From Streptomyces sp. Act143 (GTDB lineage: Bacteria > Actinomycetota > Actinomycetes > Streptomycetales > Streptomycetaceae), in assembly GCF_003143935.1 (NCBI RefSeq), contig NZ_QFRX01000001.1, positions 3,865,491-3,929,490 on the forward strand: a stretch of DNA of 64,000 nt, read 5' to 3'. The position numbers were made by a program, and so were the translations under genes. Under the pieces are notes generated by a model that saw only the letters and a list, made by a program, of their open reading frames with translations, had not been told where the DNA came from and did no database searches. Shown here piece by piece: positions 1 to 64,000 of the stretch. Position 1 is the stretch's first letter. The number at the start of each line of letters is the position of its first letter.

Positions 1-2
1 GG

Positions 3-1043
3 GCCATCGACGAGGCCGTGGAGGAGGCGCGCGAGGACGACCTGCTCACGCTGATCCGCCACGAGGTACTGCTGATCCGGCCGCAGGCGCCCGTCGAACC
101 GGCCCGCCTGGAGCGGGTTCGCCCGCGCACCCTCATCAGCTTCATCGCCGGTGCCATCGGCGCGTACTTCCTGCTGACGCAGCTCACCCACATCGAGTTC
201 GGCCCGCTCATCCAGAACGCCGAGTGGGGCTGGGTGGCCGCGGCCGTGCTGTTCTCCGCGGCGAGCTACTTCGCGGCGGCGATGTCCCTGCTGGGGTTCG
301 TGCCGGAGCGGGTGCCGTTCATGCGGACCGTGGGGGCGCAGGTCGCCGGGTCGTTCGTGAAGATCGTCGCGCCGGCCGCGGTGGGCGGCGTCGCCCTCAA
401 CACGCGGTTCCTGCAACGCCAGGGGGTGCGGCCGGGGCTCGCGGTGGCCAGTGTCGGCGCCTCGCAGCTGTTCGGGCTCGGCTGCCACATCCTGATGCTG
501 CTGTCCTTCGGCTACCTGACCGGCACCGAGAAGACCCCGTCGCTGTCGCCGTCCCGGACGGTCATCGCGGGCCTGCTGACGGTGGCGGTGCTCGTGCTGG
601 TCGTCACCTCGGTGCCGTTCCTGCGGAAGTTCGTGGTCACGCGCGTGCGGTCGCTGTTCGCGGGCGTCATCCCGCGCATGCTCGACGTGCTGCAGCGGCC
701 GCAGAAGCTCCTCACGGGCATCGGCGGCATGCTTCTGCTGACCGCCTGTTTCGTGATGTGCCTGGACGCCTCGATCCGCGCCTTCGGCACCGAGGGGTCC
801 TCGATCAGCATCGCCAGCGTCGCCGTCGTCTTCCTCGCCGGCAACGCGCTCGGTTCGGCGGCTCCGACGCCGGGCGGCGTGGGCGCGGTGGAAGCAACCC
901 TGACGGTCGGTCTGATCGCCGTGGGCCTGCCCAGCGAGGTCGCGGCGCCCGCGGTGCTGCTCTACCGGTTGCTGACGCTGTGGCTGCCCGTGCTGCCGGG
1001 GTGGCTGGCGTTCAACCACCTGACCCGCAAGGGAGCGCTGTAG
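3..1043 (+). CDS. Flippase-like (LPG-synthase TM / UPF0104) membrane protein, C-terminal part
   Basis: This is the 3' end of a gene entering from the left edge; 346 residues are visible. The reading frame is open from the first bases, so the in-frame GTG at 18 is unlikely to be the true start. The protein has many hydrophobic segments. Near the C-terminus it carries the PTPGGVGAVEA motif typical of the lysylphosphatidylglycerol-synthase transmembrane / YbhN family, whose members move lipids or lipid-linked substrates across the membrane. No soluble synthetase domain follows, so a transport-only role is the simpler reading. The substrate is unknown. Family assignment is good; function is inferred. 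Confidence 0.8.
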   Translation, partial: AIDEAVEEAREDDLLTLIRHEVLLIRPQAPVEPARLERVRPRTLISFIAGAIGAYFLLTQLTHIEFGPLIQNAEWGWVAAAVLFSAASYFAAAMSLLGFVPERVPFMRTVGAQVAGSFVKIVAPAAVGGVALNTRFLQRQGVRPGLAVASVGASQLFGLGCHILMLLSFGYLTGTEKTPSLSPSRTVIAGLLTVAVLVLVVTSVPFLRKFVVTRVRSLFAGVIPRMLDVLQRPQKLLTGIGGMLLLTACFVMCLDASIRAFGTEGSSISIASVAVVFLAGNALGSAAPTPGGVGAVEATLTVGLIAVGLPSEVAAPAVLLYRLLTLWLPVLPGWLAFNHLTRKGAL

Positions 1044-1136
1044 GTAGGCGCGCGAGGCGCAGGTCCGCCACGCGCGCGTGCCGGTCGCACGACGTACGCG
1101 CGCATGCCTCGGCTCACAGGTGCGCGCATCCTTCAT

Positions 1137-1260
1137 ACGGCCCGCCTGGGCCCTCAAGTGCACGCACCCTCGTACGGCCCGCCTGGGCCCTCAAGTGCAC
1201 GCACCCTCGTACGGCCCGCCTGGGCCCTCAAGTGCGCCCATCCCTCGTACGGCCCGTGCC
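1137..1260. repeat. Three tandem 37-bp repeats, each with a hairpin
   Basis: Copies lie at 1137-1173, 1174-1210 and 1211-1248 (the last one is 38 bp and diverged), with a 12-nt partial copy to 1260. Each copy contains GGCCC-GCCT-GGGCC, a 5-bp stem with a 4-nt loop. The array sits between the flippase stop and the lipoprotein start. It may act as a weak terminator series or be slippage-derived. Confidence 0.75.
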
Positions 1261-1297
1261 CCGAGCGGGCGGACCTGCCCGACCGCAGGATGGGTGC

Positions 1298-2842
1298 ATG
1301 CCGAACCCTCCTCGCCTGCGCGCCGCTGCCCTGACCGCCTCCGCCGTCCTGCTGTCCACCGTGCTGACGGGCTGCGGCGACGACTCCCAGGACCAGGATC
1401 TGACGGCACAGAAGCTGAGCTGGAAGGACTGCCCGGCCCCGTCCACGGCCGAGGGCGGCGGTGACGCCCCGTCACCTCTGCCCAACGGCGACGAATGGCA
1501 GTGCGCCACCCTCAAGGCACCCCGCGACTGGGACGAACCCAAGGGCGACACGATCGACCTGGCCCTGATCCGGGCCGAGGCCAGCGGCGCCGAGAGCAAC
1601 CGGATCGGCTCCCTGATCTTCAACTTCGGCGGCCCCGGCGGGTCCGGCGTCACCACGCTGCCCGCCTTCGGCGAGGACTACGCGAAACTGCGCACCCGCT
1701 ACGACCTGGTGAGCTTCGACCCACGCGGGGTGGGCCGCAGCGCCCCCGTGGAGTGCCTCGACGACCTCCAGCTCGACGCCTACTTCCAGCAGGACGCCAC
1801 ACCTGACGACGCGACCGAGCGCACCAAGCTGCTGGACAACACCAAGGAGTTCAACGCGGCCTGCGAGGACAACTCCAAGAAGGTCCTGCCTCATGTGCGC
1901 ACCACGGACGCCGCCCGCGACATGGACCTGATGCGCCAGGTCCTCGGCGACGACCGGCTGCACTACTTCGGCATCTCGTACGGCACCGAACTCGGCGGTG
2001 TCTACGCCCACTTGTTCCCCAAGAAGGTGGGCCGGGCCGTCTTCGACGCCGTCGTCGACCCCACCGAGGACTCCGAACAGGGCTCGCTCGGACAGGCGAA
2101 GGGCTTCCAGCTCGCCCTCGACAACTTCGCCGAGGACTGTGTGTCGAAGACCGAGGACTGCCCGATCGGCGACACCGCGCAGGACGTCAAGAACCGGATC
2201 GCCAAGCTGCTGAAGGACCTCGACCGCACACCGATCCCCGGCGTCGGGCTGCGCAAGCTGACCCAGACGGCGGCGACCAGCGGCATCGCACAGTCGCTGT
2301 ACTCGCAGGACTTCTGGGAGTACCTCACCGAGGGGCTGGAGCAGGCGTACGACGGGGACGGCAGGGTCCTGATGCTGCTGGCCGACTCCATGAACGGGCG
2401 CAACGAGGACGGCACGTACAGCAACCTCACCGCGGCGAACATCGCCATCAACTGCGCCGACGACAAGGCCCGGTACACCGAGGGCGACGTCGAGCGGAAG
2501 CTTCCCGAGTTCCGGTCCGCGTCCCCCGTGTTCGGCGACTACCTGGCCTGGGGGATGGTCAGCTGCACCGACTGGGCCGTGGCGGGCGCCGCCGGCCACC
2601 CCGACGTGAGCGCGGCCGGTTCGGCGCCGATCCTCGTCGTCGGCAACACCGGCGACCCGGCCACTCCGTACGAGGGGGCCCGGAAGATGGTGGACGCGCT
2701 GGGCGCGGGCGTCGGCGTCGAGCTGACGTACAAGGGGCAGGGGCACGGCGCGTACGACAGCAAGAACAAGTGCGTGCAGGGCGCGGTGAACGGCTATCTG
2801 CTGAACGGGAAGGTGCCGGCGGCGGGGACCGTGTGCTCCTGA
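1298..2842 (+). CDS. TAP-like alpha/beta-hydrolase lipoprotein (S33 peptidase family), copy 1
   Basis: This 514-residue secreted lipoprotein resembles tripeptidyl aminopeptidases of the Streptomyces SlpD/SlpE type. It starts with a lipoprotein signal whose lipobox reads LTGC. The oxyanion-side motif FGGPGGSG is followed by the nucleophile elbow GISYG (Ser227). A C-terminal TAP-like domain supplies Asp453 (GNTGDPATP) and His483 (GQGHGAY), so the triad is complete. It probably removes short peptides from the N-terminus of substrates outside the cell. The start at 1298 is chosen because it places the signal peptide at the N-terminus; the frame stays open upstream without similarity. A close paralogue follows directly, indicating tandem duplication. 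Confidence 0.87.
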   Translation: MPNPPRLRAAALTASAVLLSTVLTGCGDDSQDQDLTAQKLSWKDCPAPSTAEGGGDAPSPLPNGDEWQCATLKAPRDWDEPKGDTIDLALIRAEASGAESNRIGSLIFNFGGPGGSGVTTLPAFGEDYAKLRTRYDLVSFDPRGVGRSAPVECLDDLQLDAYFQQDATPDDATERTKLLDNTKEFNAACEDNSKKVLPHVRTTDAARDMDLMRQVLGDDRLHYFGISYGTELGGVYAHLFPKKVGRAVFDAVVDPTEDSEQGSLGQAKGFQLALDNFAEDCVSKTEDCPIGDTAQDVKNRIAKLLKDLDRTPIPGVGLRKLTQTAATSGIAQSLYSQDFWEYLTEGLEQAYDGDGRVLMLLADSMNGRNEDGTYSNLTAANIAINCADDKARYTEGDVERKLPEFRSASPVFGDYLAWGMVSCTDWAVAGAAGHPDVSAAGSAPILVVGNTGDPATPYEGARKMVDALGAGVGVELTYKGQGHGAYDSKNKCVQGAVNGYLLNGKVPAAGTVCS

Positions 2843-2973
2843 CGCTCGGATCACTCGAAAAGTGCAGGTCAGAACGTTATCCACAGGCAACGGCGGCGGT
2901 CGTGTGATCCGCCTACCATGGCATGACCGCCATCCGCGGCACGGTGCGGACGGCTCGCGAGGGGGGATGTGCG

Positions 2974-4527
2974 ATGACGCGTTTCGTACGGTGGACGGCT
3001 CTGGCCGCCGCCGCGGCACTGCTGGTGGGGGGTTGCAGTGGGAGCTCGCCCGGCGACGACAAGAACGACGAGGAGACGAACGCGACGACTCCTTCGTCGG
3101 CCCCCTCCGACACCGAGGCCGCCGCAGCCCTGCCCGCCTCGCTGACCTCGCAGAAGCTCGGCTGGAAAGGCTGCAAGGGCACCTCCGACTCCCCCGCGCC
3201 GGCCAGCGAATGGCAGTGCGCGACGCTCAAGGTGCCGCTGGACTGGGCGAAGCCGGAGGGGAAGACGATCGGCCTCGCGCTGATCCGCGCCAAGGCCCGT
3301 GGCGGCGACAGAATCGGCTCGTTGCTGTTCAACTTCGGCGGCCCGGGCGGCTCCGGCGTGTCGATGATGCCGCTGTACGGCGCGACGGTGTCGCAGCTGC
3401 GCGAGCGGTACGACCTGGTGAGCTGGGACCCGCGCGGGGTCGGCGGAAGCGAAGGCGTGCGCTGCCGCAGCGACAAGGAGATCCAGTCCGCCGAGTCGGT
3501 CGACGCCACTCCGGACACGGCGGCCGAGGAGGCGGCCTACTTCCGGGACGCCACCGACTTCGGCAAGGGCTGCCAGGAGGCGGCCGGCGACCTGCTGGCC
3601 CACGTCTCCACCACCGACACCGCCCGCGACATGGACCTGATGCGTCAGGTGCTGGGCGACACGAAGATGCACTACTTCGGCATCTCGTACGGCACCGAAC
3701 TCGGCGGCGTGTACGCCCATCTGTTCCCGAAGAACGTGGGACGGCTGATCCTCGACGCGGTCGTCGACCCCAGCGCCGACACGGTCGGCCACGCCGAGAA
3801 CCAGACCAAGGGCTTCCAGCGCGCGCTGGACGACTACCTGAAGTCGACCGGGCAGGACCCGAAGCAGGGCACCCAGAAGATCGCCGCCCTGCTGAAGGAC
3901 CTCGATGCCGATCCGCTGCCGACGGGGAGTTCGCGGAAGCTGACCCAGACGCTCGCGGTCACCGGCATCGTGCTGCCGCTCTACAGCAAGGCCAGTTGGC
4001 CCACCCTCACCAGCGCGCTGGAGGCCGCGGAGAACGGTGACGGCTCGGAGCTGCTGACGCTCGCCGACGGCTACAACGAACGGGACACCTCGGGCCGCTA
4101 CGGCACGACCACCCACTCCCAGCGGGTCATATCGTGCCTGGACGACAGGCAACGGCCGACCGCAGCGGAGACGAAGAAGCTGCTGCCGACGTTCGAGAAG
4201 CTCTCGCCCGTCTTCGGGGCGTTCCTGGGCTGGGACACGGCCGGCTGGTGCCACGACTGGCCGGTGGCCGGGCAGTGGGACACCCCGGAGGTGAGCGCGC
4301 CCGGCGCGGCGCCGATCCTCGTGGTCGGCAACACCGGCGATCCGGCGACCCCCTACGAGGGCGCCCGGAAGATGGCGGACGAACTGGGCAAGGACGTCGG
4401 TGTGGTGCTCACCTGGAAGGGCGAGGGACACGGGGCGTACGGCAGCGGGAGCGACTGCGTCGACTCGACGGTGAACGCGTACCTGCTCAAGGGCACGGCG
4501 CCGAAGGACGGCAAGGTCTGCTCATGA
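2974..4527 (+). CDS. TAP-like alpha/beta-hydrolase lipoprotein (S33 peptidase family), copy 2
   Basis: This 517-residue paralogue of the preceding gene has a signal peptide with lipobox VGGC, Ser238 in GISYGTELGG, Asp456 in GNTGDPATP and His486 in GEGHGAYG. The ATG at 2974 is preferred over an in-frame ATG 51 nt upstream, because it follows a G-rich Shine-Dalgarno sequence by about 7-8 nt and puts the signal peptide first. Segments around the active site are almost identical to copy 1, while the N-terminal linker and lid regions differ. It probably acts on peptides at the membrane surface. A strong terminator follows. Confidence 0.87.
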   Translation: MTRFVRWTALAAAAALLVGGCSGSSPGDDKNDEETNATTPSSAPSDTEAAAALPASLTSQKLGWKGCKGTSDSPAPASEWQCATLKVPLDWAKPEGKTIGLALIRAKARGGDRIGSLLFNFGGPGGSGVSMMPLYGATVSQLRERYDLVSWDPRGVGGSEGVRCRSDKEIQSAESVDATPDTAAEEAAYFRDATDFGKGCQEAAGDLLAHVSTTDTARDMDLMRQVLGDTKMHYFGISYGTELGGVYAHLFPKNVGRLILDAVVDPSADTVGHAENQTKGFQRALDDYLKSTGQDPKQGTQKIAALLKDLDADPLPTGSSRKLTQTLAVTGIVLPLYSKASWPTLTSALEAAENGDGSELLTLADGYNERDTSGRYGTTTHSQRVISCLDDRQRPTAAETKKLLPTFEKLSPVFGAFLGWDTAGWCHDWPVAGQWDTPEVSAPGAAPILVVGNTGDPATPYEGARKMADELGKDVGVVLTWKGEGHGAYGSGSDCVDSTVNAYLLKGTAPKDGKVCS

Positions 4528-4531
4528 CGAC

Positions 4532-4572
4532 GGCGGGGGCCGCACGCACCCGTGGTGCACGCGGCCCCCGCC
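4532..4572. terminator. Bidirectional terminator between lipoprotein gene and moeZ
   Basis: There is a perfect 12-bp stem, GGCGGGGGCCGC with its complement at 4561-4572, around a 17-nt loop. It lies 5 nt after the plus-strand stop and 18 nt before the minus-strand moeZ stop, so it can serve both converging genes. Confidence 0.85.
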
Positions 4573-4589
4573 ATACGGGAGACCTGAGG

Positions 4590-5768
4590 TCAGTAGACCG
4601 GCTTCTCCGGCTCGATCTGGTTGACCCAGCCGATCACACCGCCGCCGACGTGCACGGCGTCCGCGAAGCCCGCGGACTTCAGCACCGCGAGGACTTCCGC
4701 ACTACGGACACCCGTCTTGCAGTGCAGGACGATCTTCTTGTCCTGCGGGAGGCTCTCCAGGGCGGTGCCCATGAGGAACTCGTTCTTCGGGATCAGCTTG
4801 GCGCCGGGGATCGAGACGATCTCGTACTCGTTGATCTCGCGGACGTCGATGATCTCGATGTTCTCGCCGTCGTCGATCCACTCCTTGAGCTGCTTGGGAG
4901 TGATCGTCGAGCCGGCGGCCGCCTCCTGGGCCTCCTCGGAGACGACGCCGCAGAAGGCCTCGTAGTCGATGAGCTCGGTGACGGTCGGGTTCTCGCCGCA
5001 GACCGCGCAGTTCGGGTCCTTGCGGACCTTGACCTGGCGGTACTGCATCTCCAGGGCGTCGTAGATCATCAGGCGGCCGACCAGGGGCTCACCGGTGCCG
5101 GTGAGGACCTTGATGGCCTCGGTGACCTGGATGGAGCCGATGGACGCGCACAGCACGCCCAGGACGCCGCCCTCGGCGCAGGAGGGGACCATGCCCGGCG
5201 GCGGGGGCTCCGGGTAGAGGCAGCGGTAGCAGGGACCGTGCTCGGACCAGAAGACGGAGGCCTGGCCGTCGAAGCGGTAGATCGAGCCCCACACATACGG
5301 CTTGTTCAGCAGCACGCAGGCGTCGTTGACCAGGTAGCGCGTCGCGAAGTTGTCCGTGCCGTCGACGATCAGGTCGTACTGGCTGAAGATGTCCATCACG
5401 TTGTCGGCCTCGAGCCGCTCCTCGTGAAGGATCACGTTCACGTACGGGTTGATGCCGAGGACGGAGTCGCGCGCGGACTCGGCCTTGGAGCGGCCGATGT
5501 CGGCCTGGCTGTGGATGATCTGGCGCTGCAGGTTCGACTCGTCGACCTCGTCGAACTCCACGATGCCGAGCGTGCCGACGCCCGCCGCGGCCAGGTACAT
5601 CAGCGCCGGCGAGCCCAGGCCGCCGGCGCCCACACAGAGCACCTTGGCGTTCTTCAGCCGCTTCTGCCCGTCCATCCCGACGTCGGGGATGATCAGGTGG
5701 CGGGAGTACCTGCGGACCTCGTCTACGGTGAGCTCGGCAGCGGGCTCGACCAGGGGTGGCAGCGACAC
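4590..5768 (-). CDS. moeZ: MoeZ: adenylyltransferase/sulfurtransferase (ThiF/MoeB domain plus rhodanese)
   Basis: This 392-residue two-domain enzyme activates the C-terminus of ubiquitin-like sulfur carriers (ThiS, MoaD, CysO) by adenylation and then transfers sulfur to them. The N-terminal E1-like domain has the nucleotide motif GAGGLG (47-52) and downstream zinc Cys pairs (CYRC, CAVC). The C-terminal rhodanese domain carries the persulfide Cys350 in HCKTGVRS. In actinomycetes MoeZ serves several thio-cofactor pathways and thio-metabolites. A consensus SigR promoter lies just upstream, inside the end of the preceding gene, so transcription in thiol stress is expected independently of the upstream operon. 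Confidence 0.93.
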   Translation of the reverse strand: MSLPPLVEPAAELTVDEVRRYSRHLIIPDVGMDGQKRLKNAKVLCVGAGGLGSPALMYLAAAGVGTLGIVEFDEVDESNLQRQIIHSQADIGRSKAESARDSVLGINPYVNVILHEERLEADNVMDIFSQYDLIVDGTDNFATRYLVNDACVLLNKPYVWGSIYRFDGQASVFWSEHGPCYRCLYPEPPPPGMVPSCAEGGVLGVLCASIGSIQVTEAIKVLTGTGEPLVGRLMIYDALEMQYRQVKVRKDPNCAVCGENPTVTELIDYEAFCGVVSEEAQEAAAGSTITPKQLKEWIDDGENIEIIDVREINEYEIVSIPGAKLIPKNEFLMGTALESLPQDKKIVLHCKTGVRSAEVLAVLKSAGFADAVHVGGGVIGWVNQIEPEKPVY

Positions 5769-5812
5769 GGGGACTCCGTTGGTCGGTCAATCATTACGGT
5801 TGTTCTCCCCGT

Positions 5813-5838
5813 AACACTGCCATGGCCTTTTTCATTCC
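5813..5838 (-). promoter_or_regulatory. SigR-type (thiol-stress) promoter of moeZ
   Basis: Read on the minus strand, GGAAT (5834-5838) and GTT (5813-5815) are separated by exactly 18 nt, matching the S. coelicolor SigR consensus GGAAT-N18-GTT. The element overlaps the stop codon of the spherulin-like gene and ends 44 nt before the moeZ start. I recall moeB/moeZ being listed as a SigR target in S. coelicolor. Confidence 0.8.
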
Positions 5839-6584
5839 GAGACACCCGTCCCGATCCGCGAGACGATTTCGTCCCAGTAGCCGGGCATCGTCTCCCAGGG
5901 GTCGGTGCGGCCACCTCGGTCTGTGCGGTCGGTGAAGTAGATCGTGGCCGCACCCTGCCAGCGGGCGATGCGCAGGGCCTCGTCCAGGTGGGGTCCCGGG
6001 ACGCCGTGGACGAAGTGACAGAAGCGGTCCGGAGGGTAGTCGGCGGTCCACTCGGCCACCTGCGACCAGCGGTAGTCGCTCCACGGGCCGGAGAAGGTGA
6101 CCAGCTGGTCCGCGCTCTCGGCGTAACCCGGGTAGGGGTGGGTGCCGTGACCGAGGACGACGTGGGCGTCGGCGCGGATCGCCCGGAGCGTGGTGACGGT
6201 GCGGCGGATCTCGGGGAGCGAGGTCCGTTCGGTCGGGCAGCGGTCGAGGAAGAAGCCGTCGACCTTGTACCAGTCGATGTAGCGCTGCGCGTCGGAGACC
6301 ATCTCGCCGAAGGACCGGGCCCCGTACGTGGCGTCGATGTGACCGAGAACACGGATGCCGGCGTTGCGCAGCCGCCCGGCCGCCTCCAGACAGTGCGGGT
6401 CGGGGCGGCTGCCCGGGCCGTCGGCCACGTTGAGGACGACCCAGTGCAGGGAGGCGGAGCGAGGGCGGGTGAGTTCGGCCCACTCGGCGGGGGCGACGAG
6501 GGGGTGGGCGAAGCCGGGGATGCCGAGGCCGATGTGCAGGCCAGTGCCCTGTTTCGTCGCGTTCGGGCTGGTCAGATGCGGCAT
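5832..6584 (-). CDS. Spherulation-specific family 4 (spherulin-4-like) protein
   Basis: This 250-residue protein matches the spherulin-4 fold, a TIM-barrel family related to fungal Sph3 (GH135), which cleaves galactosamine-rich polysaccharide. Visible blocks include GLGIPGFAHPL near the N-terminus, VLGHIDATYG, and an acidic core segment VDGFFLDRCP that fits the position of catalytic acids in the family. There is no signal peptide, so the protein appears cytoplasmic or is exported by another route, which is unusual for such hydrolases. It overlaps the upstream epimerase by 13 nt, indicating translational coupling. With the epimerase and the PelF-like transferase upstream, a role in processing an aminosugar polymer is plausible but inferred. 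Confidence 0.75.
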   Translation of the reverse strand: MPHLTSPNATKQGTGLHIGLGIPGFAHPLVAPAEWAELTRPRSASLHWVVLNVADGPGSRPDPHCLEAAGRLRNAGIRVLGHIDATYGARSFGEMVSDAQRYIDWYKVDGFFLDRCPTERTSLPEIRRTVTTLRAIRADAHVVLGHGTHPYPGYAESADQLVTFSGPWSDYRWSQVAEWTADYPPDRFCHFVHGVPGPHLDEALRIARWQGAATIYFTDRTDRGGRTDPWETMPGYWDEIVSRIGTGVSE

Positions 6585-7534
6585 GCCGCCTCCATCCAGA
6601 TGTCTGCCAACGACTCTTCGAGATTGATGCGGGGGCGCCAGCCGAGGCGGTCTCGGGCGGTGCGGACGTCGGCCTGCTGCCAGCTGCCGCAGCCGTCCGG
6701 GTACGGGTAGGCGACCGGGGCCGCGTGCTCCGCTTCGGAACGGGGGTGGCCGATGGACGCGCGCAGCGGCGGGCCGGGCGGGCCGTCGAGTTCGTGCAGC
6801 GCGCCGCCGTAGCCGGCCACGCGGGCGAGGATGGCAGCGGCGTCACGCAGGCGGACGGCACGGCCGGAGCCGATGTTGATGACCCCCTGCGCGGCGGACA
6901 GGCTGGCCGCGTGCACGGCTCGGGCGACGTCCCGGACGTCGATGAAGTCGCGCTGAGCGCCGAGACCACCGAGCTTCAGCTCGCCGTCGCCGGACTGCAT
7001 GGCGCGGCGCATGGCCTCGGCGAGGCGGCCGAGCGGGGAGCCGGCGGGGGTGCCGGGGCCCGCCGGTGAGAAGACCCGGAGGACGACCGCGTCCAGGCCG
7101 GAGCCCAGGACCAGTTCGGTGGCGGCGAGTTTGCTGACGCCGTACGGGCCGCCGGGGCGGGGGACGGCGTCCTCGGCGGTGGAGCTGCCGGGTTGGCTGG
7201 GGCCGTATTCGGCGCCGCACCCGATCTGGACGAGCCGCGCGCCGCAGCCGCTGCGGCGCAGCGCCTCGCAGACGGTGGCCACGGCGACCGTGTTGTGGCG
7301 GGTCAGTTCGCGGGCGCCGCCCCTGGTGGCGCCGGCGCAGTTGACGACGACTCCTGGGTGGACCGCGTCGAGGAAGCGGGTGAGCGCGCCGGGGCTGCCG
7401 GACGCGAGGTCGAAACGGACGTCCGCGTCGTCGCCGCGGCCCAGCGCGGTGAGCTGGACGGCGGGGTCGGCGAGGAGACGGTCGGCCACGAAGCGGCCGA
7501 GGTAGCCGTTGGCTCCGATCAGCAGGACCCTCAT
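6572..7534 (-). CDS. NAD-dependent epimerase/dehydratase (extended SDR)
   Basis: This 320-residue extended short-chain dehydrogenase has an N-terminal NAD-binding GANGYLG motif, an active-site YGVSK (Tyr-x-x-x-Lys) and a typical C-terminal sugar-nucleotide region. Such enzymes epimerise, reduce or dehydrate UDP- or dTDP-sugars. Its exact substrate cannot be read from sequence. Position between a PelF-type transferase and a spherulin-4-like protein suggests a UDP-hexose or UDP-HexNAc epimerase, by analogy with PelX or fungal Uge3. It overlaps the downstream gene by 13 nt. Confidence 0.82.
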   Translation of the reverse strand: MRVLLIGANGYLGRFVADRLLADPAVQLTALGRGDDADVRFDLASGSPGALTRFLDAVHPGVVVNCAGATRGGARELTRHNTVAVATVCEALRRSGCGARLVQIGCGAEYGPSQPGSSTAEDAVPRPGGPYGVSKLAATELVLGSGLDAVVLRVFSPAGPGTPAGSPLGRLAEAMRRAMQSGDGELKLGGLGAQRDFIDVRDVARAVHAASLSAAQGVINIGSGRAVRLRDAAAILARVAGYGGALHELDGPPGPPLRASIGHPRSEAEHAAPVAYPYPDGCGSWQQADVRTARDRLGWRPRINLEESLADIWMEAACRI

Positions 7535-7942
7535 CGCGCTGCTCCCGGGGCCTCGTGGTCGGGTCGGGAGGTGATCATCTGGTGCTCTCCTTCAGCAAGG
7601 GGGCCGCCGGACTCCGGCGGTGGGCGGGGGTGCCTGGGGCGGCCTGTGCGAGATGGGTGGACGTGGGGGTGGGGGTGGGGGTGATGTGGGCGAGGACGGA
7701 GGTGGAGGTGGCTCGCTGCGGGCTCCAAGGGGTGGGCTTCGGAGGGTGCCGGTGATCCGGGCGGGTGCGCTTCGGGGGGCACCGGTGATCCGGGCGGGTG
7801 CGCGTTGCGGGCCGGGCCGCGAGGGTGCGCGTGCGCGTTGCAAGCCGGGCCGCGGGCGCGCGCGTTGCAAGCCGGGCCCCGGCGCCGCACGCGTCCGTCT
7901 CCCGCCATTGCGGCCCTACGGCTCCACGCGGGCGTGCCCGGC
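7535..7942. repeat. 408-bp low-complexity, repeat-rich gap inside the glycan locus
   Basis: No convincing gene is present; open frames here are proline/arginine-rich artefacts. The gap holds a G-run cluster on the plus strand at 7654-7690 (three runs of five G plus flanking GGG), capable of forming a quadruplex. Two near-copies of GGTGATCCGGGCGGGTGCGC lie between about 7751 and 7805, followed by about three copies of a GCGCGTTGCAAGCCGGGCC-type unit between 7800 and 7880. It separates the membrane protein stop from the epimerase start in an otherwise tight operon. Confidence 0.6.
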
Positions 7943-9574
7943 TCACCACTGGGCGTCCGTGCTGGCGTGGGCCGACGCCCTCGTGAGCCTGCGGGTCGCG
8001 TGGACGAGGAGGGTCATGGCCGCGACACCGCAGGCGAGCGCCTGGACCGCGCCTGGGCCCCAGGCCGCTACGAGCGTCGTCACCGGGGTGCCCAGGAAGC
8101 CACAGCCGGGGAGGCGGGACGCGAAAGTCGTGGCCAGGGCCGTCACTTGGGTGGCGGCGGTCGCCGTGAGGACCAGGGCGGGCGCCCGGGTGAAGCCGTG
8201 GGTGGTGAGGAGGCGGGAGAGGAAGAGAAGCGCGCCGAGGGCCATCGTCTGGGCGTACGGGACCGGTTCGTCCAGGGCCACGGCCGACAAGGCCAGTAGG
8301 GCCGTCAGCGCGGACAGGTACAGGGCGAACGCGCCCAGGAGAAGCGGCCGTACGGCTGCCGCGAAGTCCTCCAGACCTCGGCTGGCGGTCAGCCTGCGGC
8401 GGGCCCGCGCGGTCAGCAGGTGGGCGGCCCAGGCCGCGGGGGCCAGGGACAGGGCGAGGGCCAGGACGGGAACGCCGGCCGTGGGCCAAGGGGCGTCCGC
8501 GGCGCCGGTGGGGAGGCTGTCGGGGCCGCCGGTGATGGCTTGCTGGAGCAGACCGTCGCCCAGCATGGCGTAGACGATCAGCAGGCAGGTGAGCGTGCGG
8601 GTTCGGGGCGGCGTGTAGTGGGTGGTGCCGAGGGGGCCTCTGGCGAGTGCCGCGCGCAGGGACAGGGTGACGGCGAGGATGCCCACGGCCACGGTGATCA
8701 GGCGGGCCCGACCGTCGGTGAGGTGGATGCCGGTCAATGCCGCGGCGCACAGCGCGCCCGGCAGGAGGGTGAGCAGCGCCCAGTCGGCGCGGGCTCGGGG
8801 GACCTCTGGGGCCGCCGCCGGTGCCGGCGACTCGCCGTCCCGGGACGCGCGCGCGTACATCTCCTCGGCGAGCGAGAAGACGTCGCGGTGACGGAAACGG
8901 GTCGCGGTGCGGTCGGTGACGCCGTGCGCCTCCAGGCCCGCCGCGATCTCCAAGGGGTCGACGGCTCGTGCGCACAGCTCGCGGTGGCGGTGCATCAGGG
9001 CTTTGACCGGGTCCGCGGCCGTCGTTCGACGTGCGGTGGCGGCGGGCTGCGGGGGGCGGACCGCGAAGGGCGAGGGTGAGCGTGGGGGTGAGGGCGGGAG
9101 CGTGGCCCGCTGGGCGGTGGCGACCGCGGTGCGGTCGGTGGTGGTGACGGAGACGGCGGGGGAAGCGGAGGCGAAGGCTCCTGTGGCGGCAGAAGCTTCC
9201 CCAGGCGCCGAAGCGACTCCGGCGGTGACCGCCGCGCGGGAGGCCTCGCCGCTACGGGGCACCAGATCGGGCACCCCGCCCTGCCGCGCAGCCGCGCCGG
9301 TGGTCATCTCGCCGTCGGCCTCTGCACCGGGCCGTGTGGCGGCCTCTGTACCGACCTCGGCCAATGCGTCGATCCCTCCGTCGCCGACGGCCGCCTGACC
9401 TTCTGTCCGCTCCCCTGTCCGTTCAGCCTTCCACTCATCCGTCCGCGCACCCTTCCGCTCCTCCTCCCGCTCCCCTTCCTGTGTCGCCCACACCTCCGAG
9501 CGCGCATCCCACGCTCCAGGGCTGCCAGGGGTGCCCGGTCGGTCCAGTGCGCCGAGTTCGTCCAGCTCGCTCAT
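7943..9574 (-). CDS. Polytopic membrane protein with long disordered N-terminus (glycan locus)
   Basis: The predicted 543-residue protein has about 200 residues of charged, low-complexity sequence, then a short helical segment with the block RHRELCARAVDPLEIAAGLE, then about eight hydrophobic helices to the C-terminus. I do not recognise a named domain. The ATG at 9574 overlaps the stop of the upstream glycosyltransferase by 4 nt (ATGA), so the two are translationally coupled. It could be the membrane partner that moves or anchors a polymer made by that transferase. It is shorter and has fewer helices than PelG, so I do not call it PelG. Confidence 0.72.
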   Translation of the reverse strand: MSELDELGALDRPGTPGSPGAWDARSEVWATQEGEREEERKGARTDEWKAERTGERTEGQAAVGDGGIDALAEVGTEAATRPGAEADGEMTTGAAARQGGVPDLVPRSGEASRAAVTAGVASAPGEASAATGAFASASPAVSVTTTDRTAVATAQRATLPPSPPRSPSPFAVRPPQPAATARRTTAADPVKALMHRHRELCARAVDPLEIAAGLEAHGVTDRTATRFRHRDVFSLAEEMYARASRDGESPAPAAAPEVPRARADWALLTLLPGALCAAALTGIHLTDGRARLITVAVGILAVTLSLRAALARGPLGTTHYTPPRTRTLTCLLIVYAMLGDGLLQQAITGGPDSLPTGAADAPWPTAGVPVLALALSLAPAAWAAHLLTARARRRLTASRGLEDFAAAVRPLLLGAFALYLSALTALLALSAVALDEPVPYAQTMALGALLFLSRLLTTHGFTRAPALVLTATAATQVTALATTFASRLPGCGFLGTPVTTLVAAWGPGAVQALACGVAAMTLLVHATRRLTRASAHASTDAQW

Positions 9575-11331
9575 CGCGCTCCCTCCGTCGCGGGCAGCGG
9601 GGTGTTGGCGCGTACCGGCGGGCCCGCCGCCCAGCCGGGGCCGCCGCGGGCCACGACGCGGGCGCCGGGGCCGGTCCAGCGGCCGGGCACGTGGGCCTCG
9701 GCGGGGACGGCGAAGGGCAGGGGCTCCCCCGTGGCGTCGTCGAGAACGACCCGGCGGACCGGGTGGCGCGAGACGATCTCCAGGTAAATGCCGTGAAATG
9801 CCGCGATGTTCTGTTCGACGGTGAACAGCTCGAGCGCACGCGCGCGTGCGGCGGCGCCCAGGCGTGCCCGGCGCTCGGGGTCGCGCAACAGCGCCACGCA
9901 CGCCTCGGCGAGCGCCCGTGGATTGCGCGGGGGTACGACGAGACCGGTACCGCCGATCACCTCGACCACCGCGCCGACGTCGGTGGACACCGTCGCGCGG
10001 GCGCAGAACATGGCCTCCACCAGGCTGATCGGAAAGCCCTCGACCACGCTGGACAGAACGGTCACCGCGCCGGACGCGTACGCCTCCGCCGGGCTCGGGA
10101 TGTCGGGGCCGCCGATCTCCTCGAAGGACACCGGGTTGTCGCCGACCGCGTGCAGACCGTCCGCCTCGTCGGGGAAGAGCTGGGCGGCGAGCGCCTTGCA
10201 GTGGCCGAGGTAGGCCACGCCCTCGCTGCCCGCCGGGACGCCGATGATCCGCAGACGCGTCTTCGGCTCCTCCTTGCGGATCTCCGCGAAAGCGTGGAGG
10301 AGGGAGATCAGGTCCTTCGTCGGCTCCACGCGACCGACCCACGCCAGCGTGTCGGGGTCGGCGCACTCCGGGGACTCGCCGACCTCCGCGAAGCGGGTGG
10401 CGTCCATGCCCGGATAGACCGTGCGGATCTTGTCGCGGTCGGCGCCGCAGCGTTCCTGCCAGCGGCGGGCGTGGGCGTTGCCGGGTGTGACAAGGGCGGC
10501 CCGGGCGTAGATCTCCGCGGCGAGCCTGCCGTGGAAGGCGGCGAGCAGGGCGCGTACCGACGGGGCGGCCTCGGCGGCGGACAGGTGGTGCGTGCGCAGT
10601 TGGACGCCGTACTCGGTCACCAGCAGCGGTGCGCCGGAGAAGTGCCGGGCAAGCAGGCCGGGGAGCGCTCCCGGACCGCCGGAGGTGGCGTGACAGAGGT
10701 CGACGGAGCCGAGGCCGTCGTCCTCGTACCAGTCGAGCGACAGGGGGCGCAGCGCGCGCTCCAGGTGGCGGGCGACGGCGAGCAGATCGGGGACGCGTGC
10801 CTCGCGGGCCGCCTGGGGGGCGCCCGGCGTACGACAGGCGCGCTCCAGGGCGCGTACGGCGGTCTCGGAGCGGAGCGCCCCGCCGAGGCCGCCCTCGTCA
10901 CGGGCGAGTTCGGCGAGACCGTACAGCGCGCTGCCGAAACGGTCCGCCTCAGTGGCCGACGACCCCTCAGCCGAGGGTCCCTCAACCGAGGACCCCGCAG
11001 TCGACGCCCCCTCGATAGCGGCACCACCGGAAGGGCCCGCACCCGCGCACAGGGCCGCCGCCAACTCCCCGTAGTGCTCGGCGAACCGCCGGCGCGCACG
11101 GCGCCCGAGGACGATCCCGTCGTCCTCGGCGGTCCACAGCGGCGCCGTCCGTACGCGGCTGACCTGCGGCGGCAGGGCGACCCAGCCCTCGTCCTCCTGC
11201 CGCCGGCTGCGGCTGAGCGCGTAGATGTCGAACTCGTGTTGATCGAGCCCGCGCACGAGCCGGTCGCACCACAGCCTGGCGTCACCGCTCACATACGGAT
11301 AGCCACCCTCCGTAAGCAGTCCGATGCGCAC
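9571..11331 (-). CDS. PelF-type family 4 glycosyltransferase (DUF3492 type)
   Basis: This 586-residue protein begins at a GTG with LLTEGGYPYVSGDARLW, the N-terminal signature of PelF-like transferases, which build the Pel aminosugar exopolysaccharide from UDP-HexNAc in the cytoplasm. Further hallmarks are TEYGVQLR, the GT-B donor region VGRVEPTKDLISLLHAF, and the E-x7-E type motif SSVVEGFPISLVEAM. About 60 residues of Gly/Ser/Ala/Glu-rich sequence interrupt the N-terminal domain near residues 95-150. It is the first gene of a minus-strand set and is coupled by ATGA to a membrane protein. Donor and product are inferred only from family and context. Confidence 0.85.
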   Translation of the reverse strand: MRIGLLTEGGYPYVSGDARLWCDRLVRGLDQHEFDIYALSRSRRQEDEGWVALPPQVSRVRTAPLWTAEDDGIVLGRRARRRFAEHYGELAAALCAGAGPSGGAAIEGASTAGSSVEGPSAEGSSATEADRFGSALYGLAELARDEGGLGGALRSETAVRALERACRTPGAPQAAREARVPDLLAVARHLERALRPLSLDWYEDDGLGSVDLCHATSGGPGALPGLLARHFSGAPLLVTEYGVQLRTHHLSAAEAAPSVRALLAAFHGRLAAEIYARAALVTPGNAHARRWQERCGADRDKIRTVYPGMDATRFAEVGESPECADPDTLAWVGRVEPTKDLISLLHAFAEIRKEEPKTRLRIIGVPAGSEGVAYLGHCKALAAQLFPDEADGLHAVGDNPVSFEEIGGPDIPSPAEAYASGAVTVLSSVVEGFPISLVEAMFCARATVSTDVGAVVEVIGGTGLVVPPRNPRALAEACVALLRDPERRARLGAAARARALELFTVEQNIAAFHGIYLEIVSRHPVRRVVLDDATGEPLPFAVPAEAHVPGRWTGPGARVVARGGPGWAAGPPVRANTPLPATEGAR

Positions 11332-11411
11332 GAGTACACCCCCGATCTCCCGTATGGGGAGCCGCCGTTGACCCGGCGGCTCGCAGCGGGACGAACGTAT
11401 GCGGACAAGGC

Positions 11412-11445
11412 GGTGGTGCGACGGACGGTTGTCCGTCGCACCACC
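11412..11445 (-). terminator. Terminator of the family-5 ABC transporter operon
   Basis: A perfect 14-bp stem (GGTGGTGCGACGGA and its complement) surrounds a 6-nt loop. It lies 67 nt beyond the stop of the ATPase gene and upstream of the glycosyltransferase start, insulating the two minus-strand transcription units. Confidence 0.85.
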
Positions 11446-11511
11446 AAAAGGGGTGAACGGTCGTAACTTTCCCGTGCGGGTCGCGTTCGATCGCGCTAAG
11501 AGATCATGCAG

Positions 11512-13233
11512 TTACGTTCCGTCAGGCGCGGCCAGCTCCCGACGTGCGGCTCTGCGCCGTGCGGCCACCTCGGGGTCGAGTGCCGGTACGGCGGCCAGCA
11601 GTTGCTTGGTGTAGGGGTGCTGCGGGCTGTCGTACACCTCGTCGGCAGGCCCGGTCTCGACGATCCGGCCGCGCCGCATCACCGCGACCCGGTCGCTGAC
11701 CTGTCTTACGACGGCCAGGTCGTGCGCGACGAAGACGAGCGCGAGTCCGAGTTCGCGCTGCAACTCCCCCAGCAGGGCGACCACTTGGGCCTGTGTGGTG
11801 ACGTCCAGCGCGGAGACGGGCTCGTCGCAGACGATGACGCGCGGGTCGGCGGCGAGCGCACGCGCGATGCCCACCCGCTGGCGCTGTCCGCCGCTGAACT
11901 CGTGCGGGTAGCGGTCGTAGTGCGCCCCTTCGAGCCCGACGCGCGCCAGGAGCTCTGTCACGCGCCCCCTGATGCGTTGCTCGTCGCGCTCACCCCGCGC
12001 GCGGAGCGGGTCGGCTATGGACTCGCCCACGCTGCGGCGGGGGTTGAGGGAGGCGACGGGGTCCTGGAAGACCATCTGCACGGCGGGATGCACGCCCACG
12101 CGCGCGTGCCCGTCGTGACGGACCTCCCCCGCCGTCGGCTCCAGCAGCCCGACCAGCATCCGGCCGAGCGTCGTCTTGCCGCTGCCGCTCTCACCGACGA
12201 CACCGAGGGTCTCGCCCCGGCGGATGGTCAGCGAGACGTCGTCGACGGCCGTGAAGGCCGTCTTCCCGCGCCCGAACTCGCGCCGGAGGCCGGTGGCCTC
12301 CAGAACGACCTCACCGAGGTCCTCACCGACCCTCCCACCGAGCTCCTCGCCGAGCTCTTCGCCGACCTTCTCACCGAGCCCCTCGCCGACGTTCTCACCG
12401 GCCTTGTCGCCGGCCTTCCCGGCGGCCTTCTCGGTGGCCTCCCTGCCGGCCGTCCGGGTCGCGTCCACGCGCGGGACCGCGGCGAGCAGGTCGCATGTGT
12501 ACGCCTCCCGAGGCGCCCCGAGCACCGCGCCGACCGGCCCGTGCTCGACCGCCCGCCCGTGCCGCATCACGAGCACCTCGTCGACGCTCTCCGCCGCGAC
12601 GCCCACGTCGTGCGTGACGAGCAGCAGCCCCATGCCGGTCTCCTCGCGCAGCGTGTGCAGCAGGTCGAGGATCTGGGCCTGGACGGTGACGTCGAGCGCG
12701 GTGGTCGGCTCGTCGGCGATCAGCAGGTCCGGTTCGCAGGCGAGCGCCATGGCGATCAGCACGCGCTGGCGCATGCCGCCGCTGAACTCGTGCGGGCGGG
12801 ACCGCGACCGCCGTACCGCGTCCGGAATTCCAACCCGGTCGAGTACGTCGACCGCACGCGCGCGTGCGGCCCGTCGCGACACGCGCGTGTGCACGCGGTA
12901 CACCTCGGCGATCTGGTCCCCGACCGCGTAGTAAGGGTCGAGGGACGACAGCGGGTCCTGGAAGACCATCGCCGCCCTTCCACCGCGCAGTCGCCGCAGT
13001 TCCTCGTCCGTGGCCCGCTCCACGTCGATGCCGGCGACCTCGACCGAGCCGCCGACCCACGCGCCCGTGCCGCGGTGCAGCCCCAGCAGGGCGGCGGCGA
13101 CGGTGGACTTGCCGGAGCCGGACTCCCCGACCAGGGCGAGGGCGGCGCCCGGCTCCAGTCGGAGGGAGAGCTTGTCGACGGCACGCACCGAGCCGAACTC
13201 GACCGTCAGGTCCTTGACGTCCACGAGGCTCAT
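11512..13233 (-). CDS. Peptide/solute ABC transporter ATPase, DppD-DppF fusion
   Basis: This 573-residue protein contains two full ABC ATPase modules. Each has Walker A (GESGSGKST and GESGSGKTT), a signature motif (SGGMRQR and SGGQRQR) and Walker B ending in DEP. The modules are joined by a Gly/Glu/Lys-rich linker with repeated GE-x-x-GE units around residues 265-315. The C-terminal helix region [12 protein letters not shown] is typical of oligopeptide/dipeptide/nickel ATPases. It energises the two permeases encoded directly upstream; its start overlaps the permease stop by 4 nt. Confidence 0.92.
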
Positions 13234-14336
13234 GCGAGCACCACCCGTCGGTCGGCCACCGCGTACAGCACGTCCGCGACGGCGTTGGCGAGAACCACGA
13301 AGAAGCCGATGACCAGGACCATGCCGACCACGACCGGCAGGTCGACCACATTGACCGCATGGACCAGTTCCTGTCCGATGCCGGGCAGGCCGAACAGTGT
13401 CTCGGTGAGCACCGCGCCCCCGACCGCGCTGCCGAAGTTGTTGGCGTTGAGCGCAATGACCGGCGCCAACGCGCCCCGCAGGGCGTGCCGTCCGATCACG
13501 GACCGCTCCCCCACGCCGTACGCCCGGAAGGTGCGGATGTGGTCCTCGGCGAGCGTCTCCAGCATCGACGCGCGGGTCAGACGGGCGAACGCGGCGGCCT
13601 CGATGAGCGCGAGCGACAGCCAGGGCAGCAGCAGGTTCCACGCCCACTGCTCGGGGTCGTCGGTGAAGTCCACGTACTGCGGGAACGGCAGCAGTTGGAG
13701 CTGCCCGCAGACGACGATCATCAGGACCAGGCCGATGACGAAGACCGGCGTGGCCACGCCCGCGAGCGTGACGCCGGTCAGCAGCCGCTCGCTGAGCCGG
13801 CCGCGCCGCCAGGCGGACAGGACGCCGGTCCCGACGCCGAGGATCAGCCACAGCACCATCGCACCGAACACCAGCGACAGGCTGACCGGCAGCTTGGTGA
13901 GGATCAGCTGGGTGACCTGCTGGTCGCTCTGGTACGACAGCCCGAGGCAGGGTGCCGAGCAGTGCTGCACGGACGTGCCGGTCGAGTAGTCCTGGCCGGC
14001 GACGAGGCCCTCCAGGAAGTGCCAATAGCGCACGTAGAGCGGGTCGTCGAGCCTGAGCTGCTGGGCGACCTGGTGCACCTGTTCCGGCGAGCAGCGCGGA
14101 CCGCAGGTGATCTGGGCGACGTCGCCGGGGGTGACATAGAAGACGACGTAGACGATCACCGAGATGGCGAACAGGGTGACGACGGCGCCGAGCGTGCGCC
14201 TTACGAGGAAGCCCAGCATGCCCTGAAGCCCCGCCAGCCCCGCCAGCCCCGGAAGGCTTGCCGTGACTCGAGAGCCTGCCGTGCCTGGAGAGTCCTTCGT
14301 GGCTTGAGAACCCGTCGTGGCTTGAGAGCCCGTCAT
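13230..14336 (-). CDS. ABC transporter permease, DppB type
   Basis: This inner-membrane permease of the family-5 (peptide/nickel/opine) transporter class has 368 residues from the ATG at 14336, which overlaps the upstream stop by 4 nt. The first 40 residues are an unusual Ser/Thr/Gly-rich stretch containing the duplicated GSQAT unit, and the hydrophobic core begins with GFLVRRTLGAVVTLFAISV. An internal ATG at 14219 would remove this tail, but the ATGA coupling favours the longer form. A periplasm-side loop contains several Cys (ITCGPRC, HCSAPC), which is uncommon in the family. The EAA-type coupling region precedes the last helices. Confidence 0.88.
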   Translation of the reverse strand: MTGSQATTGSQATKDSPGTAGSRVTASLPGLAGLAGLQGMLGFLVRRTLGAVVTLFAISVIVYVVFYVTPGDVAQITCGPRCSPEQVHQVAQQLRLDDPLYVRYWHFLEGLVAGQDYSTGTSVQHCSAPCLGLSYQSDQQVTQLILTKLPVSLSLVFGAMVLWLILGVGTGVLSAWRRGRLSERLLTGVTLAGVATPVFVIGLVLMIVVCGQLQLLPFPQYVDFTDDPEQWAWNLLLPWLSLALIEAAAFARLTRASMLETLAEDHIRTFRAYGVGERSVIGRHALRGALAPVIALNANNFGSAVGGAVLTETLFGLPGIGQELVHAVNVVDLPVVVGMVLVIGFFVVLANAVADVLYAVADRRVVLA

Positions 14337-15319
14337 GCCTTGGCCTCCCTCTTGCGGCCCGTGCCGACGCGCAGCCGGGACGCCGCGCGCGGGTCCAGGG
14401 CGGTGCGCACGCCGTCGCCGAGGACGGTCAGGGCGAGGACGGTGACGAAGAGCGCGCCGGCCGGCAGCAGCAGGTACTGCGGGGCGGCCTGGTACCAGAC
14501 GTCGGCGGCGGTGAGCATCTGCCCCCACGACGGCGTGGGCGGCTTCACGCCGACGCCCAGGAAGGACAGGGCCGCCTCGACCGAGATGTTGCCCGGGACC
14601 AGCAGTGCCGCGTAGGTGATCACCGGCGCGGCGATGCCGGGCAGCAGTTCACGGCGGGCGATCCGCCAGGTGCCCCAGCCGCTGAGCCGCGCGGCGGAGA
14701 CGTAGTCGAGCCCCTTCAGCGTGAGCGTCTGGGCGCGCACGATCTTGGCGATGTTGCCCCACGCGATCAACCCGATGACCAGCGCGACGAGGACGGGTCG
14801 CGGGAAGCTCGCCGGGACGATCGCGAGCAGCGCCAACGACATGATCATGAGAGGCATGGCGACGATGACGTCCGTGAACCTGCTCAACAGTTGATCAACC
14901 CATCGACTGCCGAGCGCGGCCGATACACCCACGACGACACCGATCAACACCTGGACGACGGTGGCGGCCAGCGCGACGCCCAGCGAGACCCGGGCGCCGT
15001 ACACGAGCCGCGCGAACAGGTCGCGCCCCGTCTGCGGTTCGACGCCGAGCCAGTGGTCCCCGCTGATCCCGCCGAGGGACCCGATCGGCACGCCTCCGCG
15101 CGCGGAGTCCACCAGGGAGGAGTGATAGGTGTTCGGGTCCTGGCCCTCCAACGCGGTGAACAGCGGCGCCGCGAGGGCGACCAGGACGAGCAACGCGACA
15201 ACGCCGGCCGCGACCATGGCGGCCCGCTGCGCCCGCAGCCGCCGCCAGAACTGACGAGCCCCCGAGGCCCCCGGGGCGAGTGCCCCGGGGGTCTCGACGG
15301 CGACAAGTGCCTCGCTCAT
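14333..15319 (-). CDS. ABC transporter permease, DppC type
   Basis: This 328-residue permease starts at the ATG 15319, 4 nt after the stop of the binding-protein gene. It has the N-terminal cytoplasmic segment and first helix typical of DppC/OppC proteins (block FWRRLRAQRAAMVAAGVVA), a long first external loop, and the coupling region ARLSGWGTWRIARRELLPGI before the final helices. It forms the transmembrane channel with the neighbouring DppB-type subunit. Confidence 0.9.
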   Translation of the reverse strand: MSEALVAVETPGALAPGASGARQFWRRLRAQRAAMVAAGVVALLVLVALAAPLFTALEGQDPNTYHSSLVDSARGGVPIGSLGGISGDHWLGVEPQTGRDLFARLVYGARVSLGVALAATVVQVLIGVVVGVSAALGSRWVDQLLSRFTDVIVAMPLMIMSLALLAIVPASFPRPVLVALVIGLIAWGNIAKIVRAQTLTLKGLDYVSAARLSGWGTWRIARRELLPGIAAPVITYAALLVPGNISVEAALSFLGVGVKPPTPSWGQMLTAADVWYQAAPQYLLLPAGALFVTVLALTVLGDGVRTALDPRAASRLRVGTGRKREAKA

Positions 15320-15323
15320 CGGG

Positions 15324-17042
15324 TTACTTGACCGCGACCTGCGAGATGTCCAGCACACCGGTCCAGTCGCTGATCACGACGTTCTTGATGTCCTTGCCGA
15401 CCAGACGCTTGTAGACCGGGTGGAACAGCGGGACGGTCAGCGCCTGCTCACCGATCTTCTTGTCCAGTGCACCCCACCTCTTGGCGGCAGCGTCAAGATC
15501 GGTCAACTTGTTGATCGCGTCAATCTCGGCATTGACCGACTTGTCATTGAGCAGGCCCGAGTTGAAGTTCGCGCCGTCCTCGACGATCTGACGGCCGTCG
15601 AAGATCGGGGCGAGGAAGGGACCGCCGGAGGGCCAGTCGGCACCCCACGCGGAGAGGAAGAAGCCCGGTTCGGTCTTCACGTCGTGGATGGTGTCCGAGT
15701 AGGTGTTGTCCTCCAGGCCCTGCAGCTTGACCGTGATCCCGGCCTTCTTGAGCGCGTCCTGGATCGCGGTCGCGATCTCGGGGCTGGTCTTGAAGTTCTG
15801 GGCGTTGTCGTGGGTCAGCGTGACGGTGAGCCCGTTCGGGTAGCCGGCCTCCTTCAGCAGCTCCTTGGCCTTGGCCGCGTCGCCGGTGGCGCCCGCCGGG
15901 AAGTGGTCGTACGGCTCGTAGCCGAAGGACTTCTGGTTCGGCAGGAAGGTGGTGGCGGCCTCGGCCAGCGACGAGCCGCCGGCGGCGTTGACCACCGACG
16001 AACGATCAACGGCGTACGCGATCGCCTGCCGCACCTTGACGTTGTTGAACGGCTTGACGGTGGGGTTGAACGCTATGTAGTTCGTGTAGCCGAAGTGGCC
16101 CGTGCCGACGCGCGCGGCGAGCTCCTTGTCGCCGGTCACCTTGGCGAGCTCGGCGGGGCCGAGGTTGGTGTCCGTGGTGACCGCGGTCGCGTCCGCACCC
16201 TGGGACGCGGACAGCCGCTGGTTGATCACGGATGCGTCGAGCCCGGACCTGACGTCGATCTTGTCCGGGTACGCCTTGCGCTCGGCGTCCGTCGAGGCGG
16301 ACCAGTACGTGTTGCGCGCCAGGAGGACGGTCTCGCCGTCGTTCTCGTTCTTGACGACCTTGTAGGGGCCGGACGAGACCGGGTGCTCCTCGTACTTCGT
16401 CCCGGTGTCCTTGGCCTTCGGGACGGGCGCGAACTGCGTCTGCGTGGCCAGGAAGGGGAACTCGCCCTCGGGCTTGTTCAGGTGGAAGACGATGGTCCGG
16501 TCGTCCGGCGTCTCGATGGCGCCCAGCCCGCCCTTGTCCTTGTACGGCCCCTGGTAGTCGGCCGCGCCGACCAGCCAGTCCCGCAGGTAGGGCGCACCAC
16601 CGGACAGCTCGGGCGCGAAGGAGCGCTCGATGCCGTACTTGATGTCGGCCGAGGTGATCGCGGTGCCGTCCTCGTACTTGAGCCCCTTCTTCAGGGTGTA
16701 CGTCCACACGGTCGCGTCCTTGTTGGGACGCCCGGTGTCGGTGGCGAGGTCGGGGACGACCTTCGCGCCGGCGGCGCCGTCCTCGCGGTTGCGGGTGGTG
16801 AGCGTACGGAAGACGAGCGAGGGCACGTTGCCGCCGCCGGAGGTGTAGAGGCGGGCCGGGTCGAAGTCGGTCTGCGGCTCGGAGTTCAGGACCGTGAGGG
16901 TGCCGCCCTTGTGGGGCGTGGAGTCGCCACCGGAGCTCTCGGCATCGTTGTCCTCAGGGCCGCAGGCGGCGGCGCCCGCGGCCAGGACCAGGCTTACGGA
17001 TGCCGCGGCCACGCGGCGCGCGATGACGGACGGTTGACGCAT
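15324..17042 (-). CDS. Family-5 extracellular solute-binding lipoprotein
   Basis: This 572-residue substrate-binding lipoprotein has a signal peptide ending in the lipobox LAAGAAAC, then a typical SBP_bac_5 fold (GGTLTVLNSEPQTDFDP near the N-terminus, QAIAYAVDR in the middle, FFLSAWGADWPSGGPF near the C-terminus). Members bind peptides, nickel, opines or glutathione. The substrate cannot be read directly. A leader peptide with two Cys codons near its end lies upstream, which points weakly to a sulfur-containing substrate. It is the first structural gene of a four-gene operon. Confidence 0.9.
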   Translation of the reverse strand: MRQPSVIARRVAAASVSLVLAAGAAACGPEDNDAESSGGDSTPHKGGTLTVLNSEPQTDFDPARLYTSGGGNVPSLVFRTLTTRNREDGAAGAKVVPDLATDTGRPNKDATVWTYTLKKGLKYEDGTAITSADIKYGIERSFAPELSGGAPYLRDWLVGAADYQGPYKDKGGLGAIETPDDRTIVFHLNKPEGEFPFLATQTQFAPVPKAKDTGTKYEEHPVSSGPYKVVKNENDGETVLLARNTYWSASTDAERKAYPDKIDVRSGLDASVINQRLSASQGADATAVTTDTNLGPAELAKVTGDKELAARVGTGHFGYTNYIAFNPTVKPFNNVKVRQAIAYAVDRSSVVNAAGGSSLAEAATTFLPNQKSFGYEPYDHFPAGATGDAAKAKELLKEAGYPNGLTVTLTHDNAQNFKTSPEIATAIQDALKKAGITVKLQGLEDNTYSDTIHDVKTEPGFFLSAWGADWPSGGPFLAPIFDGRQIVEDGANFNSGLLNDKSVNAEIDAINKLTDLDAAAKRWGALDKKIGEQALTVPLFHPVYKRLVGKDIKNVVISDWTGVLDISQVAVK

Positions 17043-17156
17043 CGGAGACGACCTCTCGAGGAATGATTCTCTGCATCTCGAATGACGAGACAGATTGACG
17101 AAGGGTGAGACAGGAGTGAACAGACGTCTGCCCGGGCGTCAGGTCGTCGAAGAACC

Positions 17157-17172
17157 GTGGGCAAGAGCCCAC
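17157..17172 (-). other. Small hairpin in the leader of the ABC operon
   Basis: GTGGGC and GCCCAC form a 6-bp stem around a 4-nt loop, between the leader peptide stop and the binding-protein start. It could be part of an attenuation or ribosome-access switch, but no U-tract follows it. Confidence 0.4.
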
Positions 17173-17214
17173 AGACAAGGAAGAAGATCGCGACGCGAAC
17201 GCCAGAGGCGGACG

Positions 17215-17307
17215 TCAGCGACAGTGAATGTCGGCCACGCAGAGCGCGGTCACGCCGATGAGCGCCAGCTCGATGGCGGCGCGAACGGAGGCGTGACGGG
17301 ACGACAT
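17215..17307 (-). CDS. Putative 30-residue leader peptide with C-terminal Cys codons
   Basis: An ATG at 17307 opens a 31-codon frame ending in LCVADIHCR and TGA, with Cys at positions 24 and 29. It is too short for standard gene finding. The likely transcription start lies within a few bases of the ATG, so translation is probably leaderless. It stands 172 nt upstream of the solute-binding protein. Such Cys-ended small peptides are known upstream of sulfur-related operons in actinobacteria, where ribosome stalling at Cys codons controls downstream expression. That role is inferred here. Confidence 0.6.
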   Translation of the reverse strand: MSSRHASVRAAIELALIGVTALCVADIHCR

Positions 17308-17344
17308 GCGCAGAAAATTAGTACGACTTTTCTGCGCATGTCAA
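17305..17344 (-). promoter_or_regulatory. Promoter inside a perfect 13-bp inverted repeat (probable operator)
   Basis: On the minus strand, TTGACA (17339-17344) is followed after 18 nt by TAATTT (17315-17320), or after 15 nt by TACTAA. The arms CATGCGCAGAAAA (17305-17317) and its exact complement (17328-17340) are 10 nt apart. They cover the -35 edge, the -10 region and the leader-peptide start codon. A dimeric repressor bound here would block the promoter directly. Confidence 0.7.
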
Positions 17345-17364
17345 CGTGACTTGGGAGACGTCCG

Positions 17365-19077
17365 TCAACTCCCGGGATACGGCCAGGGGTTGGGCTTGCA
17401 CGTGATGCCGTTGTGGGTCAGGAACTTGGTCTGCTGCTGCATGACCGGGGCGAGTTCGCCGTTCTTGTCGCAGGTCACATGGCTGTAGCCGAGCCGATGA
17501 CCGACCTCGTGGTTGATCAGCATCTGCCGGTAGGCGTGGATCTGGTCGCCGTAGGTCTTGGAGCCCTGGGCCCACCGGAACGCGTTGATCATCACGCGCT
17601 CGGTGGCGGCCGAGTCGCAGGACACGTTGTCCACGGTCGTGTCCAGACCGGACTTGGCGCACCACTTGGCCGTGGTGCCCGGGCTGGCGAGCGTGATCAC
17701 GAAGTCGGGTTTGCCGGAGTAGACGCGCTCGAAGGTGCGGGCACCGTTGTGGGACCAGCTCCGGTCGTCGTTGAGCGTCTTGTGCACCGCCTCGGCGAAC
17801 AGCTCCCCGTCGAGCCCGAGCCCCTGCTCGACGTCCACCCGGTAGGTGAACTTCTGCCCGCTGCCGGGCGCCTTGGCGACGCCCTTGACCGCATCGAACT
17901 TCCCCGACCCGGTGAGCCCGGCCGCGAGGGCGTACTTCTGGTCCATCTTCTGCTCGTACGTCAGCGTCGCCACGCCGGGCGACGACGACGGCGTGGGCCG
18001 CCCGTCCCCGCGCGAGGCGGAGTCACGGGCGTCCCGCGCGCGGTCGGTGGCGGCCTGCGACTGCACGGCGGTGTCGTCCCGCCCGTCGGCGACCTGACCG
18101 GCGACGACGACGGCCAGCACGGTGGTGACGGCGGCGGCCGCGATCCCGGTGAACGTCCGCCCCTTGCCGCCCTTGCCGCGCACGGGCTCGCCGGTGGGCG
18201 GGGCGTCCTCGTCATCGGCGTCGGTACGCGGTTCCGGGGTGGTCTGCCAGTCGGTGACGGAGGCGTACGGGTCCGCGGCCACGGAAGCGTGAGCAGTACG
18301 GTGCGCGAACCCGGGGCCCTGATCCGGCCGGCGCGAGAACAGATCGACGTCCTCGCCCTCGAAGGCGTCGAGATAGTCCTGCCGGGGACCGGGCTGCCGG
18401 CGGCCACCAGGACCACCGGGAGGCGCCTGGCGCTGCCGGGGCAGGGTGACACCGGGCCCGGCGGTGGCGGAGGTGCCGTGCGCCCCCAACTCGCCCCAGC
18501 CACCCCCGTTCTCACGCTGCTCGGGATGACCGCCCCGAACCCCGGGAGTGCCGTGCGCGGGGGTGCCATCGGGGAACGGGAACCGGGGGACACCGCGAGC
18601 GGGCGTCCCGTCCGGAAGCCGGGGAACTCCATGAGCAGGCGTCCCATCGGCAAACCGCGGCACACCGCGAGCAGGCGTCCCATCAGGCAGCCGCGGAACC
18701 CCATGCGCAGGCGTCCCATCAGGAAGCCGAGGAACCCCATGCGCAGGCGTCCCATCGGCAAACCGCGGCACACCCCGCGCCGGCGTCCCGTCCGGAAGCC
18801 GAGGCACTCCATGAGCAGGCGTGCCGTCAGGGATTCGCGCCCCCTGCGCAAGCCGATACACCGGGTCCCCGTACACCGAGGGCCCGCCCGCCGAGGGCAT
18901 CCCCTGCCCCGGCGCAGCACCCGATCGAGGTACGGCACCCGCCCCAGGCACGGCACCGGACCCAGGGGCGACACCGGGCCGAGGTGCGGCACCCGCGTCC
19001 CCCCGACCGCCTCGCCTTGCGGCTGTCTCCGCGGAGTCACCCTTGGGGGCGGACCCGCGGCGGCTGTGGCGTCCCAC
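17365..19077 (-). CDS. DUF3152 protein: membrane-anchored, metalloprotease-like, with N-terminal 12-residue repeats
   Basis: This 570-residue protein has a Gly/Ala/Pro-rich cytoplasmic N-terminus. It contains eight tandem copies of a 12-residue unit (consensus DGTPAHGVPRLP, about residues 84-181), then one transmembrane helix (ITGIAAAAV-like segment near residue 300). The external C-terminal DUF3152 domain carries HEVGHRLGYSH at 523-533, a full zinc metalloprotease HExxHxxGxxH motif, plus four Cys likely in disulfides. The predicted topology puts the protease-like domain outside the cell. Substrate unknown. Repeat number probably varies between strains. Confidence 0.85.
   Translation of the reverse strand: MGRHSRRGSAPKGDSAETAARRGGRGDAGAAPRPGVAPGSGAVPGAGAVPRSGAAPGQGMPSAGGPSVYGDPVYRLAQGARIPDGTPAHGVPRLPDGTPARGVPRFADGTPAHGVPRLPDGTPAHGVPRLPDGTPARGVPRFADGTPAHGVPRLPDGTPARGVPRFPFPDGTPAHGTPGVRGGHPEQRENGGGWGELGAHGTSATAGPGVTLPRQRQAPPGGPGGRRQPGPRQDYLDAFEGEDVDLFSRRPDQGPGFAHRTAHASVAADPYASVTDWQTTPEPRTDADDEDAPPTGEPVRGKGGKGRTFTGIAAAAVTTVLAVVVAGQVADGRDDTAVQSQAATDRARDARDSASRGDGRPTPSSSPGVATLTYEQKMDQKYALAAGLTGSGKFDAVKGVAKAPGSGQKFTYRVDVEQGLGLDGELFAEAVHKTLNDDRSWSHNGARTFERVYSGKPDFVITLASPGTTAKWCAKSGLDTTVDNVSCDSAATERVMINAFRWAQGSKTYGDQIHAYRQMLINHEVGHRLGYSHVTCDKNGELAPVMQQQTKFLTHNGITCKPNPWPYPGS
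18535..18828. repeat. 36-bp tandem coding repeats in the DUF3152 gene
   Basis: Eight 36-bp units encode the DGTPA[HR]GVPR[LF][PA] repeat. One unit has a two-residue insertion (FP). The near identity of the copies suggests recent expansion by slippage or unequal recombination. Confidence 0.8.
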
Positions 19078-19085
19078 CGCGCGCC

Positions 19086-20369
19086 TCAGCTCCCCGCACT
19101 CGAAGACTCGACGGCACCATCGCCGGAGCCGTCACCCGCACCCGCACCCGCACCCGCACCCGCACCCGCACCCGCAGTCTCACCGACACCCGCGGAGACG
19201 CCCCCCTCACCCGACGCCTCACCCGCACCCGCGGAGACGCCCTCCGCGCTCGATGCCTCACCGACACTCTCGTAGACGTCACCCGCGCCCAACACCTCGC
19301 CGGCACCCTCGTAGACGCCACCCGAGCCCGTAGCCCCGCCAACCCTCTCGGCCAGGTCATCCGGTGCCAAAGCCCCGACAGCCCCCGCACTCCCCGAGTC
19401 TCCCGAGCGCCTCAAGTCCCCTCGGCTCACAAGGAGTTCACCGAACGCCCGGGCCACCGTCTCCGGGTACTCCATCATCGCCACATGCCCCGCGTCCGGC
19501 AGGCTGAGCAGCCGGGAGTCGCGGAAGGCGCGGGCCGCCTTCTGGGCCATGCGGTAGCCGACGAGTTGGTCGCGGCCGCCGTAGACGAGGAGTGTCGGCG
19601 CCAGGACCCGCTCGGCCTGACGCCACAGTGCGTGCTGCCCGCCCAGCGTGTACGCGTTGACCAGCCCGCGCGCGGAACGCGTCATCGCATCCCAGAAATA
19701 CGGCAGCTGCTGCCGCCGCTCCATCTCCTCCACGGCATGCCGGAAGCCTTCCGGCGACACACGCGCGGGATCGCCGTAGCAGAGCGCCATGACCCCGCGG
19801 ACCCGCTGCTCGGCCGTCCAGTCACGGCTGAGCCGGGCGAAGAGCGCCGTCACGCCGGGCAGCGCCATCAGCGCCGTGGGCACGGCGGAGCGCTGCACGC
19901 GGAGCTCAGGGAGCGCGGGCGAGACCAGGGTGAGCGTGCGGACGAGGTCGGGGCGCACCGCGGCGACCCGGGTCGAGACCGCACCGCCGAGAGAGTTGCC
20001 GAACAGGTGCACGGGCCCGCGGCCGGAGGCGTCGAGATAGCGGATCACCGCACGCGCGTGTGCGGTGATGGAGTAGTCGCCGTCGTCCGGCGGCGGCGAG
20101 TCCCCGAAGCCGGGCAGATCGACGGCCTCACCGTCGACGGCCCCCTCCAGCTCCAGCATCAGCGCCGACCAGTTCTGGGAGGAACCACCGAGGCCATGGA
20201 TGTAGAGCGCGGGCGGCAGCCCCTCACGCGCGGGTGGTCTCGACCGCACCGTCAGCGTGATCCCCGGCAGTCCGACCGAGCGCAGCCGCTCGCCTTCCGC
20301 GACCCTGACGGCCGCCACCTTCGGGAGCACATTGGTGGCCGGCACGAACGGCAGCTCGGTCGAAGACAT
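19086..20369 (-). CDS. Alpha/beta hydrolase with low-complexity C-terminal tail
   Basis: This 427-residue protein has an alpha/beta hydrolase core of about 300 residues: oxyanion motif HGLGGSSQNW, nucleophile elbow GNSLGG, acid in YGGRDQLVG and His in DAGHVAMMEYPE. The last 110 or so residues are Gly/Ala/Ser/Glu-rich, including an (AG)n run encoded by a hexanucleotide repeat at about 19133-19175. No signal peptide is visible, so it is cytoplasmic. Substrate is unknown. Only 8 nt separate its stop from the DUF3152 start, so the two are probably co-transcribed. Confidence 0.85.
   Translation of the reverse strand: MSSTELPFVPATNVLPKVAAVRVAEGERLRSVGLPGITLTVRSRPPAREGLPPALYIHGLGGSSQNWSALMLELEGAVDGEAVDLPGFGDSPPPDDGDYSITAHARAVIRYLDASGRGPVHLFGNSLGGAVSTRVAAVRPDLVRTLTLVSPALPELRVQRSAVPTALMALPGVTALFARLSRDWTAEQRVRGVMALCYGDPARVSPEGFRHAVEEMERRQQLPYFWDAMTRSARGLVNAYTLGGQHALWRQAERVLAPTLLVYGGRDQLVGYRMAQKAARAFRDSRLLSLPDAGHVAMMEYPETVARAFGELLVSRGDLRRSGDSGSAGAVGALAPDDLAERVGGATGSGGVYEGAGEVLGAGDVYESVGEASSAEGVSAGAGEASGEGGVSAGVGETAGAGAGAGAGAGAGDGSGDGAVESSSAGS
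19133..19175. repeat. Hexanucleotide repeat (CACCCG)n
   Basis: About seven tandem copies of CACCCG lie in the 3' part of the hydrolase gene and encode alternating Ala-Gly. This is a likely length-variable site that keeps frame because the unit is 6 bp. Confidence 0.75.
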
Positions 20370-20589
20370 GCGGCAATGTTACGAGACGATCACGCACTGG
20401 TTCATGTGTTCGCCGTCACAGGCGGCACTCGGTTCCCCGCTCACTCCCGGCTCGCACTCCGGGACAACGCACCCATAGTTCGCGCGCGCATCGCATAGCG
20501 CCCGGATCGGGTGTCTCCTAGGCTCGTACGCAGGGCACCCGCATGTGGCCCCCTGCTTCCCCAGGGACGTTCTAGGAAGGGAGCCCGTC

Positions 20590-20805
20590 ATGGCCCACGA
20601 CCCCAGCGACCCCGACATCTTCGAGGAAGGCGACCCCGCCGAGCTCGACGTCGAGGCCCCCGAGAACGACGCCGCCGAACAGCAGACGGACGTCACCGCG
20701 GACCACGACGATCCATTGACCGGCGTGGACCCCGCGCGGGCGAACGAGGCCGATCTCATCGAGCAGGCCCGTGTCGTCCAGATCGACGAGGACGACTACC
20801 GCTGA
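20590..20805 (+). CDS. Small acidic protein of unknown function
   Basis: This 71-residue, strongly acidic protein (MAHDPSDPDIFEEGD at its start, VVQIDEDDYR at its end) has no hydrophobic segment. The ATG at 20590 has the purine-rich AAGGGAG about 8 nt upstream; a longer frame from 20545 lacks a better site. I do not recognise a family. It is divergent from the hydrolase and lies about 190 nt before a TetR gene. Confidence 0.75.
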   Translation: MAHDPSDPDIFEEGDPAELDVEAPENDAAEQQTDVTADHDDPLTGVDPARANEADLIEQARVVQIDEDDYR

Positions 20806-20997
20806 CGCCCCCACCGACCAACGGTGAGCAGGGGCGGTGCGTCCGCTGCCCGCCCGATCCCCCTTTGAAACCTTTGCGCGGGTTTCGCCATCGTCCGGTA
20901 CGTGAAATTCTGCGCTCGCACCGCGCACACCACGGTTACCGAAAAGTACGATGGCGGCGCGGCGCACACCGCAAGTGGACGACTTATGGGAGGCGGC

Positions 20998-21639
20998 GTG
21001 ACAGCCATCGAGCAGACAGAGGCGGCACGCCCGCGAGGCACGCGCCTGCCGCGCCGTGCCCGACGGAATCAGCTGCTGGGCGCCGCACAGGAAGTCTTCG
21101 TGGCGCAGGGCTATCACTCGGCCGCGATGGACGACATCGCCGAGCGCGCCGGCGTCAGCAAGCCGGTGCTCTACCAGCACTTCCCGGGCAAGCTCGACCT
21201 CTACCTCGCGCTGCTGGACCAGCACTGCGAGGCACTGATCGGCTCCGTGCGGCAGGCGCTCGCGTCGACGACCGACAACAAGCAGCGCGTACGGGCGACC
21301 ATGGACGCCTATTTCGCGTACGTCGAGGACGACGGTGGCGCGTTCCGCCTGGTCTTCGAGTCGGACCTGACCAACGAGCCCGCGGTGCGCGAGCGCGTGG
21401 ACAAGGTGACGAACGAGTGCGCCGAGGCGATCTGCGACGTGATCGCGGAGGACACCGGCCTCTCGCGCGCGGAGTCGATGCTGCTGGCCTCCGGCCTCGG
21501 CGGCCTCGCGCAGGTCGTGGCCCGCTCCTGGCTGCACAGCGACCGCAGCGTGCCGCGCGACCAGGCGGTCCAGCTGCTGACCTCGCTGGCCTGGCGAGGC
21601 ATCGCCGGATTCCCGCTGCACGGCATCGACCACCACTGA
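20998..21639 (+). CDS. TetR-family transcriptional regulator
   Basis: This 213-residue regulator has the TetR DNA-binding segment near the N-terminus: RNQLLGAAQEVFVAQGYH, then MDDIAERAGVSKPVLYQHF, the helix-turn-helix. The GTG at 20998 is chosen because GGGAGG precedes it by 4 nt; an ATG at 20986 and an earlier ATG at 20902 are alternatives. The C-terminal ligand domain is unassigned. It probably represses itself or a neighbour; the downstream DUF3107 gene is one candidate. Confidence 0.88.
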   Translation: MTAIEQTEAARPRGTRLPRRARRNQLLGAAQEVFVAQGYHSAAMDDIAERAGVSKPVLYQHFPGKLDLYLALLDQHCEALIGSVRQALASTTDNKQRVRATMDAYFAYVEDDGGAFRLVFESDLTNEPAVRERVDKVTNECAEAICDVIAEDTGLSRAESMLLASGLGGLAQVVARSWLHSDRSVPRDQAVQLLTSLAWRGIAGFPLHGIDHH

Positions 21640-21786
21640 CCGGGGCGGGCCGGGGGCATTTGTTCCCGCTCGCTGTTCGCTCCTGGCGTTCTTGCGCGGA
21701 GCGTGTACGTCCCCTCACCGGGCTAATGTGTGCGGAGTACGGCGCGGAAGGTCGCGCACTTCACTGACCGTCGGAGGGACATAGCC

Positions 21787-22014
21787 GTGGAGGTCAAGAT
21801 CGGCGTGCAGCACGCGCCCCGCGAGATCGTTCTGGAGAGCGGTCAGAGTGCCGAGGAGGTCGAGCGCGTGGTGGCCGAGGCACTCGCCGGAAAGACGCAG
21901 CTGCTGAGCCTCACGGACGAGCACGGCCGCAAGGTCCTGGTCCCGGCCGACCGCCTCGCCTACGTGGAGCTCGGCGAGCCGGCCCCGCGCAAGGTGGGCT
22001 TCGGCGCGCTGTAG
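21787..22014 (+). CDS. DUF3107 family protein
   Basis: This 75-residue actinobacterial protein matches DUF3107: it opens VEVKIGVQHAPREIVLES and ends YVELGEPAPRKVGFG. The GTG start follows CGGAGGGA by about 8 nt. It is small, soluble and highly conserved among actinobacteria, with no known function. It is followed at once by a strong terminator. Confidence 0.85.
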   Translation: MEVKIGVQHAPREIVLESGQSAEEVERVVAEALAGKTQLLSLTDEHGRKVLVPADRLAYVELGEPAPRKVGFGAL

Positions 22015-22028
22015 GCAGACGCATGAGG

Positions 22029-22062
22029 AAGGGCCCGGCGACTTCAAAGTCGCCGGGCCCTT
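22029..22062 (+). terminator. Terminator after the DUF3107 gene
   Basis: A 15-bp perfect stem (AAGGGCCCGGCGACT and its complement) has a 4-nt loop. It starts 15 nt after the stop. Confidence 0.88.
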
Positions 22063-22065
22063 CTC

Positions 22066-22163
22066 GTCGTACAGCCACCGGGGCCTTGCCGCCGTACAGC
22101 CACCGGGCCCTCGTCGACGTACAGCCGCCGGGCCCTTGCCGCCGTAGCCGCCGGGCTCTTCTC
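22066..22163. repeat. Four tandem ~25-bp repeats derived from the terminator arm
   Basis: Units lie at 22066-22090, 22091-22115, 22116-22140 and 22141-22163, with consensus GCCGTACAGCCACCGGGCCCTTGCC. Their core matches the right arm of the preceding terminator, so they look like tandem copies of that arm. Confidence 0.7.
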
Positions 22164-22306
22164 GCCGTCCGGGCAGAACTCGGCAAGATTTTTTTCTCCA
22201 CATATGGAGCACAGGTCACGCACAGAGGAGGATTGCATTCCGCAGGTCACGGGTATGACGGGCTACGACCGTGATAGGCAGCGTGGCCGTGTGGGAGGGA
22301 CCCTCG

Positions 22307-22579
22307 ATGATGTTGCTGGAAGCGCTCGGCTCCGCTCTGCTCGGTCTCGTTCTGGCGGCCGTGGCCGCCCATCGCCTGGCCCACCGTCTGCCGGCCCGGT
22401 CCCTGGTCTTCGCGACGGGCGTGGCCGGATCGCTGTTCGGCGCCTTCGTGACCCACAGCGCCCTGGGTCCCGGCAACGTCCTGCTCACCTTGATCGGCGC
22501 GGCGGTCGTCTCCATCGCGTCCCTGTCACTGCTGCTCCGCCCGGCGGGAAGACTCCGCCGTAGGTCGGTGGCGGCTTAG
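22307..22579 (+). CDS. Small membrane protein
   Basis: This 90-residue protein has about three hydrophobic helices and a basic C-terminus (RPAGRLRRRSVAA). The ATG at 22307 follows GGGAGGGA by 6 nt; a GTG 36 nt upstream is less well placed. I do not recognise a family. It converges on the ferritin-like gene. Confidence 0.7.
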   Translation: MMLLEALGSALLGLVLAAVAAHRLAHRLPARSLVFATGVAGSLFGAFVTHSALGPGNVLLTLIGAAVVSIASLSLLLRPAGRLRRRSVAA

Positions 22580-22612
22580 ACACTGAGGCGCCGCGGCGGC
22601 AACGCCCTCAAG

Positions 22613-22640
22613 GGGGCGCGGGGAACTGCGCGGCCAGCCC
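22613..22640 (+). repeat. Streptomyces-type dispersed intergenic element, copy 1
   Basis: The string GGGGGCGCGGGGAACTGCGCGGCCAGCC-like resembles a short motif that I recall occurring between many Streptomyces genes. A diverged second copy lies at about 30780-30806. Its function is not known to me. Confidence 0.5.
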
Positions 22641-22690
22641 CCACGCTCCCGTGCACGCCGTGGAACGACCCGAGCCGCCCCCGCAGGACG

Positions 22691-23428
22691 CTACGCCGCC
22701 AAGCCCAGCGCAGCCATCCGCTTCGTGTGCGCCTCGGTGATCCGCGAGAACATCCGTCCTACCTCGGCCAGATCGAACCCGTCGGCGACCCCGCCCACGA
22801 GCATCGTCGACAAGGCGTCCCGGTCCGCGACCACCCGCTGCGACTGCGACAGGGCCTCGCCCATGAGACGCCGAGCCCACAGAGCGAGACGCCCGCCCAC
22901 GCGCGGATCGGCGTCGATCGCGGCCCGCACCTTCTCGACGGCGAACCCGGCGTGCCCGGTGTCGTCCAGCACGGCCAGCACCAGCTCCCGCGTGTCCGAG
23001 TCCAGCCGGGCCGCGACCTCGCGGTAGAAGTCGCTGGCGATGGAGTCGCCGACGTAGGCCTTGACGAGCCCCTCCAGCCAGTCCGACGGTGCCGTCTGCC
23101 GGTGGAAGCCGTCCAGCGCGGCGACGAACGGCTCCATGGCCGCCGTCGGCTCGGCGCCGATCTCGGTCAGCCGGTCACGCAGCTTCTCGTAGTGGTGGAA
23201 CTCCGCCGACGCCATCTTCGCCAGCTCCGCCTTGTCCGCGAGCGTCGGCGCCAGCTTGGCGTCCTCCGCGAGCCGCTCGAACGCCGCGAGTTCGCCGTAT
23301 GCGAGAGCGCCGAGAAGGTCGACGACCGCGGCCCGGTACTGCGGCTCCGCGGAGGCCTTGGCCCAGTCCTGGGCCGCCACTCCGGTGTGTTCGGCGGAAG
23401 CGTCAGAGGTGTTGTCAGGCGTCGTCAT
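22691..23428 (-). CDS. Ferritin-like protein (MiaE_2-like, tRNA hydroxylase-related)
   Basis: This 245-residue all-helical protein has the diiron ligand pattern expected for a ferritin-like carboxylate protein: YGELAAFERL, then EFHHYEKL (E-x-x-H), then later helices with GDSIASDFYRE and DDTGHAGF. The fold is related to MiaE, which hydroxylates modified tRNA, but actinobacterial members are not proven to do this. The start at 23428 gives a hydrophilic N-terminus. It is divergent from the helicase gene. Confidence 0.8.
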   Translation of the reverse strand: MTTPDNTSDASAEHTGVAAQDWAKASAEPQYRAAVVDLLGALAYGELAAFERLAEDAKLAPTLADKAELAKMASAEFHHYEKLRDRLTEIGAEPTAAMEPFVAALDGFHRQTAPSDWLEGLVKAYVGDSIASDFYREVAARLDSDTRELVLAVLDDTGHAGFAVEKVRAAIDADPRVGGRLALWARRLMGEALSQSQRVVADRDALSTMLVGGVADGFDLAEVGRMFSRITEAHTKRMAALGLAA

Positions 23429-23828
23429 GAAGCGCACAATAGCCCGCTCTCCGCGCGGCGGAAGGCCCTGGTCAATCAGTGTGACGACGACTACGTGACC
23501 AAATCGGCCATCGCATGTGCGCGTTTCCGGGGTATGGTGGTAATGCGCCTGCTGAGTACGTGCGTCTACGACGACGCCGTGTTCGACGGGCCGCGCGTAT
23601 GAGGATGCCCGGTCGGTGGCCCGATCGGCTCCGACCTGACAGCTCTCCTCGCCCGTACGGCACTGTGCGTACGGCATCCGGGGAGAGACCCTCAGCGGTT
23701 CGAGCGCTAGAGCGTCGGCAGAGGTCCCGTGCCATTACGGCTGGTCCGTAAGGCAGTCGACGTCCCCAGCACGGTCTCAAGAGACCCCCGAGCTCGCCTC
23801 GCACCGCGTACACAGAAGAGGCAGCACC
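23429..23828. promoter_or_regulatory. Divergent promoter region and long leader of the DEAD-box gene
   Basis: This 400-bp gap separates the ferritin-like gene (minus) from the helicase (plus). A TATGGT at 23532-23537 sits 5 nt before an ATG that opens a 19-codon frame (23543-23602), a possible leaderless peptide with weak support. Downstream are several short GC hairpins and a purine-rich site (AAGAGG, 23816-23821) just before the proposed CTG start. No larger gene is supported. Confidence 0.45.
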
Positions 23829-26315
23829 CTGACTACGACGTTCAGAGATCTCGGAATCCTTCCCGAGACCGCCGAGGCCCTCGAGGCCGTCGGCATCATC
23901 AACCCCTTCCCCATCCAGGAGATGACCCTCCCCGTCGCCCTCTCCGGCACGGACGTCATCGGCCAGGCCAAGACCGGCACCGGCAAGACGCTGGGCTTCG
24001 GCCTCCCGCTCCTCGAGCGCGTCACCGTCCCCGCCGACGTCGAGGCCGGCCGCGCCGGGCCCGAGGACCTCACCGACGCCCCGCAGGCCCTCGTCGTCGT
24101 CCCCACGCGCGAGCTGTGCACCCAGGTCACCAACGACCTGCTGACCGCGGGCAAGGTCCGCAACGTACGCGTACTGGCCATTTACGGCGGCCGCGCCTAC
24201 GAGCCGCAGGTCGAGGCCCTCAAGAAGGGCGTCGACGTCATCGTGGGCACCCCGGGCCGCCTGCTCGACCTCGCGGGCCAGAAGAAGCTCAACCTCAAGC
24301 ACATCAAGGCGCTCGTCCTCGACGAGGCCGACGAGATGCTCGACCTGGGCTTCCTGCCCGACGTCGAGAAGATCATCGACATGCTGCCGGCGCGACGCCA
24401 GACCATGCTGTTCTCGGCGACCATGCCGGGCGCGGTCATCGGTCTCGCGCGCCGCTACATGTCGCAGCCCACGCACATCCGCGCCACCGCGCCGGACGAC
24501 GAGGGCGTGACGGTCGCGAACATCTCGCAGCACGTGTACCGCGCGCACAACATGGACAAGCCCGAGATGGTCGCGCGCATCCTGCAGGCCGAGGGCCGGG
24601 GACTGGCCATGGTCTTCTGCCGCACCAAGCGCACCGCGGCCGACCTCGCCGACCAGCTCAAGCAGCGCGGCTTCGCCTCCGGCGCGGTCCACGGCGACCT
24701 CGGCCAGGGCGCGCGCGAGCAGGCGCTGCGCGCGTTCCGCAACGGCAAGGTGGACGTGCTCGTCTGCACCGACGTCGCCGCGCGCGGTATCGACGTCGAA
24801 GGCGTCACGCACGTCATCAACTACCAGTCCCCCGAGGACGAGAAGACGTATCTGCACCGGGTCGGCCGTACCGGCCGCGCGGGTGCCAAGGGCATCGCGA
24901 TCACCCTCGTCGACTGGGACGACATCCCGCGCTGGCAGCTCATCAACAAGGCGCTGGAGCTCAGCTTCAACGACCCGCCGGAGACGTACTCCACCTCCCC
25001 GCATTTCTACGAGGAGATGAACATCCCCGCGGGCACCAAGGGTGTCCTGCCGCGGGCCGAGCGCACCCGCGCCGGGCTCGACGCGGAGGAGCTCGAGGAC
25101 CTGGGCGAGACCGGTGGCCGCGGTGGCCGCGGCCGTGCCGACCGGGGTGGCCGTGGCGGTCGTGGCGGCCGGGACGAGTCCCGTTCCGCCGACAGCGAGC
25201 GTTCGTCCCGTACGCCGCGCCGTCGCCGCCGTACCCGCGGCGGTGCCGCACTGGACGGAGCGACTGCGCCCGCCGCCGAGGCGGTCGCGCCCTCCGCGGA
25301 CAGCGCGGTGACCGAGGACGCCCCCGCGTCCCGCACCCCGCGCAGGCGTCGCCGCACCCGTGGCGGTGCCTCGGCGGAACAGGCACCGGCTGCGGTGACG
25401 ACGGCCGAGACCACGACGCCCGAGGCCGCGACGTCCGAGGCCGCGCAGACCGCGGTCGAGACGGCCGAGACGGTGGAGGCAACAGAGCCGAAGCCGCGTC
25501 GGCGTCGCACCCGCAGGGCCGCCGCGGAGACCGTGACGGCGGTCGAGCCGACCACCACCGAGGCCACGCCGGTCGCCACGGAGGTCGTCGAGGCCACGCC
25601 GGTCACCACCGAGACCGAGGCGACCGCACCCGCGCCGCGCCGCCGCACCCGCAAGGCCACGGCAGCCGCCGAGACCGCGGTCGACACCGCCGAGGCCGCC
25701 GAGGTCAAGCCGCGCCGCCGCACCCGCAAGGCCGCGGAGCCGGTGGCAGCCGAGCCGGTGGCCGCGAAGACCGTCGAGGCCGCGCCTGTCGCCACCGAGC
25801 CCGAGGCTCCGGCCGCCGCGCCGCGCCGCCGCACCCGCAAGACGGCCGCCGCTGCGGCCGAGGCCGCGGTGGACACGGCCGAGGCCACCGAGGCCAAGCC
25901 GACGGCACGGCGTACCCGCAAGACCGCGACCACCGCGGAGACCACTGCCGAGGCTGCCGCCGAGGCCACCGAGTCGAAGCCGCGCCGCACCCGCAAGACG
26001 GCCGCCGCTGCAGCCGAGACCGCGGTGGACACGGCCGAGGCCACCGAGGCCAAGCCCCGTCGCACGCGCAAGACGGCCGCCACCGCGACCGCCGACGCCA
26101 CCGTGGACACGGCCGAGACCGCCGAGGCCAAGCCACGCCGGACCCGCAAGACGGCCGCCACCGCGGAGACGACCGAGGCCAAGCCTCGCCGTACCCGCAA
26201 GACCGCCGCCGCTGCCGCCGACATCCCGGCCCAGGCCGCCGATGAGGCGGAGGCCAAGCCCAAGGCACGGCGTACCCGCAAGGCTGCGGCTGCCGCGGAG
26301 CCCGCGGAGAGCTGA
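23829..26315 (+). CDS. DEAD-box ATP-dependent RNA helicase with long basic repeat tail (probable CTG start)
   Basis: The 828-residue product remodels RNA. The core shows the Q motif (Phe5, GIINPFPIQ at 22-30), Walker A AKTGTGKT (47-54), DEAD (165-168), SAT (196-198) and HRVGRTGR (343-350). The first ATG in frame (23922) would delete the Q motif. The frame upstream has no ATG, GTG or TTG, whereas CTG at 23829 stands 7 nt after AAGAGG, so a CTG start is likely. After residue 420 comes a Gly/Arg patch. About 350 residues of Ala/Thr/Glu-rich sequence follow, with a dozen or more RR(R)TRKTA-type basic repeats that probably bind nucleic acid. Confidence 0.9.
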   Translation: MTTTFRDLGILPETAEALEAVGIINPFPIQEMTLPVALSGTDVIGQAKTGTGKTLGFGLPLLERVTVPADVEAGRAGPEDLTDAPQALVVVPTRELCTQVTNDLLTAGKVRNVRVLAIYGGRAYEPQVEALKKGVDVIVGTPGRLLDLAGQKKLNLKHIKALVLDEADEMLDLGFLPDVEKIIDMLPARRQTMLFSATMPGAVIGLARRYMSQPTHIRATAPDDEGVTVANISQHVYRAHNMDKPEMVARILQAEGRGLAMVFCRTKRTAADLADQLKQRGFASGAVHGDLGQGAREQALRAFRNGKVDVLVCTDVAARGIDVEGVTHVINYQSPEDEKTYLHRVGRTGRAGAKGIAITLVDWDDIPRWQLINKALELSFNDPPETYSTSPHFYEEMNIPAGTKGVLPRAERTRAGLDAEELEDLGETGGRGGRGRADRGGRGGRGGRDESRSADSERSSRTPRRRRRTRGGAALDGATAPAAEAVAPSADSAVTEDAPASRTPRRRRRTRGGASAEQAPAAVTTAETTTPEAATSEAAQTAVETAETVEATEPKPRRRRTRRAAAETVTAVEPTTTEATPVATEVVEATPVTTETEATAPAPRRRTRKATAAAETAVDTAEAAEVKPRRRTRKAAEPVAAEPVAAKTVEAAPVATEPEAPAAAPRRRTRKTAAAAAEAAVDTAEATEAKPTARRTRKTATTAETTAEAAAEATESKPRRTRKTAAAAAETAVDTAEATEAKPRRTRKTAATATADATVDTAETAEAKPRRTRKTAATAETTEAKPRRTRKTAAAAADIPAQAADEAEAKPKARRTRKAAAAAEPAES
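25200..26300. repeat. Degenerate Ala/Glu/Arg-Lys repeats in the helicase tail
   Basis: A repeating module of roughly 30 codons (acidic Thr/Glu/Ala stretch followed by PRRRTRK or PRRTRKTA) recurs a dozen or more times. The pattern resembles histone-H1-like or HupS-like basic tails. Confidence 0.7.
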
Positions 26316-26328
26316 GCGTCCGCCTGTC

Positions 26329-26369
26329 GCCGACGGCCCGGTCCACCCCGTGTGGGCCGGGCCGTCGGC
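26329..26369 (+). terminator. Terminator after the helicase gene
   Basis: GCCGACGGCCCG and its exact complement at 26358-26369 form a 12-bp stem with a 17-nt loop, 13 nt beyond the stop. Confidence 0.8.
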
Positions 26370-26676
26370 ATTCAGGTCCGTGGGGGACGGCCCTGCGCAA
26401 GCCACCGACCCAGCCAGCCACCAGCCCTGCGCAAGCCGCCGACGTCACGCGATCCACCGGCCCTCCGTAAGCCACCACCTCGCGCGACCCGCCACTCCCA
26501 CGCGACCCGCCACTCCCACGCGACCCGCTGCCCCCACGCAGGCCACCACCCCACGCAAGCCCCCACTGCCCCGCGCCCCAGCGCCCCCACGCAAACCACC
26601 ACCCCCGCGCGATCCCCACCCCCCGCGCTCCCCACCCCACCCAGCACTCCCCACCCCCGCCGGATAGCCTCAAGCC
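26370..26676. repeat. C-rich low-complexity spacer upstream of hydrolase gene
   Basis: This 307-bp stretch is pyrimidine-rich on the plus strand and contains short direct repeats, including two copies of CGCGACCCGCCACTCCCA near 26486-26525. Open frames are Pro/Arg-rich on one strand and Gly/Trp-rich on the other, with no family features. No gene is supported. Confidence 0.6.
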
Positions 26677-27549
26677 ATGAGCCGTCCGCCCACCTTCACG
26701 CCACCCCCCGGCGCCCGCGCCTACTCCCTGCGCACCTCACGCGGTGAGTTCGCCGTCGTCGACGCCCCTGTGGCGGAGGGTGTCCCGGCCCGTGGGACCG
26801 CCCTGCTGCTGCCCGGGTTCACCGGCAGCAAGGAGGACTTCAACCCGCTGCACGTGCCGCTCGCGGCGCGCGGGTACCGGACGGTCGCCGTGGACGGGCG
26901 GGGCCAGTACGAGTCGGACGGGCCCGAGGCCGACGAATCCGCCTACGCCCAGGACGAGTTGGCGAAGGACGTGCTCGCGCAGGCCACGGCGGTCGGCGCG
27001 CCCGTGCATCTCGTGGGGCACTCGCTCGGCGGGCAGATCGCCCGGGCCGCGGTACTCCTCGACCCCGCGCCCTTCCGCTCCCTCACCCTCATGGCCTCGG
27101 GGCCCGCCCAGATCTCCGGCTCCCAGCAGCAGCGCGTCAAGCTGCTCCGGGACGCGCTCGCCGTGATGAGCATGGCGGAGGTGTGGGACGCCATCCAGGC
27201 CATGGAGCCGCCCGAGGAGACCGAAACCGGCGACCTCGACGAGGGCCTGGACGACCGGGACGATCTGCGGCGGCGCTGGCTGGCCAACAAGCCCGCCCAA
27301 CTCATCGTCACTGGCCGCCAGTTGTGCACCGAACCGGACCGCGTGGACGAACTGGCCGCCGTTCCGCTGCCGTTCCACGTGCTGTCCGGGGCGCACGACG
27401 ACACCTGGCCGGTGCCGCTCCTCGACGAGATGGCCGTACGGCTCGACGCGCGCCGGACGATCGTCGCCGGCGCCGAACACTCCCCCAACACGGACCGCCC
27501 CGAGGAAACGGCCCGCGCCTTCGCCGACTTCTGGGACACCGCCCTCTAA
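26677..27549 (+). CDS. Alpha/beta hydrolase
   Basis: This 290-residue cytoplasmic alpha/beta hydrolase has oxyanion motif GFTGSKEDF, nucleophile elbow GHSLGG, acid in GAHDDTWP and His in AEHSPNTDRPEE. A cap region rich in Glu/Asp (EPPEETETGDLDEGLDDRDD) lies between strands 6 and 7. Substrate is unknown. It converges on the NYN-domain gene; two imperfect direct repeats (AAAACGCCTGACCACA) follow the stop. Confidence 0.87.
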   Translation: MSRPPTFTPPPGARAYSLRTSRGEFAVVDAPVAEGVPARGTALLLPGFTGSKEDFNPLHVPLAARGYRTVAVDGRGQYESDGPEADESAYAQDELAKDVLAQATAVGAPVHLVGHSLGGQIARAAVLLDPAPFRSLTLMASGPAQISGSQQQRVKLLRDALAVMSMAEVWDAIQAMEPPEETETGDLDEGLDDRDDLRRRWLANKPAQLIVTGRQLCTEPDRVDELAAVPLPFHVLSGAHDDTWPVPLLDEMAVRLDARRTIVAGAEHSPNTDRPEETARAFADFWDTAL

Positions 27550-27681
27550 AACGCCTGACCACAGCGGCGATACCGTCCCCGAAAACGCCTGACCACAACG
27601 GAACCACCGTCCCCGAGACGCCCAGCACAGCAGGGCCCCCGAAGACACCCAGTACAGCGGAGGCACCCTCTTCGCAGCCGC

Positions 27682-28575
27682 CTAGTACAGCGTCTGCAAG
27701 TGCTCCCAGAACCCGTCCCGCAGCGCCCGTCGCAGGTCCGCCTGGCCGCGCAGGGAGTACTGGAGCAGCCCCTCCGCCTCGACCAGCAGGTCCTGGTCGA
27801 CCGACCCGGGCAGATAGGGGTGGCCCGGCAGCAGCTCCACCAGCGCCTCGCGCCCCCGGGCGGCCAGCCACTTCGCCGCGATCTGGGCGCCCACGAAGCG
27901 GACGTCCTCGCGGGTGGGCCGGTTCACGGAGGTCTCGTACGCGGCAGCCGTGCGGCGGGCGACGTACGGCTTGAAGAAGTCGAGGTCGAGGACGCGCTGG
28001 CTGTCGACCTCCCAGAGCAGGGGCTCGGCCTGGTTGCGGCCCTCGGGCGCCTCGATGCCCCAGAGGTGCACGCGGGCGCCGTAACCCTGCGCCGCCTCCA
28101 CCGCCGAGACCAGGTCCTCGTCGCCGCCGAGCAGGGCCGCGTCGCTGATCGCGCGGTGCCGGGCGAGGGACTCCAGGTCGGACCTGATCAGTGAGTCGAC
28201 GCCCTTCTGCTGGTTGTTGGCGTTGAGGTTGCCGAGCCGCACCTTCACGTCCGGGAGTTCGGCGATCGACTGCTGCTCGGCGGTGTGGATGCGCCGCCGG
28301 GCGCCGTCGTACCAGTAGACCCGGAGCAGTCTGCTGTCCGCGAAGATCGTGCGGGCCCGGTCGATGAGCGCCTCGATGAGCCCCTCGGCGTCGAGGTCGA
28401 AGGCGCGGCGGTCTTCCGTCCCTGCGACCAAGCGCCCCGCCGCCGCGTACAGATACCCCGCGTCCACGAAGATCGCGTGGGTCGAGGGCGTCTTCGCCAC
28501 CTCGGCGAGCATGCGCTGCAACAGCTCGTTGGTGTGGTCGATGCGGGCGCCCAGCGCCTGGAGGTCGTCGTTCAT
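27682..28575 (-). CDS. NYN-domain (PIN-like) RNase-type protein
   Basis: This protein of about 297 residues has an N-terminal NYN/PIN-like nuclease fold. Acidic residues sit in the expected places: IFVDAGYLYAAAGR near the start, then VDSLIRSDL and ALLGGDEDLVSAV. Proteins of this type cut RNA with a metal ion; substrates are unknown. The C-terminal third is helical and unassigned. The ATG at 28575 or the ATG three codons upstream (28584) can be the start. Confidence 0.82.
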   Translation of the reverse strand: MNDDLQALGARIDHTNELLQRMLAEVAKTPSTHAIFVDAGYLYAAAGRLVAGTEDRRAFDLDAEGLIEALIDRARTIFADSRLLRVYWYDGARRRIHTAEQQSIAELPDVKVRLGNLNANNQQKGVDSLIRSDLESLARHRAISDAALLGGDEDLVSAVEAAQGYGARVHLWGIEAPEGRNQAEPLLWEVDSQRVLDLDFFKPYVARRTAAAYETSVNRPTREDVRFVGAQIAAKWLAARGREALVELLPGHPYLPGSVDQDLLVEAEGLLQYSLRGQADLRRALRDGFWEHLQTLY

Positions 28576-28685
28576 CGCCACCATTGTCCCGGCGGTCACG
28601 CTGCGAACACAACCGGTCCCGGTCAGTCTCATCCGGACCGCTTACCGGTCAGTAGTTAGTCGTTCGAAAAATTTCTTTAGCGTAG

Positions 28686-28711
28686 GGAATGTTTGTAACA
28701 CGCAGCCCGTT
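28686..28711 (+). promoter_or_regulatory. SigR-type promoter of a 50-residue orphan protein
   Basis: GGAAT (28686-28690) and GTT (28709-28711) are exactly 18 nt apart, a full match to the SigR consensus GGAAT-N18-GTT. The gene start is 59 nt downstream and no other gene lies between. Confidence 0.7.
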
Positions 28712-28770
28712 AGATACAGACGTACGCAGATGTTCTCCTCAGGAGGATGACCAGACGAAGGGAGAAGCCC

Positions 28771-28923
28771 ATGCGCTTCGAAATCATGCGACTCGACGAT
28801 GTCGACGGCACCCCCGTGGACAGCACCGTCGTGGACGCCGCCTCCGTCAACGGGATCGTCCAGCAGGCCGCCGCCATCGGACAGCGCCTCTGGATTCGCC
28901 CGGCCGACACCTCGGCCTCGTAA
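28771..28923 (+). CDS. Small conserved-looking 50-residue protein of unknown function
   Basis: An ATG at 28771 follows AAGGGAGAA by about 4-5 nt and opens a 50-residue frame starting MRFEIMRLDDVDGTPVDST and ending IRPADTSAS. It has balanced composition, with a central QQAAAIGQRLW segment, unlike random GC-rich frames. I do not recognise a named family. A consensus SigR promoter upstream and a terminator downstream make it a monocistronic unit, probably induced by thiol stress. Confidence 0.78.
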   Translation: MRFEIMRLDDVDGTPVDSTVVDAASVNGIVQQAAAIGQRLWIRPADTSAS

Positions 28924-28935
28924 CCGACACAGCTT

Positions 28936-28975
28936 CAGAGCCCCCGTACGGCAACGATGTCGTGCGGGGGCTCTG
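28936..28975. terminator. Bidirectional terminator between the 50-aa gene and marC
   Basis: CAGAGCCCCCG and its complement (28965-28975) form an 11-bp stem with an 18-nt loop that can pair further. It lies between converging genes. Confidence 0.82.
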
Positions 28976-29002
28976 CGCTGTCCGGCGCCATGGCCGCCGG
29001 GG

Positions 29003-29608
29003 TCAGCTGCCCTGGATCACCTGAGTGACCCCGTTGATGATCTGCTGCACGGCGATCGCGGACAGCATCATGCCCGCGAGCCGGGTCACCAGGACCACGC
29101 CGCCGTCCTTGATGACCTTGATGATCAGCAGCGAGTACCGCATGACCAGCCACAGCACGACGTGGATGGCGAGGATCGCCGCCCACACCGACACCTGGGT
29201 GGCGACGCTGTCGGCCTTCTGCACGGCGAGGATCACGGACACGATCGCGCCCGGTCCGGCCAGCAGCGGCATGCCCAGCGGCACCAGCGCCACATTGACG
29301 TCCTTGGTCTGCTTGGGCTCGTCGGTCTTGCCGGTGAGCAGGTCCAGGGCGATCAGCAGGAGCAGCAGGCCGCCCGCGATCATCAGCGCGGGGACGGAGA
29401 CGTGCAGGTAGTTCAGGATCTGGTGGCCGAGAAGGCCGAAGACCGTGATCACTCCGCCCGCCACGCAGACGGCCTGGAAGGCCATCCGCTTCTGCACCTT
29501 GCCGGGCCGGCCGGCGGTCAGGGCGAGGAAGATCGGGGTGATCCCGGGGGGATCCATGATGACGAACAGGGTCAGGAAGAGAGAGCCGAAAACGGCAGCG
29601 TCGAACAC
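29003..29608 (-). CDS. MarC family (UPF0056) integral membrane protein
   Basis: This 201-residue protein has six hydrophobic helices and the MarC-family blocks FVIMDPPGITPIFLAL near the N-terminus and VPLGMPLLAGPGAIVSVI in the middle. The family was once linked to antibiotic resistance but its transport role is not established. A 17-bp tandem repeat array lies just upstream of the start. Confidence 0.88.
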   Translation of the reverse strand: MFDAAVFGSLFLTLFVIMDPPGITPIFLALTAGRPGKVQKRMAFQAVCVAGGVITVFGLLGHQILNYLHVSVPALMIAGGLLLLLIALDLLTGKTDEPKQTKDVNVALVPLGMPLLAGPGAIVSVILAVQKADSVATQVSVWAAILAIHVVLWLVMRYSLLIIKVIKDGGVVLVTRLAGMMLSAIAVQQIINGVTQVIQGS

Positions 29609-29672
29609 AGGTGAGCCTTGCAGGAGAGAGATGGTGCAGGTGAGCGTGGCGGCGTCCTGGAGGAGGGCAAAC

Positions 29673-29808
29673 TCCTCAGGTACGGACAGTCCTGAGGCAC
29701 GGACCGTCCTCAGGTACGGATGGTCCTCAGGTATGGACGACCCTCAGACACGGACGGTCCTGAAGTACGGACGGTCCTCAGGTGCGGGTAGTCCTCGGGT
29801 GCGGACGG
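29673..29808. repeat. Eight tandem 17-bp repeats upstream of marC
   Basis: Eight head-to-tail units of exactly 17 bp, consensus TCCTCAGGTACGGACGG, run from 29673 to 29808, followed by a partial ninth. Copies differ at 1-5 positions. The array lies between the marC start and the PHP stop, both on the minus strand, and reaches 3 nt from the PHP stop codon. Confidence 0.9.
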
Positions 29809-29811
29809 CCC

Positions 29812-30669
29812 TCAGGCCCCGCCGGTCCCCGGTACCGGGAACGCGCCGGTCGCGCGGCGGGTGATCTCGCCGTACACCTCGGGGTCGGTCCGGTACTCGC
29901 CGAGCGTCACCGTCTTGCGGCTGCCGTGGTAGTCCGAGGAGCCCGTGACGAGCAGGCCCAGGTCGGCGGCGAGGCCGCGCAGCCGGTTCCGGGTCTCGGC
30001 GTCGTGGTCCATGTGGTCGACCTCGATGCCGTCGAGCCCGGCCGCGGCCATCTCGGCGATCGCGGACTCCGGGACGGTACGGCCGCGCTTGCTGGCGCCG
30101 GGGTGCGCGAAGACGGTGACCCCGCCCGCGGCCTTGACCAGCCGGATCGCCTCGAACGGGTCGGTCTCGTGCTTCTCGACGTAGGCCCGGCCGCCGTCGG
30201 CCAGCCAGTCCTCGGTGAAGGCGTCGCTCACGGTCGGGACGACGCCGAGCTCGACGAGCGCGGTCGCGACATGCGGCCGGCCGACCGAGCCGTCACCCGC
30301 GATCCGCGCCACCTGCTCCCAGGTGACCGGTACGCCCAGCGCCTGAAGCTTCGTGACCATGCCCCGGGCCCGCGGCACCCGGTCGTCCCGCACGAGCTCA
30401 CGCTCGGCGAGCAGCTCCGGCTCCTCGGGGTCGAAGAGGTAGGCCAGCAGGTGCATGGAGACACCGTCGATACGGCAGGACAGCTCGGCGCCGGTGACGA
30501 GGGTGAGCCCCTCGGGCAGCGCGGCGATGGCCTCGGCGTACCCGCGGGTGGTGTCGTGGTCGGTCAGCGCGACGACGTCCAGACCGGCAGCGGCGGCGTT
30601 GCGCACCAGCTCGGCCGGGGTGTCCGTGCCGTCGGATGCCGTGGAGTGGGTGTGCAGGTCGATACGCAC
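29812..30669 (-). CDS. PHP-domain metal-dependent phosphoesterase
   Basis: This 285-residue PHP-fold protein resembles RNase AM / 3',5'-nucleoside bisphosphate phosphatases. Metal-ligand motifs are all present: DLHTHSTASDG, ALTDHDT, GAELSC, FAHPGASKR, and SSDYHG near the C-terminus. The GTG at 30669 is chosen because GGAG lies about 8-9 nt upstream and the product then begins at the DLHTH motif; an upstream TTG adds 14 Pro/Val-rich residues. Likely roles are removal of phosphate from pAp or 5' trimming of RNA. Confidence 0.88.
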   Translation of the reverse strand: MRIDLHTHSTASDGTDTPAELVRNAAAAGLDVVALTDHDTTRGYAEAIAALPEGLTLVTGAELSCRIDGVSMHLLAYLFDPEEPELLAERELVRDDRVPRARGMVTKLQALGVPVTWEQVARIAGDGSVGRPHVATALVELGVVPTVSDAFTEDWLADGGRAYVEKHETDPFEAIRLVKAAGGVTVFAHPGASKRGRTVPESAIAEMAAAGLDGIEVDHMDHDAETRNRLRGLAADLGLLVTGSSDYHGSRKTVTLGEYRTDPEVYGEITRRATGAFPVPGTGGA

Positions 30670-30779
30670 GACGCGGACTCCAGGCGGTGACGGTACGGAA
30701 GGGACGCTCAAGGATAACCGGATTTTCGATCCCTCATGTCACACCCGAAACCTGTGAGCGACCTTTACACACCCGCACC

Positions 30780-30806
30780 CGCGGGGTGCGGGGAACGGCG
30801 CGACCG
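30780..30806 (+). repeat. Streptomyces-type dispersed intergenic element, copy 2
   Basis: GCGGGGTGCGGGGAACGGCGCGACC-like sequence is a diverged match to the element at 22613-22640. It lies in the gap between the PHP gene and the zinc-ribbon protein. Confidence 0.45.
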
Positions 30807-30858
30807 GGCACACCGAACCCGCGACCGCCCATCGGGCGTTCCCGGCGCCCCGGTGGCG

Positions 30859-31500
30859 TCACGGCTTCAGCAAGCGCGGCGACAACGCCCCGCAGGGCAC
30901 CAGCTCCACCTCGGCCCCCGCGTCCCGCAGGTCCGTCAGCACCAGCTCGTCGTACATCAGCAGGCCCGACTGCTCCGGCCACACGATCGCCCACAGCCAC
31001 AGCCCGAGCGCCTCGCCCGCGAAAACGGCCCGGTCGTCGGGTGTACCGGAGACATGCCACAGCGGTGTCGGCCGGCCCGCGGCCAGCACCTTGGCCTGGG
31101 GTGGCTTCTCGACGCTCATGTACGGCCCCGGGTCCGGGCCGTCGATGCCCGCGTAGTACGCGCCGAGGCCGACGCCGAGTTCCTCGGCGACGAGGATCAG
31201 CTCGCCGAAGCCGCCGAGCGGCCCGGGCCCCGAGCACGCCACAGCCGTCGCCCGGCCGCCACTGCGGTCGTCACCGGCACTGCCGACGCCCGTGAAGAGC
31301 CAGCCGACCGGCAGCGGCCACGGCATCCACACCGGCACCTGCGTGCGATGCACCACGACGCCGAGGGCCTCGACGCTGGGCGGGATCACGGGCTGCAGCG
31401 GATGCACGGTCCCGTGCACATCGCACTGCCAGGAATCGGCGAAGAGTCCGGGAGCCCTGACCCGGCCACCACACTTCGGGCAACTGGGTTCGCCCCTCAT
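30859..31500 (-). CDS. Conserved actinobacterial protein with N-terminal Cys motif (DUF6758-like)
   Basis: This 213-residue soluble protein starts with PSCPKCGGRVRAPG and a further Cys in SWQCDVHG, suggesting a small zinc ribbon. Hydrophobic blocks follow (MPWPLPVGWLFTGVG, LGLWLWAIVWPEQSG) without clear membrane helices. I recall such proteins being annotated DUF6758 in Streptomyces. Function unknown. Confidence 0.72.
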   Translation of the reverse strand: MRGEPSCPKCGGRVRAPGLFADSWQCDVHGTVHPLQPVIPPSVEALGVVVHRTQVPVWMPWPLPVGWLFTGVGSAGDDRSGGRATAVACSGPGPLGGFGELILVAEELGVGLGAYYAGIDGPDPGPYMSVEKPPQAKVLAAGRPTPLWHVSGTPDDRAVFAGEALGLWLWAIVWPEQSGLLMYDELVLTDLRDAGAEVELVPCGALSPRLLKP

Positions 31501-31589
31501 AGGGCCCCACGGTCCTACCCCTTCACCGCCACGTCAAGGACGATCACCCGTCCGGGCGGAACCGGTCACCGCACGGAACTAGATGTACC

Positions 31590-31619
31590 TTGCATTAATT
31601 AGTCGCCCTAACTTACTAT
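31590..31619 (+). promoter_or_regulatory. Candidate promoter of the MFS exporter gene
   Basis: TTGCAT (31590-31595) and TACTAT (31614-31619) are 18 nt apart in an AT-rich patch unusual for this genome. An imperfect dyad (TTAATTAG...CTAACTTA) lies between them and could bind a MarR- or TetR-type repressor. Confidence 0.5.
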
Positions 31620-31659
31620 ATGCATACGCCAACTATCTACTCGTCGGAAAGGGAGAACC

Positions 31660-32886
31660 ATGGACGCCTTCGACGCGGGAGCGGGCGGCAGCCTCCTGCG
31701 ACAGCCCAGGGCGGTCTGGGCCACGGCCGGCGCCTCCGTCGTCGCCTTCATGGGCATCGGACTCGTCGACCCGATCCTGCCGTCCATCGCCCAGGGCCTG
31801 GACGCCACCGCGAGCCAGGTGTCGCTGCTCTTCACCTCGTACTTCCTGATCACCGCGTTCGCGATGCTGGTCACCGGCTGGGTCTCCAGCCGTATCGGCG
31901 GCCGCAAGACCCTGCTGCTCGGCCTCGCCTTCGTGGTCGTCTTCGCCGGCCTCGCCGGGACGTCGGACTCGGTCGCCGAACTCGTCGGCTTCCGCGCGGG
32001 CTGGGGCCTCGGCAACGCGCTCTTCGTCTCGACGGCCCTCGCGGTCATCGTCGGCGCGGCGGCGGGAGGGAGCGCCGCGGCGATCCTGCTGTACGAGTCC
32101 GCGCTCGGCCTCGGCATGGCGTGCGGCCCGCTGCTGGGCGCCCTGCTCGGCGACGCGAGCTGGCGCTACCCGTTCTTCGGCACGGCCTTCCTGATGGCGG
32201 TCGGCTTCCTGTGCATCACGGTGTTCCTGAAGGAGCAGCCCAGGCCGGCCCGCCGGACCTCGCTGCTCGACCCGGTCAGGGCGCTCGGCCACGGCGGTCT
32301 CGCGTCCGCCGCCGCCTCGGCGTTCTTCTACAACTACACGTTCTTCACCGTGCTGGCCTTCACCCCGTTCGTGCTGGACATGACCCCGTACAAGTCGGGG
32401 GCCGTGTTCTTCGCCTGGGGTGTGCTGCTCGCGGTGTTCTCGGTGATCGTGGCGCCGCGGCTGCAGGAGCGGTTCGGTTCGCTGCGGGTACTGGGCGGCT
32501 CGCTGGTGCTGCTCGCGGCGGACGTGCTCGTCCTCGGCTACGGCAACCACACCACCGCGATCGTCTGCACGGTCCTGTCCGGCGCCTTCATCGGCGTGAA
32601 CAACACCGTCTACACGGAGCTGGCCCTCGGCGTCTCGGACGCGCCGCGCCCGGTCGCCAGCGCGGGATACAACTTCGTACGGTGGTTCGCGGCCGCCGCG
32701 GCGCCCTACTTCGCGCCGAAGATCGAGGAGTGGACCGACATCCACATCCCGTTCGTGGTGGCGGCGGTCACCGCGCTCGTGGGCGCGCTCGTGGTCGTCG
32801 TACGGCGGAAGGCGCTCACTCGGGAAGCGGCGGAGCTGGAGTCGCGGCACGCCACAGAGGACGGTGTGGCCGTCTTCGCCAACTGA
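31660..32886 (+). CDS. MFS drug/metabolite exporter
   Basis: This 408-residue major-facilitator protein has about 12 hydrophobic helices. The A-loop motif between helices 2 and 3 reads GWVSSRIGGRKTLLLGL, a standard MFS signature. Size and layout fit proton-driven drug exporters of the DHA1 class. The ATG follows AAAGGGAG by about 6 nt. Substrate unknown; no linked regulator is present. Confidence 0.88.
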   Translation: MDAFDAGAGGSLLRQPRAVWATAGASVVAFMGIGLVDPILPSIAQGLDATASQVSLLFTSYFLITAFAMLVTGWVSSRIGGRKTLLLGLAFVVVFAGLAGTSDSVAELVGFRAGWGLGNALFVSTALAVIVGAAAGGSAAAILLYESALGLGMACGPLLGALLGDASWRYPFFGTAFLMAVGFLCITVFLKEQPRPARRTSLLDPVRALGHGGLASAAASAFFYNYTFFTVLAFTPFVLDMTPYKSGAVFFAWGVLLAVFSVIVAPRLQERFGSLRVLGGSLVLLAADVLVLGYGNHTTAIVCTVLSGAFIGVNNTVYTELALGVSDAPRPVASAGYNFVRWFAAAAAPYFAPKIEEWTDIHIPFVVAAVTALVGALVVVVRRKALTREAAELESRHATEDGVAVFAN

Positions 32887-32916
32887 CGTGCCGCGGGCAG
32901 CACTTGGTGAGGTTGC

Positions 32917-33501
32917 TCACTCCAGCGGGACGGACTTCCGGGACGGGTCCCTGAGGTCCGTCCCGTGCGTCAGCCAGCGCTCCTGGAGGGCCTGGGCGCC
33001 GTGCACCCGCTTCCAGGCGGCCTCGTTCGGGGTCATGGGGAGCAGGGGGAGGAACTGGACCGGGTCCATGGGCGCGTCGAGCTCCAGGTCCTCGACCAGG
33101 CCGCCCGGTTCGGCCACCAGGACCGAGGTGAAGGGGGCGCCGGGCCACAGCGGCCCGCCCACGTCGAGGGACGCGCCGGGGGCCACGATCACGCCCTCGA
33201 CCTGCGGGGACGCGGCGAGAACGGCGAGCGCGCGGAGCGCCTTGTCGGTGTCGGCGAGCCCGGCACGGACCGAGAGGACCAGCTCCGCGCGGGGGCCCTT
33301 GACCGGGTCGGCGAGCATCGCGGTGGGGTCGCCCATCGGCGCCGCGGACATGCCGAGCGTGGCGTAGCGGACGATGTCGCCCTCGTGGAAGCGGAGCACC
33401 TCGATGCGGTCCGTGCCCAGGAAGGTGACCGCCGCGCGGGCGTCCGGCTCGCCCAGCGCGGTGCGCAACCGGGCCTCGACCAGAGGAAGAACATCAGCCA
33501 T
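32917..33501 (-). CDS. Suppressor-of-fused (SUFU) domain protein
   Basis: This 194-residue protein matches bacterial SUFU-domain proteins: YATLGMSAAPM, ELVLSVRAGL and FLPLLPMTPNEAAWKR are typical blocks. Bacterial members are small soluble proteins, some acting as immunity or stress proteins; this one has no toxin partner beside it. The ATG at 33501 begins MADVLPLVEARL; a longer frame upstream lacks similarity and a ribosome site. Confidence 0.8.
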   Translation of the reverse strand: MADVLPLVEARLRTALGEPDARAAVTFLGTDRIEVLRFHEGDIVRYATLGMSAAPMGDPTAMLADPVKGPRAELVLSVRAGLADTDKALRALAVLAASPQVEGVIVAPGASLDVGGPLWPGAPFTSVLVAEPGGLVEDLELDAPMDPVQFLPLLPMTPNEAAWKRVHGAQALQERWLTHGTDLRDPSRKSVPLE

Positions 33502-33630
33502 GTCGCGAGCATAGAACTCGTCAGTACCGGGCAAAGCAGCGCCTTGACACTTCAGTCGGCTGATACTCTTGCCCGGTCGTTCGGGGCAGCACGCAGAAGC
33601 GTAGCGGTCGAGTCCCGACGCCATGGAAAT

Positions 33631-33680
33631 CCCCTGCGGGGGAACTCCCCTACGGGGAATGGACGTCCCTTACGAGGGAC
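33631..33680 (+). ncRNA. Three tandem UNCG-loop hairpins (possible structured RNA)
   Basis: CCCC-TGCG-GGGG (33631-33642), CCC-TACG-GGG (33648-33657) and GTCCCT-TACG-AGGGAC (33665-33680) follow each other closely. All three have UNCG-type tetraloops, the most stable RNA loops, which is unlikely by chance. They precede a ribosome-binding site by a few nt. Confidence 0.45.
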
Positions 33681-33703
33681 CGGCCGGAGGAGGTGGGGCT
33701 GTC

Positions 33704-33751
33704 ATGGATCGAAGTCACCCGTGCAGTACCACTCGTTCTTCCGCCCGCTGA
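33704..33751 (+). CDS. Possible 15-residue leader peptide upstream of corA
   Basis: An ATG 10 nt after GGAGGAGG opens a 15-codon frame (MDRSHPCSTTRSSAR) ending in TGA. The strong ribosome site is the main support. It might couple translation to the state of the corA leader; this is speculative. Confidence 0.35.
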   Translation: MDRSHPCSTTRSSAR

Positions 33752-34058
33752 TGTAGCTGATCGATGTAGCTGATCCGGATTTCCGGCTGATCGCCGCCTC
33801 TCTTCACGCTCGCGTCTTCATCGGAAGAGCACTTCGTCTAGATCTGCCTGATCTATCTGATCTGTCTGATTCGAATCAGCATCTGAATCAGCAACGAAGC
33901 CTGCCACCGCAATGGTGCGGTGCTCCCCGCTTTGTGGACGTGCCAAACATCCTTCCCCTGCCTTAAGGGCGGGAGACACCCGTTGTTCGGACGTCCCCAT
34001 TCCGGGCAGTTCCACCCGTTGAAGCGGCCTTTCGTTGCCTGTCGCGAAGGAGCCTGCC

Positions 34059-35186
34059 ATGTCGATGATCCGCGACCTGCGCGCCGTGGTCCGCCCGTCC
34101 CGCCCCTCGCTCCGCAAGGGCGTGCGGATGGACAGCGGGGCGTACGACACCACCCGCGACCCCGGTACCCCCTCGGCCGTCGTCGACTGTGCCGTCTACC
34201 GCGACGGCGCCCGCGTCGAGACGCCGACACCGCTGACGCCGCACGAGGCGATGCGACAGGTGCGGCGCGACGGAGGCTTCGTCTGGATCGGCCTGCACGA
34301 GCCGACCGAGGCCGAATTCGCCGGGATCGCGAGCGAGTTCGGGCTGCACCCGCTGGCCGTCGAGGACGCCGTGCAGGCGCACCAGCGGCCCAAGCTGGAG
34401 CGCTACGACGACTCCCTGTTCACCGTCTTCAAGACCATCCACTACGTCGAGCACGACCGGCTCACCGCCAACAGCGAGGTCGTCGAGACCGGTGAGGTCA
34501 TGTGCTTCACCGGACGGGACTTCTTCATCACCGTCCGGCACGGCGGCCAGGGTTCGCTCAGGGCGCTGCGCCACCGCCTCCAGGACGACCCCGAGCTGCT
34601 CGCCAAGGGCCCCTCGGCGGTGCTGCACGCGATCGCCGACCACGTCGTCGACGGCTACATCGCGGTCGCCGACGCGGTGCAGGACGACATCGACGAGGTG
34701 GAGACGGACGTCTTCTCGCCGGGGCGCAAGGGTTCCCCGCGCGGTTCGGACGCCGGTCGGATCTACCAGCTCAAGCGCGAGGTGCTGGAGTTCAAGCGGG
34801 CGGTGTCGCCGCTGCTGCGGCCCATGCAGCTGCTGAGCGAGCGGCCGATGCGGCTGATCGACCCCGACATCCAGAAGTACTTCCGGGACGTCGCCGACCA
34901 CCTCGCCCGCGTCCAGGAGCAGGTCATCGGCTTCGACGAGCTCCTCAACTCGATCCTCCAGGCCAACCTCGCGCAGGCGTCCGTCGCGCAGAACGAGGAC
35001 ATGCGGAAGATCACCTCGTGGGCGGCCATCATCGCCGTACCGACGATGGTGTGCGGCGTGTACGGCATGAACTTCGACTACATGCCCGAGACGCACTGGA
35101 AGTACGGCTACCCCGTGATCATGATGATCACCGGTGTCATCTGTCTCGGCATCCACCGCACCCTGAAGCGCAACGGCTGGCTGTAA
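34059..35186 (+). CDS. corA: CorA-family magnesium/cobalt transporter
   Basis: This 375-residue CorA channel has a large cytoplasmic N-terminal domain, a long stalk helix, and two C-terminal transmembrane helices. The selectivity motif YGMNF sits at the end of the first helix (IIAVPTMVCGVYGMNFDY). It forms a pentamer moving Mg2+ into the cell. The ATG 34059 follows GAAGGAG by about 7 nt. The long leader upstream suggests post-transcriptional control. A separate MgtE-like protein is encoded 1.5 kb downstream. Confidence 0.93.
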   Translation: MSMIRDLRAVVRPSRPSLRKGVRMDSGAYDTTRDPGTPSAVVDCAVYRDGARVETPTPLTPHEAMRQVRRDGGFVWIGLHEPTEAEFAGIASEFGLHPLAVEDAVQAHQRPKLERYDDSLFTVFKTIHYVEHDRLTANSEVVETGEVMCFTGRDFFITVRHGGQGSLRALRHRLQDDPELLAKGPSAVLHAIADHVVDGYIAVADAVQDDIDEVETDVFSPGRKGSPRGSDAGRIYQLKREVLEFKRAVSPLLRPMQLLSERPMRLIDPDIQKYFRDVADHLARVQEQVIGFDELLNSILQANLAQASVAQNEDMRKITSWAAIIAVPTMVCGVYGMNFDYMPETHWKYGYPVIMMITGVICLGIHRTLKRNGWL

Positions 35187-35219
35187 GGGCCCTTCACCAT
35201 GCCTCGATAGGCTGCCCCC

Positions 35220-35732
35220 ATGACAAGCGAGCTGCTCGACCAGGCCCTCGTCGAGGAGGCCACGAAGAAGTCCGGCCTCATCTGGGTCAGGGGTCCCGAG
35301 GGGCCCGCCCGGGCGCTGTGGCACGTGTGGCACGAGGGTGCCGCGTGCCTGGTCGGCGACGGGCCGGGCGAGCAGCCGCTGCCGGGGCTGGCGGACGGCG
35401 GTTCGGCCGAGGTGACGGTCCGCAGCAAGGACAAGGGCGGACGGCTGGTCTCCTGGACCGCGAAGGTCGTGGAGCTGTCGTCCGGGTCGGAGGCGTGGGA
35501 GGCGGCGGTCGCCGAGCTCAAGGGCAAGCGGCTCAACGCGCCCGACGGGGAGGCGATGCCGGAGCGCTGGGCGCGGGAGTGCCGGGTGCTGCGTCTCGAA
35601 CCCACCGGGGCGACCGCCGCGCTGCCCGACGGCGACCTGGCCGCGGCGCCGGTGCCGACGTCCGCGACGACCCGTCGGCCGATCCCGGCGGGACTGCCGA
35701 AGCTGCTGCTGAAGCGGCGCCGGCGGAAGTAG
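35220..35732 (+). CDS. Conserved hypothetical protein, 170 residues
   Basis: This soluble protein has the block SGLIWVRGPEGPARALWHVWHEGAACLVGDGPGEQ at its N-terminus (quoted in parts: SGLIWVRGPEG, ARALWHVWHEG), suggesting a small beta-barrel domain, and a basic C-terminus ending LLLKRRRRK. I do not recognise the family with certainty; a flavin-binding split-barrel-like fold is possible. It starts 33 nt after corA and may share its transcript. Its stop abuts the stop of the converging lipoprotein gene. Confidence 0.7.
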   Translation: MTSELLDQALVEEATKKSGLIWVRGPEGPARALWHVWHEGAACLVGDGPGEQPLPGLADGGSAEVTVRSKDKGGRLVSWTAKVVELSSGSEAWEAAVAELKGKRLNAPDGEAMPERWARECRVLRLEPTGATAALPDGDLAAAPVPTSATTRRPIPAGLPKLLLKRRRRK

Positions 35733-36488
35733 TCAGGACGTCGGGAGCTGCTTGCCGTAGTCCACGGTCTCGCCCTTCGCCGGGGCCCGGAGCTCGAAGG
35801 GCTTGCCCCAGCCGGAGAACGTCAGCGTGCCCGCGCCGCCCGCGCGTTCCAGGCGGAGCGGGTACGGCTTGCCCTCCAGGGAGACGTCCAGGGTGCCGCC
35901 GGAGCCGTCGTCGCCGGTGATGCGGATGGTGCGGGTGCCGGACTGCTCGTGGTGGCCGTCGGTGGCGAGGTCGCCGTGGAGCGTCAGCAGACCGGACAGC
36001 AGGACGTCCTTGTCGGTGAAGCCGCTGAACTTCTTGTACGACGGGTCGCCCTGAGGCACCTTCACGAACTTGCCGTCGAGCTTGTCGGCGGCGGCCGTGT
36101 CCGAGCCCTTGTCGTCGCCCTCGCCGTCCTCGTGGCTCCAGAAGCCCGCGTCGGCCTTGAGGAAGAGCTTCTCCCCGATCCGCAGCAGCTGGAAGGTGGC
36201 GCCCTCGGCGGTGACCGAGCCGGTACCGCCGTCCGCCTTGAGACGCATGTCGAGTTTGTAAGTGCGCCCACTGGTAACCACGGTTCCGGAGAGACGCACC
36301 GCGTCCGCGGTCTCGGCGGCGGCCCGGGTCTTCGTCTGGATCTGGTCGGCCGGCAGCTTGCCGACGCCGTTGGTGCCCGCGTCGGGGTCGTCACTGCACC
36401 CCGTCAGGACCGTTCCCGTCACGACCAGGGCGCACACCGCGCCCCTCAGTCCCGTCCGGCGGGTACGGACCTGGGGAATCGCAGTCAC
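35733..36488 (-). CDS. LppX/LprAFG-like lipoprotein
   Basis: This 251-residue lipoprotein has a basic N-terminus, a hydrophobic signal and lipobox LTGC. The mature part has alternating beta-rich segments (VRLSGTVVTSGRTYKLDMRL, GEKLFLKADAGFW) as in the LppX/LprG fold, whose mycobacterial members carry lipids across the envelope. No lipid ligand can be inferred. No terminator separates it from the converging gene; the two stops are adjacent. Confidence 0.8.
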   Translation of the reverse strand: MTAIPQVRTRRTGLRGAVCALVVTGTVLTGCSDDPDAGTNGVGKLPADQIQTKTRAAAETADAVRLSGTVVTSGRTYKLDMRLKADGGTGSVTAEGATFQLLRIGEKLFLKADAGFWSHEDGEGDDKGSDTAAADKLDGKFVKVPQGDPSYKKFSGFTDKDVLLSGLLTLHGDLATDGHHEQSGTRTIRITGDDGSGGTLDVSLEGKPYPLRLERAGGAGTLTFSGWGKPFELRAPAKGETVDYGKQLPTS

Positions 36489-36663
36489 AGGTGGGGCGCC
36501 TTTCCGACGAGGTGTCCATCAAGCGGCGTACGGCAGAGTACCGGGGCCCCGCGGGCCGGGCGGAGCCAGTCCGTCCGGACCCCTCACCAGGGCGTACCGG
36601 ATGGGGACGGGCTAGCCTGAAGCCGACCCGGGCGGGCAATCGGCACGAACAGGAGGCGCAGGG

Positions 36664-37956
36664 ATGGCAGGGGGTGTGCCCAGGATCTTCGTCTCGCACC
36701 TCTCCGGAGTCGCCGTCTTCGACCCGAACGGCGACCAGGTGGGGCGCGTGCGCGATCTCGTCGTCATGCTGCGGGTCGGGCGCAGACCGCCGCGGCTGCT
36801 CGGCCTGGTCGTCGAACTCTCCACCCGGCGCCGCATCTTCCTGCCCATGACCAGGGTGACCAGCATCGAGTCCGGCCAGGTCATCACCACCGGCGTGCTC
36901 AACGTCCGCCGCTTCGAGCAACGGCCCACCGAGCGCCTGGTCTTCGGGGAGCTCCTGGACCGGCGCGTCACGCTGGTCGAGGCCGGCGAGGAGGTCACCG
37001 TCCTGGACGTCTCCGTGCAGCACCTCCCGGCCCGCCGGGACTGGGAGATCGACCGCGTGTTCGTGCGCAAGGGGAAGGGCGGCGCCTTCCGGCGGTCCAG
37101 GGGCGAGACGCTGACCGTCGAGTGGTCCGCCGTCACCGGCTTCTCCCTGGAGGAGCACGGACAGGGCGCCGAGAGCCTGCTGGCCACCTTCGAGCAGCTG
37201 CGCCCTGCCGACCTCGCCAACGTCCTGCACCACCTCTCCCCCAAGCGCCGCGCCGAGGTCGCCGCCGCCCTCGACGACGACCGCCTGGCCGACGTGCTCG
37301 AAGAGCTCCCGGAGGACGACCAGATCGAGATCCTCGGCAAGCTGAAGGAGGAGCGGGCGGCCGACGTGCTGGAGGCCATGGACCCGGACGACGCGGCCGA
37401 CCTGCTGAGCGAGTTGCCCACGGAGGACCAGGAGCGGCTGCTGAGCCTGATGCAGCCGTCCGACGCGGCCGACATGCGGCGCCTGATGTCGTACGAGGAG
37501 CACACCGCGGGCGGTCTGATGACGACCGAGCCGATCGTGCTGCGGCCCGACGCCACCGTCGCCGACGCCCTCGCCCGGGTCCGCAACGCCGACCTCTCCC
37601 CCGCCCTCGCCGCCCAGGTCTACGTGTGCCGCCCGCCCGACGAGACACCGACCGGCAAGTACCTGGGCACGGTCCACTTCCAGCGGCTGCTGCGCGATCC
37701 GCCGTACACCCTGGTCAGCGCGATCATCGACGACGACCTCCAGCCGCTGGACCCGGACGCCGCGCTGCCGGTGGTCGCCGGGTTCTTCGCCACGTACGAC
37801 ATGGTCGCGGCGCCCGTGGTGGACGAGGCGGGGTCGCTGCTGGGGGCGGTGACGGTGGACGACGTGCTGGACCACATGCTGCCGGAGGACTGGCGGGAGA
37901 CGGAGTTCCATCTGGACGAGGGTCATGAGGGCGAGGTGGCCCCGCATGCCTCCTGA
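36664..37956 (+). CDS. Soluble MgtE N-domain/CBS protein with PRC-barrel-like N-terminus
   Basis: This 430-residue protein has two PRC-barrel-like segments (about 1-160), then an MgtE N-terminal superhelical domain rich in acidic LxDLPxDDQ-type repeats (about 165-280), then a pair of CBS motifs (about 280-415). It lacks the transmembrane channel of MgtE. In full MgtE these two domains sense Mg2+ and gate the pore, so this may be a free-standing Mg2+ or nucleotide sensor. Its stop overlaps the start of a DUF1003 membrane protein, indicating coupled expression. Confidence 0.87.
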   Translation: MAGGVPRIFVSHLSGVAVFDPNGDQVGRVRDLVVMLRVGRRPPRLLGLVVELSTRRRIFLPMTRVTSIESGQVITTGVLNVRRFEQRPTERLVFGELLDRRVTLVEAGEEVTVLDVSVQHLPARRDWEIDRVFVRKGKGGAFRRSRGETLTVEWSAVTGFSLEEHGQGAESLLATFEQLRPADLANVLHHLSPKRRAEVAAALDDDRLADVLEELPEDDQIEILGKLKEERAADVLEAMDPDDAADLLSELPTEDQERLLSLMQPSDAADMRRLMSYEEHTAGGLMTTEPIVLRPDATVADALARVRNADLSPALAAQVYVCRPPDETPTGKYLGTVHFQRLLRDPPYTLVSAIIDDDLQPLDPDAALPVVAGFFATYDMVAAPVVDEAGSLLGAVTVDDVLDHMLPEDWRETEFHLDEGHEGEVAPHAS

Positions 37957-38530
37957 GCGCGAGACCGTCCGCGACCGCGCCCCCAGCGGCGCCACGGCCA
38001 CCACCCGCCCGCGCATCCGCCTCGACCAGCCCCGGGCGCCCCGGCGCCGACTGCTGCCCGAATGGGACCCGGAGGCCTTCGGACGGCTGTCGGAGCGCAT
38101 CGCGCGGTTCCTCGGCACCGGCCGGTTCATCGTCTGGATGACGGTCGTCATCATCGCGTGGGTGCTGTGGAACGTCTTCGCACCCCGCGACCTGCGCTTC
38201 GACAACTACCCCTTCATCTTCCTGACCCTGATGCTGTCCCTCCAGGCCTCCTACGCCGCCCCGCTGATCCTGCTCGCGCAGAACCGGCAGGACGACCGCG
38301 ACCGCGTCAACCTCGAACAGGACCGCAAGCAGAACGAGCGGTCCATCGCCGACACCGAGTACCTGACCCGCGAGATCGCCGCCCTGCGCATCGGCCTGGG
38401 CGAGGTCGCCACCCGCGACTGGATCCGCTCCGAACTCCAGGACCTGATGAAGGAGCTGGAGGAGAGACAGGACGGGCACGGTGTATTCCCGGCAGAACGG
38501 TCAGCGGGACGTGACGCAGACGACCGCTGA
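37946..38530 (+). CDS. DUF1003 membrane protein
   Basis: This 194-residue protein begins at ATG 37946, overlapping the previous gene by 11 nt. After a basic N-terminal segment come two hydrophobic helices (FIVWMTVVIIAWVLWNVF and YPFIFLTLMLSLQASYAAPLIL in parts) and the DUF1003 hallmark LLAQNRQDDRDR, then a charged helical C-terminus. DUF1003 proteins are of unknown function. Coupling to the MgtE-domain protein suggests the two work together at the membrane. Confidence 0.85.
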   Translation: MPPERETVRDRAPSGATATTRPRIRLDQPRAPRRRLLPEWDPEAFGRLSERIARFLGTGRFIVWMTVVIIAWVLWNVFAPRDLRFDNYPFIFLTLMLSLQASYAAPLILLAQNRQDDRDRVNLEQDRKQNERSIADTEYLTREIAALRIGLGEVATRDWIRSELQDLMKELEERQDGHGVFPAERSAGRDADDR

Positions 38531-38572
38531 GGGCTTTCCAGGGCCCCCGTGTTCAGCCGTACCATCGTCCTT

Positions 38573-39706
38573 ATGGCTAGCGAAGACGCGGTGCGCGAGG
38601 CACTGGCGACGGTGAACGACCCCGAGATCAACCGGCCCATCACGGAGCTCGGGATGGTCAAGTCGGTGGAGATCGGCGCGGACGGAGCCGTCGCGGTCAC
38701 CGTCTATCTGACGGTCTCCGGCTGCCCGATGCGCGAGACGATCACGCAACGCGTGACGGACGCCGTCTCGGCCGTCGAGGGCGTCACCCGCGTCGACGTC
38801 ACGCTGGACGTGATGAGCGACGAGCAGCGCAAGGAGCTGGCGACGGCCCTGCGCGGCGGCCAGACCGAGCGCGAGGTCCCCTTCGCCAAGCCCGGCTCGC
38901 TCACGCGCGTGTACGCGGTCGCCTCCGGCAAGGGCGGCGTCGGCAAGTCCTCGGTGACGGTGAACCTGGCGGCGGCCATGGCGGCCGACGGTCTGAAGGT
39001 CGGTGTCGTCGACGCCGACATCTACGGCCACTCCGTGCCGCGCATGCTGGGCGCCGACGGGCGTCCCACCCAGGTCGAGAACATGATCATGCCGCCGTCG
39101 GCGAACGGCGTGAAGGTCATCTCCATCGGCATGTTCACCCCGGGCAACGCCCCGGTGGTGTGGCGCGGCCCGATGCTGCACCGCGCGCTCCAGCAGTTCC
39201 TCGCGGACGTCTACTGGGGCGACCTGGACGTCCTCCTCCTGGACCTCCCGCCGGGCACCGGTGACATCGCGATCTCGGTGGCCCAGCTGGTGCCGAACGC
39301 CGAGATCCTCGTCGTGACGACCCCGCAGCAGGCGGCGGCCGAGGTGGCCGAGCGCGCGGGTTCCATCGCGGTCCAGACGCACCAGAAGATCGTGGGCGTC
39401 GTGGAGAACATGTCGGGTCTGCCCTGCCCGCACTGCGACGAGATGGTCGACGTCTTCGGCACGGGCGGCGGCCAGACGGTCGCCGACGGCCTGACCCGCA
39501 CCACCGGCGCCACGGTCCCGGTCCTCGGCGCCATCCCGATCGACGTCCGCCTGCGCGAGGGCGGCGACGAGGGCAAGCCGGTCGTCCTCACCGACCCCGA
39601 CTCCCCGGCGGGCAAGGCCCTGCGCGACATCGCGGGCAAGCTCGGCGGCCGCCAGCGCGGCCTCGCGGGCCTGTCGCTGGGCATCACCCCGCGGAACAAG
39701 TTCTAG
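38573..39706 (+). CDS. mrp: Mrp/NBP35-type iron-sulfur carrier ATPase (ApbC)
   Basis: This 377-residue protein has an N-terminal DUF59/MIP18 domain (about 1-95), a deviant Walker A SGKGGVGKSS near residue 120, and CPHC in the C-terminal half, which binds the transferable Fe-S cluster at the dimer interface. It delivers Fe-S clusters to apoproteins. The ATG at 38573 has no clear Shine-Dalgarno, but a TACCAT lies about 7 nt upstream, so the mRNA may be leaderless. A very strong terminator follows. Confidence 0.92.
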   Translation: MASEDAVREALATVNDPEINRPITELGMVKSVEIGADGAVAVTVYLTVSGCPMRETITQRVTDAVSAVEGVTRVDVTLDVMSDEQRKELATALRGGQTEREVPFAKPGSLTRVYAVASGKGGVGKSSVTVNLAAAMAADGLKVGVVDADIYGHSVPRMLGADGRPTQVENMIMPPSANGVKVISIGMFTPGNAPVVWRGPMLHRALQQFLADVYWGDLDVLLLDLPPGTGDIAISVAQLVPNAEILVVTTPQQAAAEVAERAGSIAVQTHQKIVGVVENMSGLPCPHCDEMVDVFGTGGGQTVADGLTRTTGATVPVLGAIPIDVRLREGGDEGKPVVLTDPDSPAGKALRDIAGKLGGRQRGLAGLSLGITPRNKF

Positions 39707-39713
39707 CCGCCGC

Positions 39714-39760
39714 TACGACGACGGGGCGCCCTCCCGGCCGGAGGGCGCCCCGTCGTCGTA
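39714..39760. terminator. Strong bidirectional terminator after mrp
   Basis: A perfect 21-bp stem around a 5-nt loop (left arm 39714-39734, right arm 39740-39760). It sits between mrp and the converging minus-strand gene. Confidence 0.95.
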
Positions 39761-39763
39761 CCG

Positions 39764-40420
39764 CTATGCGTACTCGCCGATGTCCTTGATCATGGCGAAG
39801 CCGAGCCCGTACGCGCTCATGCCTCTTCCGTACGCCCCCAGGTGCACGCCCTCCGGGGTCGACCCGGCCAGCACCCAGCCGAACTCGGACTCGCGGTAGT
39901 GGAAGGACGTCGGCACCCCGTCCACGGGGAGCGACAGCGTCGACCAGTCGGGGCCGTCGAGGTCGTCGGCCAGCGCCCACGCCGTCTCGGTCTGCTGGTC
40001 CAGCCAGTCGTCGCGCAGGGAGTGGTCCATCGAGCCGGGCCAGGTGAAGGACAGCAGCCCCACACCGGCGAGCCAGGCCGCCGAGGAGACCGACGTGGCC
40101 TCCAGCAGGCCCGTGCCGTCGGCGCTGCGCCGGGACGGGTTCGCCGCGACGGTGACCACCACCGCGAACTTCTCCTTGTCCTCCGAGGCCTCGTTGCGCA
40201 CGGAGGGCTCGTCACCGTGCCCGATCGAACCGTGCTCGACGGCACCGTCGGCCGCCGTTCCGACCTGCATCAGCCACCGCGGCCCCGTGAAGGCCTCGTC
40301 GAGGCCGTACCACGGGAAGGGCGCCTGCAGGTAGCCGTCGACCGTGCGCCGGGCGGAGGGGACCTGCTGTCCGCCCTCCGTGGCCGGCGCCTGCGCGACT
40401 GCCTGACTCGTCGTCTCCAT
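39764..40420 (-). CDS. Conserved hypothetical protein, 218 residues
   Basis: This soluble protein starts METTSQAVAQAP. The core (PFPWYGLDEAFTGPRWLMQ, LSFTWPGSMDHSLRDDW, HYRESEFGWVLAGSTPEG) is aromatic-rich, and it ends with GYGLGFAMIKD-like sequence. I do not recognise the family. The position just before the mrp terminator and after tatB is similar in other Streptomyces, as far as I recall. Confidence 0.7.
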   Translation of the reverse strand: METTSQAVAQAPATEGGQQVPSARRTVDGYLQAPFPWYGLDEAFTGPRWLMQVGTAADGAVEHGSIGHGDEPSVRNEASEDKEKFAVVVTVAANPSRRSADGTGLLEATSVSSAAWLAGVGLLSFTWPGSMDHSLRDDWLDQQTETAWALADDLDGPDWSTLSLPVDGVPTSFHYRESEFGWVLAGSTPEGVHLGAYGRGMSAYGLGFAMIKDIGEYA

Positions 40421-40621
40421 GTGCCCGGACGCCTCCTCGTTCCTCGTCGAACCGGAACGGCCCGCCCCCCTTCGGGCGACTCGTCCGGTCCGCACAACAA
40501 CTCGGCAGCATAGCCACCCCTCCGGGACCAGCAGCGAAACCGCCCGGCACGCGGGGCGTCCGGGCGTCGGGTTCAGGCCGGGCGGGGCCGGACAGGCGTA
40601 TGAAACGCGTCACACATGACA

Positions 40622-40648
40622 GAGCCGCACATCGCTGATGTGCGGCTC
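40622..40648 (-). terminator. Terminator after tatB
   Basis: GAGCCGCACATC and its complement form a 12-bp stem with a 3-nt loop, 24 nt beyond the tatB stop. Confidence 0.82.
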
Positions 40649-40671
40649 CGGGAGGTACGGGGTGGCGTCGC

Positions 40672-41109
40672 TCAGGTGGCGTCCGCGTCGAAGATCGGCC
40701 GGTCGTCCTTGCCGTCGTCGTCCTTCTTGGTCATGTCGATCCGGCCACTCGAAGAGGAGGACGAGCTCGACGACGAGGAGTCGGAGTCGCGGCCGTGGAC
40801 CGCGTCCGTGACCTCGGCCATCTCCTTCTTCAGGTCGAAGCCGTTGCGGATCTCCTTGAGCCCCAGCTCGTCGTTGTCCAGCTGCTTGCGGATGAACGTC
40901 TTGGGGTTGAGGTCCTCGAACTCGAAGTCCTTGAACTCGGGGCCGAGCTCCTGCCGGATGTCCTGCTTGGCGCTCTCCGAGAACTCACGGATCTTGCGAA
41001 TGGTCCGCGTGACGTCCTGGATGAGCTTCGGGAGCTTGTCCGGACCGAAGACGAGCACGGCAAGGACAACGAGCGTGACCAGCTCGAGCGGTCCTATGTC
41101 ATTGAACAC
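40672..41109 (-). CDS. tatB: Sec-independent protein translocase subunit TatB
   Basis: This 145-residue protein has one N-terminal transmembrane helix (LVTLVVLAVLVFGPDKLPKL) with the FGPxxLP hinge that marks TatA/TatB, then an amphipathic helix and a charged C-terminus containing an 11-Ser run. The length and long charged tail fit TatB rather than TatA. It helps recognise twin-arginine signal peptides. Next to htrA and sigE, it repeats the order known in mycobacteria. Confidence 0.92.
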   Translation of the reverse strand: MFNDIGPLELVTLVVLAVLVFGPDKLPKLIQDVTRTIRKIREFSESAKQDIRQELGPEFKDFEFEDLNPKTFIRKQLDNDELGLKEIRNGFDLKKEMAEVTDAVHGRDSDSSSSSSSSSSSGRIDMTKKDDDGKDDRPIFDADAT

Positions 41110-41291
41110 CTGAAGCTCCTTGCGATGTCCGGGCCGGGTCCACGGTACCCGGCGATCCGGTACGACCGGTACTGTCCCGAGGCTTCCGACTGCGTGCGCA
41201 TGAGCGGTTTTGAGGGTTGTTTGCCAAGTGGGAGGGGGTTTCCGGGCGCGGCTATGAGGTTTCTGTCAATCACTGCGCACCGCCGGTCCGC

Positions 41292-43277
41292 TCAGTCGCC
41301 GTCCGAGGACCCGAGCACCAGGGAGATCGTCATCTCCTTGCCGCCGCGTTCCACGGTCAGCTCCAGCCGGTCGCCCGGGCGGTGGGCGCGGGTCTTGACG
41401 ATCAGCTCCTCGCCGGAGTGGATGCGCTGGCCGTCGACCTCGGTGATGACGTCGCCCGCCTTGATGCCGGCCTTGTCGCCGGGGCCGCCCGCGTTGACGG
41501 CGGCGCCGCCGTCGTTGCCCTTGCTGCCGACGCGGGCGCCGTCGCCGGAGTAGTCCATGTCGAGCGTGACGCCGATCACCGGGTGGGTCGCCTTGCCGGT
41601 GTTGATCAGTTCCTCGGCGACGCGCTTGGCCTGGTTGACGGGGATGGCGAAACCGAGGCCGATGGAACCGGCCTGGCCGCCGCTCTCGTCGGAGCCGCTG
41701 TCGGCGGAGCGGATGGCGGAGTTGATGCCGATGACCCGGCCCTTGGAGTCGAGCAGCGGCCCGCCGGAGTTGCCGGGGTTGATCGGCGCGTCGGTCTGCA
41801 GGGCGTCGACGTACGACACGTCACTGCCGTCGCCGCTCTCGCCGCCGGCCGTGATGGGCCGTTCCTTGGCGCTGATGATGCCGGAGGTGACGGTGCCCTC
41901 CAGGTCGTAGGGGGCGCCGATCGCGACCACCGGGTCACCGACCTGGACGCTGTCGGAGTTGCCGAGGGGCATGGGGTCGAGCCCGCTGACGCCGCTGACC
42001 TTCACCACCGCGAGGTCGTAGCCGCTGTCCCGGCCGACGACGGTGGCCTTGGCGGTGTCCCCGCTGTGGAAGGTCACCGATATCTCGCCGTCGGCCCCGG
42101 CGGGCTCGACGACGTGGTTGTTGGTGAGGATGTGGCCCCGGTCGTCGAGCACGAAGCCGGTCCCGGTGCCGGACTCCTCGGTGCCGGTCACATGCAGCGT
42201 GACCACACTGGGCAGGGCACGCGCCGCGATCCCGGCCACGCTGTCCGGCGCCCGCCCCGCGGGCTCCTCCGCCGCCTGCGGCAGCTCTACGTCCCCCACG
42301 CCGCCGTTGCGCTCCAGATACGCCCCTACGACCCCGCCGACGCCCCCTGACACGAGCGCGAGCAGCACGACGGCCCCGACGAGCGCCTTCCTCGCCCGCT
42401 TCCGGCGCTGGTCCTTGGAGGGGACGGCGGCGCCGTTCTGCTGGAAGGGGGTCTGGAGATGTGCCTGGAGGGAGGTCTGAGGGGGCGTGGCCGGGACAGG
42501 GGCCCAGGGGTCGTAGTTCTGCCAGGGGTTGGCGGGGGGCGGGGTGGCGCCCGGGGGTGTGGGGGCCGGGGCGGGTGCGGCGGTGGGGGCGGGTGTCGCG
42601 GTGAGGGGCGGCGCTTCGTGGAGCTGGGCGGGCGCGGGGGCTGCGGGCAGCGGGGCGGGCGTGGAGGTGCCGTGGGGCGGGGGCGGTGCGAGGGTTCCGT
42701 GCGGCTGGGCCGGGGTGGGCGCGGCGAGGGCCGGGGCCGGGGCCGCGCCGGGTGGCGGGGCGGGCGTGGAGGCGCCGTGGGGCTGGGCCGTGGCGGGGGT
42801 TCCGTGGGCCGGGGTCGTCGCCGGGTGCTGGACCGGCGGGGCAGGGGCCCAGGGGCCGGGTTCGCCGTACGGCGGGGTGCCGTACGGGTCGGGGTCATGG
42901 AGGGGCTTGGGACGGTCCGCAGGGGCAGTGTGGGCCGGCGTCCCGGTCGCGTCCGGGGCGGGTGCCTCGGTGGCGGACGTCCCGGTCGCGTCCCGGGCGG
43001 GTGGCTCCGGCGTGGACGCGGCGGGAGCCTCGGGTGTGGACGCGGTGGGTGGCTGGGTGGGGTGGTCCGGCTCGCGGGCGTCCTCGGGAGCGGTCGGCGC
43101 GTCCTGTGGTGACCGCAGCTCGAAATCGCCCCCGGGGAGGGCCGGTTCGGCGTCGGCCACGGGCGGGGCGTCCTGAGGCCGCCTCAACTCGTAGTCACCG
43201 TCGGGCAGGCCCGCGTCCGCGTCACCCGCGCCCGCACGGCTCCACCACTTCGCCTTCGTGGGCTTCCCCTCGTTCAT
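41292..43277 (-). CDS. HtrA/DegP-type serine protease with PDZ domain
   Basis: This 661-residue membrane-anchored protease has about 320 residues of Pro/Ala-rich cytoplasmic sequence with repeated HGTP/PAP units, one transmembrane helix (LVGAVVLLALVSGGVGGVVG), then an S1C protease domain with His388 (LTNNHV), Asp421 (SGYDLAVV) and Ser504 (NPGNSGGPLL). A PDZ domain forms the C-terminus (VGSKGNDGGAAV onward). It degrades misfolded exported proteins. It follows the sigma and anti-sigma genes, so it is probably under envelope-stress control. Confidence 0.92.
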   Translation of the reverse strand: MNEGKPTKAKWWSRAGAGDADAGLPDGDYELRRPQDAPPVADAEPALPGGDFELRSPQDAPTAPEDAREPDHPTQPPTASTPEAPAASTPEPPARDATGTSATEAPAPDATGTPAHTAPADRPKPLHDPDPYGTPPYGEPGPWAPAPPVQHPATTPAHGTPATAQPHGASTPAPPPGAAPAPALAAPTPAQPHGTLAPPPPHGTSTPAPLPAAPAPAQLHEAPPLTATPAPTAAPAPAPTPPGATPPPANPWQNYDPWAPVPATPPQTSLQAHLQTPFQQNGAAVPSKDQRRKRARKALVGAVVLLALVSGGVGGVVGAYLERNGGVGDVELPQAAEEPAGRAPDSVAGIAARALPSVVTLHVTGTEESGTGTGFVLDDRGHILTNNHVVEPAGADGEISVTFHSGDTAKATVVGRDSGYDLAVVKVSGVSGLDPMPLGNSDSVQVGDPVVAIGAPYDLEGTVTSGIISAKERPITAGGESGDGSDVSYVDALQTDAPINPGNSGGPLLDSKGRVIGINSAIRSADSGSDESGGQAGSIGLGFAIPVNQAKRVAEELINTGKATHPVIGVTLDMDYSGDGARVGSKGNDGGAAVNAGGPGDKAGIKAGDVITEVDGQRIHSGEELIVKTRAHRPGDRLELTVERGGKEMTISLVLGSSDGD

Positions 43278-43435
43278 GCTCTCCCCACAGCCAGGGCCTG
43301 TCCGGCACGGCAGACCCCACTCACCTACACCTCTCGGGCGCGTCACCTCGACGGCACGGCCCGAGCTGCCGGACAGGACACGGCACGGCTCTCCCTGGAT
43401 TCAACCAGGTTCACCGGCCGGCGCGCAGACGCCGG

Positions 43436-44404
43436 TCAGCCGGTGGGGCCGGAGGAGGTGGAAGGAGAAGAGGTCGCGTCGGGGACGGGTGCGGCGAGAA
43501 GGGCGGGCGGGGTGAGGTCCGGTGCCGTGGACCACGAGGTCAGCGTCAGCTGGGGAGTAGTGCTGAGCGGACGTATCAGAGGGGACATGGCAGCCGCGCC
43601 GGCCACGACGGGCGTGGTCAGCGAGTGCGCAACCGGCTGGGCCGGCACTCCGGGCACCAGCGGGGCGGACGCCTCGGTCGGCGCGACCGGGGTGTCGCCG
43701 ACGCGGGACTGGCCGGCGGCGAGCAGCGGGCCCACGGCACGGCGGCGCTGGCTGTCGGGCGTGGTCGCGGCCCCGGCGCCCTGCGACGAGCGGGCCGGGG
43801 TCACATTGCTGCCCCCCGAGCCGCCGCGCGCGTCGGTGTCGGTCGGTGCGCCGGTCGTGACACCGCCCAGCGCGATCGCGGCCAGCGACACCGCACCGGC
43901 GGCGACGAACGCGAACCGCATGCCGCGGGACGCCGTCCGCTCGGTCTCGTGCCGGCTGACGTCGTGGATGCGGAAGCCGCCGCGGCCCGCGGTGGCCGGG
44001 AGGCCGGAGCCGTGCGGGCGGGCGGGGACGTAGTCGAACTCGAAACGCTCACCGCGTTTCACTCCGAAGACCCCGGCGGCACCGGGTCGTCCGTCGAAGC
44101 CGTCGGTGAAGCCTCCCCCGAACGGCGAGCCACCGCCGTCGTCCGTGCCACCTCCCCCGGGCAGCCCCTGGAGGCGCGCCAGAAAGCTCTCGGACGGAGG
44201 CGGCGGGGCCGCTTCCGCGAAGACGTTCTTCAGTCGGCGCTGGGCGTCGGCCTCGGCCTTGCACCTGGCGCAGGTGGCAAGGTGAGCGAGGACGCGCTCC
44301 CGCGCCTCATGACCGAGCTCGCCGTCGACCAGCGCGGCGAGTCGGTCTCCCAGATGCTGCTCCGCGAGACGCCCTTCGGCGGGATTGGGCCGTGATCCAC
44401 TCAC
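43436..44404 (-). CDS. ZAS-type anti-sigma factor (RseA-like)
   Basis: This 322-residue protein starts at GTG 44404, which overlaps the sigma factor stop by 4 nt. The N-terminal cytoplasmic domain contains the zinc anti-sigma motif HLATCARC (H-x3-C-x2-C). A single hydrophobic helix ([20 protein letters not shown]) follows near residue 190, and the C-terminal part is Ser/Thr/Pro-rich and probably external. It should bind and inhibit the sigma factor encoded just upstream; release may respond to redox or proteolysis, as for mycobacterial RseA. Confidence 0.9.
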
Positions 44405-45171
44405 GCGGTCGCGCCCCCTCCCCCCAGTGCCGCGACGCGGGGCACGAAGGAGCGGCGCTCCTTGCGGGCCTCCGGCGAGCGGTGCGCGAGGGCCTTGCGC
44501 AGCTGGGAGCGGCCACGGTGGATACGGGAGCGGACGGTGCCGAGCTTGACCCCGAGGGTCGCGGCGATCTCCTCGTACGACAGCCCTTCGATGTCGCACA
44601 GCACGACCGCGGCGCGGAACTCGGGCGCCAGGGTGTCGAGGGCCTGCTGGACGTCCGCGTCGAAGTGGGCGTCGTTGAAGACCTGCTGGGGCGAGGGCTC
44701 ACGGCTGGGCAGGCGCTCGGCCGCGTCCTCGCCGAGGGCGTCGAAACGGATGCGCTGCTTGCGGCGCACCATGTCCAGGAAGAGGTTGGTGGTGATGCGG
44801 TGCAGCCAGCCCTCGAAGGTGCCGGGCGTGTAGGTCGACAAGGAGCGGAAGACGCGGACGAAGACCTCCTGGGTGAGGTCCTCCGCGTCGTGCTGGTTGC
44901 CCGTCAGGCGGTAGGCGAGCCGGTACACCCGGCCGCTGTGCATGCTGACGATCTCCTCCCACGTCGGAGGAGTCCACGCCTGCCCGTCCGCGTCGGTGGA
45001 GAAGGTCGCGGTCTGGCTGTACTCGTCGTGGCTGGGGTCAGCAGCGGTGTCGTTCACGGATTTCGGCCTGCCCGCCGATCCGAGGAAGCGCCGCAGCACT
45101 CCTCCGCGATCCACAGGCGCAGCCGCACCTCCCCTGTCGGCTCTGGTGGTGTCCAGTGGAGCCCCTACCAT
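44401..45171 (-). CDS. sigE: ECF RNA polymerase sigma factor, SigE (mycobacterial type)
   Basis: This 256-residue ECF sigma factor has region 2 ([31 protein letters not shown] in parts: [18 protein letters not shown]) and region 4 with the helix-turn-helix [24 protein letters not shown]. About 60 residues of low-similarity sequence precede region 2. The ATG at 45171 follows GAGGTGG closely; an upstream TTG would add 31 residues. The order sigE-rseA-htrA-tatB matches M. tuberculosis Rv1221-Rv1224, so envelope-stress control is expected. It is not the S. coelicolor gene named sigE. Confidence 0.9.
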
Positions 45172-45376
45172 AGCCACCTCGCCCGTTAGCTCCGGATAAG
45201 CGGTTTTACGAGAATTTGATCTGTGGAGCTCTCGCTCCGATCCCTGCTCGTCGTCGTGATCCAACTGTGTCCCCCCGCGTGCGTCTCCACCCCTCTAAAC
45301 GCCCGGTCCCATCAGCAGGTTCCCGCCCCCAACGGATACAGTCACGCCGAGGCAACCACGGGGACAGGAGAGGGTC

Positions 45377-46009
45377 ATTACCGGCAACCGGCAGACGAGC
45401 TGGGCGTTCGCCGACGCCTATGTCGCCGAGGACGAAGCGCTGCACTGGGCCCGGGACCGGGCCCGTGAGGCAGGGCTGCGCTCGGTGTCGCCCGGCGCGG
45501 GTGCCGCCCTGCGGTTGCTGGCGGCCTCGGTGGACGCCAAGGCGGTCGCCGAGATCGGTACCGGTACCGGAGTCTCCGGCATTCATCTGCTGCACGGCAT
45601 GCGCCCCGACGGCGTCCTCACGACCGTCGACCCCGAGCCGGAGCACCAGCAGTTCGCCCGTCAGGCCTTCCGCGCCTCCGGCTTCGCCAGCAACCGGGCC
45701 CGCTTCATCCCCGGCCGCGCGCTCGACGTCCTGCCCCGTCTCGCGGACGCCGGCTACGACCTCGTCTTCTGCGACGGCGATCGCCAGGAGGTCATGGACT
45801 ACCTCGCTGAATCGTTGCGCCTGCTGCGGCCGGGCGGCCTCGTGGTCTTCGAGGGTGTCTTCGCGCACGGCCGGACGGTGGACTCGGGTCCGCAGCCGAC
45901 CGAGGTGCTGCGGCTGCGCGAGCTGCTGCGCGCGGTGCGGGAGAGCCCGGATCTGGTGCCGTCGTTGCTGCCGGTGGGTGACGGGCTGCTCTGCGCGGTC
46001 AAGCGGTAG
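45377..46009 (+). CDS. O-methyltransferase (family 3), probable ATT start
   Basis: This SAM-dependent methyltransferase of about 210 residues has the motif IGTGTGVSGIHLLHGM (SAM site), the acidic VDPEPEHQ and the block DLVFCDGDR. The first standard start in frame (GTG 45485) would cut off the conserved N-terminal helix WAFADAYVAEDEALHWAR, whose codons are clearly coding. The only well-placed start is ATT at 45377, 6 nt after GGAG. It is divergent from sigE, as is the M. tuberculosis homologue near Rv1220c. Substrate unknown. Confidence 0.87.
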   Translation: MTGNRQTSWAFADAYVAEDEALHWARDRAREAGLRSVSPGAGAALRLLAASVDAKAVAEIGTGTGVSGIHLLHGMRPDGVLTTVDPEPEHQQFARQAFRASGFASNRARFIPGRALDVLPRLADAGYDLVFCDGDRQEVMDYLAESLRLLRPGGLVVFEGVFAHGRTVDSGPQPTEVLRLRELLRAVRESPDLVPSLLPVGDGLLCAVKR

Positions 46010-46030
46010 CGCGCGGCGTAAGACGGCAAA

Positions 46031-46068
46031 CGGCAACCCCGGCACCGCATGCGATGCCGGGGTTGCCG
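46031..46068. terminator. Bidirectional terminator between O-methyltransferase and DUF3117 genes
   Basis: CGGCAACCCCGGCA and its complement (46055-46068) form a 14-bp stem around a 10-nt loop. Confidence 0.88.
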
Positions 46069-46090
46069 AAAGGGTATGGTCGCTTCCGCG

Positions 46091-46258
46091 TCAGCCGACG
46101 ACCTTCTTGAGGGCGTCGCCGAGCGCGTCGGCCTCGTCAGGGGTCAGCTCGACGACGAGCCGACCGCCGCCTTCGAGCGGAACGCGCATGACGATGCCCC
46201 GCCCCTCCTTGGTCACCTCGAGCGGGCCATCGCCCGTCCGCGGCTTCATGGCCGCCAT
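46091..46258 (-). CDS. DUF3117 family protein
   Basis: This 55-residue protein (MAAMKPRTGDGPLEVTKE at the start, LGDALKKVVG at the end) matches the very conserved actinobacterial DUF3117 family. It is one of the smallest universally kept proteins in the phylum and has no known function. The ATG at 46258 gives the standard family length. An equivalent gene (Rv1211) lies in the same neighbourhood in M. tuberculosis. Confidence 0.9.
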   Translation of the reverse strand: MAAMKPRTGDGPLEVTKEGRGIVMRVPLEGGGRLVVELTPDEADALGDALKKVVG

Positions 46259-46629
46259 GCTCGTTCCCCTTCCTGAAACCAGCTCATCGTCAAAGCCGAC
46301 GGCCCTGGGAGGGCACGCGTGTCGTGCGTGGGCACGCGACACCGGCATCGAACATATTGCTTCCAAGCCATTATCCCGCATCTCAGGACCCGATGACCAA
46401 CATCAGTCGGCATCGCTTGGGCAACGCGCGCGAGCAAAACCACTCAATTCGGCGATGTGACTGCGATACTGCGCGGCCGCGCACACGTTCGGCGACGAAA
46501 ATCGGCCGCGGATTCTTTGACGCAGGTCACACGTCCGTTCCGGTCCCCCGGCGGCGATCTCCGCCATGCTGTCCTTCTGAACCCGCAAGTAACCCGCAGA
46601 CGCGGAACAGGACGCAGGAGGCGACACAC
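46259..46629. promoter_or_regulatory. 371-bp divergent intergenic region
   Basis: The region lies between DUF3117 (minus) and enoyl-CoA hydratase (plus). For the minus gene, TTGGTC (46395-46400, minus-strand reading) and GATAAT (46370-46375) lie 19 nt apart, a weak promoter candidate. The plus gene has GCAGGAGG 8 nt before its start. No convincing gene or repeat was seen. Confidence 0.4.
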
Positions 46630-47421
46630 ATGGCCGACACCGTGCTCTACGAGGTGAGCGACGGACTCGCGACCATCACCATCAACCGGCCCGAGGCGAT
46701 GAACGCGCTGAACATCGCGACGAAGGTGGCGCTGCGGGACGCGGTCCGGGCCGCGGCCGGTGACGACGCCGTACGGGCCGTGCTGCTGACCTCCGCCGGG
46801 GAGCGGGCGTTCTGCGTGGGACAGGACCTCAAGGAGCACATCGGGCTGCTCGCCGAGGGCTCCACCTCTGTCATGAGCACGGTGAAGGAGCACTACAACC
46901 CGATCGTGCGGGCGCTGACGGAGATGCCCAAGCCCGTGGTGGCCGGGGTGAACGGCGTCGCGGCCGGGGCCGGGTTCGGACTGGCGCTCGCGGCGGACTA
47001 CCGGGTGGTCGCGGACAGCGCGGGGTTCAACACCTCGTTCGCGGGGGTCGCGCTGACGGCGGACTCCGGGATCTCCTGGACCCTGCCGCGCGTGGTGGGG
47101 CCGGGGCGCGCCACCGACCTGCTGCTCTTCCCGCGGACGATCAAGGCGCAGGAGGCGTACGAGCTGGGGATCGCGAACCGTCTGGTGCCCGCCGGTGAGC
47201 TGCACGCGGAGGCCGAGAACGTCGCGCGGGCCCTTGCCGAGGGACCGACCGTGGCGTACGCGGCGATCAAGGAGTCCGTCGCCTACGGGTTCTCGCACTC
47301 GCTGGCGGAGACGCTGGAGAAGGAGGACGAGCTCCAGACGCGGGCGGGGGCGTCCGAGGACCACACGATCGCCGTGCGGGCGTTCGTGAACAAGGAGCAG
47401 CCCAAGTACCTCGGCCGCTGA
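46630..47421 (+). CDS. Enoyl-CoA hydratase/isomerase family protein
   Basis: This 263-residue crotonase-fold enzyme has the oxyanion-hole blocks GERAFCVGQDLKEH and GVAAGAGFGLALAADYR and a C-terminal tail rich in Lys/Tyr. The region that would hold the two catalytic glutamates of true hydratases reads TADSGISWTLPRVVG, with Asp at the second site as in PaaG-type isomerases, so isomerase action on a cyclic or unsaturated acyl-CoA is more likely than simple hydration. The ATG 46630 follows GGAGG by about 8 nt. Confidence 0.87.
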   Translation: MADTVLYEVSDGLATITINRPEAMNALNIATKVALRDAVRAAAGDDAVRAVLLTSAGERAFCVGQDLKEHIGLLAEGSTSVMSTVKEHYNPIVRALTEMPKPVVAGVNGVAAGAGFGLALAADYRVVADSAGFNTSFAGVALTADSGISWTLPRVVGPGRATDLLLFPRTIKAQEAYELGIANRLVPAGELHAEAENVARALAEGPTVAYAAIKESVAYGFSHSLAETLEKEDELQTRAGASEDHTIAVRAFVNKEQPKYLGR

Positions 47422-47427
47422 GGGGGC

Positions 47428-48009
47428 TCAGCTCCGCCTGGCCGAGCAGTCGGCCAGGTGATCGTTCACCAGACCGCACGCCTGCATCAGCGCGTAGGCC
47501 GTCGTCGGTCCCACGAAGCGCAGGCCCTTCTTCTTCAGGGCCTTCGACAGGGCCGTCGACTCCGGGGTGATCGCCGGGACGTCCCCCAGCGTCCGCGGGG
47601 CCGGGCCCGGCGTCTCCGGGGCGTGCGACCAGATCAGGGCGTCCAGGTCTCCTGGGGCCCAGTCGGCCAGCACGCGCGCGTTGGCGAGCGTCGCGTCGAT
47701 CTTCGCGCGGTTGCGGATGATGCCCTCGTCGGCGAGGAGGCGCTCGCGGTCGGCGTCGGTGAACAGGGCCACCTTGGCGATCTCGAAGCCCGCGAAGGCC
47801 GCGCGGAAGCCCTCCCGGCGGCGCAGGATCGTGATCCAGGACAGGCCGGACTGGAAGGCCTCCAGGCTGAGGCGCTCGTACAGGGCGTCGTCGCCGCGGA
47901 CCGGGCGGCCCCACTCCTCGTCGTGGTAGGCGATGTAGTCCTCGGTGGACAGGCCCCAGGGGCAGCGCGGCCGGCCGTCCGGGCCGGCGAGAGCGGCTCC
48001 GTCGCTCAC
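47428..48009 (-). CDS. tag: DNA-3-methyladenine glycosylase I
   Basis: This 193-residue glycosylase has the Tag family blocks RCPWGLSTEDYIAYHDEEWG at the N-terminus, LEAFQSGLSWITILRRREGF (helix-hairpin-helix side) and FVGPTTAYALMQACGLVNDH at the C-terminus, with Cys and His positions fitting the structural zinc. It removes 3-methyladenine from alkylated DNA. It starts at GTG 48009, which overlaps the upstream stop by 4 nt. The homologue in M. tuberculosis (Rv1210) has the same neighbours. Confidence 0.93.
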   Translation of the reverse strand: MSDGAALAGPDGRPRCPWGLSTEDYIAYHDEEWGRPVRGDDALYERLSLEAFQSGLSWITILRRREGFRAAFAGFEIAKVALFTDADRERLLADEGIIRNRAKIDATLANARVLADWAPGDLDALIWSHAPETPGPAPRTLGDVPAITPESTALSKALKKKGLRFVGPTTAYALMQACGLVNDHLADCSARRS

Positions 48010-48380
48010 TGGTCCTCCTGGGCGGGCTTCTCCATGGAGACATGGGAGCCGTGGGAGGCGGGCGTGCCGTGGGCGGCGGCCTGGGCGCCGGCCAGGGCCG
48101 ACTCCAGGTCCGCGATGCGCGCGTCGCGCTCGGCGAGCTCGGCGCCGAGGCGGCCGAGGGCGTCGTCCACGTCGGACATGCGGTAGCCGCGGGCGGCGAG
48201 CGGGAAGCGGAGGGCCTCGACATCGGCGCGGTTGACCGGGCGGTCGTAGGGCAAGGGGTCCTGGAGGCGCTCCGGGGCGGCCTCCGGGAGCGGACCCGTC
48301 TCGCCGCCTCCCACCACGGCGAGCGTCACCGCGGCGACCACGACGGCGAGCGCGACGACGAGGAACAAGAACATAACCAT
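48006..48380 (-). CDS. DivIVA-like small membrane protein
   Basis: This protein of about 124 residues has one N-terminal transmembrane helix (FLFLVVALAVVVAAVTLAVV), then a DivIVA-like coiled region (VNRADVEALRFPLAARGYRM, DVDDALGRLGAEL). DivIVA-type proteins mark curved or polar membrane. A start at 48380 puts the helix first; a longer start at 48470 would add 30 residues containing a DSDTFDSDT repeat. It is translationally coupled to tag. Confidence 0.8.
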   Translation of the reverse strand: MVMFLFLVVALAVVVAAVTLAVVGGGETGPLPEAAPERLQDPLPYDRPVNRADVEALRFPLAARGYRMSDVDDALGRLGAELAERDARIADLESALAGAQAAAHGTPASHGSHVSMEKPAQEDQ

Positions 48381-48546
48381 CGCTGTGGGCCCCCACGCTG
48401 GGTGAAAGTGTCCGACTCGAACGGGTCGGAGTGTGTCGGAGTCGAATGTGTCAGAGTCCGATCGTGCCATGCGAGTCTGACAGTTAGGGTCGCAGACGGC
48501 CGCAGGCCGGCGACTTGCCAGGACGTACTAGGAGAGGTCACAGGGG

Positions 48547-49407
48547 ATGCTCAGGCTGGGCAGGCGGGAATTCGAGCCGCACGAGCCGGTGATCATGGCG
48601 ATCGTGAACCGGACCCCGGACTCCTTCTACGACCAGGGCGCGACCTTCCGCGATGAGCCCGCCCTCGCGCGCGTGGAGCAGGCGGTGGCCGAGGGTGCCG
48701 CGATCATCGACATCGGCGGGGTCAAGGCCGGGCCGGGCGAGGAGGTGTCCGCCGAGGAGGAGGTACGGCGGACGGTCGGGTTCGTGGCGGAGGTGCGGCG
48801 GCGGTTCCCCGACGTCGTCATCAGCGTGGACACCTGGCGGGCGTCGGTCGGTGCGGCCGTGTGCGAGGCGGGGGCGGATCTGCTGAACGACGCGTGGGGC
48901 GGGGTCGATCCCGGGCTCGCGGAGGTGGCGGCGCGGTACGGAGTGGGGCTGGTGTGCACGCACGCGGGGGGCGCCGAGCCCCGGACGCGGCCGCATCGGG
49001 TGGCGTACGACGACGTCATGGCCGACATTCTGCGGGTGACCGTGGGGCTGGCCGAGCGGGCCGTGGCGCTGGGGGTGCCTCGGGAGTCGGTGCTGATCGA
49101 TCCCGGGCACGACTTCGGGAAGAACACGCGGCACAGTCTTGAGGCGACGCGGCGGCTCGGGGAGATGGTCGAGACGGGGTGGCCGGTGCTGGTGTCCCTG
49201 TCGAACAAGGACTTCGTGGGCGAGACGCTGGACAAGCCCGTGAAGGAGCGGGTGCTCGGGACGTTGGCGACCACGGCCGTCTCGGCCTGGCTGGGGGCGC
49301 AGGTGTACCGGGTGCACGAGGTGGCGGAGACGCGGCAGGTGCTGGACATGGTGGCGTCGATCGCGGGGTACCGGCCCCCGGCGGTGGCCCGGCGGGGGCT
49401 GGCGTAA
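48547..49407 (+). CDS. Dihydropteroate synthase-like protein (FolP2 type)
   Basis: This 286-residue TIM-barrel protein belongs to the pterin-binding family: VIMAIVNRTPDSFYDQG replaces the usual NVTPDSFSDGG motif, DIGGVKAGPGEEV the DIGG(E)ST motif, and NDAWGG and DPGHDFGKN follow. The substitutions match the FolP2 (Rv1207) group, which in mycobacteria does not appear to make dihydropteroate. The true substrate is unknown. The gene GpgS found beside folP2 in M. tuberculosis is not present here. Confidence 0.87.
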   Translation: MLRLGRREFEPHEPVIMAIVNRTPDSFYDQGATFRDEPALARVEQAVAEGAAIIDIGGVKAGPGEEVSAEEEVRRTVGFVAEVRRRFPDVVISVDTWRASVGAAVCEAGADLLNDAWGGVDPGLAEVAARYGVGLVCTHAGGAEPRTRPHRVAYDDVMADILRVTVGLAERAVALGVPRESVLIDPGHDFGKNTRHSLEATRRLGEMVETGWPVLVSLSNKDFVGETLDKPVKERVLGTLATTAVSAWLGAQVYRVHEVAETRQVLDMVASIAGYRPPAVARRGLA

Positions 49408-49435
49408 GGCGCCGCCGCCCCCACCGGGTGGCGGG

Positions 49436-50194
49436 CTAGCGGCCCGCCTCCTTCGACACCAACGCCACCGCCTCGTTCACGTCGTCCGTGACGTGGAACA
49501 GCAGGAGGTCCTTCTCGGATGCCTTGCCCTGGGCGATCAGGGTGTTCTTGAGCCAGTCCACCAGGCCGCCCCAGTAGGCGCTGCCGAACAGGACGATCGG
49601 GAAGCGGGTGACCTTCTGGGTCTGGACGAGGGTGAGAGCCTCGAAGAGTTCGTCCAGGGTGCCGAGGCCGCCGGGCAGGACGACGAAGCCCTGCGCGTAC
49701 TTCACGAACATCATCTTGCGGACGAAGAAGTAGCGGAAGTTCAGGCCGATGTCGACGTACGGGTTGAGGCCCTGCTCGAAGGGGAGCTCGATGCCGAGGC
49801 CCACCGAGATGCCGTTCGCCTCGCAGGCGCCCTTGTTGGCCGCCTCCATCGCGCCCGGACCGCCACCTGTGATCACCGCGAAGCCGGCCTCGACCAGGCC
49901 TCGACCGAGCTGCACGCCCGCCTCGTACTCCGGGGACTCGGCCGGTGTCCGCGCCGAGCCGAACACACTGATCGCGGGCGGGAGTTCGGCGAGCGTGCCG
50001 AAGCCCTCGATGAACTCCGACTGGATGCGCAGGACGCGCCAGGGGTCGGTGTGGACCCAGTCCGAGGGCCCGCCCGCGTCCAGGAGCCGCTGGTCGGTGG
50101 TGCTCGCCGTCACCTGCCCGCGCCTGCGGAGCACCGGTCCCAGGCGCTGCTCCGACGGCGGCTGGTCCTTCCCCTCGGGGTTGCCGGTAGCCAT
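49436..50194 (-). CDS. LOG family protein (TIGR00730, nucleotide 5'-monophosphate phosphoribohydrolase type)
   Basis: This 252-residue LOG-type protein has the signature PGGLGTLDELFEALTLVQ (PGGxGTxxE) and GGGPGAMEAANKGA. Such enzymes cleave the base from nucleoside monophosphates and include cytokinin-activating and some lysine-decarboxylase-misannotated proteins. A charged N-terminal extension of about 60 residues precedes the fold. It converges on the folP2-like gene; M. tuberculosis Rv1205 is in a similar location. Confidence 0.9.
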   Translation of the reverse strand: MATGNPEGKDQPPSEQRLGPVLRRRGQVTASTTDQRLLDAGGPSDWVHTDPWRVLRIQSEFIEGFGTLAELPPAISVFGSARTPAESPEYEAGVQLGRGLVEAGFAVITGGGPGAMEAANKGACEANGISVGLGIELPFEQGLNPYVDIGLNFRYFFVRKMMFVKYAQGFVVLPGGLGTLDELFEALTLVQTQKVTRFPIVLFGSAYWGGLVDWLKNTLIAQGKASEKDLLLFHVTDDVNEAVALVSKEAGR

Positions 50195-50292
50195 GTGCGC
50201 TCCCTCCAGTAGCGGGTAGTTCCGCTTCAGCGTAGATCCACGCCGGTTACGGAGGGGGGACGTGTGCGTGTCCGCCGTGCAGCCTTACCGCC

Positions 50293-51372
50293 TCATGCCG
50301 TCAGCCACGCCCTCAGCCGCTCCTCCGCCACCGGGATCAGGGACGCCTTCACGCGCTCGTCGACCTTGTGGGCGAGCAGCGGGTTGCCGGGGCTGTAGTT
50401 GACGGCCGGGACGCCGAGCCGGCTGAAGCGGGCCACGTCCGTCCAGCCGTACTTGGGGTGCACCTCGCCGCCCACGGCCTGCACGAAGGCCGCCGCGGAG
50501 GGGTCGTTCAGGCCCGGTCGCGCCCCGCCCGTGTGGTCGTCGACGACGAACTCGTCCACCCCGCAGTCGGCGAAGTAGTCGCGGACGAACGCCTCCGCCT
50601 CCTCCTCGCTGCGGTCGGGCGCGTAGCGGAAGTTGACGGTGACGGTGCACTCGTCCGGGATGACGTTGGTGGCCACGCCGCCCTCGATGCGGACGGCGTT
50701 CAGTCCCTCGTGGTAGCGCAGGCCGTCCACCACCGGCTGCCGGGGCTCGTACTCCGCCAGTTTCGCCAGCACGCGCGCGGAGCCGTGGATCGCGTTGGAG
50801 CCCATCCACGCGCGCGCGGAGTGTGCCCGCTCCCCCTTGAACTTGAGCAGCACCCGCAGCGTGCCCTGGCAGCCGCCCTCCACCTGGCCGTCGGTGGGCT
50901 CCAGCAGCACCGCGAAGTCGCCCGCGAGCCACTCCGGGTGGGCCTCGGCGACGTGCCCGAGCCCGTTGAGGTGGGCGGCGACCTCTTCGTTGTCGTAGAA
51001 GACGAAGGTGAGGTCGCGGTTGGGGGCCGGGACCGTGGCCGCGATGCGCAGCTGGACCGCGACGCCGGACTTCATGTCGCAGGTGCCGCAGCCCCACAGG
51101 TAGCCGTCCTCGTCGAGGCGAGAGGGCACGTTGTCGGCGATGGGGACCGTGTCGATGTGGCCGGCGAGGATCACCCGCTCCGCGCGGCCCAGGTTCGTGC
51201 GGGCCACGACGTTGTTGCCGTACCGGTCGACCGTGAGGTGCGGGAGGGTGCGCAGCGCCGCCTCGATGGCGTCCGCGAGGGGCTTCTCGGTGCCGCTCAC
51301 CGAGGGGAAGTCGACGAGCTGCGCGGTCAGCTCCGCAGCGTCCAGCGTGAGGTCAAGCGGGGTATCGGCCAT
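50293..51372 (-). CDS. dapE: Succinyl-diaminopimelate desuccinylase
   Basis: This 359-residue M20 zinc peptidase-family enzyme removes succinate from N-succinyl-LL-DAP in the lysine and peptidoglycan-DAP pathway. Metal ligands appear in ILAGHIDTVP (His, Asp), WGCGTCDMKSG (Asp), FYDNEEVAA (Glu-Glu), LLEPTDG and near the C-terminus. The length is normal. The dapC gene nearby, also minus strand, supports the pathway assignment. Confidence 0.93.
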   Translation of the reverse strand: MADTPLDLTLDAAELTAQLVDFPSVSGTEKPLADAIEAALRTLPHLTVDRYGNNVVARTNLGRAERVILAGHIDTVPIADNVPSRLDEDGYLWGCGTCDMKSGVAVQLRIAATVPAPNRDLTFVFYDNEEVAAHLNGLGHVAEAHPEWLAGDFAVLLEPTDGQVEGGCQGTLRVLLKFKGERAHSARAWMGSNAIHGSARVLAKLAEYEPRQPVVDGLRYHEGLNAVRIEGGVATNVIPDECTVTVNFRYAPDRSEEEAEAFVRDYFADCGVDEFVVDDHTGGARPGLNDPSAAAFVQAVGGEVHPKYGWTDVARFSRLGVPAVNYSPGNPLLAHKVDERVKASLIPVAEERLRAWLTA

Positions 51373-51456
51373 GGCCCCGACCCTAGCGCCCAGCCCTTCG
51401 GGCCCGCCGTCCCCACCCGGCTGAGGGGCCGCGGAACCCTCCAGTACCTTGTACGG

Positions 51457-52428
51457 ATGCCAGAGCCGTCACCCGCTCCCCGACGCCGTCGTCGTGGTCG
51501 CCTCCTCCGTTTCGGGGCGGCTTTCGTGGTCCTGTGTGCCGTCGCGGGCTATCTCGTGATCCAGTACGTCACCGGGGGCGCGGGCGCGCCCGGCTGCAAG
51601 GTCGTCTCGGGCAAGGGCGACGGGACGGAGTACGAGTTCACGCCGGAGCAGGCGGTGAACGCGGCGACCATCACGGCCGTCGGCACCGGGCGCGGGCTGC
51701 CCGAGCGGGCGGTGGCGATCGCGCTGGCGACCTCGCTCCAGGAGTCGGGGCTGCGCAACATCACGCACGGCGACCGGGACTCCCTCGGCCTGTTCCAGCA
51801 GCGGCCGTCGCAGGGCTGGGGCACGGCGAAGCAGATCATGGACCCGTCGTACGCGGCGGGGAAGTTCTACGAGCATCTGGTCAAGGTCTCCGGGTACATG
51901 GAGCTGCCGCTCACCGTCGCCGCGCAGCGGGTGCAGCGCAGCGGCTATCCGGAGGCGTACGCCAAGCACGAGCCGGACGCCACCCTGCTGGCCGCCGCGC
52001 TCACCGGGACCTCGCCGGCCACGCTGACCTGCGACGGGCGGCCTGCCGCCACCGTGGCCGCGGGTCCTGCGGGGGTGCGTGACGCGCTGGTGAAGGACTT
52101 CGGGCGGGACGCGCTCGACACGACCGCCGACGAGGTGGCGAAGGGCGCGCCGTCGTCCGCCGGGGCGACCACGGCCGACGAGCGGACGCTGGTCGTGCCG
52201 GTCACCGCCGACGGCTCCGCGGCCAAGCGCACGGCGCGGCAGCGGGGCTGGCAGCTCGCGCACTGGGCGGTGGCCAACGCCTCCACCCTGCACATCCAGA
52301 GCGTCGACTACGCGGGGCGGCGGTGGACCGCCGGGAACACCCAGAGCGAGTGGCGGGCCGTGGACGGCGAGGGTGCGGGCGGGGCGGAGAAGACCGCCGG
52401 GTCCGTGCGGATCGTGACTGCTCAGTAG
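51457..52428 (+). CDS. Membrane-anchored lysozyme-fold-like protein
   Basis: This 323-residue protein has a basic N-terminus, one membrane helix (FGAAFVVLCAVAGYLVIQYV), and an external domain. The block ALATSLQESGL followed by DSLGLFQQRPSQGWG resembles the Glu-Ser and GLFQ motifs of soluble lytic transglycosylases, suggesting a lysozyme-like fold acting on peptidoglycan. The C-terminal 120 residues are unassigned. The ATG 51457 has no strong ribosome site and TACCTT lies 9 nt upstream, so it may be leaderless. Function is inferred. Confidence 0.75.
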   Translation: MPEPSPAPRRRRRGRLLRFGAAFVVLCAVAGYLVIQYVTGGAGAPGCKVVSGKGDGTEYEFTPEQAVNAATITAVGTGRGLPERAVAIALATSLQESGLRNITHGDRDSLGLFQQRPSQGWGTAKQIMDPSYAAGKFYEHLVKVSGYMELPLTVAAQRVQRSGYPEAYAKHEPDATLLAAALTGTSPATLTCDGRPAATVAAGPAGVRDALVKDFGRDALDTTADEVAKGAPSSAGATTADERTLVVPVTADGSAAKRTARQRGWQLAHWAVANASTLHIQSVDYAGRRWTAGNTQSEWRAVDGEGAGGAEKTAGSVRIVTAQ

Positions 52429-52738
52429 TACGGGGCGTCACTCGCAGGAGTTATGCGGGCCGGGTTCGGACGCGGGTGTGCGCAGGTTTTCGTCACCTCA
52501 CCCTCGTATGCGTGAAATCCCTTGAGAACACAGGGCTGTATGGATTCGGCGGACTTTCGGATCGGGCGCGTTTTGCCCGCTTTTATCCGCAGCCGATAAT
52601 GCGACGCATTGCCAACTCTTTACGTTGGCCGTCCGCAACCTTCGCGGGCTTCGAGCGGTAGTCACTGCGTCCGAGCCCGGTGATCAACTGCCGGGAGCGG
52701 GCGGACACTTCCTCGTTCTCTCGCGTCAAAGGAGCATC
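52429..52738. promoter_or_regulatory. 310-bp upstream region of a secreted protein, with WhiG-like -10
   Basis: The region contains GCCGATAA at 52592-52599, identical to the -10 consensus of WhiG/FliA-type sigma factors, but no TAAA at the expected -35 distance. A Shine-Dalgarno (AAAGGAG) precedes the ATG at 52739. No gene was seen in this gap. Confidence 0.4.
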
Positions 52739-53191
52739 ATGTCCCTCCCCCTGACCCGCAGGATCGCCCGTGCCGCGCTGCTCGTCGCTGCGGGAGCGGC
52801 AGCCGGGGTCGGTGCGGCCGGCTCCGCCAGTGCGGCCCCCGCCGAGCTGCCCGCGACTCCCAACCTGGGCGGTCTGACCGCTCTGGACGGGGCGAGCGTG
52901 GGCAACGGCGTCGACGGCGCCACGCAGAACGTCACCAAGATCGCCGGCAACACCGGTGGCAACGCGGTCAAGAAGGCGGTGCCGACGGCGGGCAAGACCG
53001 GCGGCAAGGTCGCGAAGAAGGCGGCGCCCGCCGCGCAGCAGACCGCGGGCGAGGCGGCGGGATCGGCCGGGGACATCCTCGGTGACACCGCGTCCACCGC
53101 GACGAAGGGCGGACTGCCGACGGACTCCCTCACCAAGGGCGGGCTGCCCGCTGCGGACTCGCTGCCGGTGAAGTCGCTGCCGCTCGGCTGA
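52739..53191 (+). CDS. Small secreted protein with Ala/Gly/Lys-rich repeats
   Basis: This 150-residue protein has a signal peptide with cleavage after ASA (GSASA-APAEL). The mature part is low in aromatic residues, with repeated Lys/Ala segments (VKKAVPTAGKTGGKVAKKA) and a C-terminal KGGLP-D-SL motif appearing twice (KGGLPTDSL, KGGLPAADSL). I do not recognise a family. Streptomyces carry similar secreted proteins annotated only as hypothetical. A strong terminator follows. Confidence 0.75.
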   Translation: MSLPLTRRIARAALLVAAGAAAGVGAAGSASAAPAELPATPNLGGLTALDGASVGNGVDGATQNVTKIAGNTGGNAVKKAVPTAGKTGGKVAKKAAPAAQQTAGEAAGSAGDILGDTASTATKGGLPTDSLTKGGLPAADSLPVKSLPLG

Positions 53192-53208
53192 ACAGCGGCC
53201 TGAAGCGC

Positions 53209-53246
53209 CGATGGGGCCAGGGAGACCGATCTCCCTGGCCCCATCG
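53209..53246. terminator. Bidirectional terminator between secreted-protein gene and dapC
   Basis: A perfect 17-bp stem (left 53209-53225, right 53230-53246) has a 4-nt loop. Confidence 0.93.
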
Positions 53247-53259
53247 CGCTGTCCCGCGG

Positions 53260-54351
53260 CTACAGGCGCTCCACCGCCGCCCGCACCCGTTCGTCCGTCG
53301 CCGTGAAGGCCACGCGTACGTACGTCGCGCCGGCCTCGCCGTAGAAGTCGCCCGGCGCCACCAGGATGCCCAGCTCGGCCAGGTGGGCGACGGTGTCCCA
53401 GCAGGACTCGTCGCGGGTGGCCCACAGGTAGAGGCTGGCCTCGCTGTGCTCGATGCGGAAGCCGTGCTGCACCAGCGCCTCGCGCAGGGCCTCGCGGCGG
53501 GCCGCGTACCGCTCGCGCTGGATCCGGACGTGCTCGTCGTCGCCGAGCGCCGCGACGACCGCCGCCTGGGTCGGGGCCGACGTCATCATGCCGCCGTGCT
53601 TGCGGATCTCCAGCAGGGGGCCGAGGACGGCCGGGTCGCCGGCCAGGAAGGCCGCCCGGTAGCCCGCCAGGTTCGAGCGCTTGGAGAGGGAGTGGACGGC
53701 CACGATGCCGTCGTACGAGCCGCCGTTGACGTCCGGGTGCAGGACCGAGACCGGGTCGGCCTCCCAGCCGAGCTCCAGGTAGCACTCGTCGGAGAAGAGC
53801 AGCACCCCGTGCTCACGGGCCCAGGCGACGATCCGGGTCAGCTCCGCCTTCGACAGGACCTTGCCGGTCGGGTTCGACGGGGAGTTGAGCCAGAGGAGCT
53901 TCAGGCCGGCCGGGTCGAGGGTCGTCGGGTCGTCGTAGACCTCGTACTCGGCGCGGGCCAGCCGCGCGCCCACCTCGTACGTCGGGTAGGCCAGCCGCGG
54001 GTAGGCGACCCGGTCGCCGGGGCCCAGACCCAGCTGGGTGGGGAGCCAGGCGACCAGTTCCTTGGAGCCGACGATCGGCAGGACGTGGCGGTGGGTGACG
54101 TCCCGGGCGCCGAGGCGGCGCTCGACCCAGCCGGTGATCGCGTCGCGCAGTGCCGGGGTGCCCCAGACCGTGGGGTAGCCCGGGGAGTCCGCCGCGTCGA
54201 TCAGGGCCTTCTGGATCAGCTCGGGGACCGGGTCGACGGGGGTGCCGACGGAGAGGTCGACGATGCCGTCCGGGTGGGCTGCGGCCGTCTTCTTGTACGG
54301 CTCCAGCTTGTCCCAGGGGAAGGTGGGGAGGCGGTCGGAGACTGCGGACAC
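53260..54351 (-). CDS. dapC: N-succinyldiaminopimelate aminotransferase
   Basis: This 363-residue PLP aminotransferase of fold type I transfers an amino group to N-succinyl-2-amino-6-ketopimelate in DAP synthesis. Blocks include SVGTPVDPVP, WLNSPSNPTGK, and SLSKRSNLAGYR with the PLP lysine. The GTG at 54351 is chosen because the product then starts at the conserved SAVSDRLPTFPWD; an upstream TTG adds 11 residues. It lies downstream of the ferredoxin gene and beyond a strong terminator. dapE is 2 kb away. Confidence 0.92.
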   Translation of the reverse strand: MSAVSDRLPTFPWDKLEPYKKTAAAHPDGIVDLSVGTPVDPVPELIQKALIDAADSPGYPTVWGTPALRDAITGWVERRLGARDVTHRHVLPIVGSKELVAWLPTQLGLGPGDRVAYPRLAYPTYEVGARLARAEYEVYDDPTTLDPAGLKLLWLNSPSNPTGKVLSKAELTRIVAWAREHGVLLFSDECYLELGWEADPVSVLHPDVNGGSYDGIVAVHSLSKRSNLAGYRAAFLAGDPAVLGPLLEIRKHGGMMTSAPTQAAVVAALGDDEHVRIQRERYAARREALREALVQHGFRIEHSEASLYLWATRDESCWDTVAHLAELGILVAPGDFYGEAGATYVRVAFTATDERVRAAVERL

Positions 54352-54385
54352 GGGGGCTGGCTCACTTTCTGGTACGTACGGCAAA

Positions 54386-54439
54386 CGCCTCGGTCCCGTA
54401 CGGCGATCGGAGCTGATCCGGCCGTACGGGACCGAGGCG
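54386..54439 (-). terminator. Terminator after the ferredoxin gene
   Basis: A perfect 19-bp stem (54386-54404 and 54421-54439) encloses a 16-nt loop that can form an inner hairpin. It separates the ferredoxin gene from dapC. Confidence 0.93.
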
Positions 54440-54466
54440 GCACGAAGCTGCGGGCCGCTTGTGCGC

Positions 54467-54784
54467 TTACGCCTGCGGCGGCAGCGCGGCGATGAAGGGG
54501 TGGTCCCGCTCGATCAGACCCAGCTTGCTGGCGCCGCCGGGGGAGCCGAGCTCGTCGAAGAACTCGACGTTCGCCTTGTAGTAGTCCTTCCACTCCTCCG
54601 GAGTGTCGTCCTCGTAGAAGATCGCCTCGACCGGGCAGACCGGCTCACAGGCACCACAGTCGACGCATTCGTCCGGGTGGATGTACAAGGACCGCTGGCC
54701 CTCGTAGATGCAGTCGACCGGGCACTCCTCGATGCACGCCTTGTCCTTGACGTCGACACAAGGCTGCGCGATGACGTAGGTCAC
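54467..54784 (-). CDS. fdxA: Seven-iron ferredoxin
   Basis: This 105-residue ferredoxin has Cys9, Cys17 and Cys50 placed for a [3Fe-4S] cluster and Cys21, Cys40, Cys43 and Cys46 for a [4Fe-4S] cluster; Cys25 is extra, as in other 7Fe ferredoxins. It carries electrons to oxidoreductases such as P450s. Length and spacing fit the FdxA/FdxC type next to dapC in M. tuberculosis (Rv1177-Rv1178). The partner enzyme is not in this window. Confidence 0.94.
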   Translation of the reverse strand: MTYVIAQPCVDVKDKACIEECPVDCIYEGQRSLYIHPDECVDCGACEPVCPVEAIFYEDDTPEEWKDYYKANVEFFDELGSPGGASKLGLIERDHPFIAALPPQA

Positions 54785-54924
54785 GCTGTCGTTCCTCCTC
54801 GATAGGGCGCTGGCGGGCCTCCATAGGCTCCGCCGCCTGGCGCGCGGGAGCGCGGCGTCGTCGATGCCCGCCCCTAGTATCTCCGTTCTTGGGCATGATC
54901 CGAACAGGAGGGGTGAACTGACCT

Positions 54925-55935
54925 GTGGAAATCTCAGCGACAGGACGCCACGAGGTCCGCATCACCGCTGCTGACGTGGGTAAACGGGTGTCCGTGCGCC
55001 GTCTGGACGATCCTGCGGTTCCGGGCGAGAAGTTCACCGACACGGTGGGTGTTCTCGCATCATGGGACAACGGTGTGCTGCTGATCACACGGAAGGGTGG
55101 CGAGACCGTCCACATCGCGGAATCCTCGCTGGTCGCGGGCAAGGTGGTGCCGAGTGCCCCGGCCCGCCGCCGGGGCCCCTCCGCCACCTACGAGGAACTG
55201 GCCCACGTCTGCTCGCGCGCGTGGCGGCCGGTGGAGAGCGAGCGGCTCGGCGAGTGGGAGCTGCGGGCCGCCTCCGGCTTCACCCGGCGGGCCAACTCCG
55301 TGCTGCCGCTCGGCGACCCCGGCCTGCCGCTGGACGACGCGCTGGAGACCGTACGACGCTGGTACGGCGAGCGCGGCCTGCCCGCGTACCTCCAGACCGC
55401 GACCGGCGCCGCGGGCACGCAGGAGCTGCTGTGCGCGGAGCTGGAGCGGCGGGCGTGGGTGCGTGAGGTGACGGCCGAGCTGTGGATCGGGGCGCTGGCG
55501 CCGGTCGCCGACCGGGCCCCGCAGGTCGACGTGGAGCTGTCCCGGGACGCGGACGAGGCGTGGCTCGCCCGGTACCAGCGCAAAGGGGTGAGCGAGGTAG
55601 CGCTGCAAGTGCTCGGGAGCGGGCCGTCCGTGTGGTTCGCGAAGGTGCCGGGCAGCGGTGCGGTGCCCGCCGCCATCGGCCGGTGTGTCGTGGACGGGCG
55701 GTGGGCGTCCTTCGCCGCGGTCGAGGTCGACCCCGCCCAGCGGCGGCGGGGCCTGGCCACCGAGGTGATGGCCGCGCTGGCCCGGCGGGCGCTCGACGAG
55801 GGCGCGTCGGCCGCGTGGCTCCAGGTCGAGAACGAGAACGCCGGTGCGCGGGCGCTGTACGCCGGGATGGGCTTCGCGGCGCATCACGCGTACCACCACT
55901 ACCGGGAGCCGGCGACTCCCGGCGGCGGCCGGTAG
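54925..55935 (+). CDS. GNAT N-acetyltransferase with SH3-like N-terminal domain
   Basis: This 336-residue protein starts at GTG 54925, 10 nt after GGAGGGGTG. Residues 1-90 form a small beta-rich domain (GKRVSVRRL, GVLLITRKGGETVHI). A middle part is unassigned. The C-terminal GNAT domain has the acetyl-CoA motif VEVDPAQRRRGLATEVMAAL and NENAGARALYAGMGF. Substrate unknown. Streptomyces homologues are often called histone acetyltransferase-like, without proof. Confidence 0.85.
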   Translation: MEISATGRHEVRITAADVGKRVSVRRLDDPAVPGEKFTDTVGVLASWDNGVLLITRKGGETVHIAESSLVAGKVVPSAPARRRGPSATYEELAHVCSRAWRPVESERLGEWELRAASGFTRRANSVLPLGDPGLPLDDALETVRRWYGERGLPAYLQTATGAAGTQELLCAELERRAWVREVTAELWIGALAPVADRAPQVDVELSRDADEAWLARYQRKGVSEVALQVLGSGPSVWFAKVPGSGAVPAAIGRCVVDGRWASFAAVEVDPAQRRRGLATEVMAALARRALDEGASAAWLQVENENAGARALYAGMGFAAHHAYHHYREPATPGGGR

Positions 55936-55964
55936 CGATCGCTGTGAGAGGGCACGAGCCAGCT

Positions 55965-56816
55965 ATGCGTCGTCCGCATCCACCGTCCCCGGAACGCTCC
56001 GCCGAACTGCGCCGGCGGTTCGCCGAGGAGGCCCGCTCCGAGCGGCCCGACCTGTCCGCGCTGTGCCTGCTGCTGGGCGCGGAGGCGGACGGGGGCCTGG
56101 ACGAGGCGGGCATCGACGCCGCGCAGATCGCACTGGACGAGCTGGCCGGACGGCTGCCGTTCCGGCCGGGCGGGCCGCGGTCGTGGGCGGTGGCGCTGCG
56201 GGAGCTGCTCGGGGAGCGGTGCGGGTTCCGCGGCTCCGCCGCGGACTATCAGCGGCTGGAGTCGTCGCTGCTGCACGAGGTGCTTCGGCGGCGGCGGGGG
56301 TTGCCGATCCTGCTGTCCGTGGTGTGGATGGAGGTGGCTCGGCGGGCCGGGGCACCGGTCTACGGGGTCGCACTGCCGGGGCACTTCGTGGTGGGTTTCG
56401 GGGCCGCGGAGGAGCAGGTGCTGGCCGATCCGTTCGACGGGGGGCGGGTGCTGGCCGGGGCGGACGCGGAGCTGCTGGTGGTGGGGGCGACGGGGGCGGC
56501 ACTTGATCCGTCGATGCTGACGCCTGCCGACCCCTTGGATGTGGTGCTGCGGATTCTCAACAACGTGCGGGCGTGGGCGGCAGCGCGGCCGGAAAGGTCG
56601 GATGTCGCCCTGTGGGCCGTGGAGTTGTCGCTGTTGCTGCCTTCCCATCCGGCACGGTTGCGGTACGAGCGGGCGCAGTTGCTTGTCGAGCGGGGGGATT
56701 TCCTCGTGGGGGCCTCGGAGTTGGAGGCTTACGCGGAGGTGGTGGGGGCGGTGGACGAGGGGGCGGCCGAGCGGGTGCGGAGGCAGGCTCGGGCCGCGCG
56801 GGCGATGCTCAACTGA
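55965..56816 (+). CDS. SirB1-like (transglutaminase-like) protein
   Basis: This 283-residue soluble protein matches the SirB1/transglutaminase-like family: LHEVLRRRRGLPILLSVVW, PVYGVALPGHFVVGF and LADPFDGGRVL are typical blocks. Members resemble transglutaminases but usually lack the catalytic Cys; here the Cys-His arrangement is incomplete, so enzymatic activity is doubtful. It begins 29 nt after the GNAT gene and is probably co-transcribed. Confidence 0.83.
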   Translation: MRRPHPPSPERSAELRRRFAEEARSERPDLSALCLLLGAEADGGLDEAGIDAAQIALDELAGRLPFRPGGPRSWAVALRELLGERCGFRGSAADYQRLESSLLHEVLRRRRGLPILLSVVWMEVARRAGAPVYGVALPGHFVVGFGAAEEQVLADPFDGGRVLAGADAELLVVGATGAALDPSMLTPADPLDVVLRILNNVRAWAAARPERSDVALWAVELSLLLPSHPARLRYERAQLLVERGDFLVGASELEAYAEVVGAVDEGAAERVRRQARAARAMLN

Positions 56817-56832
56817 CATCGCCGTGGCGGCT

Positions 56833-57447
56833 TCACAGCCAGCCCTTCTCCCTTGCCAGGCGCGCTGCCTCCGCCCTGTTCCGCACCGCCAGTTTCTGGA
56901 TCGCCGTGGAGAGATAGTTGCGTACCGTCCCCTGCGACAAGTGCAGCTTCGCCGCCAGCTCGGCATTCGTCGAGCCGTCCTCCGCCGCCCGCAGCACTTC
57001 GCGCTCCCGGTCCGTCAGGGGGTTCGCGCCGTCGGCCAGGGCCGCTGCCGCCAGCGTCGGGTCGATGACCCGCTCCCCCGCCAGCACCTTGCGTACCGCC
57101 GCCGCCAGTTGGGCCGCGGGGGCGTCCTTGACCAGGAACGCGTCGGCGCCCGCCTCCATCGCGCTGCGGAGGTAGCCGGGGCGGCCGAAGGTGGTCAGGA
57201 CGACCAGCCTCACGTCCGGCAGGGCCTTGTGGACCTGGGCCGCCGCCTCGATGCCGGTCATACCGGGCATCTCGATGTCCAGGAGGGCCACGTCGATGCC
57301 GTGTGCCTGAGCCGCGGCCACCACCTCGTCGCCGCGGGCGACTTGGGCGACCACCTCGATGTCGTCCTCCAGGCCCAGCAGGGCGGCGAGGGCCTCGCGG
57401 ACCATCGACTGGTCCTCGGCGAGCAGGACCTTGATCGTGCGGCTCAT
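56833..57447 (-). CDS. NarL/DesR-type response regulator
   Basis: This 204-residue regulator has a receiver domain with phospho-acceptor Asp in VALLDIEMPG and a LuxR-type helix-turn-helix (LTDREREVLRAAEDGSTNAELAAKL in parts). The ATG at 57447 overlaps the kinase stop by 4 nt. It forms a pair with the adjacent kinase and probably controls the ABC exporter genes upstream. A candidate operator lies at the start of the operon. Confidence 0.93.
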   Translation of the reverse strand: MSRTIKVLLAEDQSMVREALAALLGLEDDIEVVAQVARGDEVVAAAQAHGIDVALLDIEMPGMTGIEAAAQVHKALPDVRLVVLTTFGRPGYLRSAMEAGADAFLVKDAPAAQLAAAVRKVLAGERVIDPTLAAAALADGANPLTDREREVLRAAEDGSTNAELAAKLHLSQGTVRNYLSTAIQKLAVRNRAEAARLAREKGWL

Positions 57448-58634
57448 GCCCCGGATCCTACGGGCGTCGCCGCGCCCGCGGGCACCCGGGCGACCAGGCG
57501 GAAGCCGTGCCTGGTCCGGGCCGCCTCCAGCGCGCCGCCCGCCTTCTCCAGGCGCTCGGTCAGGCCGGTGAGGCCGTTGCCGGGGCCCTTGCCGGAGCCG
57601 CCGGAGCCGTTGTCCTCGACGGAGAGTTCCAGCACCGGCCCGTCCAAAGTCTGGCGGCGCAGGACCTCGATCGTGCAGCGGGTCGCGCCGCTGTGCCGTA
57701 CGACGTTGGTGACCGCCTCGCGCAGCGACCAGGCGAGGGCGCTCTCGCTCTCCTCGGGCACCCCGGCGAGGTCGGGTTCGGCGGGCACGTCGGCGATGAC
57801 GTCGGCCGCCGTCAACGCGACCTGCGCGCCCGCGAGTTCCGCGGACAGCCGGGGCCTGCGGTAGCCGGTGACGGCCTCGCGGACGTCCACCAGGGCCTGG
57901 CGGCTGACCTGTTCGATGTCGGCGACCTGCTGGGCCGCCTTGTCGGGGTGGTCCGGCAGCATCCGGCCGGCCAGCTCGCTCTTCAGGGTGATCAGGGAGA
58001 GGGAGTGGCCGAGGAGGTCGTGCAGGTCGCGGGCGAGGCGCAGGCGCTCCTCGTTGGCGGCGAGCTGGGCGACGGTGGCGCGGGCCTTGCGCAACTCCAC
58101 CGTCGTGCGCACCAGTTGCTTCACGCCCATCATGGAGAAGCCCAGCAGCAGCACCACCAGGACCAGGCTCCAGTAGTCCGCGCCGACCCGCAGGCCGACC
58201 AGGGCCATCGCCACGGTGTTCCCCCCGACCGCCCAGTAGGCGGCCCGCTGCGGCAGGGTGGCGCCGCACGCGACGGAGACGTACACGAACAGGCCGATCC
58301 ACTCGCCGCCCAGGGTGAGGCACAGGGTCACGGCGAGGACGCCGAGCAGGGCGACGAGGACGCCCACGATCGGCTCGGAGAACGGCCGCCCCATGTTCCG
58401 GAAGACCAGGGTGAGGTAGACGCCGGTGAAGAACACGAGGGCCACCCAGCCGGCGGCCGTCGCGGCGGTGCCGTGGTCCCCGGATTTCAGGTCCTGCACC
58501 GGCGAGGCGAGGAAGATCAGCCAGGGCAGGATCCACACGAGCTTGCGCACCGCCTCGGCCCGGGTGCGGGGCGGCCGGCCCACCCGGACCGAGTGCTCGG
58601 CCCGGACGTCGGCGGGCAGCTGGTCGTCCGTCAT
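57444..58634 (-). CDS. DesK-type sensor histidine kinase
   Basis: This 396-residue kinase has five or six N-terminal membrane helices without a large external loop, then the HisKA_3 block RLRLARDLHDLLGHSLSLI with phospho-acceptor His, and an ATPase domain (LREAVTNVVRHS, EDNGSGG, GNGLTGLTERLE). The DesK class senses membrane properties or small ligands. It starts 5 nt after the permease gene and overlaps the regulator start. Confidence 0.92.
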   Translation of the reverse strand: MTDDQLPADVRAEHSVRVGRPPRTRAEAVRKLVWILPWLIFLASPVQDLKSGDHGTAATAAGWVALVFFTGVYLTLVFRNMGRPFSEPIVGVLVALLGVLAVTLCLTLGGEWIGLFVYVSVACGATLPQRAAYWAVGGNTVAMALVGLRVGADYWSLVLVVLLLGFSMMGVKQLVRTTVELRKARATVAQLAANEERLRLARDLHDLLGHSLSLITLKSELAGRMLPDHPDKAAQQVADIEQVSRQALVDVREAVTGYRRPRLSAELAGAQVALTAADVIADVPAEPDLAGVPEESESALAWSLREAVTNVVRHSGATRCTIEVLRRQTLDGPVLELSVEDNGSGGSGKGPGNGLTGLTERLEKAGGALEAARTRHGFRLVARVPAGAATPVGSGA

Positions 58635-58639
58635 CGCGC

Positions 58640-59380
58640 TCACGCCTCCAGCGTGTCCTTCCGGTACAGCCAGGCCGCACCGCCGGTGAACAGGGCGAAG
58701 AAGACGGCGAGCACGGCGATGTCCTTGGCCTGCGGGGCCCGGCTCTGCTCGATCGCCTGCCCGAGGGCAGCGTACGCGTGCGTGGGCACCCACTTGGCGA
58801 TGTCCTGCAACCAGGAGGGGAAGGTCGTGGTCGGCATCCACAGGCCGCCGAGGATGGCGAGGCCGAAGTAGGTGATCATCGTGATCGGCCGGACCGCGTC
58901 CCCGCTCGCCAGGTACCCGATGGCCACGCCGAGCGCGGCGAAGACCAGGCTGCCCGCCCAGATCACGCCGGTGAGGGCGAGCCACTGCCAGGCGTCCAGC
59001 CGTACGTCCTTCACGGCCGCGGCGACGACGAAGACCACCACGATCGACGGCAGGCTCACCACCGCGGCGCTCGCCGTCTTGGCGAGGACATAGCCGCGCC
59101 CGGGCAGCGTCGTCAGCCGCAACTGCCGCACCCAGCCGCTCTCCCGCTCCTTGGCGATGCGCTCGCTGTTGCCCATCAGGACGGCCGTGAGGGCGCCGAA
59201 GGAGGCCATGGAGACCATCATGTAGGTCGGCAGGGTCAGGCCCGTGCCGTCGACCTTCTCCGTGCTGTCGGCGCTGCCCGCGATGAGCAGGAAGAGCAGG
59301 GACGGGTAGAGGACGGAGAAGAACAGGAACTTGCGGTTGCGCAGGGCCCGGTGGAGCTCCAGCTTGATGAGACTGTTCAT
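58640..59380 (-). CDS. ABC-2 type transporter permease
   Basis: This 246-residue membrane protein has six hydrophobic helices of the ABC-2 type, with the LNG-like block ILGGLWMPTTTFPSWLQDIAKWVPTHA near the C-terminus typical of drug or lipid exporters. Its start overlaps the ATPase stop by 4 nt. With the ATPase it forms an exporter; substrate unknown. Confidence 0.9.
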   Translation of the reverse strand: MNSLIKLELHRALRNRKFLFFSVLYPSLLFLLIAGSADSTEKVDGTGLTLPTYMMVSMASFGALTAVLMGNSERIAKERESGWVRQLRLTTLPGRGYVLAKTASAAVVSLPSIVVVFVVAAAVKDVRLDAWQWLALTGVIWAGSLVFAALGVAIGYLASGDAVRPITMITYFGLAILGGLWMPTTTFPSWLQDIAKWVPTHAYAALGQAIEQSRAPQAKDIAVLAVFFALFTGGAAWLYRKDTLEA

Positions 59381-60282
59381 GACGTACGGGCCTCCTCGGC
59401 CTCGGTGATGGCGACGAAGGCCTGCTCCAGACCGAGCCCGGCGACTTCGAGGTTGCGGGGGTAGAGGCCGAGGCCGTAGAGGGCGTGGACGGTGGCGTCG
59501 GCGTCGGCGGACCGGATGCGGACGGTCGAGCCGGAGACGCTGAGGTGGGCGAGGAAGGGCAGCTCCCGGAGCGCCTCCGCGTCGATCGGGCCCGCCAGGT
59601 CGAAGGAGATGCGCCGGGCGCCCGCCCTGGCCTTGATCTCGGCGGCCGTGCCGTCGGCCAGCAGCCGCCCCCGGTGCAGCACGAGCACGCGGTCGGCGAT
59701 GGCGTCGGCCTCTTCGAGGTAGTGGGTGGCGAACAGGACCGTCCGCCCCTGGTCGGCCTGTTCGCGCATGGTGGCCCAGAAGGCCTGGCGGGTGCTGACG
59801 TCCATGCCGGTGGTCGGCTCGTCCAGGACGATCAGGTCGCTGTCCCCCGCGGTCGCCAGCGCGAAGCGGACGCGCTGGGCCTGGCCGCCGGAGAGCTTGT
59901 TGACCTTGCGGTCGGCGATCTGTGTGACGCCCGCGCGGGCGAGCACGTCGGAGGGCTGGTACGGCCGCGGATGCAGGTCGCAGGCCAGCCGGACGATCTC
60001 GCCGACGGTCACCTCGTCCATCAGCCCGCCGCTCTGCAGCATCGCGCCCACCCGCCCGGCGACGATCGCCTCGCGCGGGGTGGTGCCGAAGAGCCGGACG
60101 CTGCCGCTGTCCGCCTGCTTGAGCCCGAGCAGCAGGTCGAGCGTGGTCGACTTGCCGGCGCCGTTGGGGCCCAGCAGGGCCACGGTCTCTCCGGGGTGGA
60201 GGCTCAGTGTCAGGCCGTCGACGGCCCGGACCTCGCCGTACGCCTTGCTCACCTGGTCGAATGCGACCGCTGTCGTCGTCAT
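59377..60282 (-). CDS. ABC-type exporter ATPase
   Basis: This 301-residue single-module ATPase has Walker A GPNGAGKST, signature LSGGQAQRVRFAL, Walker B LIVLDEPTTGMD and a C-terminal regulatory tail. It heads an operon ATPase-permease-kinase-regulator, the arrangement of many bacterial drug- or lipid-resistance modules. An inverted repeat upstream is a likely binding site for the encoded regulator. Confidence 0.93.
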   Translation of the reverse strand: MTTTAVAFDQVSKAYGEVRAVDGLTLSLHPGETVALLGPNGAGKSTTLDLLLGLKQADSGSVRLFGTTPREAIVAGRVGAMLQSGGLMDEVTVGEIVRLACDLHPRPYQPSDVLARAGVTQIADRKVNKLSGGQAQRVRFALATAGDSDLIVLDEPTTGMDVSTRQAFWATMREQADQGRTVLFATHYLEEADAIADRVLVLHRGRLLADGTAAEIKARAGARRISFDLAGPIDAEALRELPFLAHLSVSGSTVRIRSADADATVHALYGLGLYPRNLEVAGLGLEQAFVAITEAEEARTS

Positions 60283-60342
60283 GTGATCCAGAGTGGCCGC
60301 CGCGGCCCCCTGACCGGCAGTGTCGGCGATCCCGACTCCCGG

Positions 60343-60356
60343 ATGACAGATGTCAT
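60343..60356 (-). promoter_or_regulatory. Inverted repeat ATGACA-N2-TGTCAT (probable DesR-type operator)
   Basis: A 6-bp perfect dyad with a 2-nt spacer lies 61 nt upstream of the exporter ATPase start. NarL/DesR-family regulators often bind short dyads of this kind, and the regulator is encoded in the same operon. Confidence 0.6.
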
Positions 60357-60364
60357 ACGACGAG

Positions 60365-60398
60365 CAGGGGGCACCCGGCGGGTGCCGGGTGCCCCCTG
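60365..60398 (-). terminator. Terminator after the PG-binding protein gene
   Basis: CAGGGGGCACCCGGC and its complement form a 15-bp stem with a 4-nt loop, 18 nt beyond the stop of the upstream minus-strand gene. Confidence 0.9.
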
Positions 60399-60415
60399 GT
60401 CAGAGCCTGGTGAGG

Positions 60416-62824
60416 TCAGCTCGGGTCGGTGTCGATGGTGACGACGCGCTCGGCCGCCGTCTTGCCGCGCAGCGCCTTGCGCAGGGCCGAGGCGACGTCC
60501 TCGGGCAGGACGTCCCGCTTGCCGCTCGCGCCGTTGATCTGCACGCCGGCGAAGGTGGTGCCGTACGCCGTCTTCAACGCCTTGAGGTCGTAGTAGTCCA
60601 CGAGCTTGCCGTCGACGGCCTTGAAGCTGAGGATGTCCGGCAACGACAGCCGGCCGAACTTGATGGAGTGCGCCGCGTCGGTCTGCACCTGGACGGGGTC
60701 GGTCATCGCGGGCTCGGCGATCGACTTCATCACCTCGTCGACCTCGGCGTTCGAGATCGTCGGCTGCTTGGTCGTGGTCGGGAGCGTGACCGCGCCGGCC
60801 GAGCCGGTCTCCACCTGGGTGCGGTACGCCTGCTCGACCGCCGCCGTCGACTTGGCGACGTCGATGCCCTTGCCGGTCTTGCCGTACACGGCGACGGCCT
60901 TGCCGTTCTGGAACTTGATCGTGCCGTCGGTCGCCGAACCGGAGCTGCCGGAGGCGTCCTCCAGGGCCGCGGTCAGCTTCTCCTCGTCGACCGGCATCTC
61001 GGGCTCGACGACCCGTTGGCCGCCGAAGAGCGAGCCGATCACCGAGACCGGGTTGTAGTCGCTGGTCGCGGCCTTGCTGACGGTGGCCTGCATGTCGAAC
61101 TGGAGGCCGGCCTGGTCGGGCTGGAGCTGGACCGTCCGGCCGCCCACCGACAGCTTCAGCGGCTGGTTCACCTTCTTGTCGAAGGCCGCGTCCAGCTTCT
61201 TGACCGCGTCGTCGCGGGTGCCGCCGCCGATGTCGACGCCGAGCACCGTGGTGCCCTTGGGCACGTCGGAGTGGTTCATCAGCAGACCCGCGCCGTAGGC
61301 GCCGCCGGCGATGACGACCACGCCCACGCCGACCAGGGTCAGCTTGCTGCGGCCCTTCTTCTTCGTCTTCTTCTTCGAGGACGAGGACGCCGGCACGTTC
61401 TGCGCGACGGGCTCGGGCAGCTTCGGAGGCGTGTGCGGCAGCGGTCCGTCGGTGGCGGCGCCCGGCCCGAACGGGGAGTTCTGGGCGGTGGGCGGCACGA
61501 CCGGGATGCCGCTGGTGACGGTGTGCCCGGAGACGTTGTCCGGCGGGGTGCCGTAGCCGGGGGTGCCCGGCTCGGGAGCGGGCTTCTGCGGGGTGAGGAT
61601 CGCGGTGTCGTCGCTCAGACCGCCGCCGGGGCCGCGACCGGGGGCACCCTGCGGGCCGCCGTGGGGGCCGACGCCGGGAGCTCCGGGAGGGGCGCCGACG
61701 CCGGGGCCCGCGAGTCCCATGGCGGCAGCGGGCGCACCCGGGCCGCCGGGGCGGTGCTGCCCACCGGGACCACCGGGACCACCCTGCGGGCCGTTGACCG
61801 GCGGGACGACGGGGCCGTCGCCGGTGACCGGGCCGCCGGTCGGACCCGCGGGGCCCTGCGGGCCGCCGTAGCCGCCGGGGCCGCTGAAGTCGTTGGGGCC
61901 GTTGAAGTCGTTGGCGGGCGGGAAGCGGTGCGAGCCGGTGGAGCTGTTGAAGTCGTCCGGGGTGCCGGGGAGGCCGCCCTGGGCGCCGTAACCGTTCTGA
62001 CCGGGATGGACGCCCTGGCCGTTCTGGCCGTGCTGCGCGCCGCCGTTGTCCGAGAAGTACGGCAGGTCGTCGCGCCGCGGCTCGCCGCCGGGGCGGGTGC
62101 CGCCGCCGAGCGGGCCCGCCGCCAGCGCCTCGGTCACGTCGAAGGAACCCGTGCCGCCGCCATGGCCGGGCGCGACGGGGCCGCCGGTCGCGCCGGGCAG
62201 GCCCGCGCCGTTGGTGCCGCCGGAACGGGAGCCGCCGGGCACGCTCATGGAGCCGACCACACCGCCGGGGCGCCCGGCACCGGGCCGCGCACCGCCGGGG
62301 GCACCGCCGGGAGCACCGCCGGCCGGAGCCTCCGGAGCGGCGCCGGCACCGTTCGGCGCGGACGCCGAACCTCCGGGCAGACCCGCTCCGTTGGTGGCGC
62401 CGCCGCCCTGACCGCCCTTGGCGGGGCCGGACTTGCGCGGCGCGAACCAGTCGCTCGTCTTCTCCTCGGCGGGCGGAGCCGGTTCGGGGGCAACCTCGGC
62501 CGTGCCGTTGCCGGCCGCGCCGTTGGCGACGGGAGCGCTCGGTGCCGGCGTCTCGGCCGTGGTGTCGCCCGTGGTGCCCTCGGCGTCCGCGACGGGCTTC
62601 CGCACGACGACCGGCGGGATCGGCCGCGATCCGGGGATGTTGATCCGGATACGGGTCGTCAGCGTGGTCTCGGTCTTGCGCTCATCGGACTGCGCGGCCG
62701 AACGGCCCGCGCCCGTACCGTCGTCGGAAGCCATGGGGGTCCCGTAGGGCGGCGTGCCCGACGGGTAGGCGGCTCCGCCGTGCCCGTTGGGCCCGGAGGA
62801 CGGAGTGTCAGTTTCACGACTCAA
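60416..62824 (-). CDS. Membrane-anchored peptidoglycan-binding (PG_binding_4/VanW-type) protein with long disordered N-terminus
   Basis: This 802-residue protein has about 465 residues of Gly/Pro/Asn-rich, probably cytoplasmic low-complexity sequence. A Lys-rich patch (SSSSKKKTKKKGRSK) and one transmembrane helix (LTLVGVGVVVIAGGAYGAGLL) follow. The C-terminal external part carries PG_binding_4-type repeats (TTVLGVDIGGGTRDDAVKKL, then KGIDVAKSTAAVEQ). Such domains bind cell wall, as in VanW and L,D-transpeptidase-associated proteins. No catalytic domain is seen. It may tether the membrane to peptidoglycan. Confidence 0.83.
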   Translation of the reverse strand: MSRETDTPSSGPNGHGGAAYPSGTPPYGTPMASDDGTGAGRSAAQSDERKTETTLTTRIRINIPGSRPIPPVVVRKPVADAEGTTGDTTAETPAPSAPVANGAAGNGTAEVAPEPAPPAEEKTSDWFAPRKSGPAKGGQGGGATNGAGLPGGSASAPNGAGAAPEAPAGGAPGGAPGGARPGAGRPGGVVGSMSVPGGSRSGGTNGAGLPGATGGPVAPGHGGGTGSFDVTEALAAGPLGGGTRPGGEPRRDDLPYFSDNGGAQHGQNGQGVHPGQNGYGAQGGLPGTPDDFNSSTGSHRFPPANDFNGPNDFSGPGGYGGPQGPAGPTGGPVTGDGPVVPPVNGPQGGPGGPGGQHRPGGPGAPAAAMGLAGPGVGAPPGAPGVGPHGGPQGAPGRGPGGGLSDDTAILTPQKPAPEPGTPGYGTPPDNVSGHTVTSGIPVVPPTAQNSPFGPGAATDGPLPHTPPKLPEPVAQNVPASSSSKKKTKKKGRSKLTLVGVGVVVIAGGAYGAGLLMNHSDVPKGTTVLGVDIGGGTRDDAVKKLDAAFDKKVNQPLKLSVGGRTVQLQPDQAGLQFDMQATVSKAATSDYNPVSVIGSLFGGQRVVEPEMPVDEEKLTAALEDASGSSGSATDGTIKFQNGKAVAVYGKTGKGIDVAKSTAAVEQAYRTQVETGSAGAVTLPTTTKQPTISNAEVDEVMKSIAEPAMTDPVQVQTDAAHSIKFGRLSLPDILSFKAVDGKLVDYYDLKALKTAYGTTFAGVQINGASGKRDVLPEDVASALRKALRGKTAAERVVTIDTDPS

Positions 62825-62984
62825 GGCAGGTTCTCCCGGTTGGCTCCACCGCCCGTGTCGACCTCAGTGCTTCGGGCGGCTCGGCGGCGCGCACCACCAT
62901 ACTGGCCACTTCTGGCCCGTATCCCACGACCGCTGGGGAAACCCACACGGGACTCGCACGTCCCTGCCGCGGCGAAGTGGTACG

Positions 62985-63395
62985 TCACTTGCCAAGTCGG
63001 ACGGCGGCGCCGTCCGGTTGCCGCCCCGCGCCGAGCGTGGCGCAGATCACAGCAGTAGCCATGCCACCGAGCAGGAAGAGGTACGAGCCGGCTCCCGCGC
63101 TGAAGAGGAAGTCGCCCTCCGGGCGGCTGGCGGTGAGCAGGACGACGGCGAGCATCCAGCCGCCCGCCGGCGCGACGGCCCCGGCCCGGCCGCCGACGGC
63201 CCGCGCGCCGCCGAGGCAGAGCCCGGCCTCGCCCGCGAGCGCGAGCAGCAGCCCGCCCGGGAACCAGCCGGACTGCACGAGCGATCCGGCGGCCCCGACG
63301 ACGGCGCCGAGCACGAAGAGGCCCAGGTAGAGGAGGGCGCGTCCGGCGGAGGGGGCCTTGAGGGGCTGGGCGAGCATCGATCCGCGGTCGTTCAT
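62985..63395 (-). CDS. DUF6113-like integral membrane protein
   Basis: This 136-residue protein has four hydrophobic helices and a short charged N-terminus ([13 protein letters not shown]). I recall this group being labelled DUF6113 in Streptomyces; function unknown. Its ATG overlaps the mshB stop by 4 nt (ATGA), so it is translationally coupled to mycothiol biosynthesis and could be an accessory of it. Confidence 0.78.
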
Positions 63396-64000
63396 GAGAG
63401 GTCCCCGGTGCCGGCGAAGAGGTCGGTCTCCTGATTCCCGGGTACCCGCTCCCCCTGGACCAACTCGTAGTACTCGGTGGTGAAGAGGGGCTGCGCGAGG
63501 TCGTTGGAGAGGACGAAGTACGGCTCGGCCACGGTGATCTGGGTGGCGTGCGCGCGCATCGCGGCGGCCTTGGCGGCGGCGTACGCGGTGCCGTCGACCG
63601 CGGTGGTGATCCGCTCGTCCTCGACGACGCCCGGCACGTCGTCCAGGACGCCCTCCTTGGTGAAGGGCAGGCCGGGCAGGTCCTCGTGAAGACGGGCGAA
63701 GGCCTGCTCGCCGACCGTGCGCGGGACGCGGTTCCAGTAGATCTTGGGGATCCGCCAGCCCTGGTCCGCGGCCAGTTCGGCGGCGCGCATGGCGACGCGG
63801 TGGGCCTGGATGTGGTCGGGGTGTCCGTAGCCGCCGTTCTCGTCGTAGGTGACGAGGACGTGCGGACGCACCTCCAGGATCACCCGGACGAGATGGGCCG
63901 CCGCCTCGTCGACGTCCGCCTGCCAGAAGCAGGCGGGGTCGTCGTTGTCGGCGAGGCCCATCATCCCGGAGTCGTGATAGCGGCCCGGACCGCCGAGGAG
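63392..64000 (-). CDS. mshB: Mycothiol biosynthesis deacetylase MshB, C-terminal part
   Basis: This is the 3' part of a gene running off the right edge; 202 residues are visible. MshB removes the acetyl group from GlcNAc-inositol, the second-to-third step of mycothiol synthesis. The visible blocks [35 protein letters not shown] (metal-binding His in HPDH) and [12 protein letters not shown] match the family. The N-terminal AHPDDE-type metal motif lies outside the window. It is coupled to the DUF6113-like gene. MoeZ and a SigR-type promoter elsewhere in the window fit a wider thiol theme. Confidence 0.93.

Follow-up and report, generated by a model that had tools for sequence, protein, structure and literature searches.

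Work by Canestrari from 2020 reportedly demonstrated by experiment that a leaderless ORF containing Cys codons can exert ribosome-dependent control over the start of a downstream gene. In mycobacteria, Cys-rich leaderless uORFs that respond to cysteine have been described, with that of cysA2 as an example (Shell 2015, PMC4633059), and the polycysteine leaderless attenuators of these organisms are presented, with Canestrari 2020 as the source, in the citing passages of PMC9031893 and PMC9094748. Leaderless promoters have also been mapped in S. lividans, where they combine a TAnnnT -10 element and TTGACn with a distance of 4-9 nt from the -10 element to the start (PMC8079986).

The locus that we compare with these systems lies in a 64,000-nt window, by which we mean the whole stretch of DNA analysed, from the 9.6-Mb genome of Streptomyces sp. 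Act143 (contig NZ_QFRX01000001.1, assembly GCF_003143935.1). An earlier interpretation made from the letters alone (the sequence-only reading) had listed a -35/-10 pair, an inverted repeat with a start codon in its downstream arm, a 30-residue frame, a hairpin and an operon in the order SBP-DppC-DppB-DppDF, and direct reading located every one of these parts, with promoter, dyad, leader frame, hairpin and operon genes all on the minus strand (Table 1). The spacer between the -35 and -10 elements is 18 nt, and a further 7 nt lead from the -10 element to the leader ATG at 17307-17305, inside the downstream dyad arm. This spacing and the position of the -10 element 7 nt ahead of the ATG agree with the geometry of the S. 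lividans leaderless promoters (PMC8079986), and we infer from the sequence that the transcript is leaderless and starts at the leader ATG. TAATTT matches the consensus weakly, and for this reason a scan for consensus promoters passed over the site. The leader ATG stands 57 bp after the DUF3152 stop codon, the leader ends 172 nt before the SBP gene and the gene order is the same in the relatives examined. A counterpart of the hairpin 3' of the operon is conserved after DUF3152 in operon-less genomes.

Table 1. Features of the leader locus and its operon, listed in the direction of transcription (coordinates are those of the window)
Feature	Position	Strand	Basis or detail
DUF3152 gene, upstream and co-directional	17365-19077	-	Pfam PF11350
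-35 element TTGACA	17339-17344	-	Direct reading; TTGACA in 80/80 aligned relatives
Inverted repeat over the promoter	17303-17342	.	Perfect 13-bp arms CATGCGCAGAAAA, 17305-17317 and 17328-17340, 10 bp between
-10 element TAATTT	17315-17320	-	Direct reading and aligned relatives; CATATT in most relatives
Leader peptide, 30 aa, MSSRHASVRAAIELALIGVTALCVADIHCR, ends LCVADIHCR	17215-17307	-	NCBIfam NF042937; conserved in relatives
Anti-start element CGCGTCGCGA; its predicted partner is TCCGATGCG, at the SBP start codon	17188-17197	-	Consensus fold of 20 relatives; mostly invariant columns
Hairpin CTGTGGGC-TCTT-GCCCACGG in the leader-SBP gap	17155-17174	-	Direct reading, alignment, consensus fold
Anti-Shine-Dalgarno GACGACC; its predicted partner is GGTCGTC, at 17047-17053	17142-17148	-	Consensus fold
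SBP Shine-Dalgarno GAGAGG, predicted to be sequestered	17052-17057	-	Invariant in 20 aligned relatives; paired in consensus fold
SBP, family-5 solute-binding lipoprotein (OppA/DppA type)	15324-17042	-	Pfam SBP_bac_5, E 3.9e-76
DppC/OppC-type permease	14333-15319	-	Pfam BPD_transp_1 and OppC_N; NCBIfam Opp4C below cut-off
DppB/OppB-type permease	13230-14336	-	NCBIfam Opp2B, below cut-off
DppDF, two ABC-type ATPase halves in a single frame	11512-13233	-	Translation read directly
Perfect 15-bp hairpin GGTGGTGCGACGGAC 3' of the operon, probable terminator	11412-11445	-	Inverted-repeat scan

The small frame scores 59 bits against NCBIfam NF042937 (Ms4533A family Cys-rich leader peptide; cut-off 31) over model positions 1-30 of 30, and an importer gene follows just downstream on the same strand, the two features by which members of this family are recognised. 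Judged by this match, the leader is a member of an already catalogued family and is not new in kind. The sequence-only reading had held that its leader claim would fall if the terminal Cys codons were not conserved; the last of these codons proves to be invariant in all of the 144 Streptomyces loci that we counted (some genomes are present twice), every time as TGT; TGT also encodes the terminal Cys in 35 of 35 leaders from a second actinobacterial family. Cys codons elsewhere divide between TGC and TGT as 21:0 in eight genes of the window, 81:0 in the SBP genes of 80 loci and 494:78 in the ends of DUF3152. The first Cys (ALC) is found in 117 of the 144 leaders, and 22 have a single Cys only. 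In the window leader there are two, separated from one another, and relatives end in CR or CC. A tract of adjacent Cys codons, as in the Canestrari-type attenuators, is absent from the window leader, and our claim is therefore that it works like a polycysteine attenuator, not that it belongs to that class. At two loci (L156 and L157) the frame continues beyond the Cys (CRQGQRHLTSA), with no stop there.

Leader and operon travel together across the genus. Of 199 Streptomyces genomes, 95 carry the leader, each in a single copy, and an SBP orthologue (E <= 1e-200) was called in 93 of the 199, all 93 of which also have the leader; of the two leader-positive genomes without such a call, one is 78% complete and the other gave a weak match. 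About half of the 199 sampled Streptomyces lack the operon. In 20 leader-less genomes, DUF3152 is not followed by the SBP gene, and most of them join it directly to the region that normally lies 3' of the operon. Two of the 20 retain remnants, namely promoter scraps at L133 and L139 and, at L139, DppF as well, and these indicate loss of the operon by deletion. Since none of the 20 has the operon at that place and two keep traces of it, operon and leader appear to have been lost together. A search for plasmid copies of the leader found none. The window SBP is 97% identical to those of Streptomyces sp. GKU 895 and S. justiciae. The leader is thus real and conserved, and it is probably a functional cysteine leader.

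How such a leader might govern the importer is suggested by the RNA between it and the SBP gene. In a consensus fold of 20 relatives, both the Shine-Dalgarno sequence and the AUG of the SBP gene are predicted to be buried, and pairing of the Shine-Dalgarno sequence exceeds that of a shuffled-upstream control at 89 of 110 loci, a modest excess on average (mean 0.69 versus 0.62). The key pairs that cover the start are mostly invariant, and covariation therefore cannot confirm them. Between the two start-covering pairings sits the hairpin at 17155-17174, which does covary, with CG replaced by GC in four of 20 relatives and AU by GC in one. The sole match to a known RNA family was a chance one (MIR8001), and a simple intrinsic terminator between leader and SBP was rejected, the search having returned just a weak 5-bp candidate.

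We consider it likely that the apparently leaderless Ms4533A-family leader senses cysteine, and that Cys-dependent pausing of the ribosome exposes the SBP start. The mRNA would begin, without a 5' leader, at the ATG of the 30-codon peptide. When charged Cys-tRNA is plentiful, the ribosome would complete the leader and depart, leaving CGCGTCGCGA and GACGACC to cover the SBP start codon and Shine-Dalgarno region so that the importer stays off. When cysteine is scarce, the ribosome would instead pause at the Cys codons, chiefly the invariant TGT near the end, disturb the sequestering fold and allow the importer to be made. It counts against this scheme that a ribosome stalled on the last Cys codon would be expected to fall just short of the anti-start element. 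Pausing at the Cys codons and the direction of control are proposed by analogy with the mycobacterial systems; on this basis the operon is probably switched on when cysteine runs short.

The same leader family is also found ahead of an unrelated importer. Among genomes of the second actinobacterial family the leader is present in 84 of 151, and a gene for a sulfate-binding-protein-like product lies downstream in 35 of the 35 loci examined; both of the two such proteins that were checked against NCBIfam match TIGR00971 above its cut-off. The two groups share the core ELALI-V----VADI-C ahead of two unrelated operons, and at about half of the ten shared non-Cys positions the commonest codon differs between them. 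A shared core written in differing synonymous codons points to selection on the peptide, beyond a counting of Cys codons, and the nascent chain may thus take part in regulation. Pressed further, the same conservation, together with the leaders that have one Cys, could mean that the frame is an arrest peptide whose hydrophobic core stalls the ribosome, the terminal Cys being merely part of the arrest motif and no plain cysteine-codon sensor at all. We think this rather unlikely: sulfate import by the mycobacterial-type operon and the invariance of the terminal Cys both fit cysteine sensing, and we retain the cysteine-sensing leader as our preferred interpretation. In seven genomes of the second family (G590, G617, G634, G650, G665, G701 and G712), two Ms4533A leaders lie about 1.5-1.8 kb apart.

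The palindrome over the promoter is separate from the leader switch and specific to a clade. Its extended 20+20 bp form (17303-17342) is 90% complementary, the stretch folds as RNA with a z of about -6.5 relative to shuffles and the 13-mer arm is found at no other site in the genome. Strong hairpins are common in the window, which holds 19 inverted repeats of the palindrome's class; that at 26329-26369 lies 14 bp beyond a stop codon. Further perfect inverted repeats of 17-19 bp, at 54386-54439, 22028-22063 and 53209-53246, are probably terminators. The sequence-only reading took the palindrome to be an operator, bound by a repressor of its own that would close the promoter, and a symmetric element that is centred in the -35/-10 spacer and overlaps the start does occupy a classic repressor position. 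The same reading had named conservation of the dyad in related species as a check, however, and relatives retain only parts of it (alignment of 80): among the 144 loci, perfect arms are limited to the window and L034-L036, four near-identical promoters, and an exact search found them in one of 199 genomes. Nor does the half-site recur in the genome at two mismatches, bar one poor match; the half-site starts lie 23 bp apart, which is an unusual spacing, and no regulator adjoins the operon, the nearest identified being a TetR gene about 3.6 kb upstream. The repeat CATGTCA-CAT-TGACATG and its variants are the best one in 35 loci, and as an alternative dyad CATGTCA-N3-TGACATG occurs exactly in five of the 199 genomes, each time at this promoter alone. 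A count for the dyad on the SBP tree gave three double compensations and 58 one-sided breaks. With its sequence unconserved and its pairing so often broken, the dyad is not a conserved operator, a candidate ruled out by the exact, mismatch and alternative-dyad searches, and we regard a repressor dedicated to it as quite improbable. The two layers of control that were originally proposed have therefore fared differently: the Cys leader is upheld by family match, invariant terminal Cys, strict co-occurrence with the operon and a conserved fold predicted to hide the SBP start, whereas the repressor on the dyad is not.

Most likely, the palindrome either forms a hairpin in RNA read through from DUF3152 or reflects self-complementarity that the promoter inherited, and these two origins strike us as about equally likely. 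If the former is correct, the 3'-end or read-through hairpin of the DUF3152 transcript lies over the operon promoter and, in read-through RNA, would mask the AUG of the leader, so that transcription arriving from upstream would not disturb the cysteine switch. The palindrome begins about 24 nt after the DUF3152 stop, and a repeat in this position, centred about 21 nt from the -35 element, is the best one in 59 of the 144 loci and significant in 47, with several stem sequences (CCCAG/CTGGG, CGGAA/TTCCG and TGCAG/CTGCA among them). In other clades the repeats of this gap sit elsewhere, in some cases starting from the stop codon itself, and basal clades carry GAGAC-N4-GTCTC repeats, some beginning at the DUF3152 stop. 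Moreover, the sense RNA folds better than the antisense in 62 loci and worse in eight, and changes to G-U on the tree number 30 versus seven to A-C, although base composition and shared ancestry may explain this excess. Against a read-through hairpin stand the absence of a U-tract, the preponderance of breaks over compensations and the 78 of 144 loci in which a significant repeat is missing; strong covariation proof of the dyad hairpin, sought on the SBP tree, was not obtained. We take this origin seriously without quite expecting it to prove right. Equally conceivable, and held with the same reserve, is that the palindrome serves no function in itself, the -35 element, -10 flank and start context having been self-complementary by chance in an ancestor and perfected in this clade. 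The -35 box and the Met-Ser codons leave TTGACATG and CATGTC no freedom to vary, pairing between the variable arm positions rarely exceeds the column-shuffled expectation (clearly only at p3, 40 versus 31.1, with a weak excess at the innermost pair, 8 versus 4.8), and pairing breaks are common on the tree. Against this reading, several clades hold a long stem in this position whose sequence differs from clade to clade.

The TGAGAC-N4-GTCTCA repeat found upstream in other clades was considered as a sulfur-regulator site and rejected: it occurs at 22 places in the 199 genomes, four of them at this promoter and the rest scattered, several at gene ends, with three groups of mutually homologous loci among the scattered places. 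Hairpins of this sequence at L154, L192, L193, L195 and L210, some starting on the TGA stop itself, perhaps represent a recurrent Streptomyces gene-end hairpin. At L196, L198, L200 and L207 (also L201, L205 and L206), homologous loci from several genomes have an intergenic-looking copy of the palindrome, which may be a regulator site with no connection to this operon.

A speculative extension, to which we would give little weight for now, is that Ms4533A leaders are a reusable cassette in which the nascent peptide (ELALI-V----VADI-C with its TGT Cys) joins in a cysteine-dependent arrest. The cassette would be coupled to a sulfate importer in one family and to a peptide importer in Streptomyces, and the window clade would have added a promoter-overlapping hairpin that silences the leader in read-through RNA.

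As for the cargo, the nearest solved relative of the SBP is the clavulanic acid biosynthesis oligopeptide-binding protein 2 (2wok, 287 bits). The operon proteins that were run reached none of the NCBIfam transporter equivalog cut-offs, and the glutathione importer equivalogs fall short (GsiB 93.5 versus 594, GsiD 189.6 versus 484 and GsiC 188.5 versus 463 bits). A sulfur-containing peptide or glutathione is nevertheless a plausible substrate, an argument drawn from the regulatory logic. Tying a widespread, uncharacterised Streptomyces peptide-type importer to cysteine supply yields a testable guess at its cargo. The conservation of the peptide over both kinds of operon, together with the invariant codon, suggests in addition that the nascent chain, and not the number of Cys codons alone, may play a part in actinobacterial cysteine attenuation, and the fate of the dyad is a warning that promoter palindromes should be compared across relatives before they are called operators.

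Among described systems, the Ms4533A leaders before sulfate importer genes resemble the present leader in the 30-aa family, the core LALI-V----VADI-C, the terminal TGT, the apparently leaderless promoter and the importer downstream. Unlike those loci, with their sulfate-binding protein and permease, this one has an oligopeptide-type ABC importer and an extra promoter palindrome, and its leaders carry a single Cys or a pair, frequently not in a run. With the Canestrari-type attenuators, as far as the citing papers outline them, it shares a small ORF with C-terminal Cys codons; a leaderless start and ribosome-dependent control of a downstream start are predicted here. It counts against the cysteine scheme that the single-Cys leaders (22 of 144) are weaker than the mycobacterial polycysteine tracts as outlined there. 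The leuL, trpL, ilvL and metL leaders of Streptomyces (PMC8079986) are leaderless leader ORFs before amino-acid operons, often without a clear intrinsic terminator, but they sense other amino acids, and PMC8079986 gives no cysteine leader to set beside the one described here.
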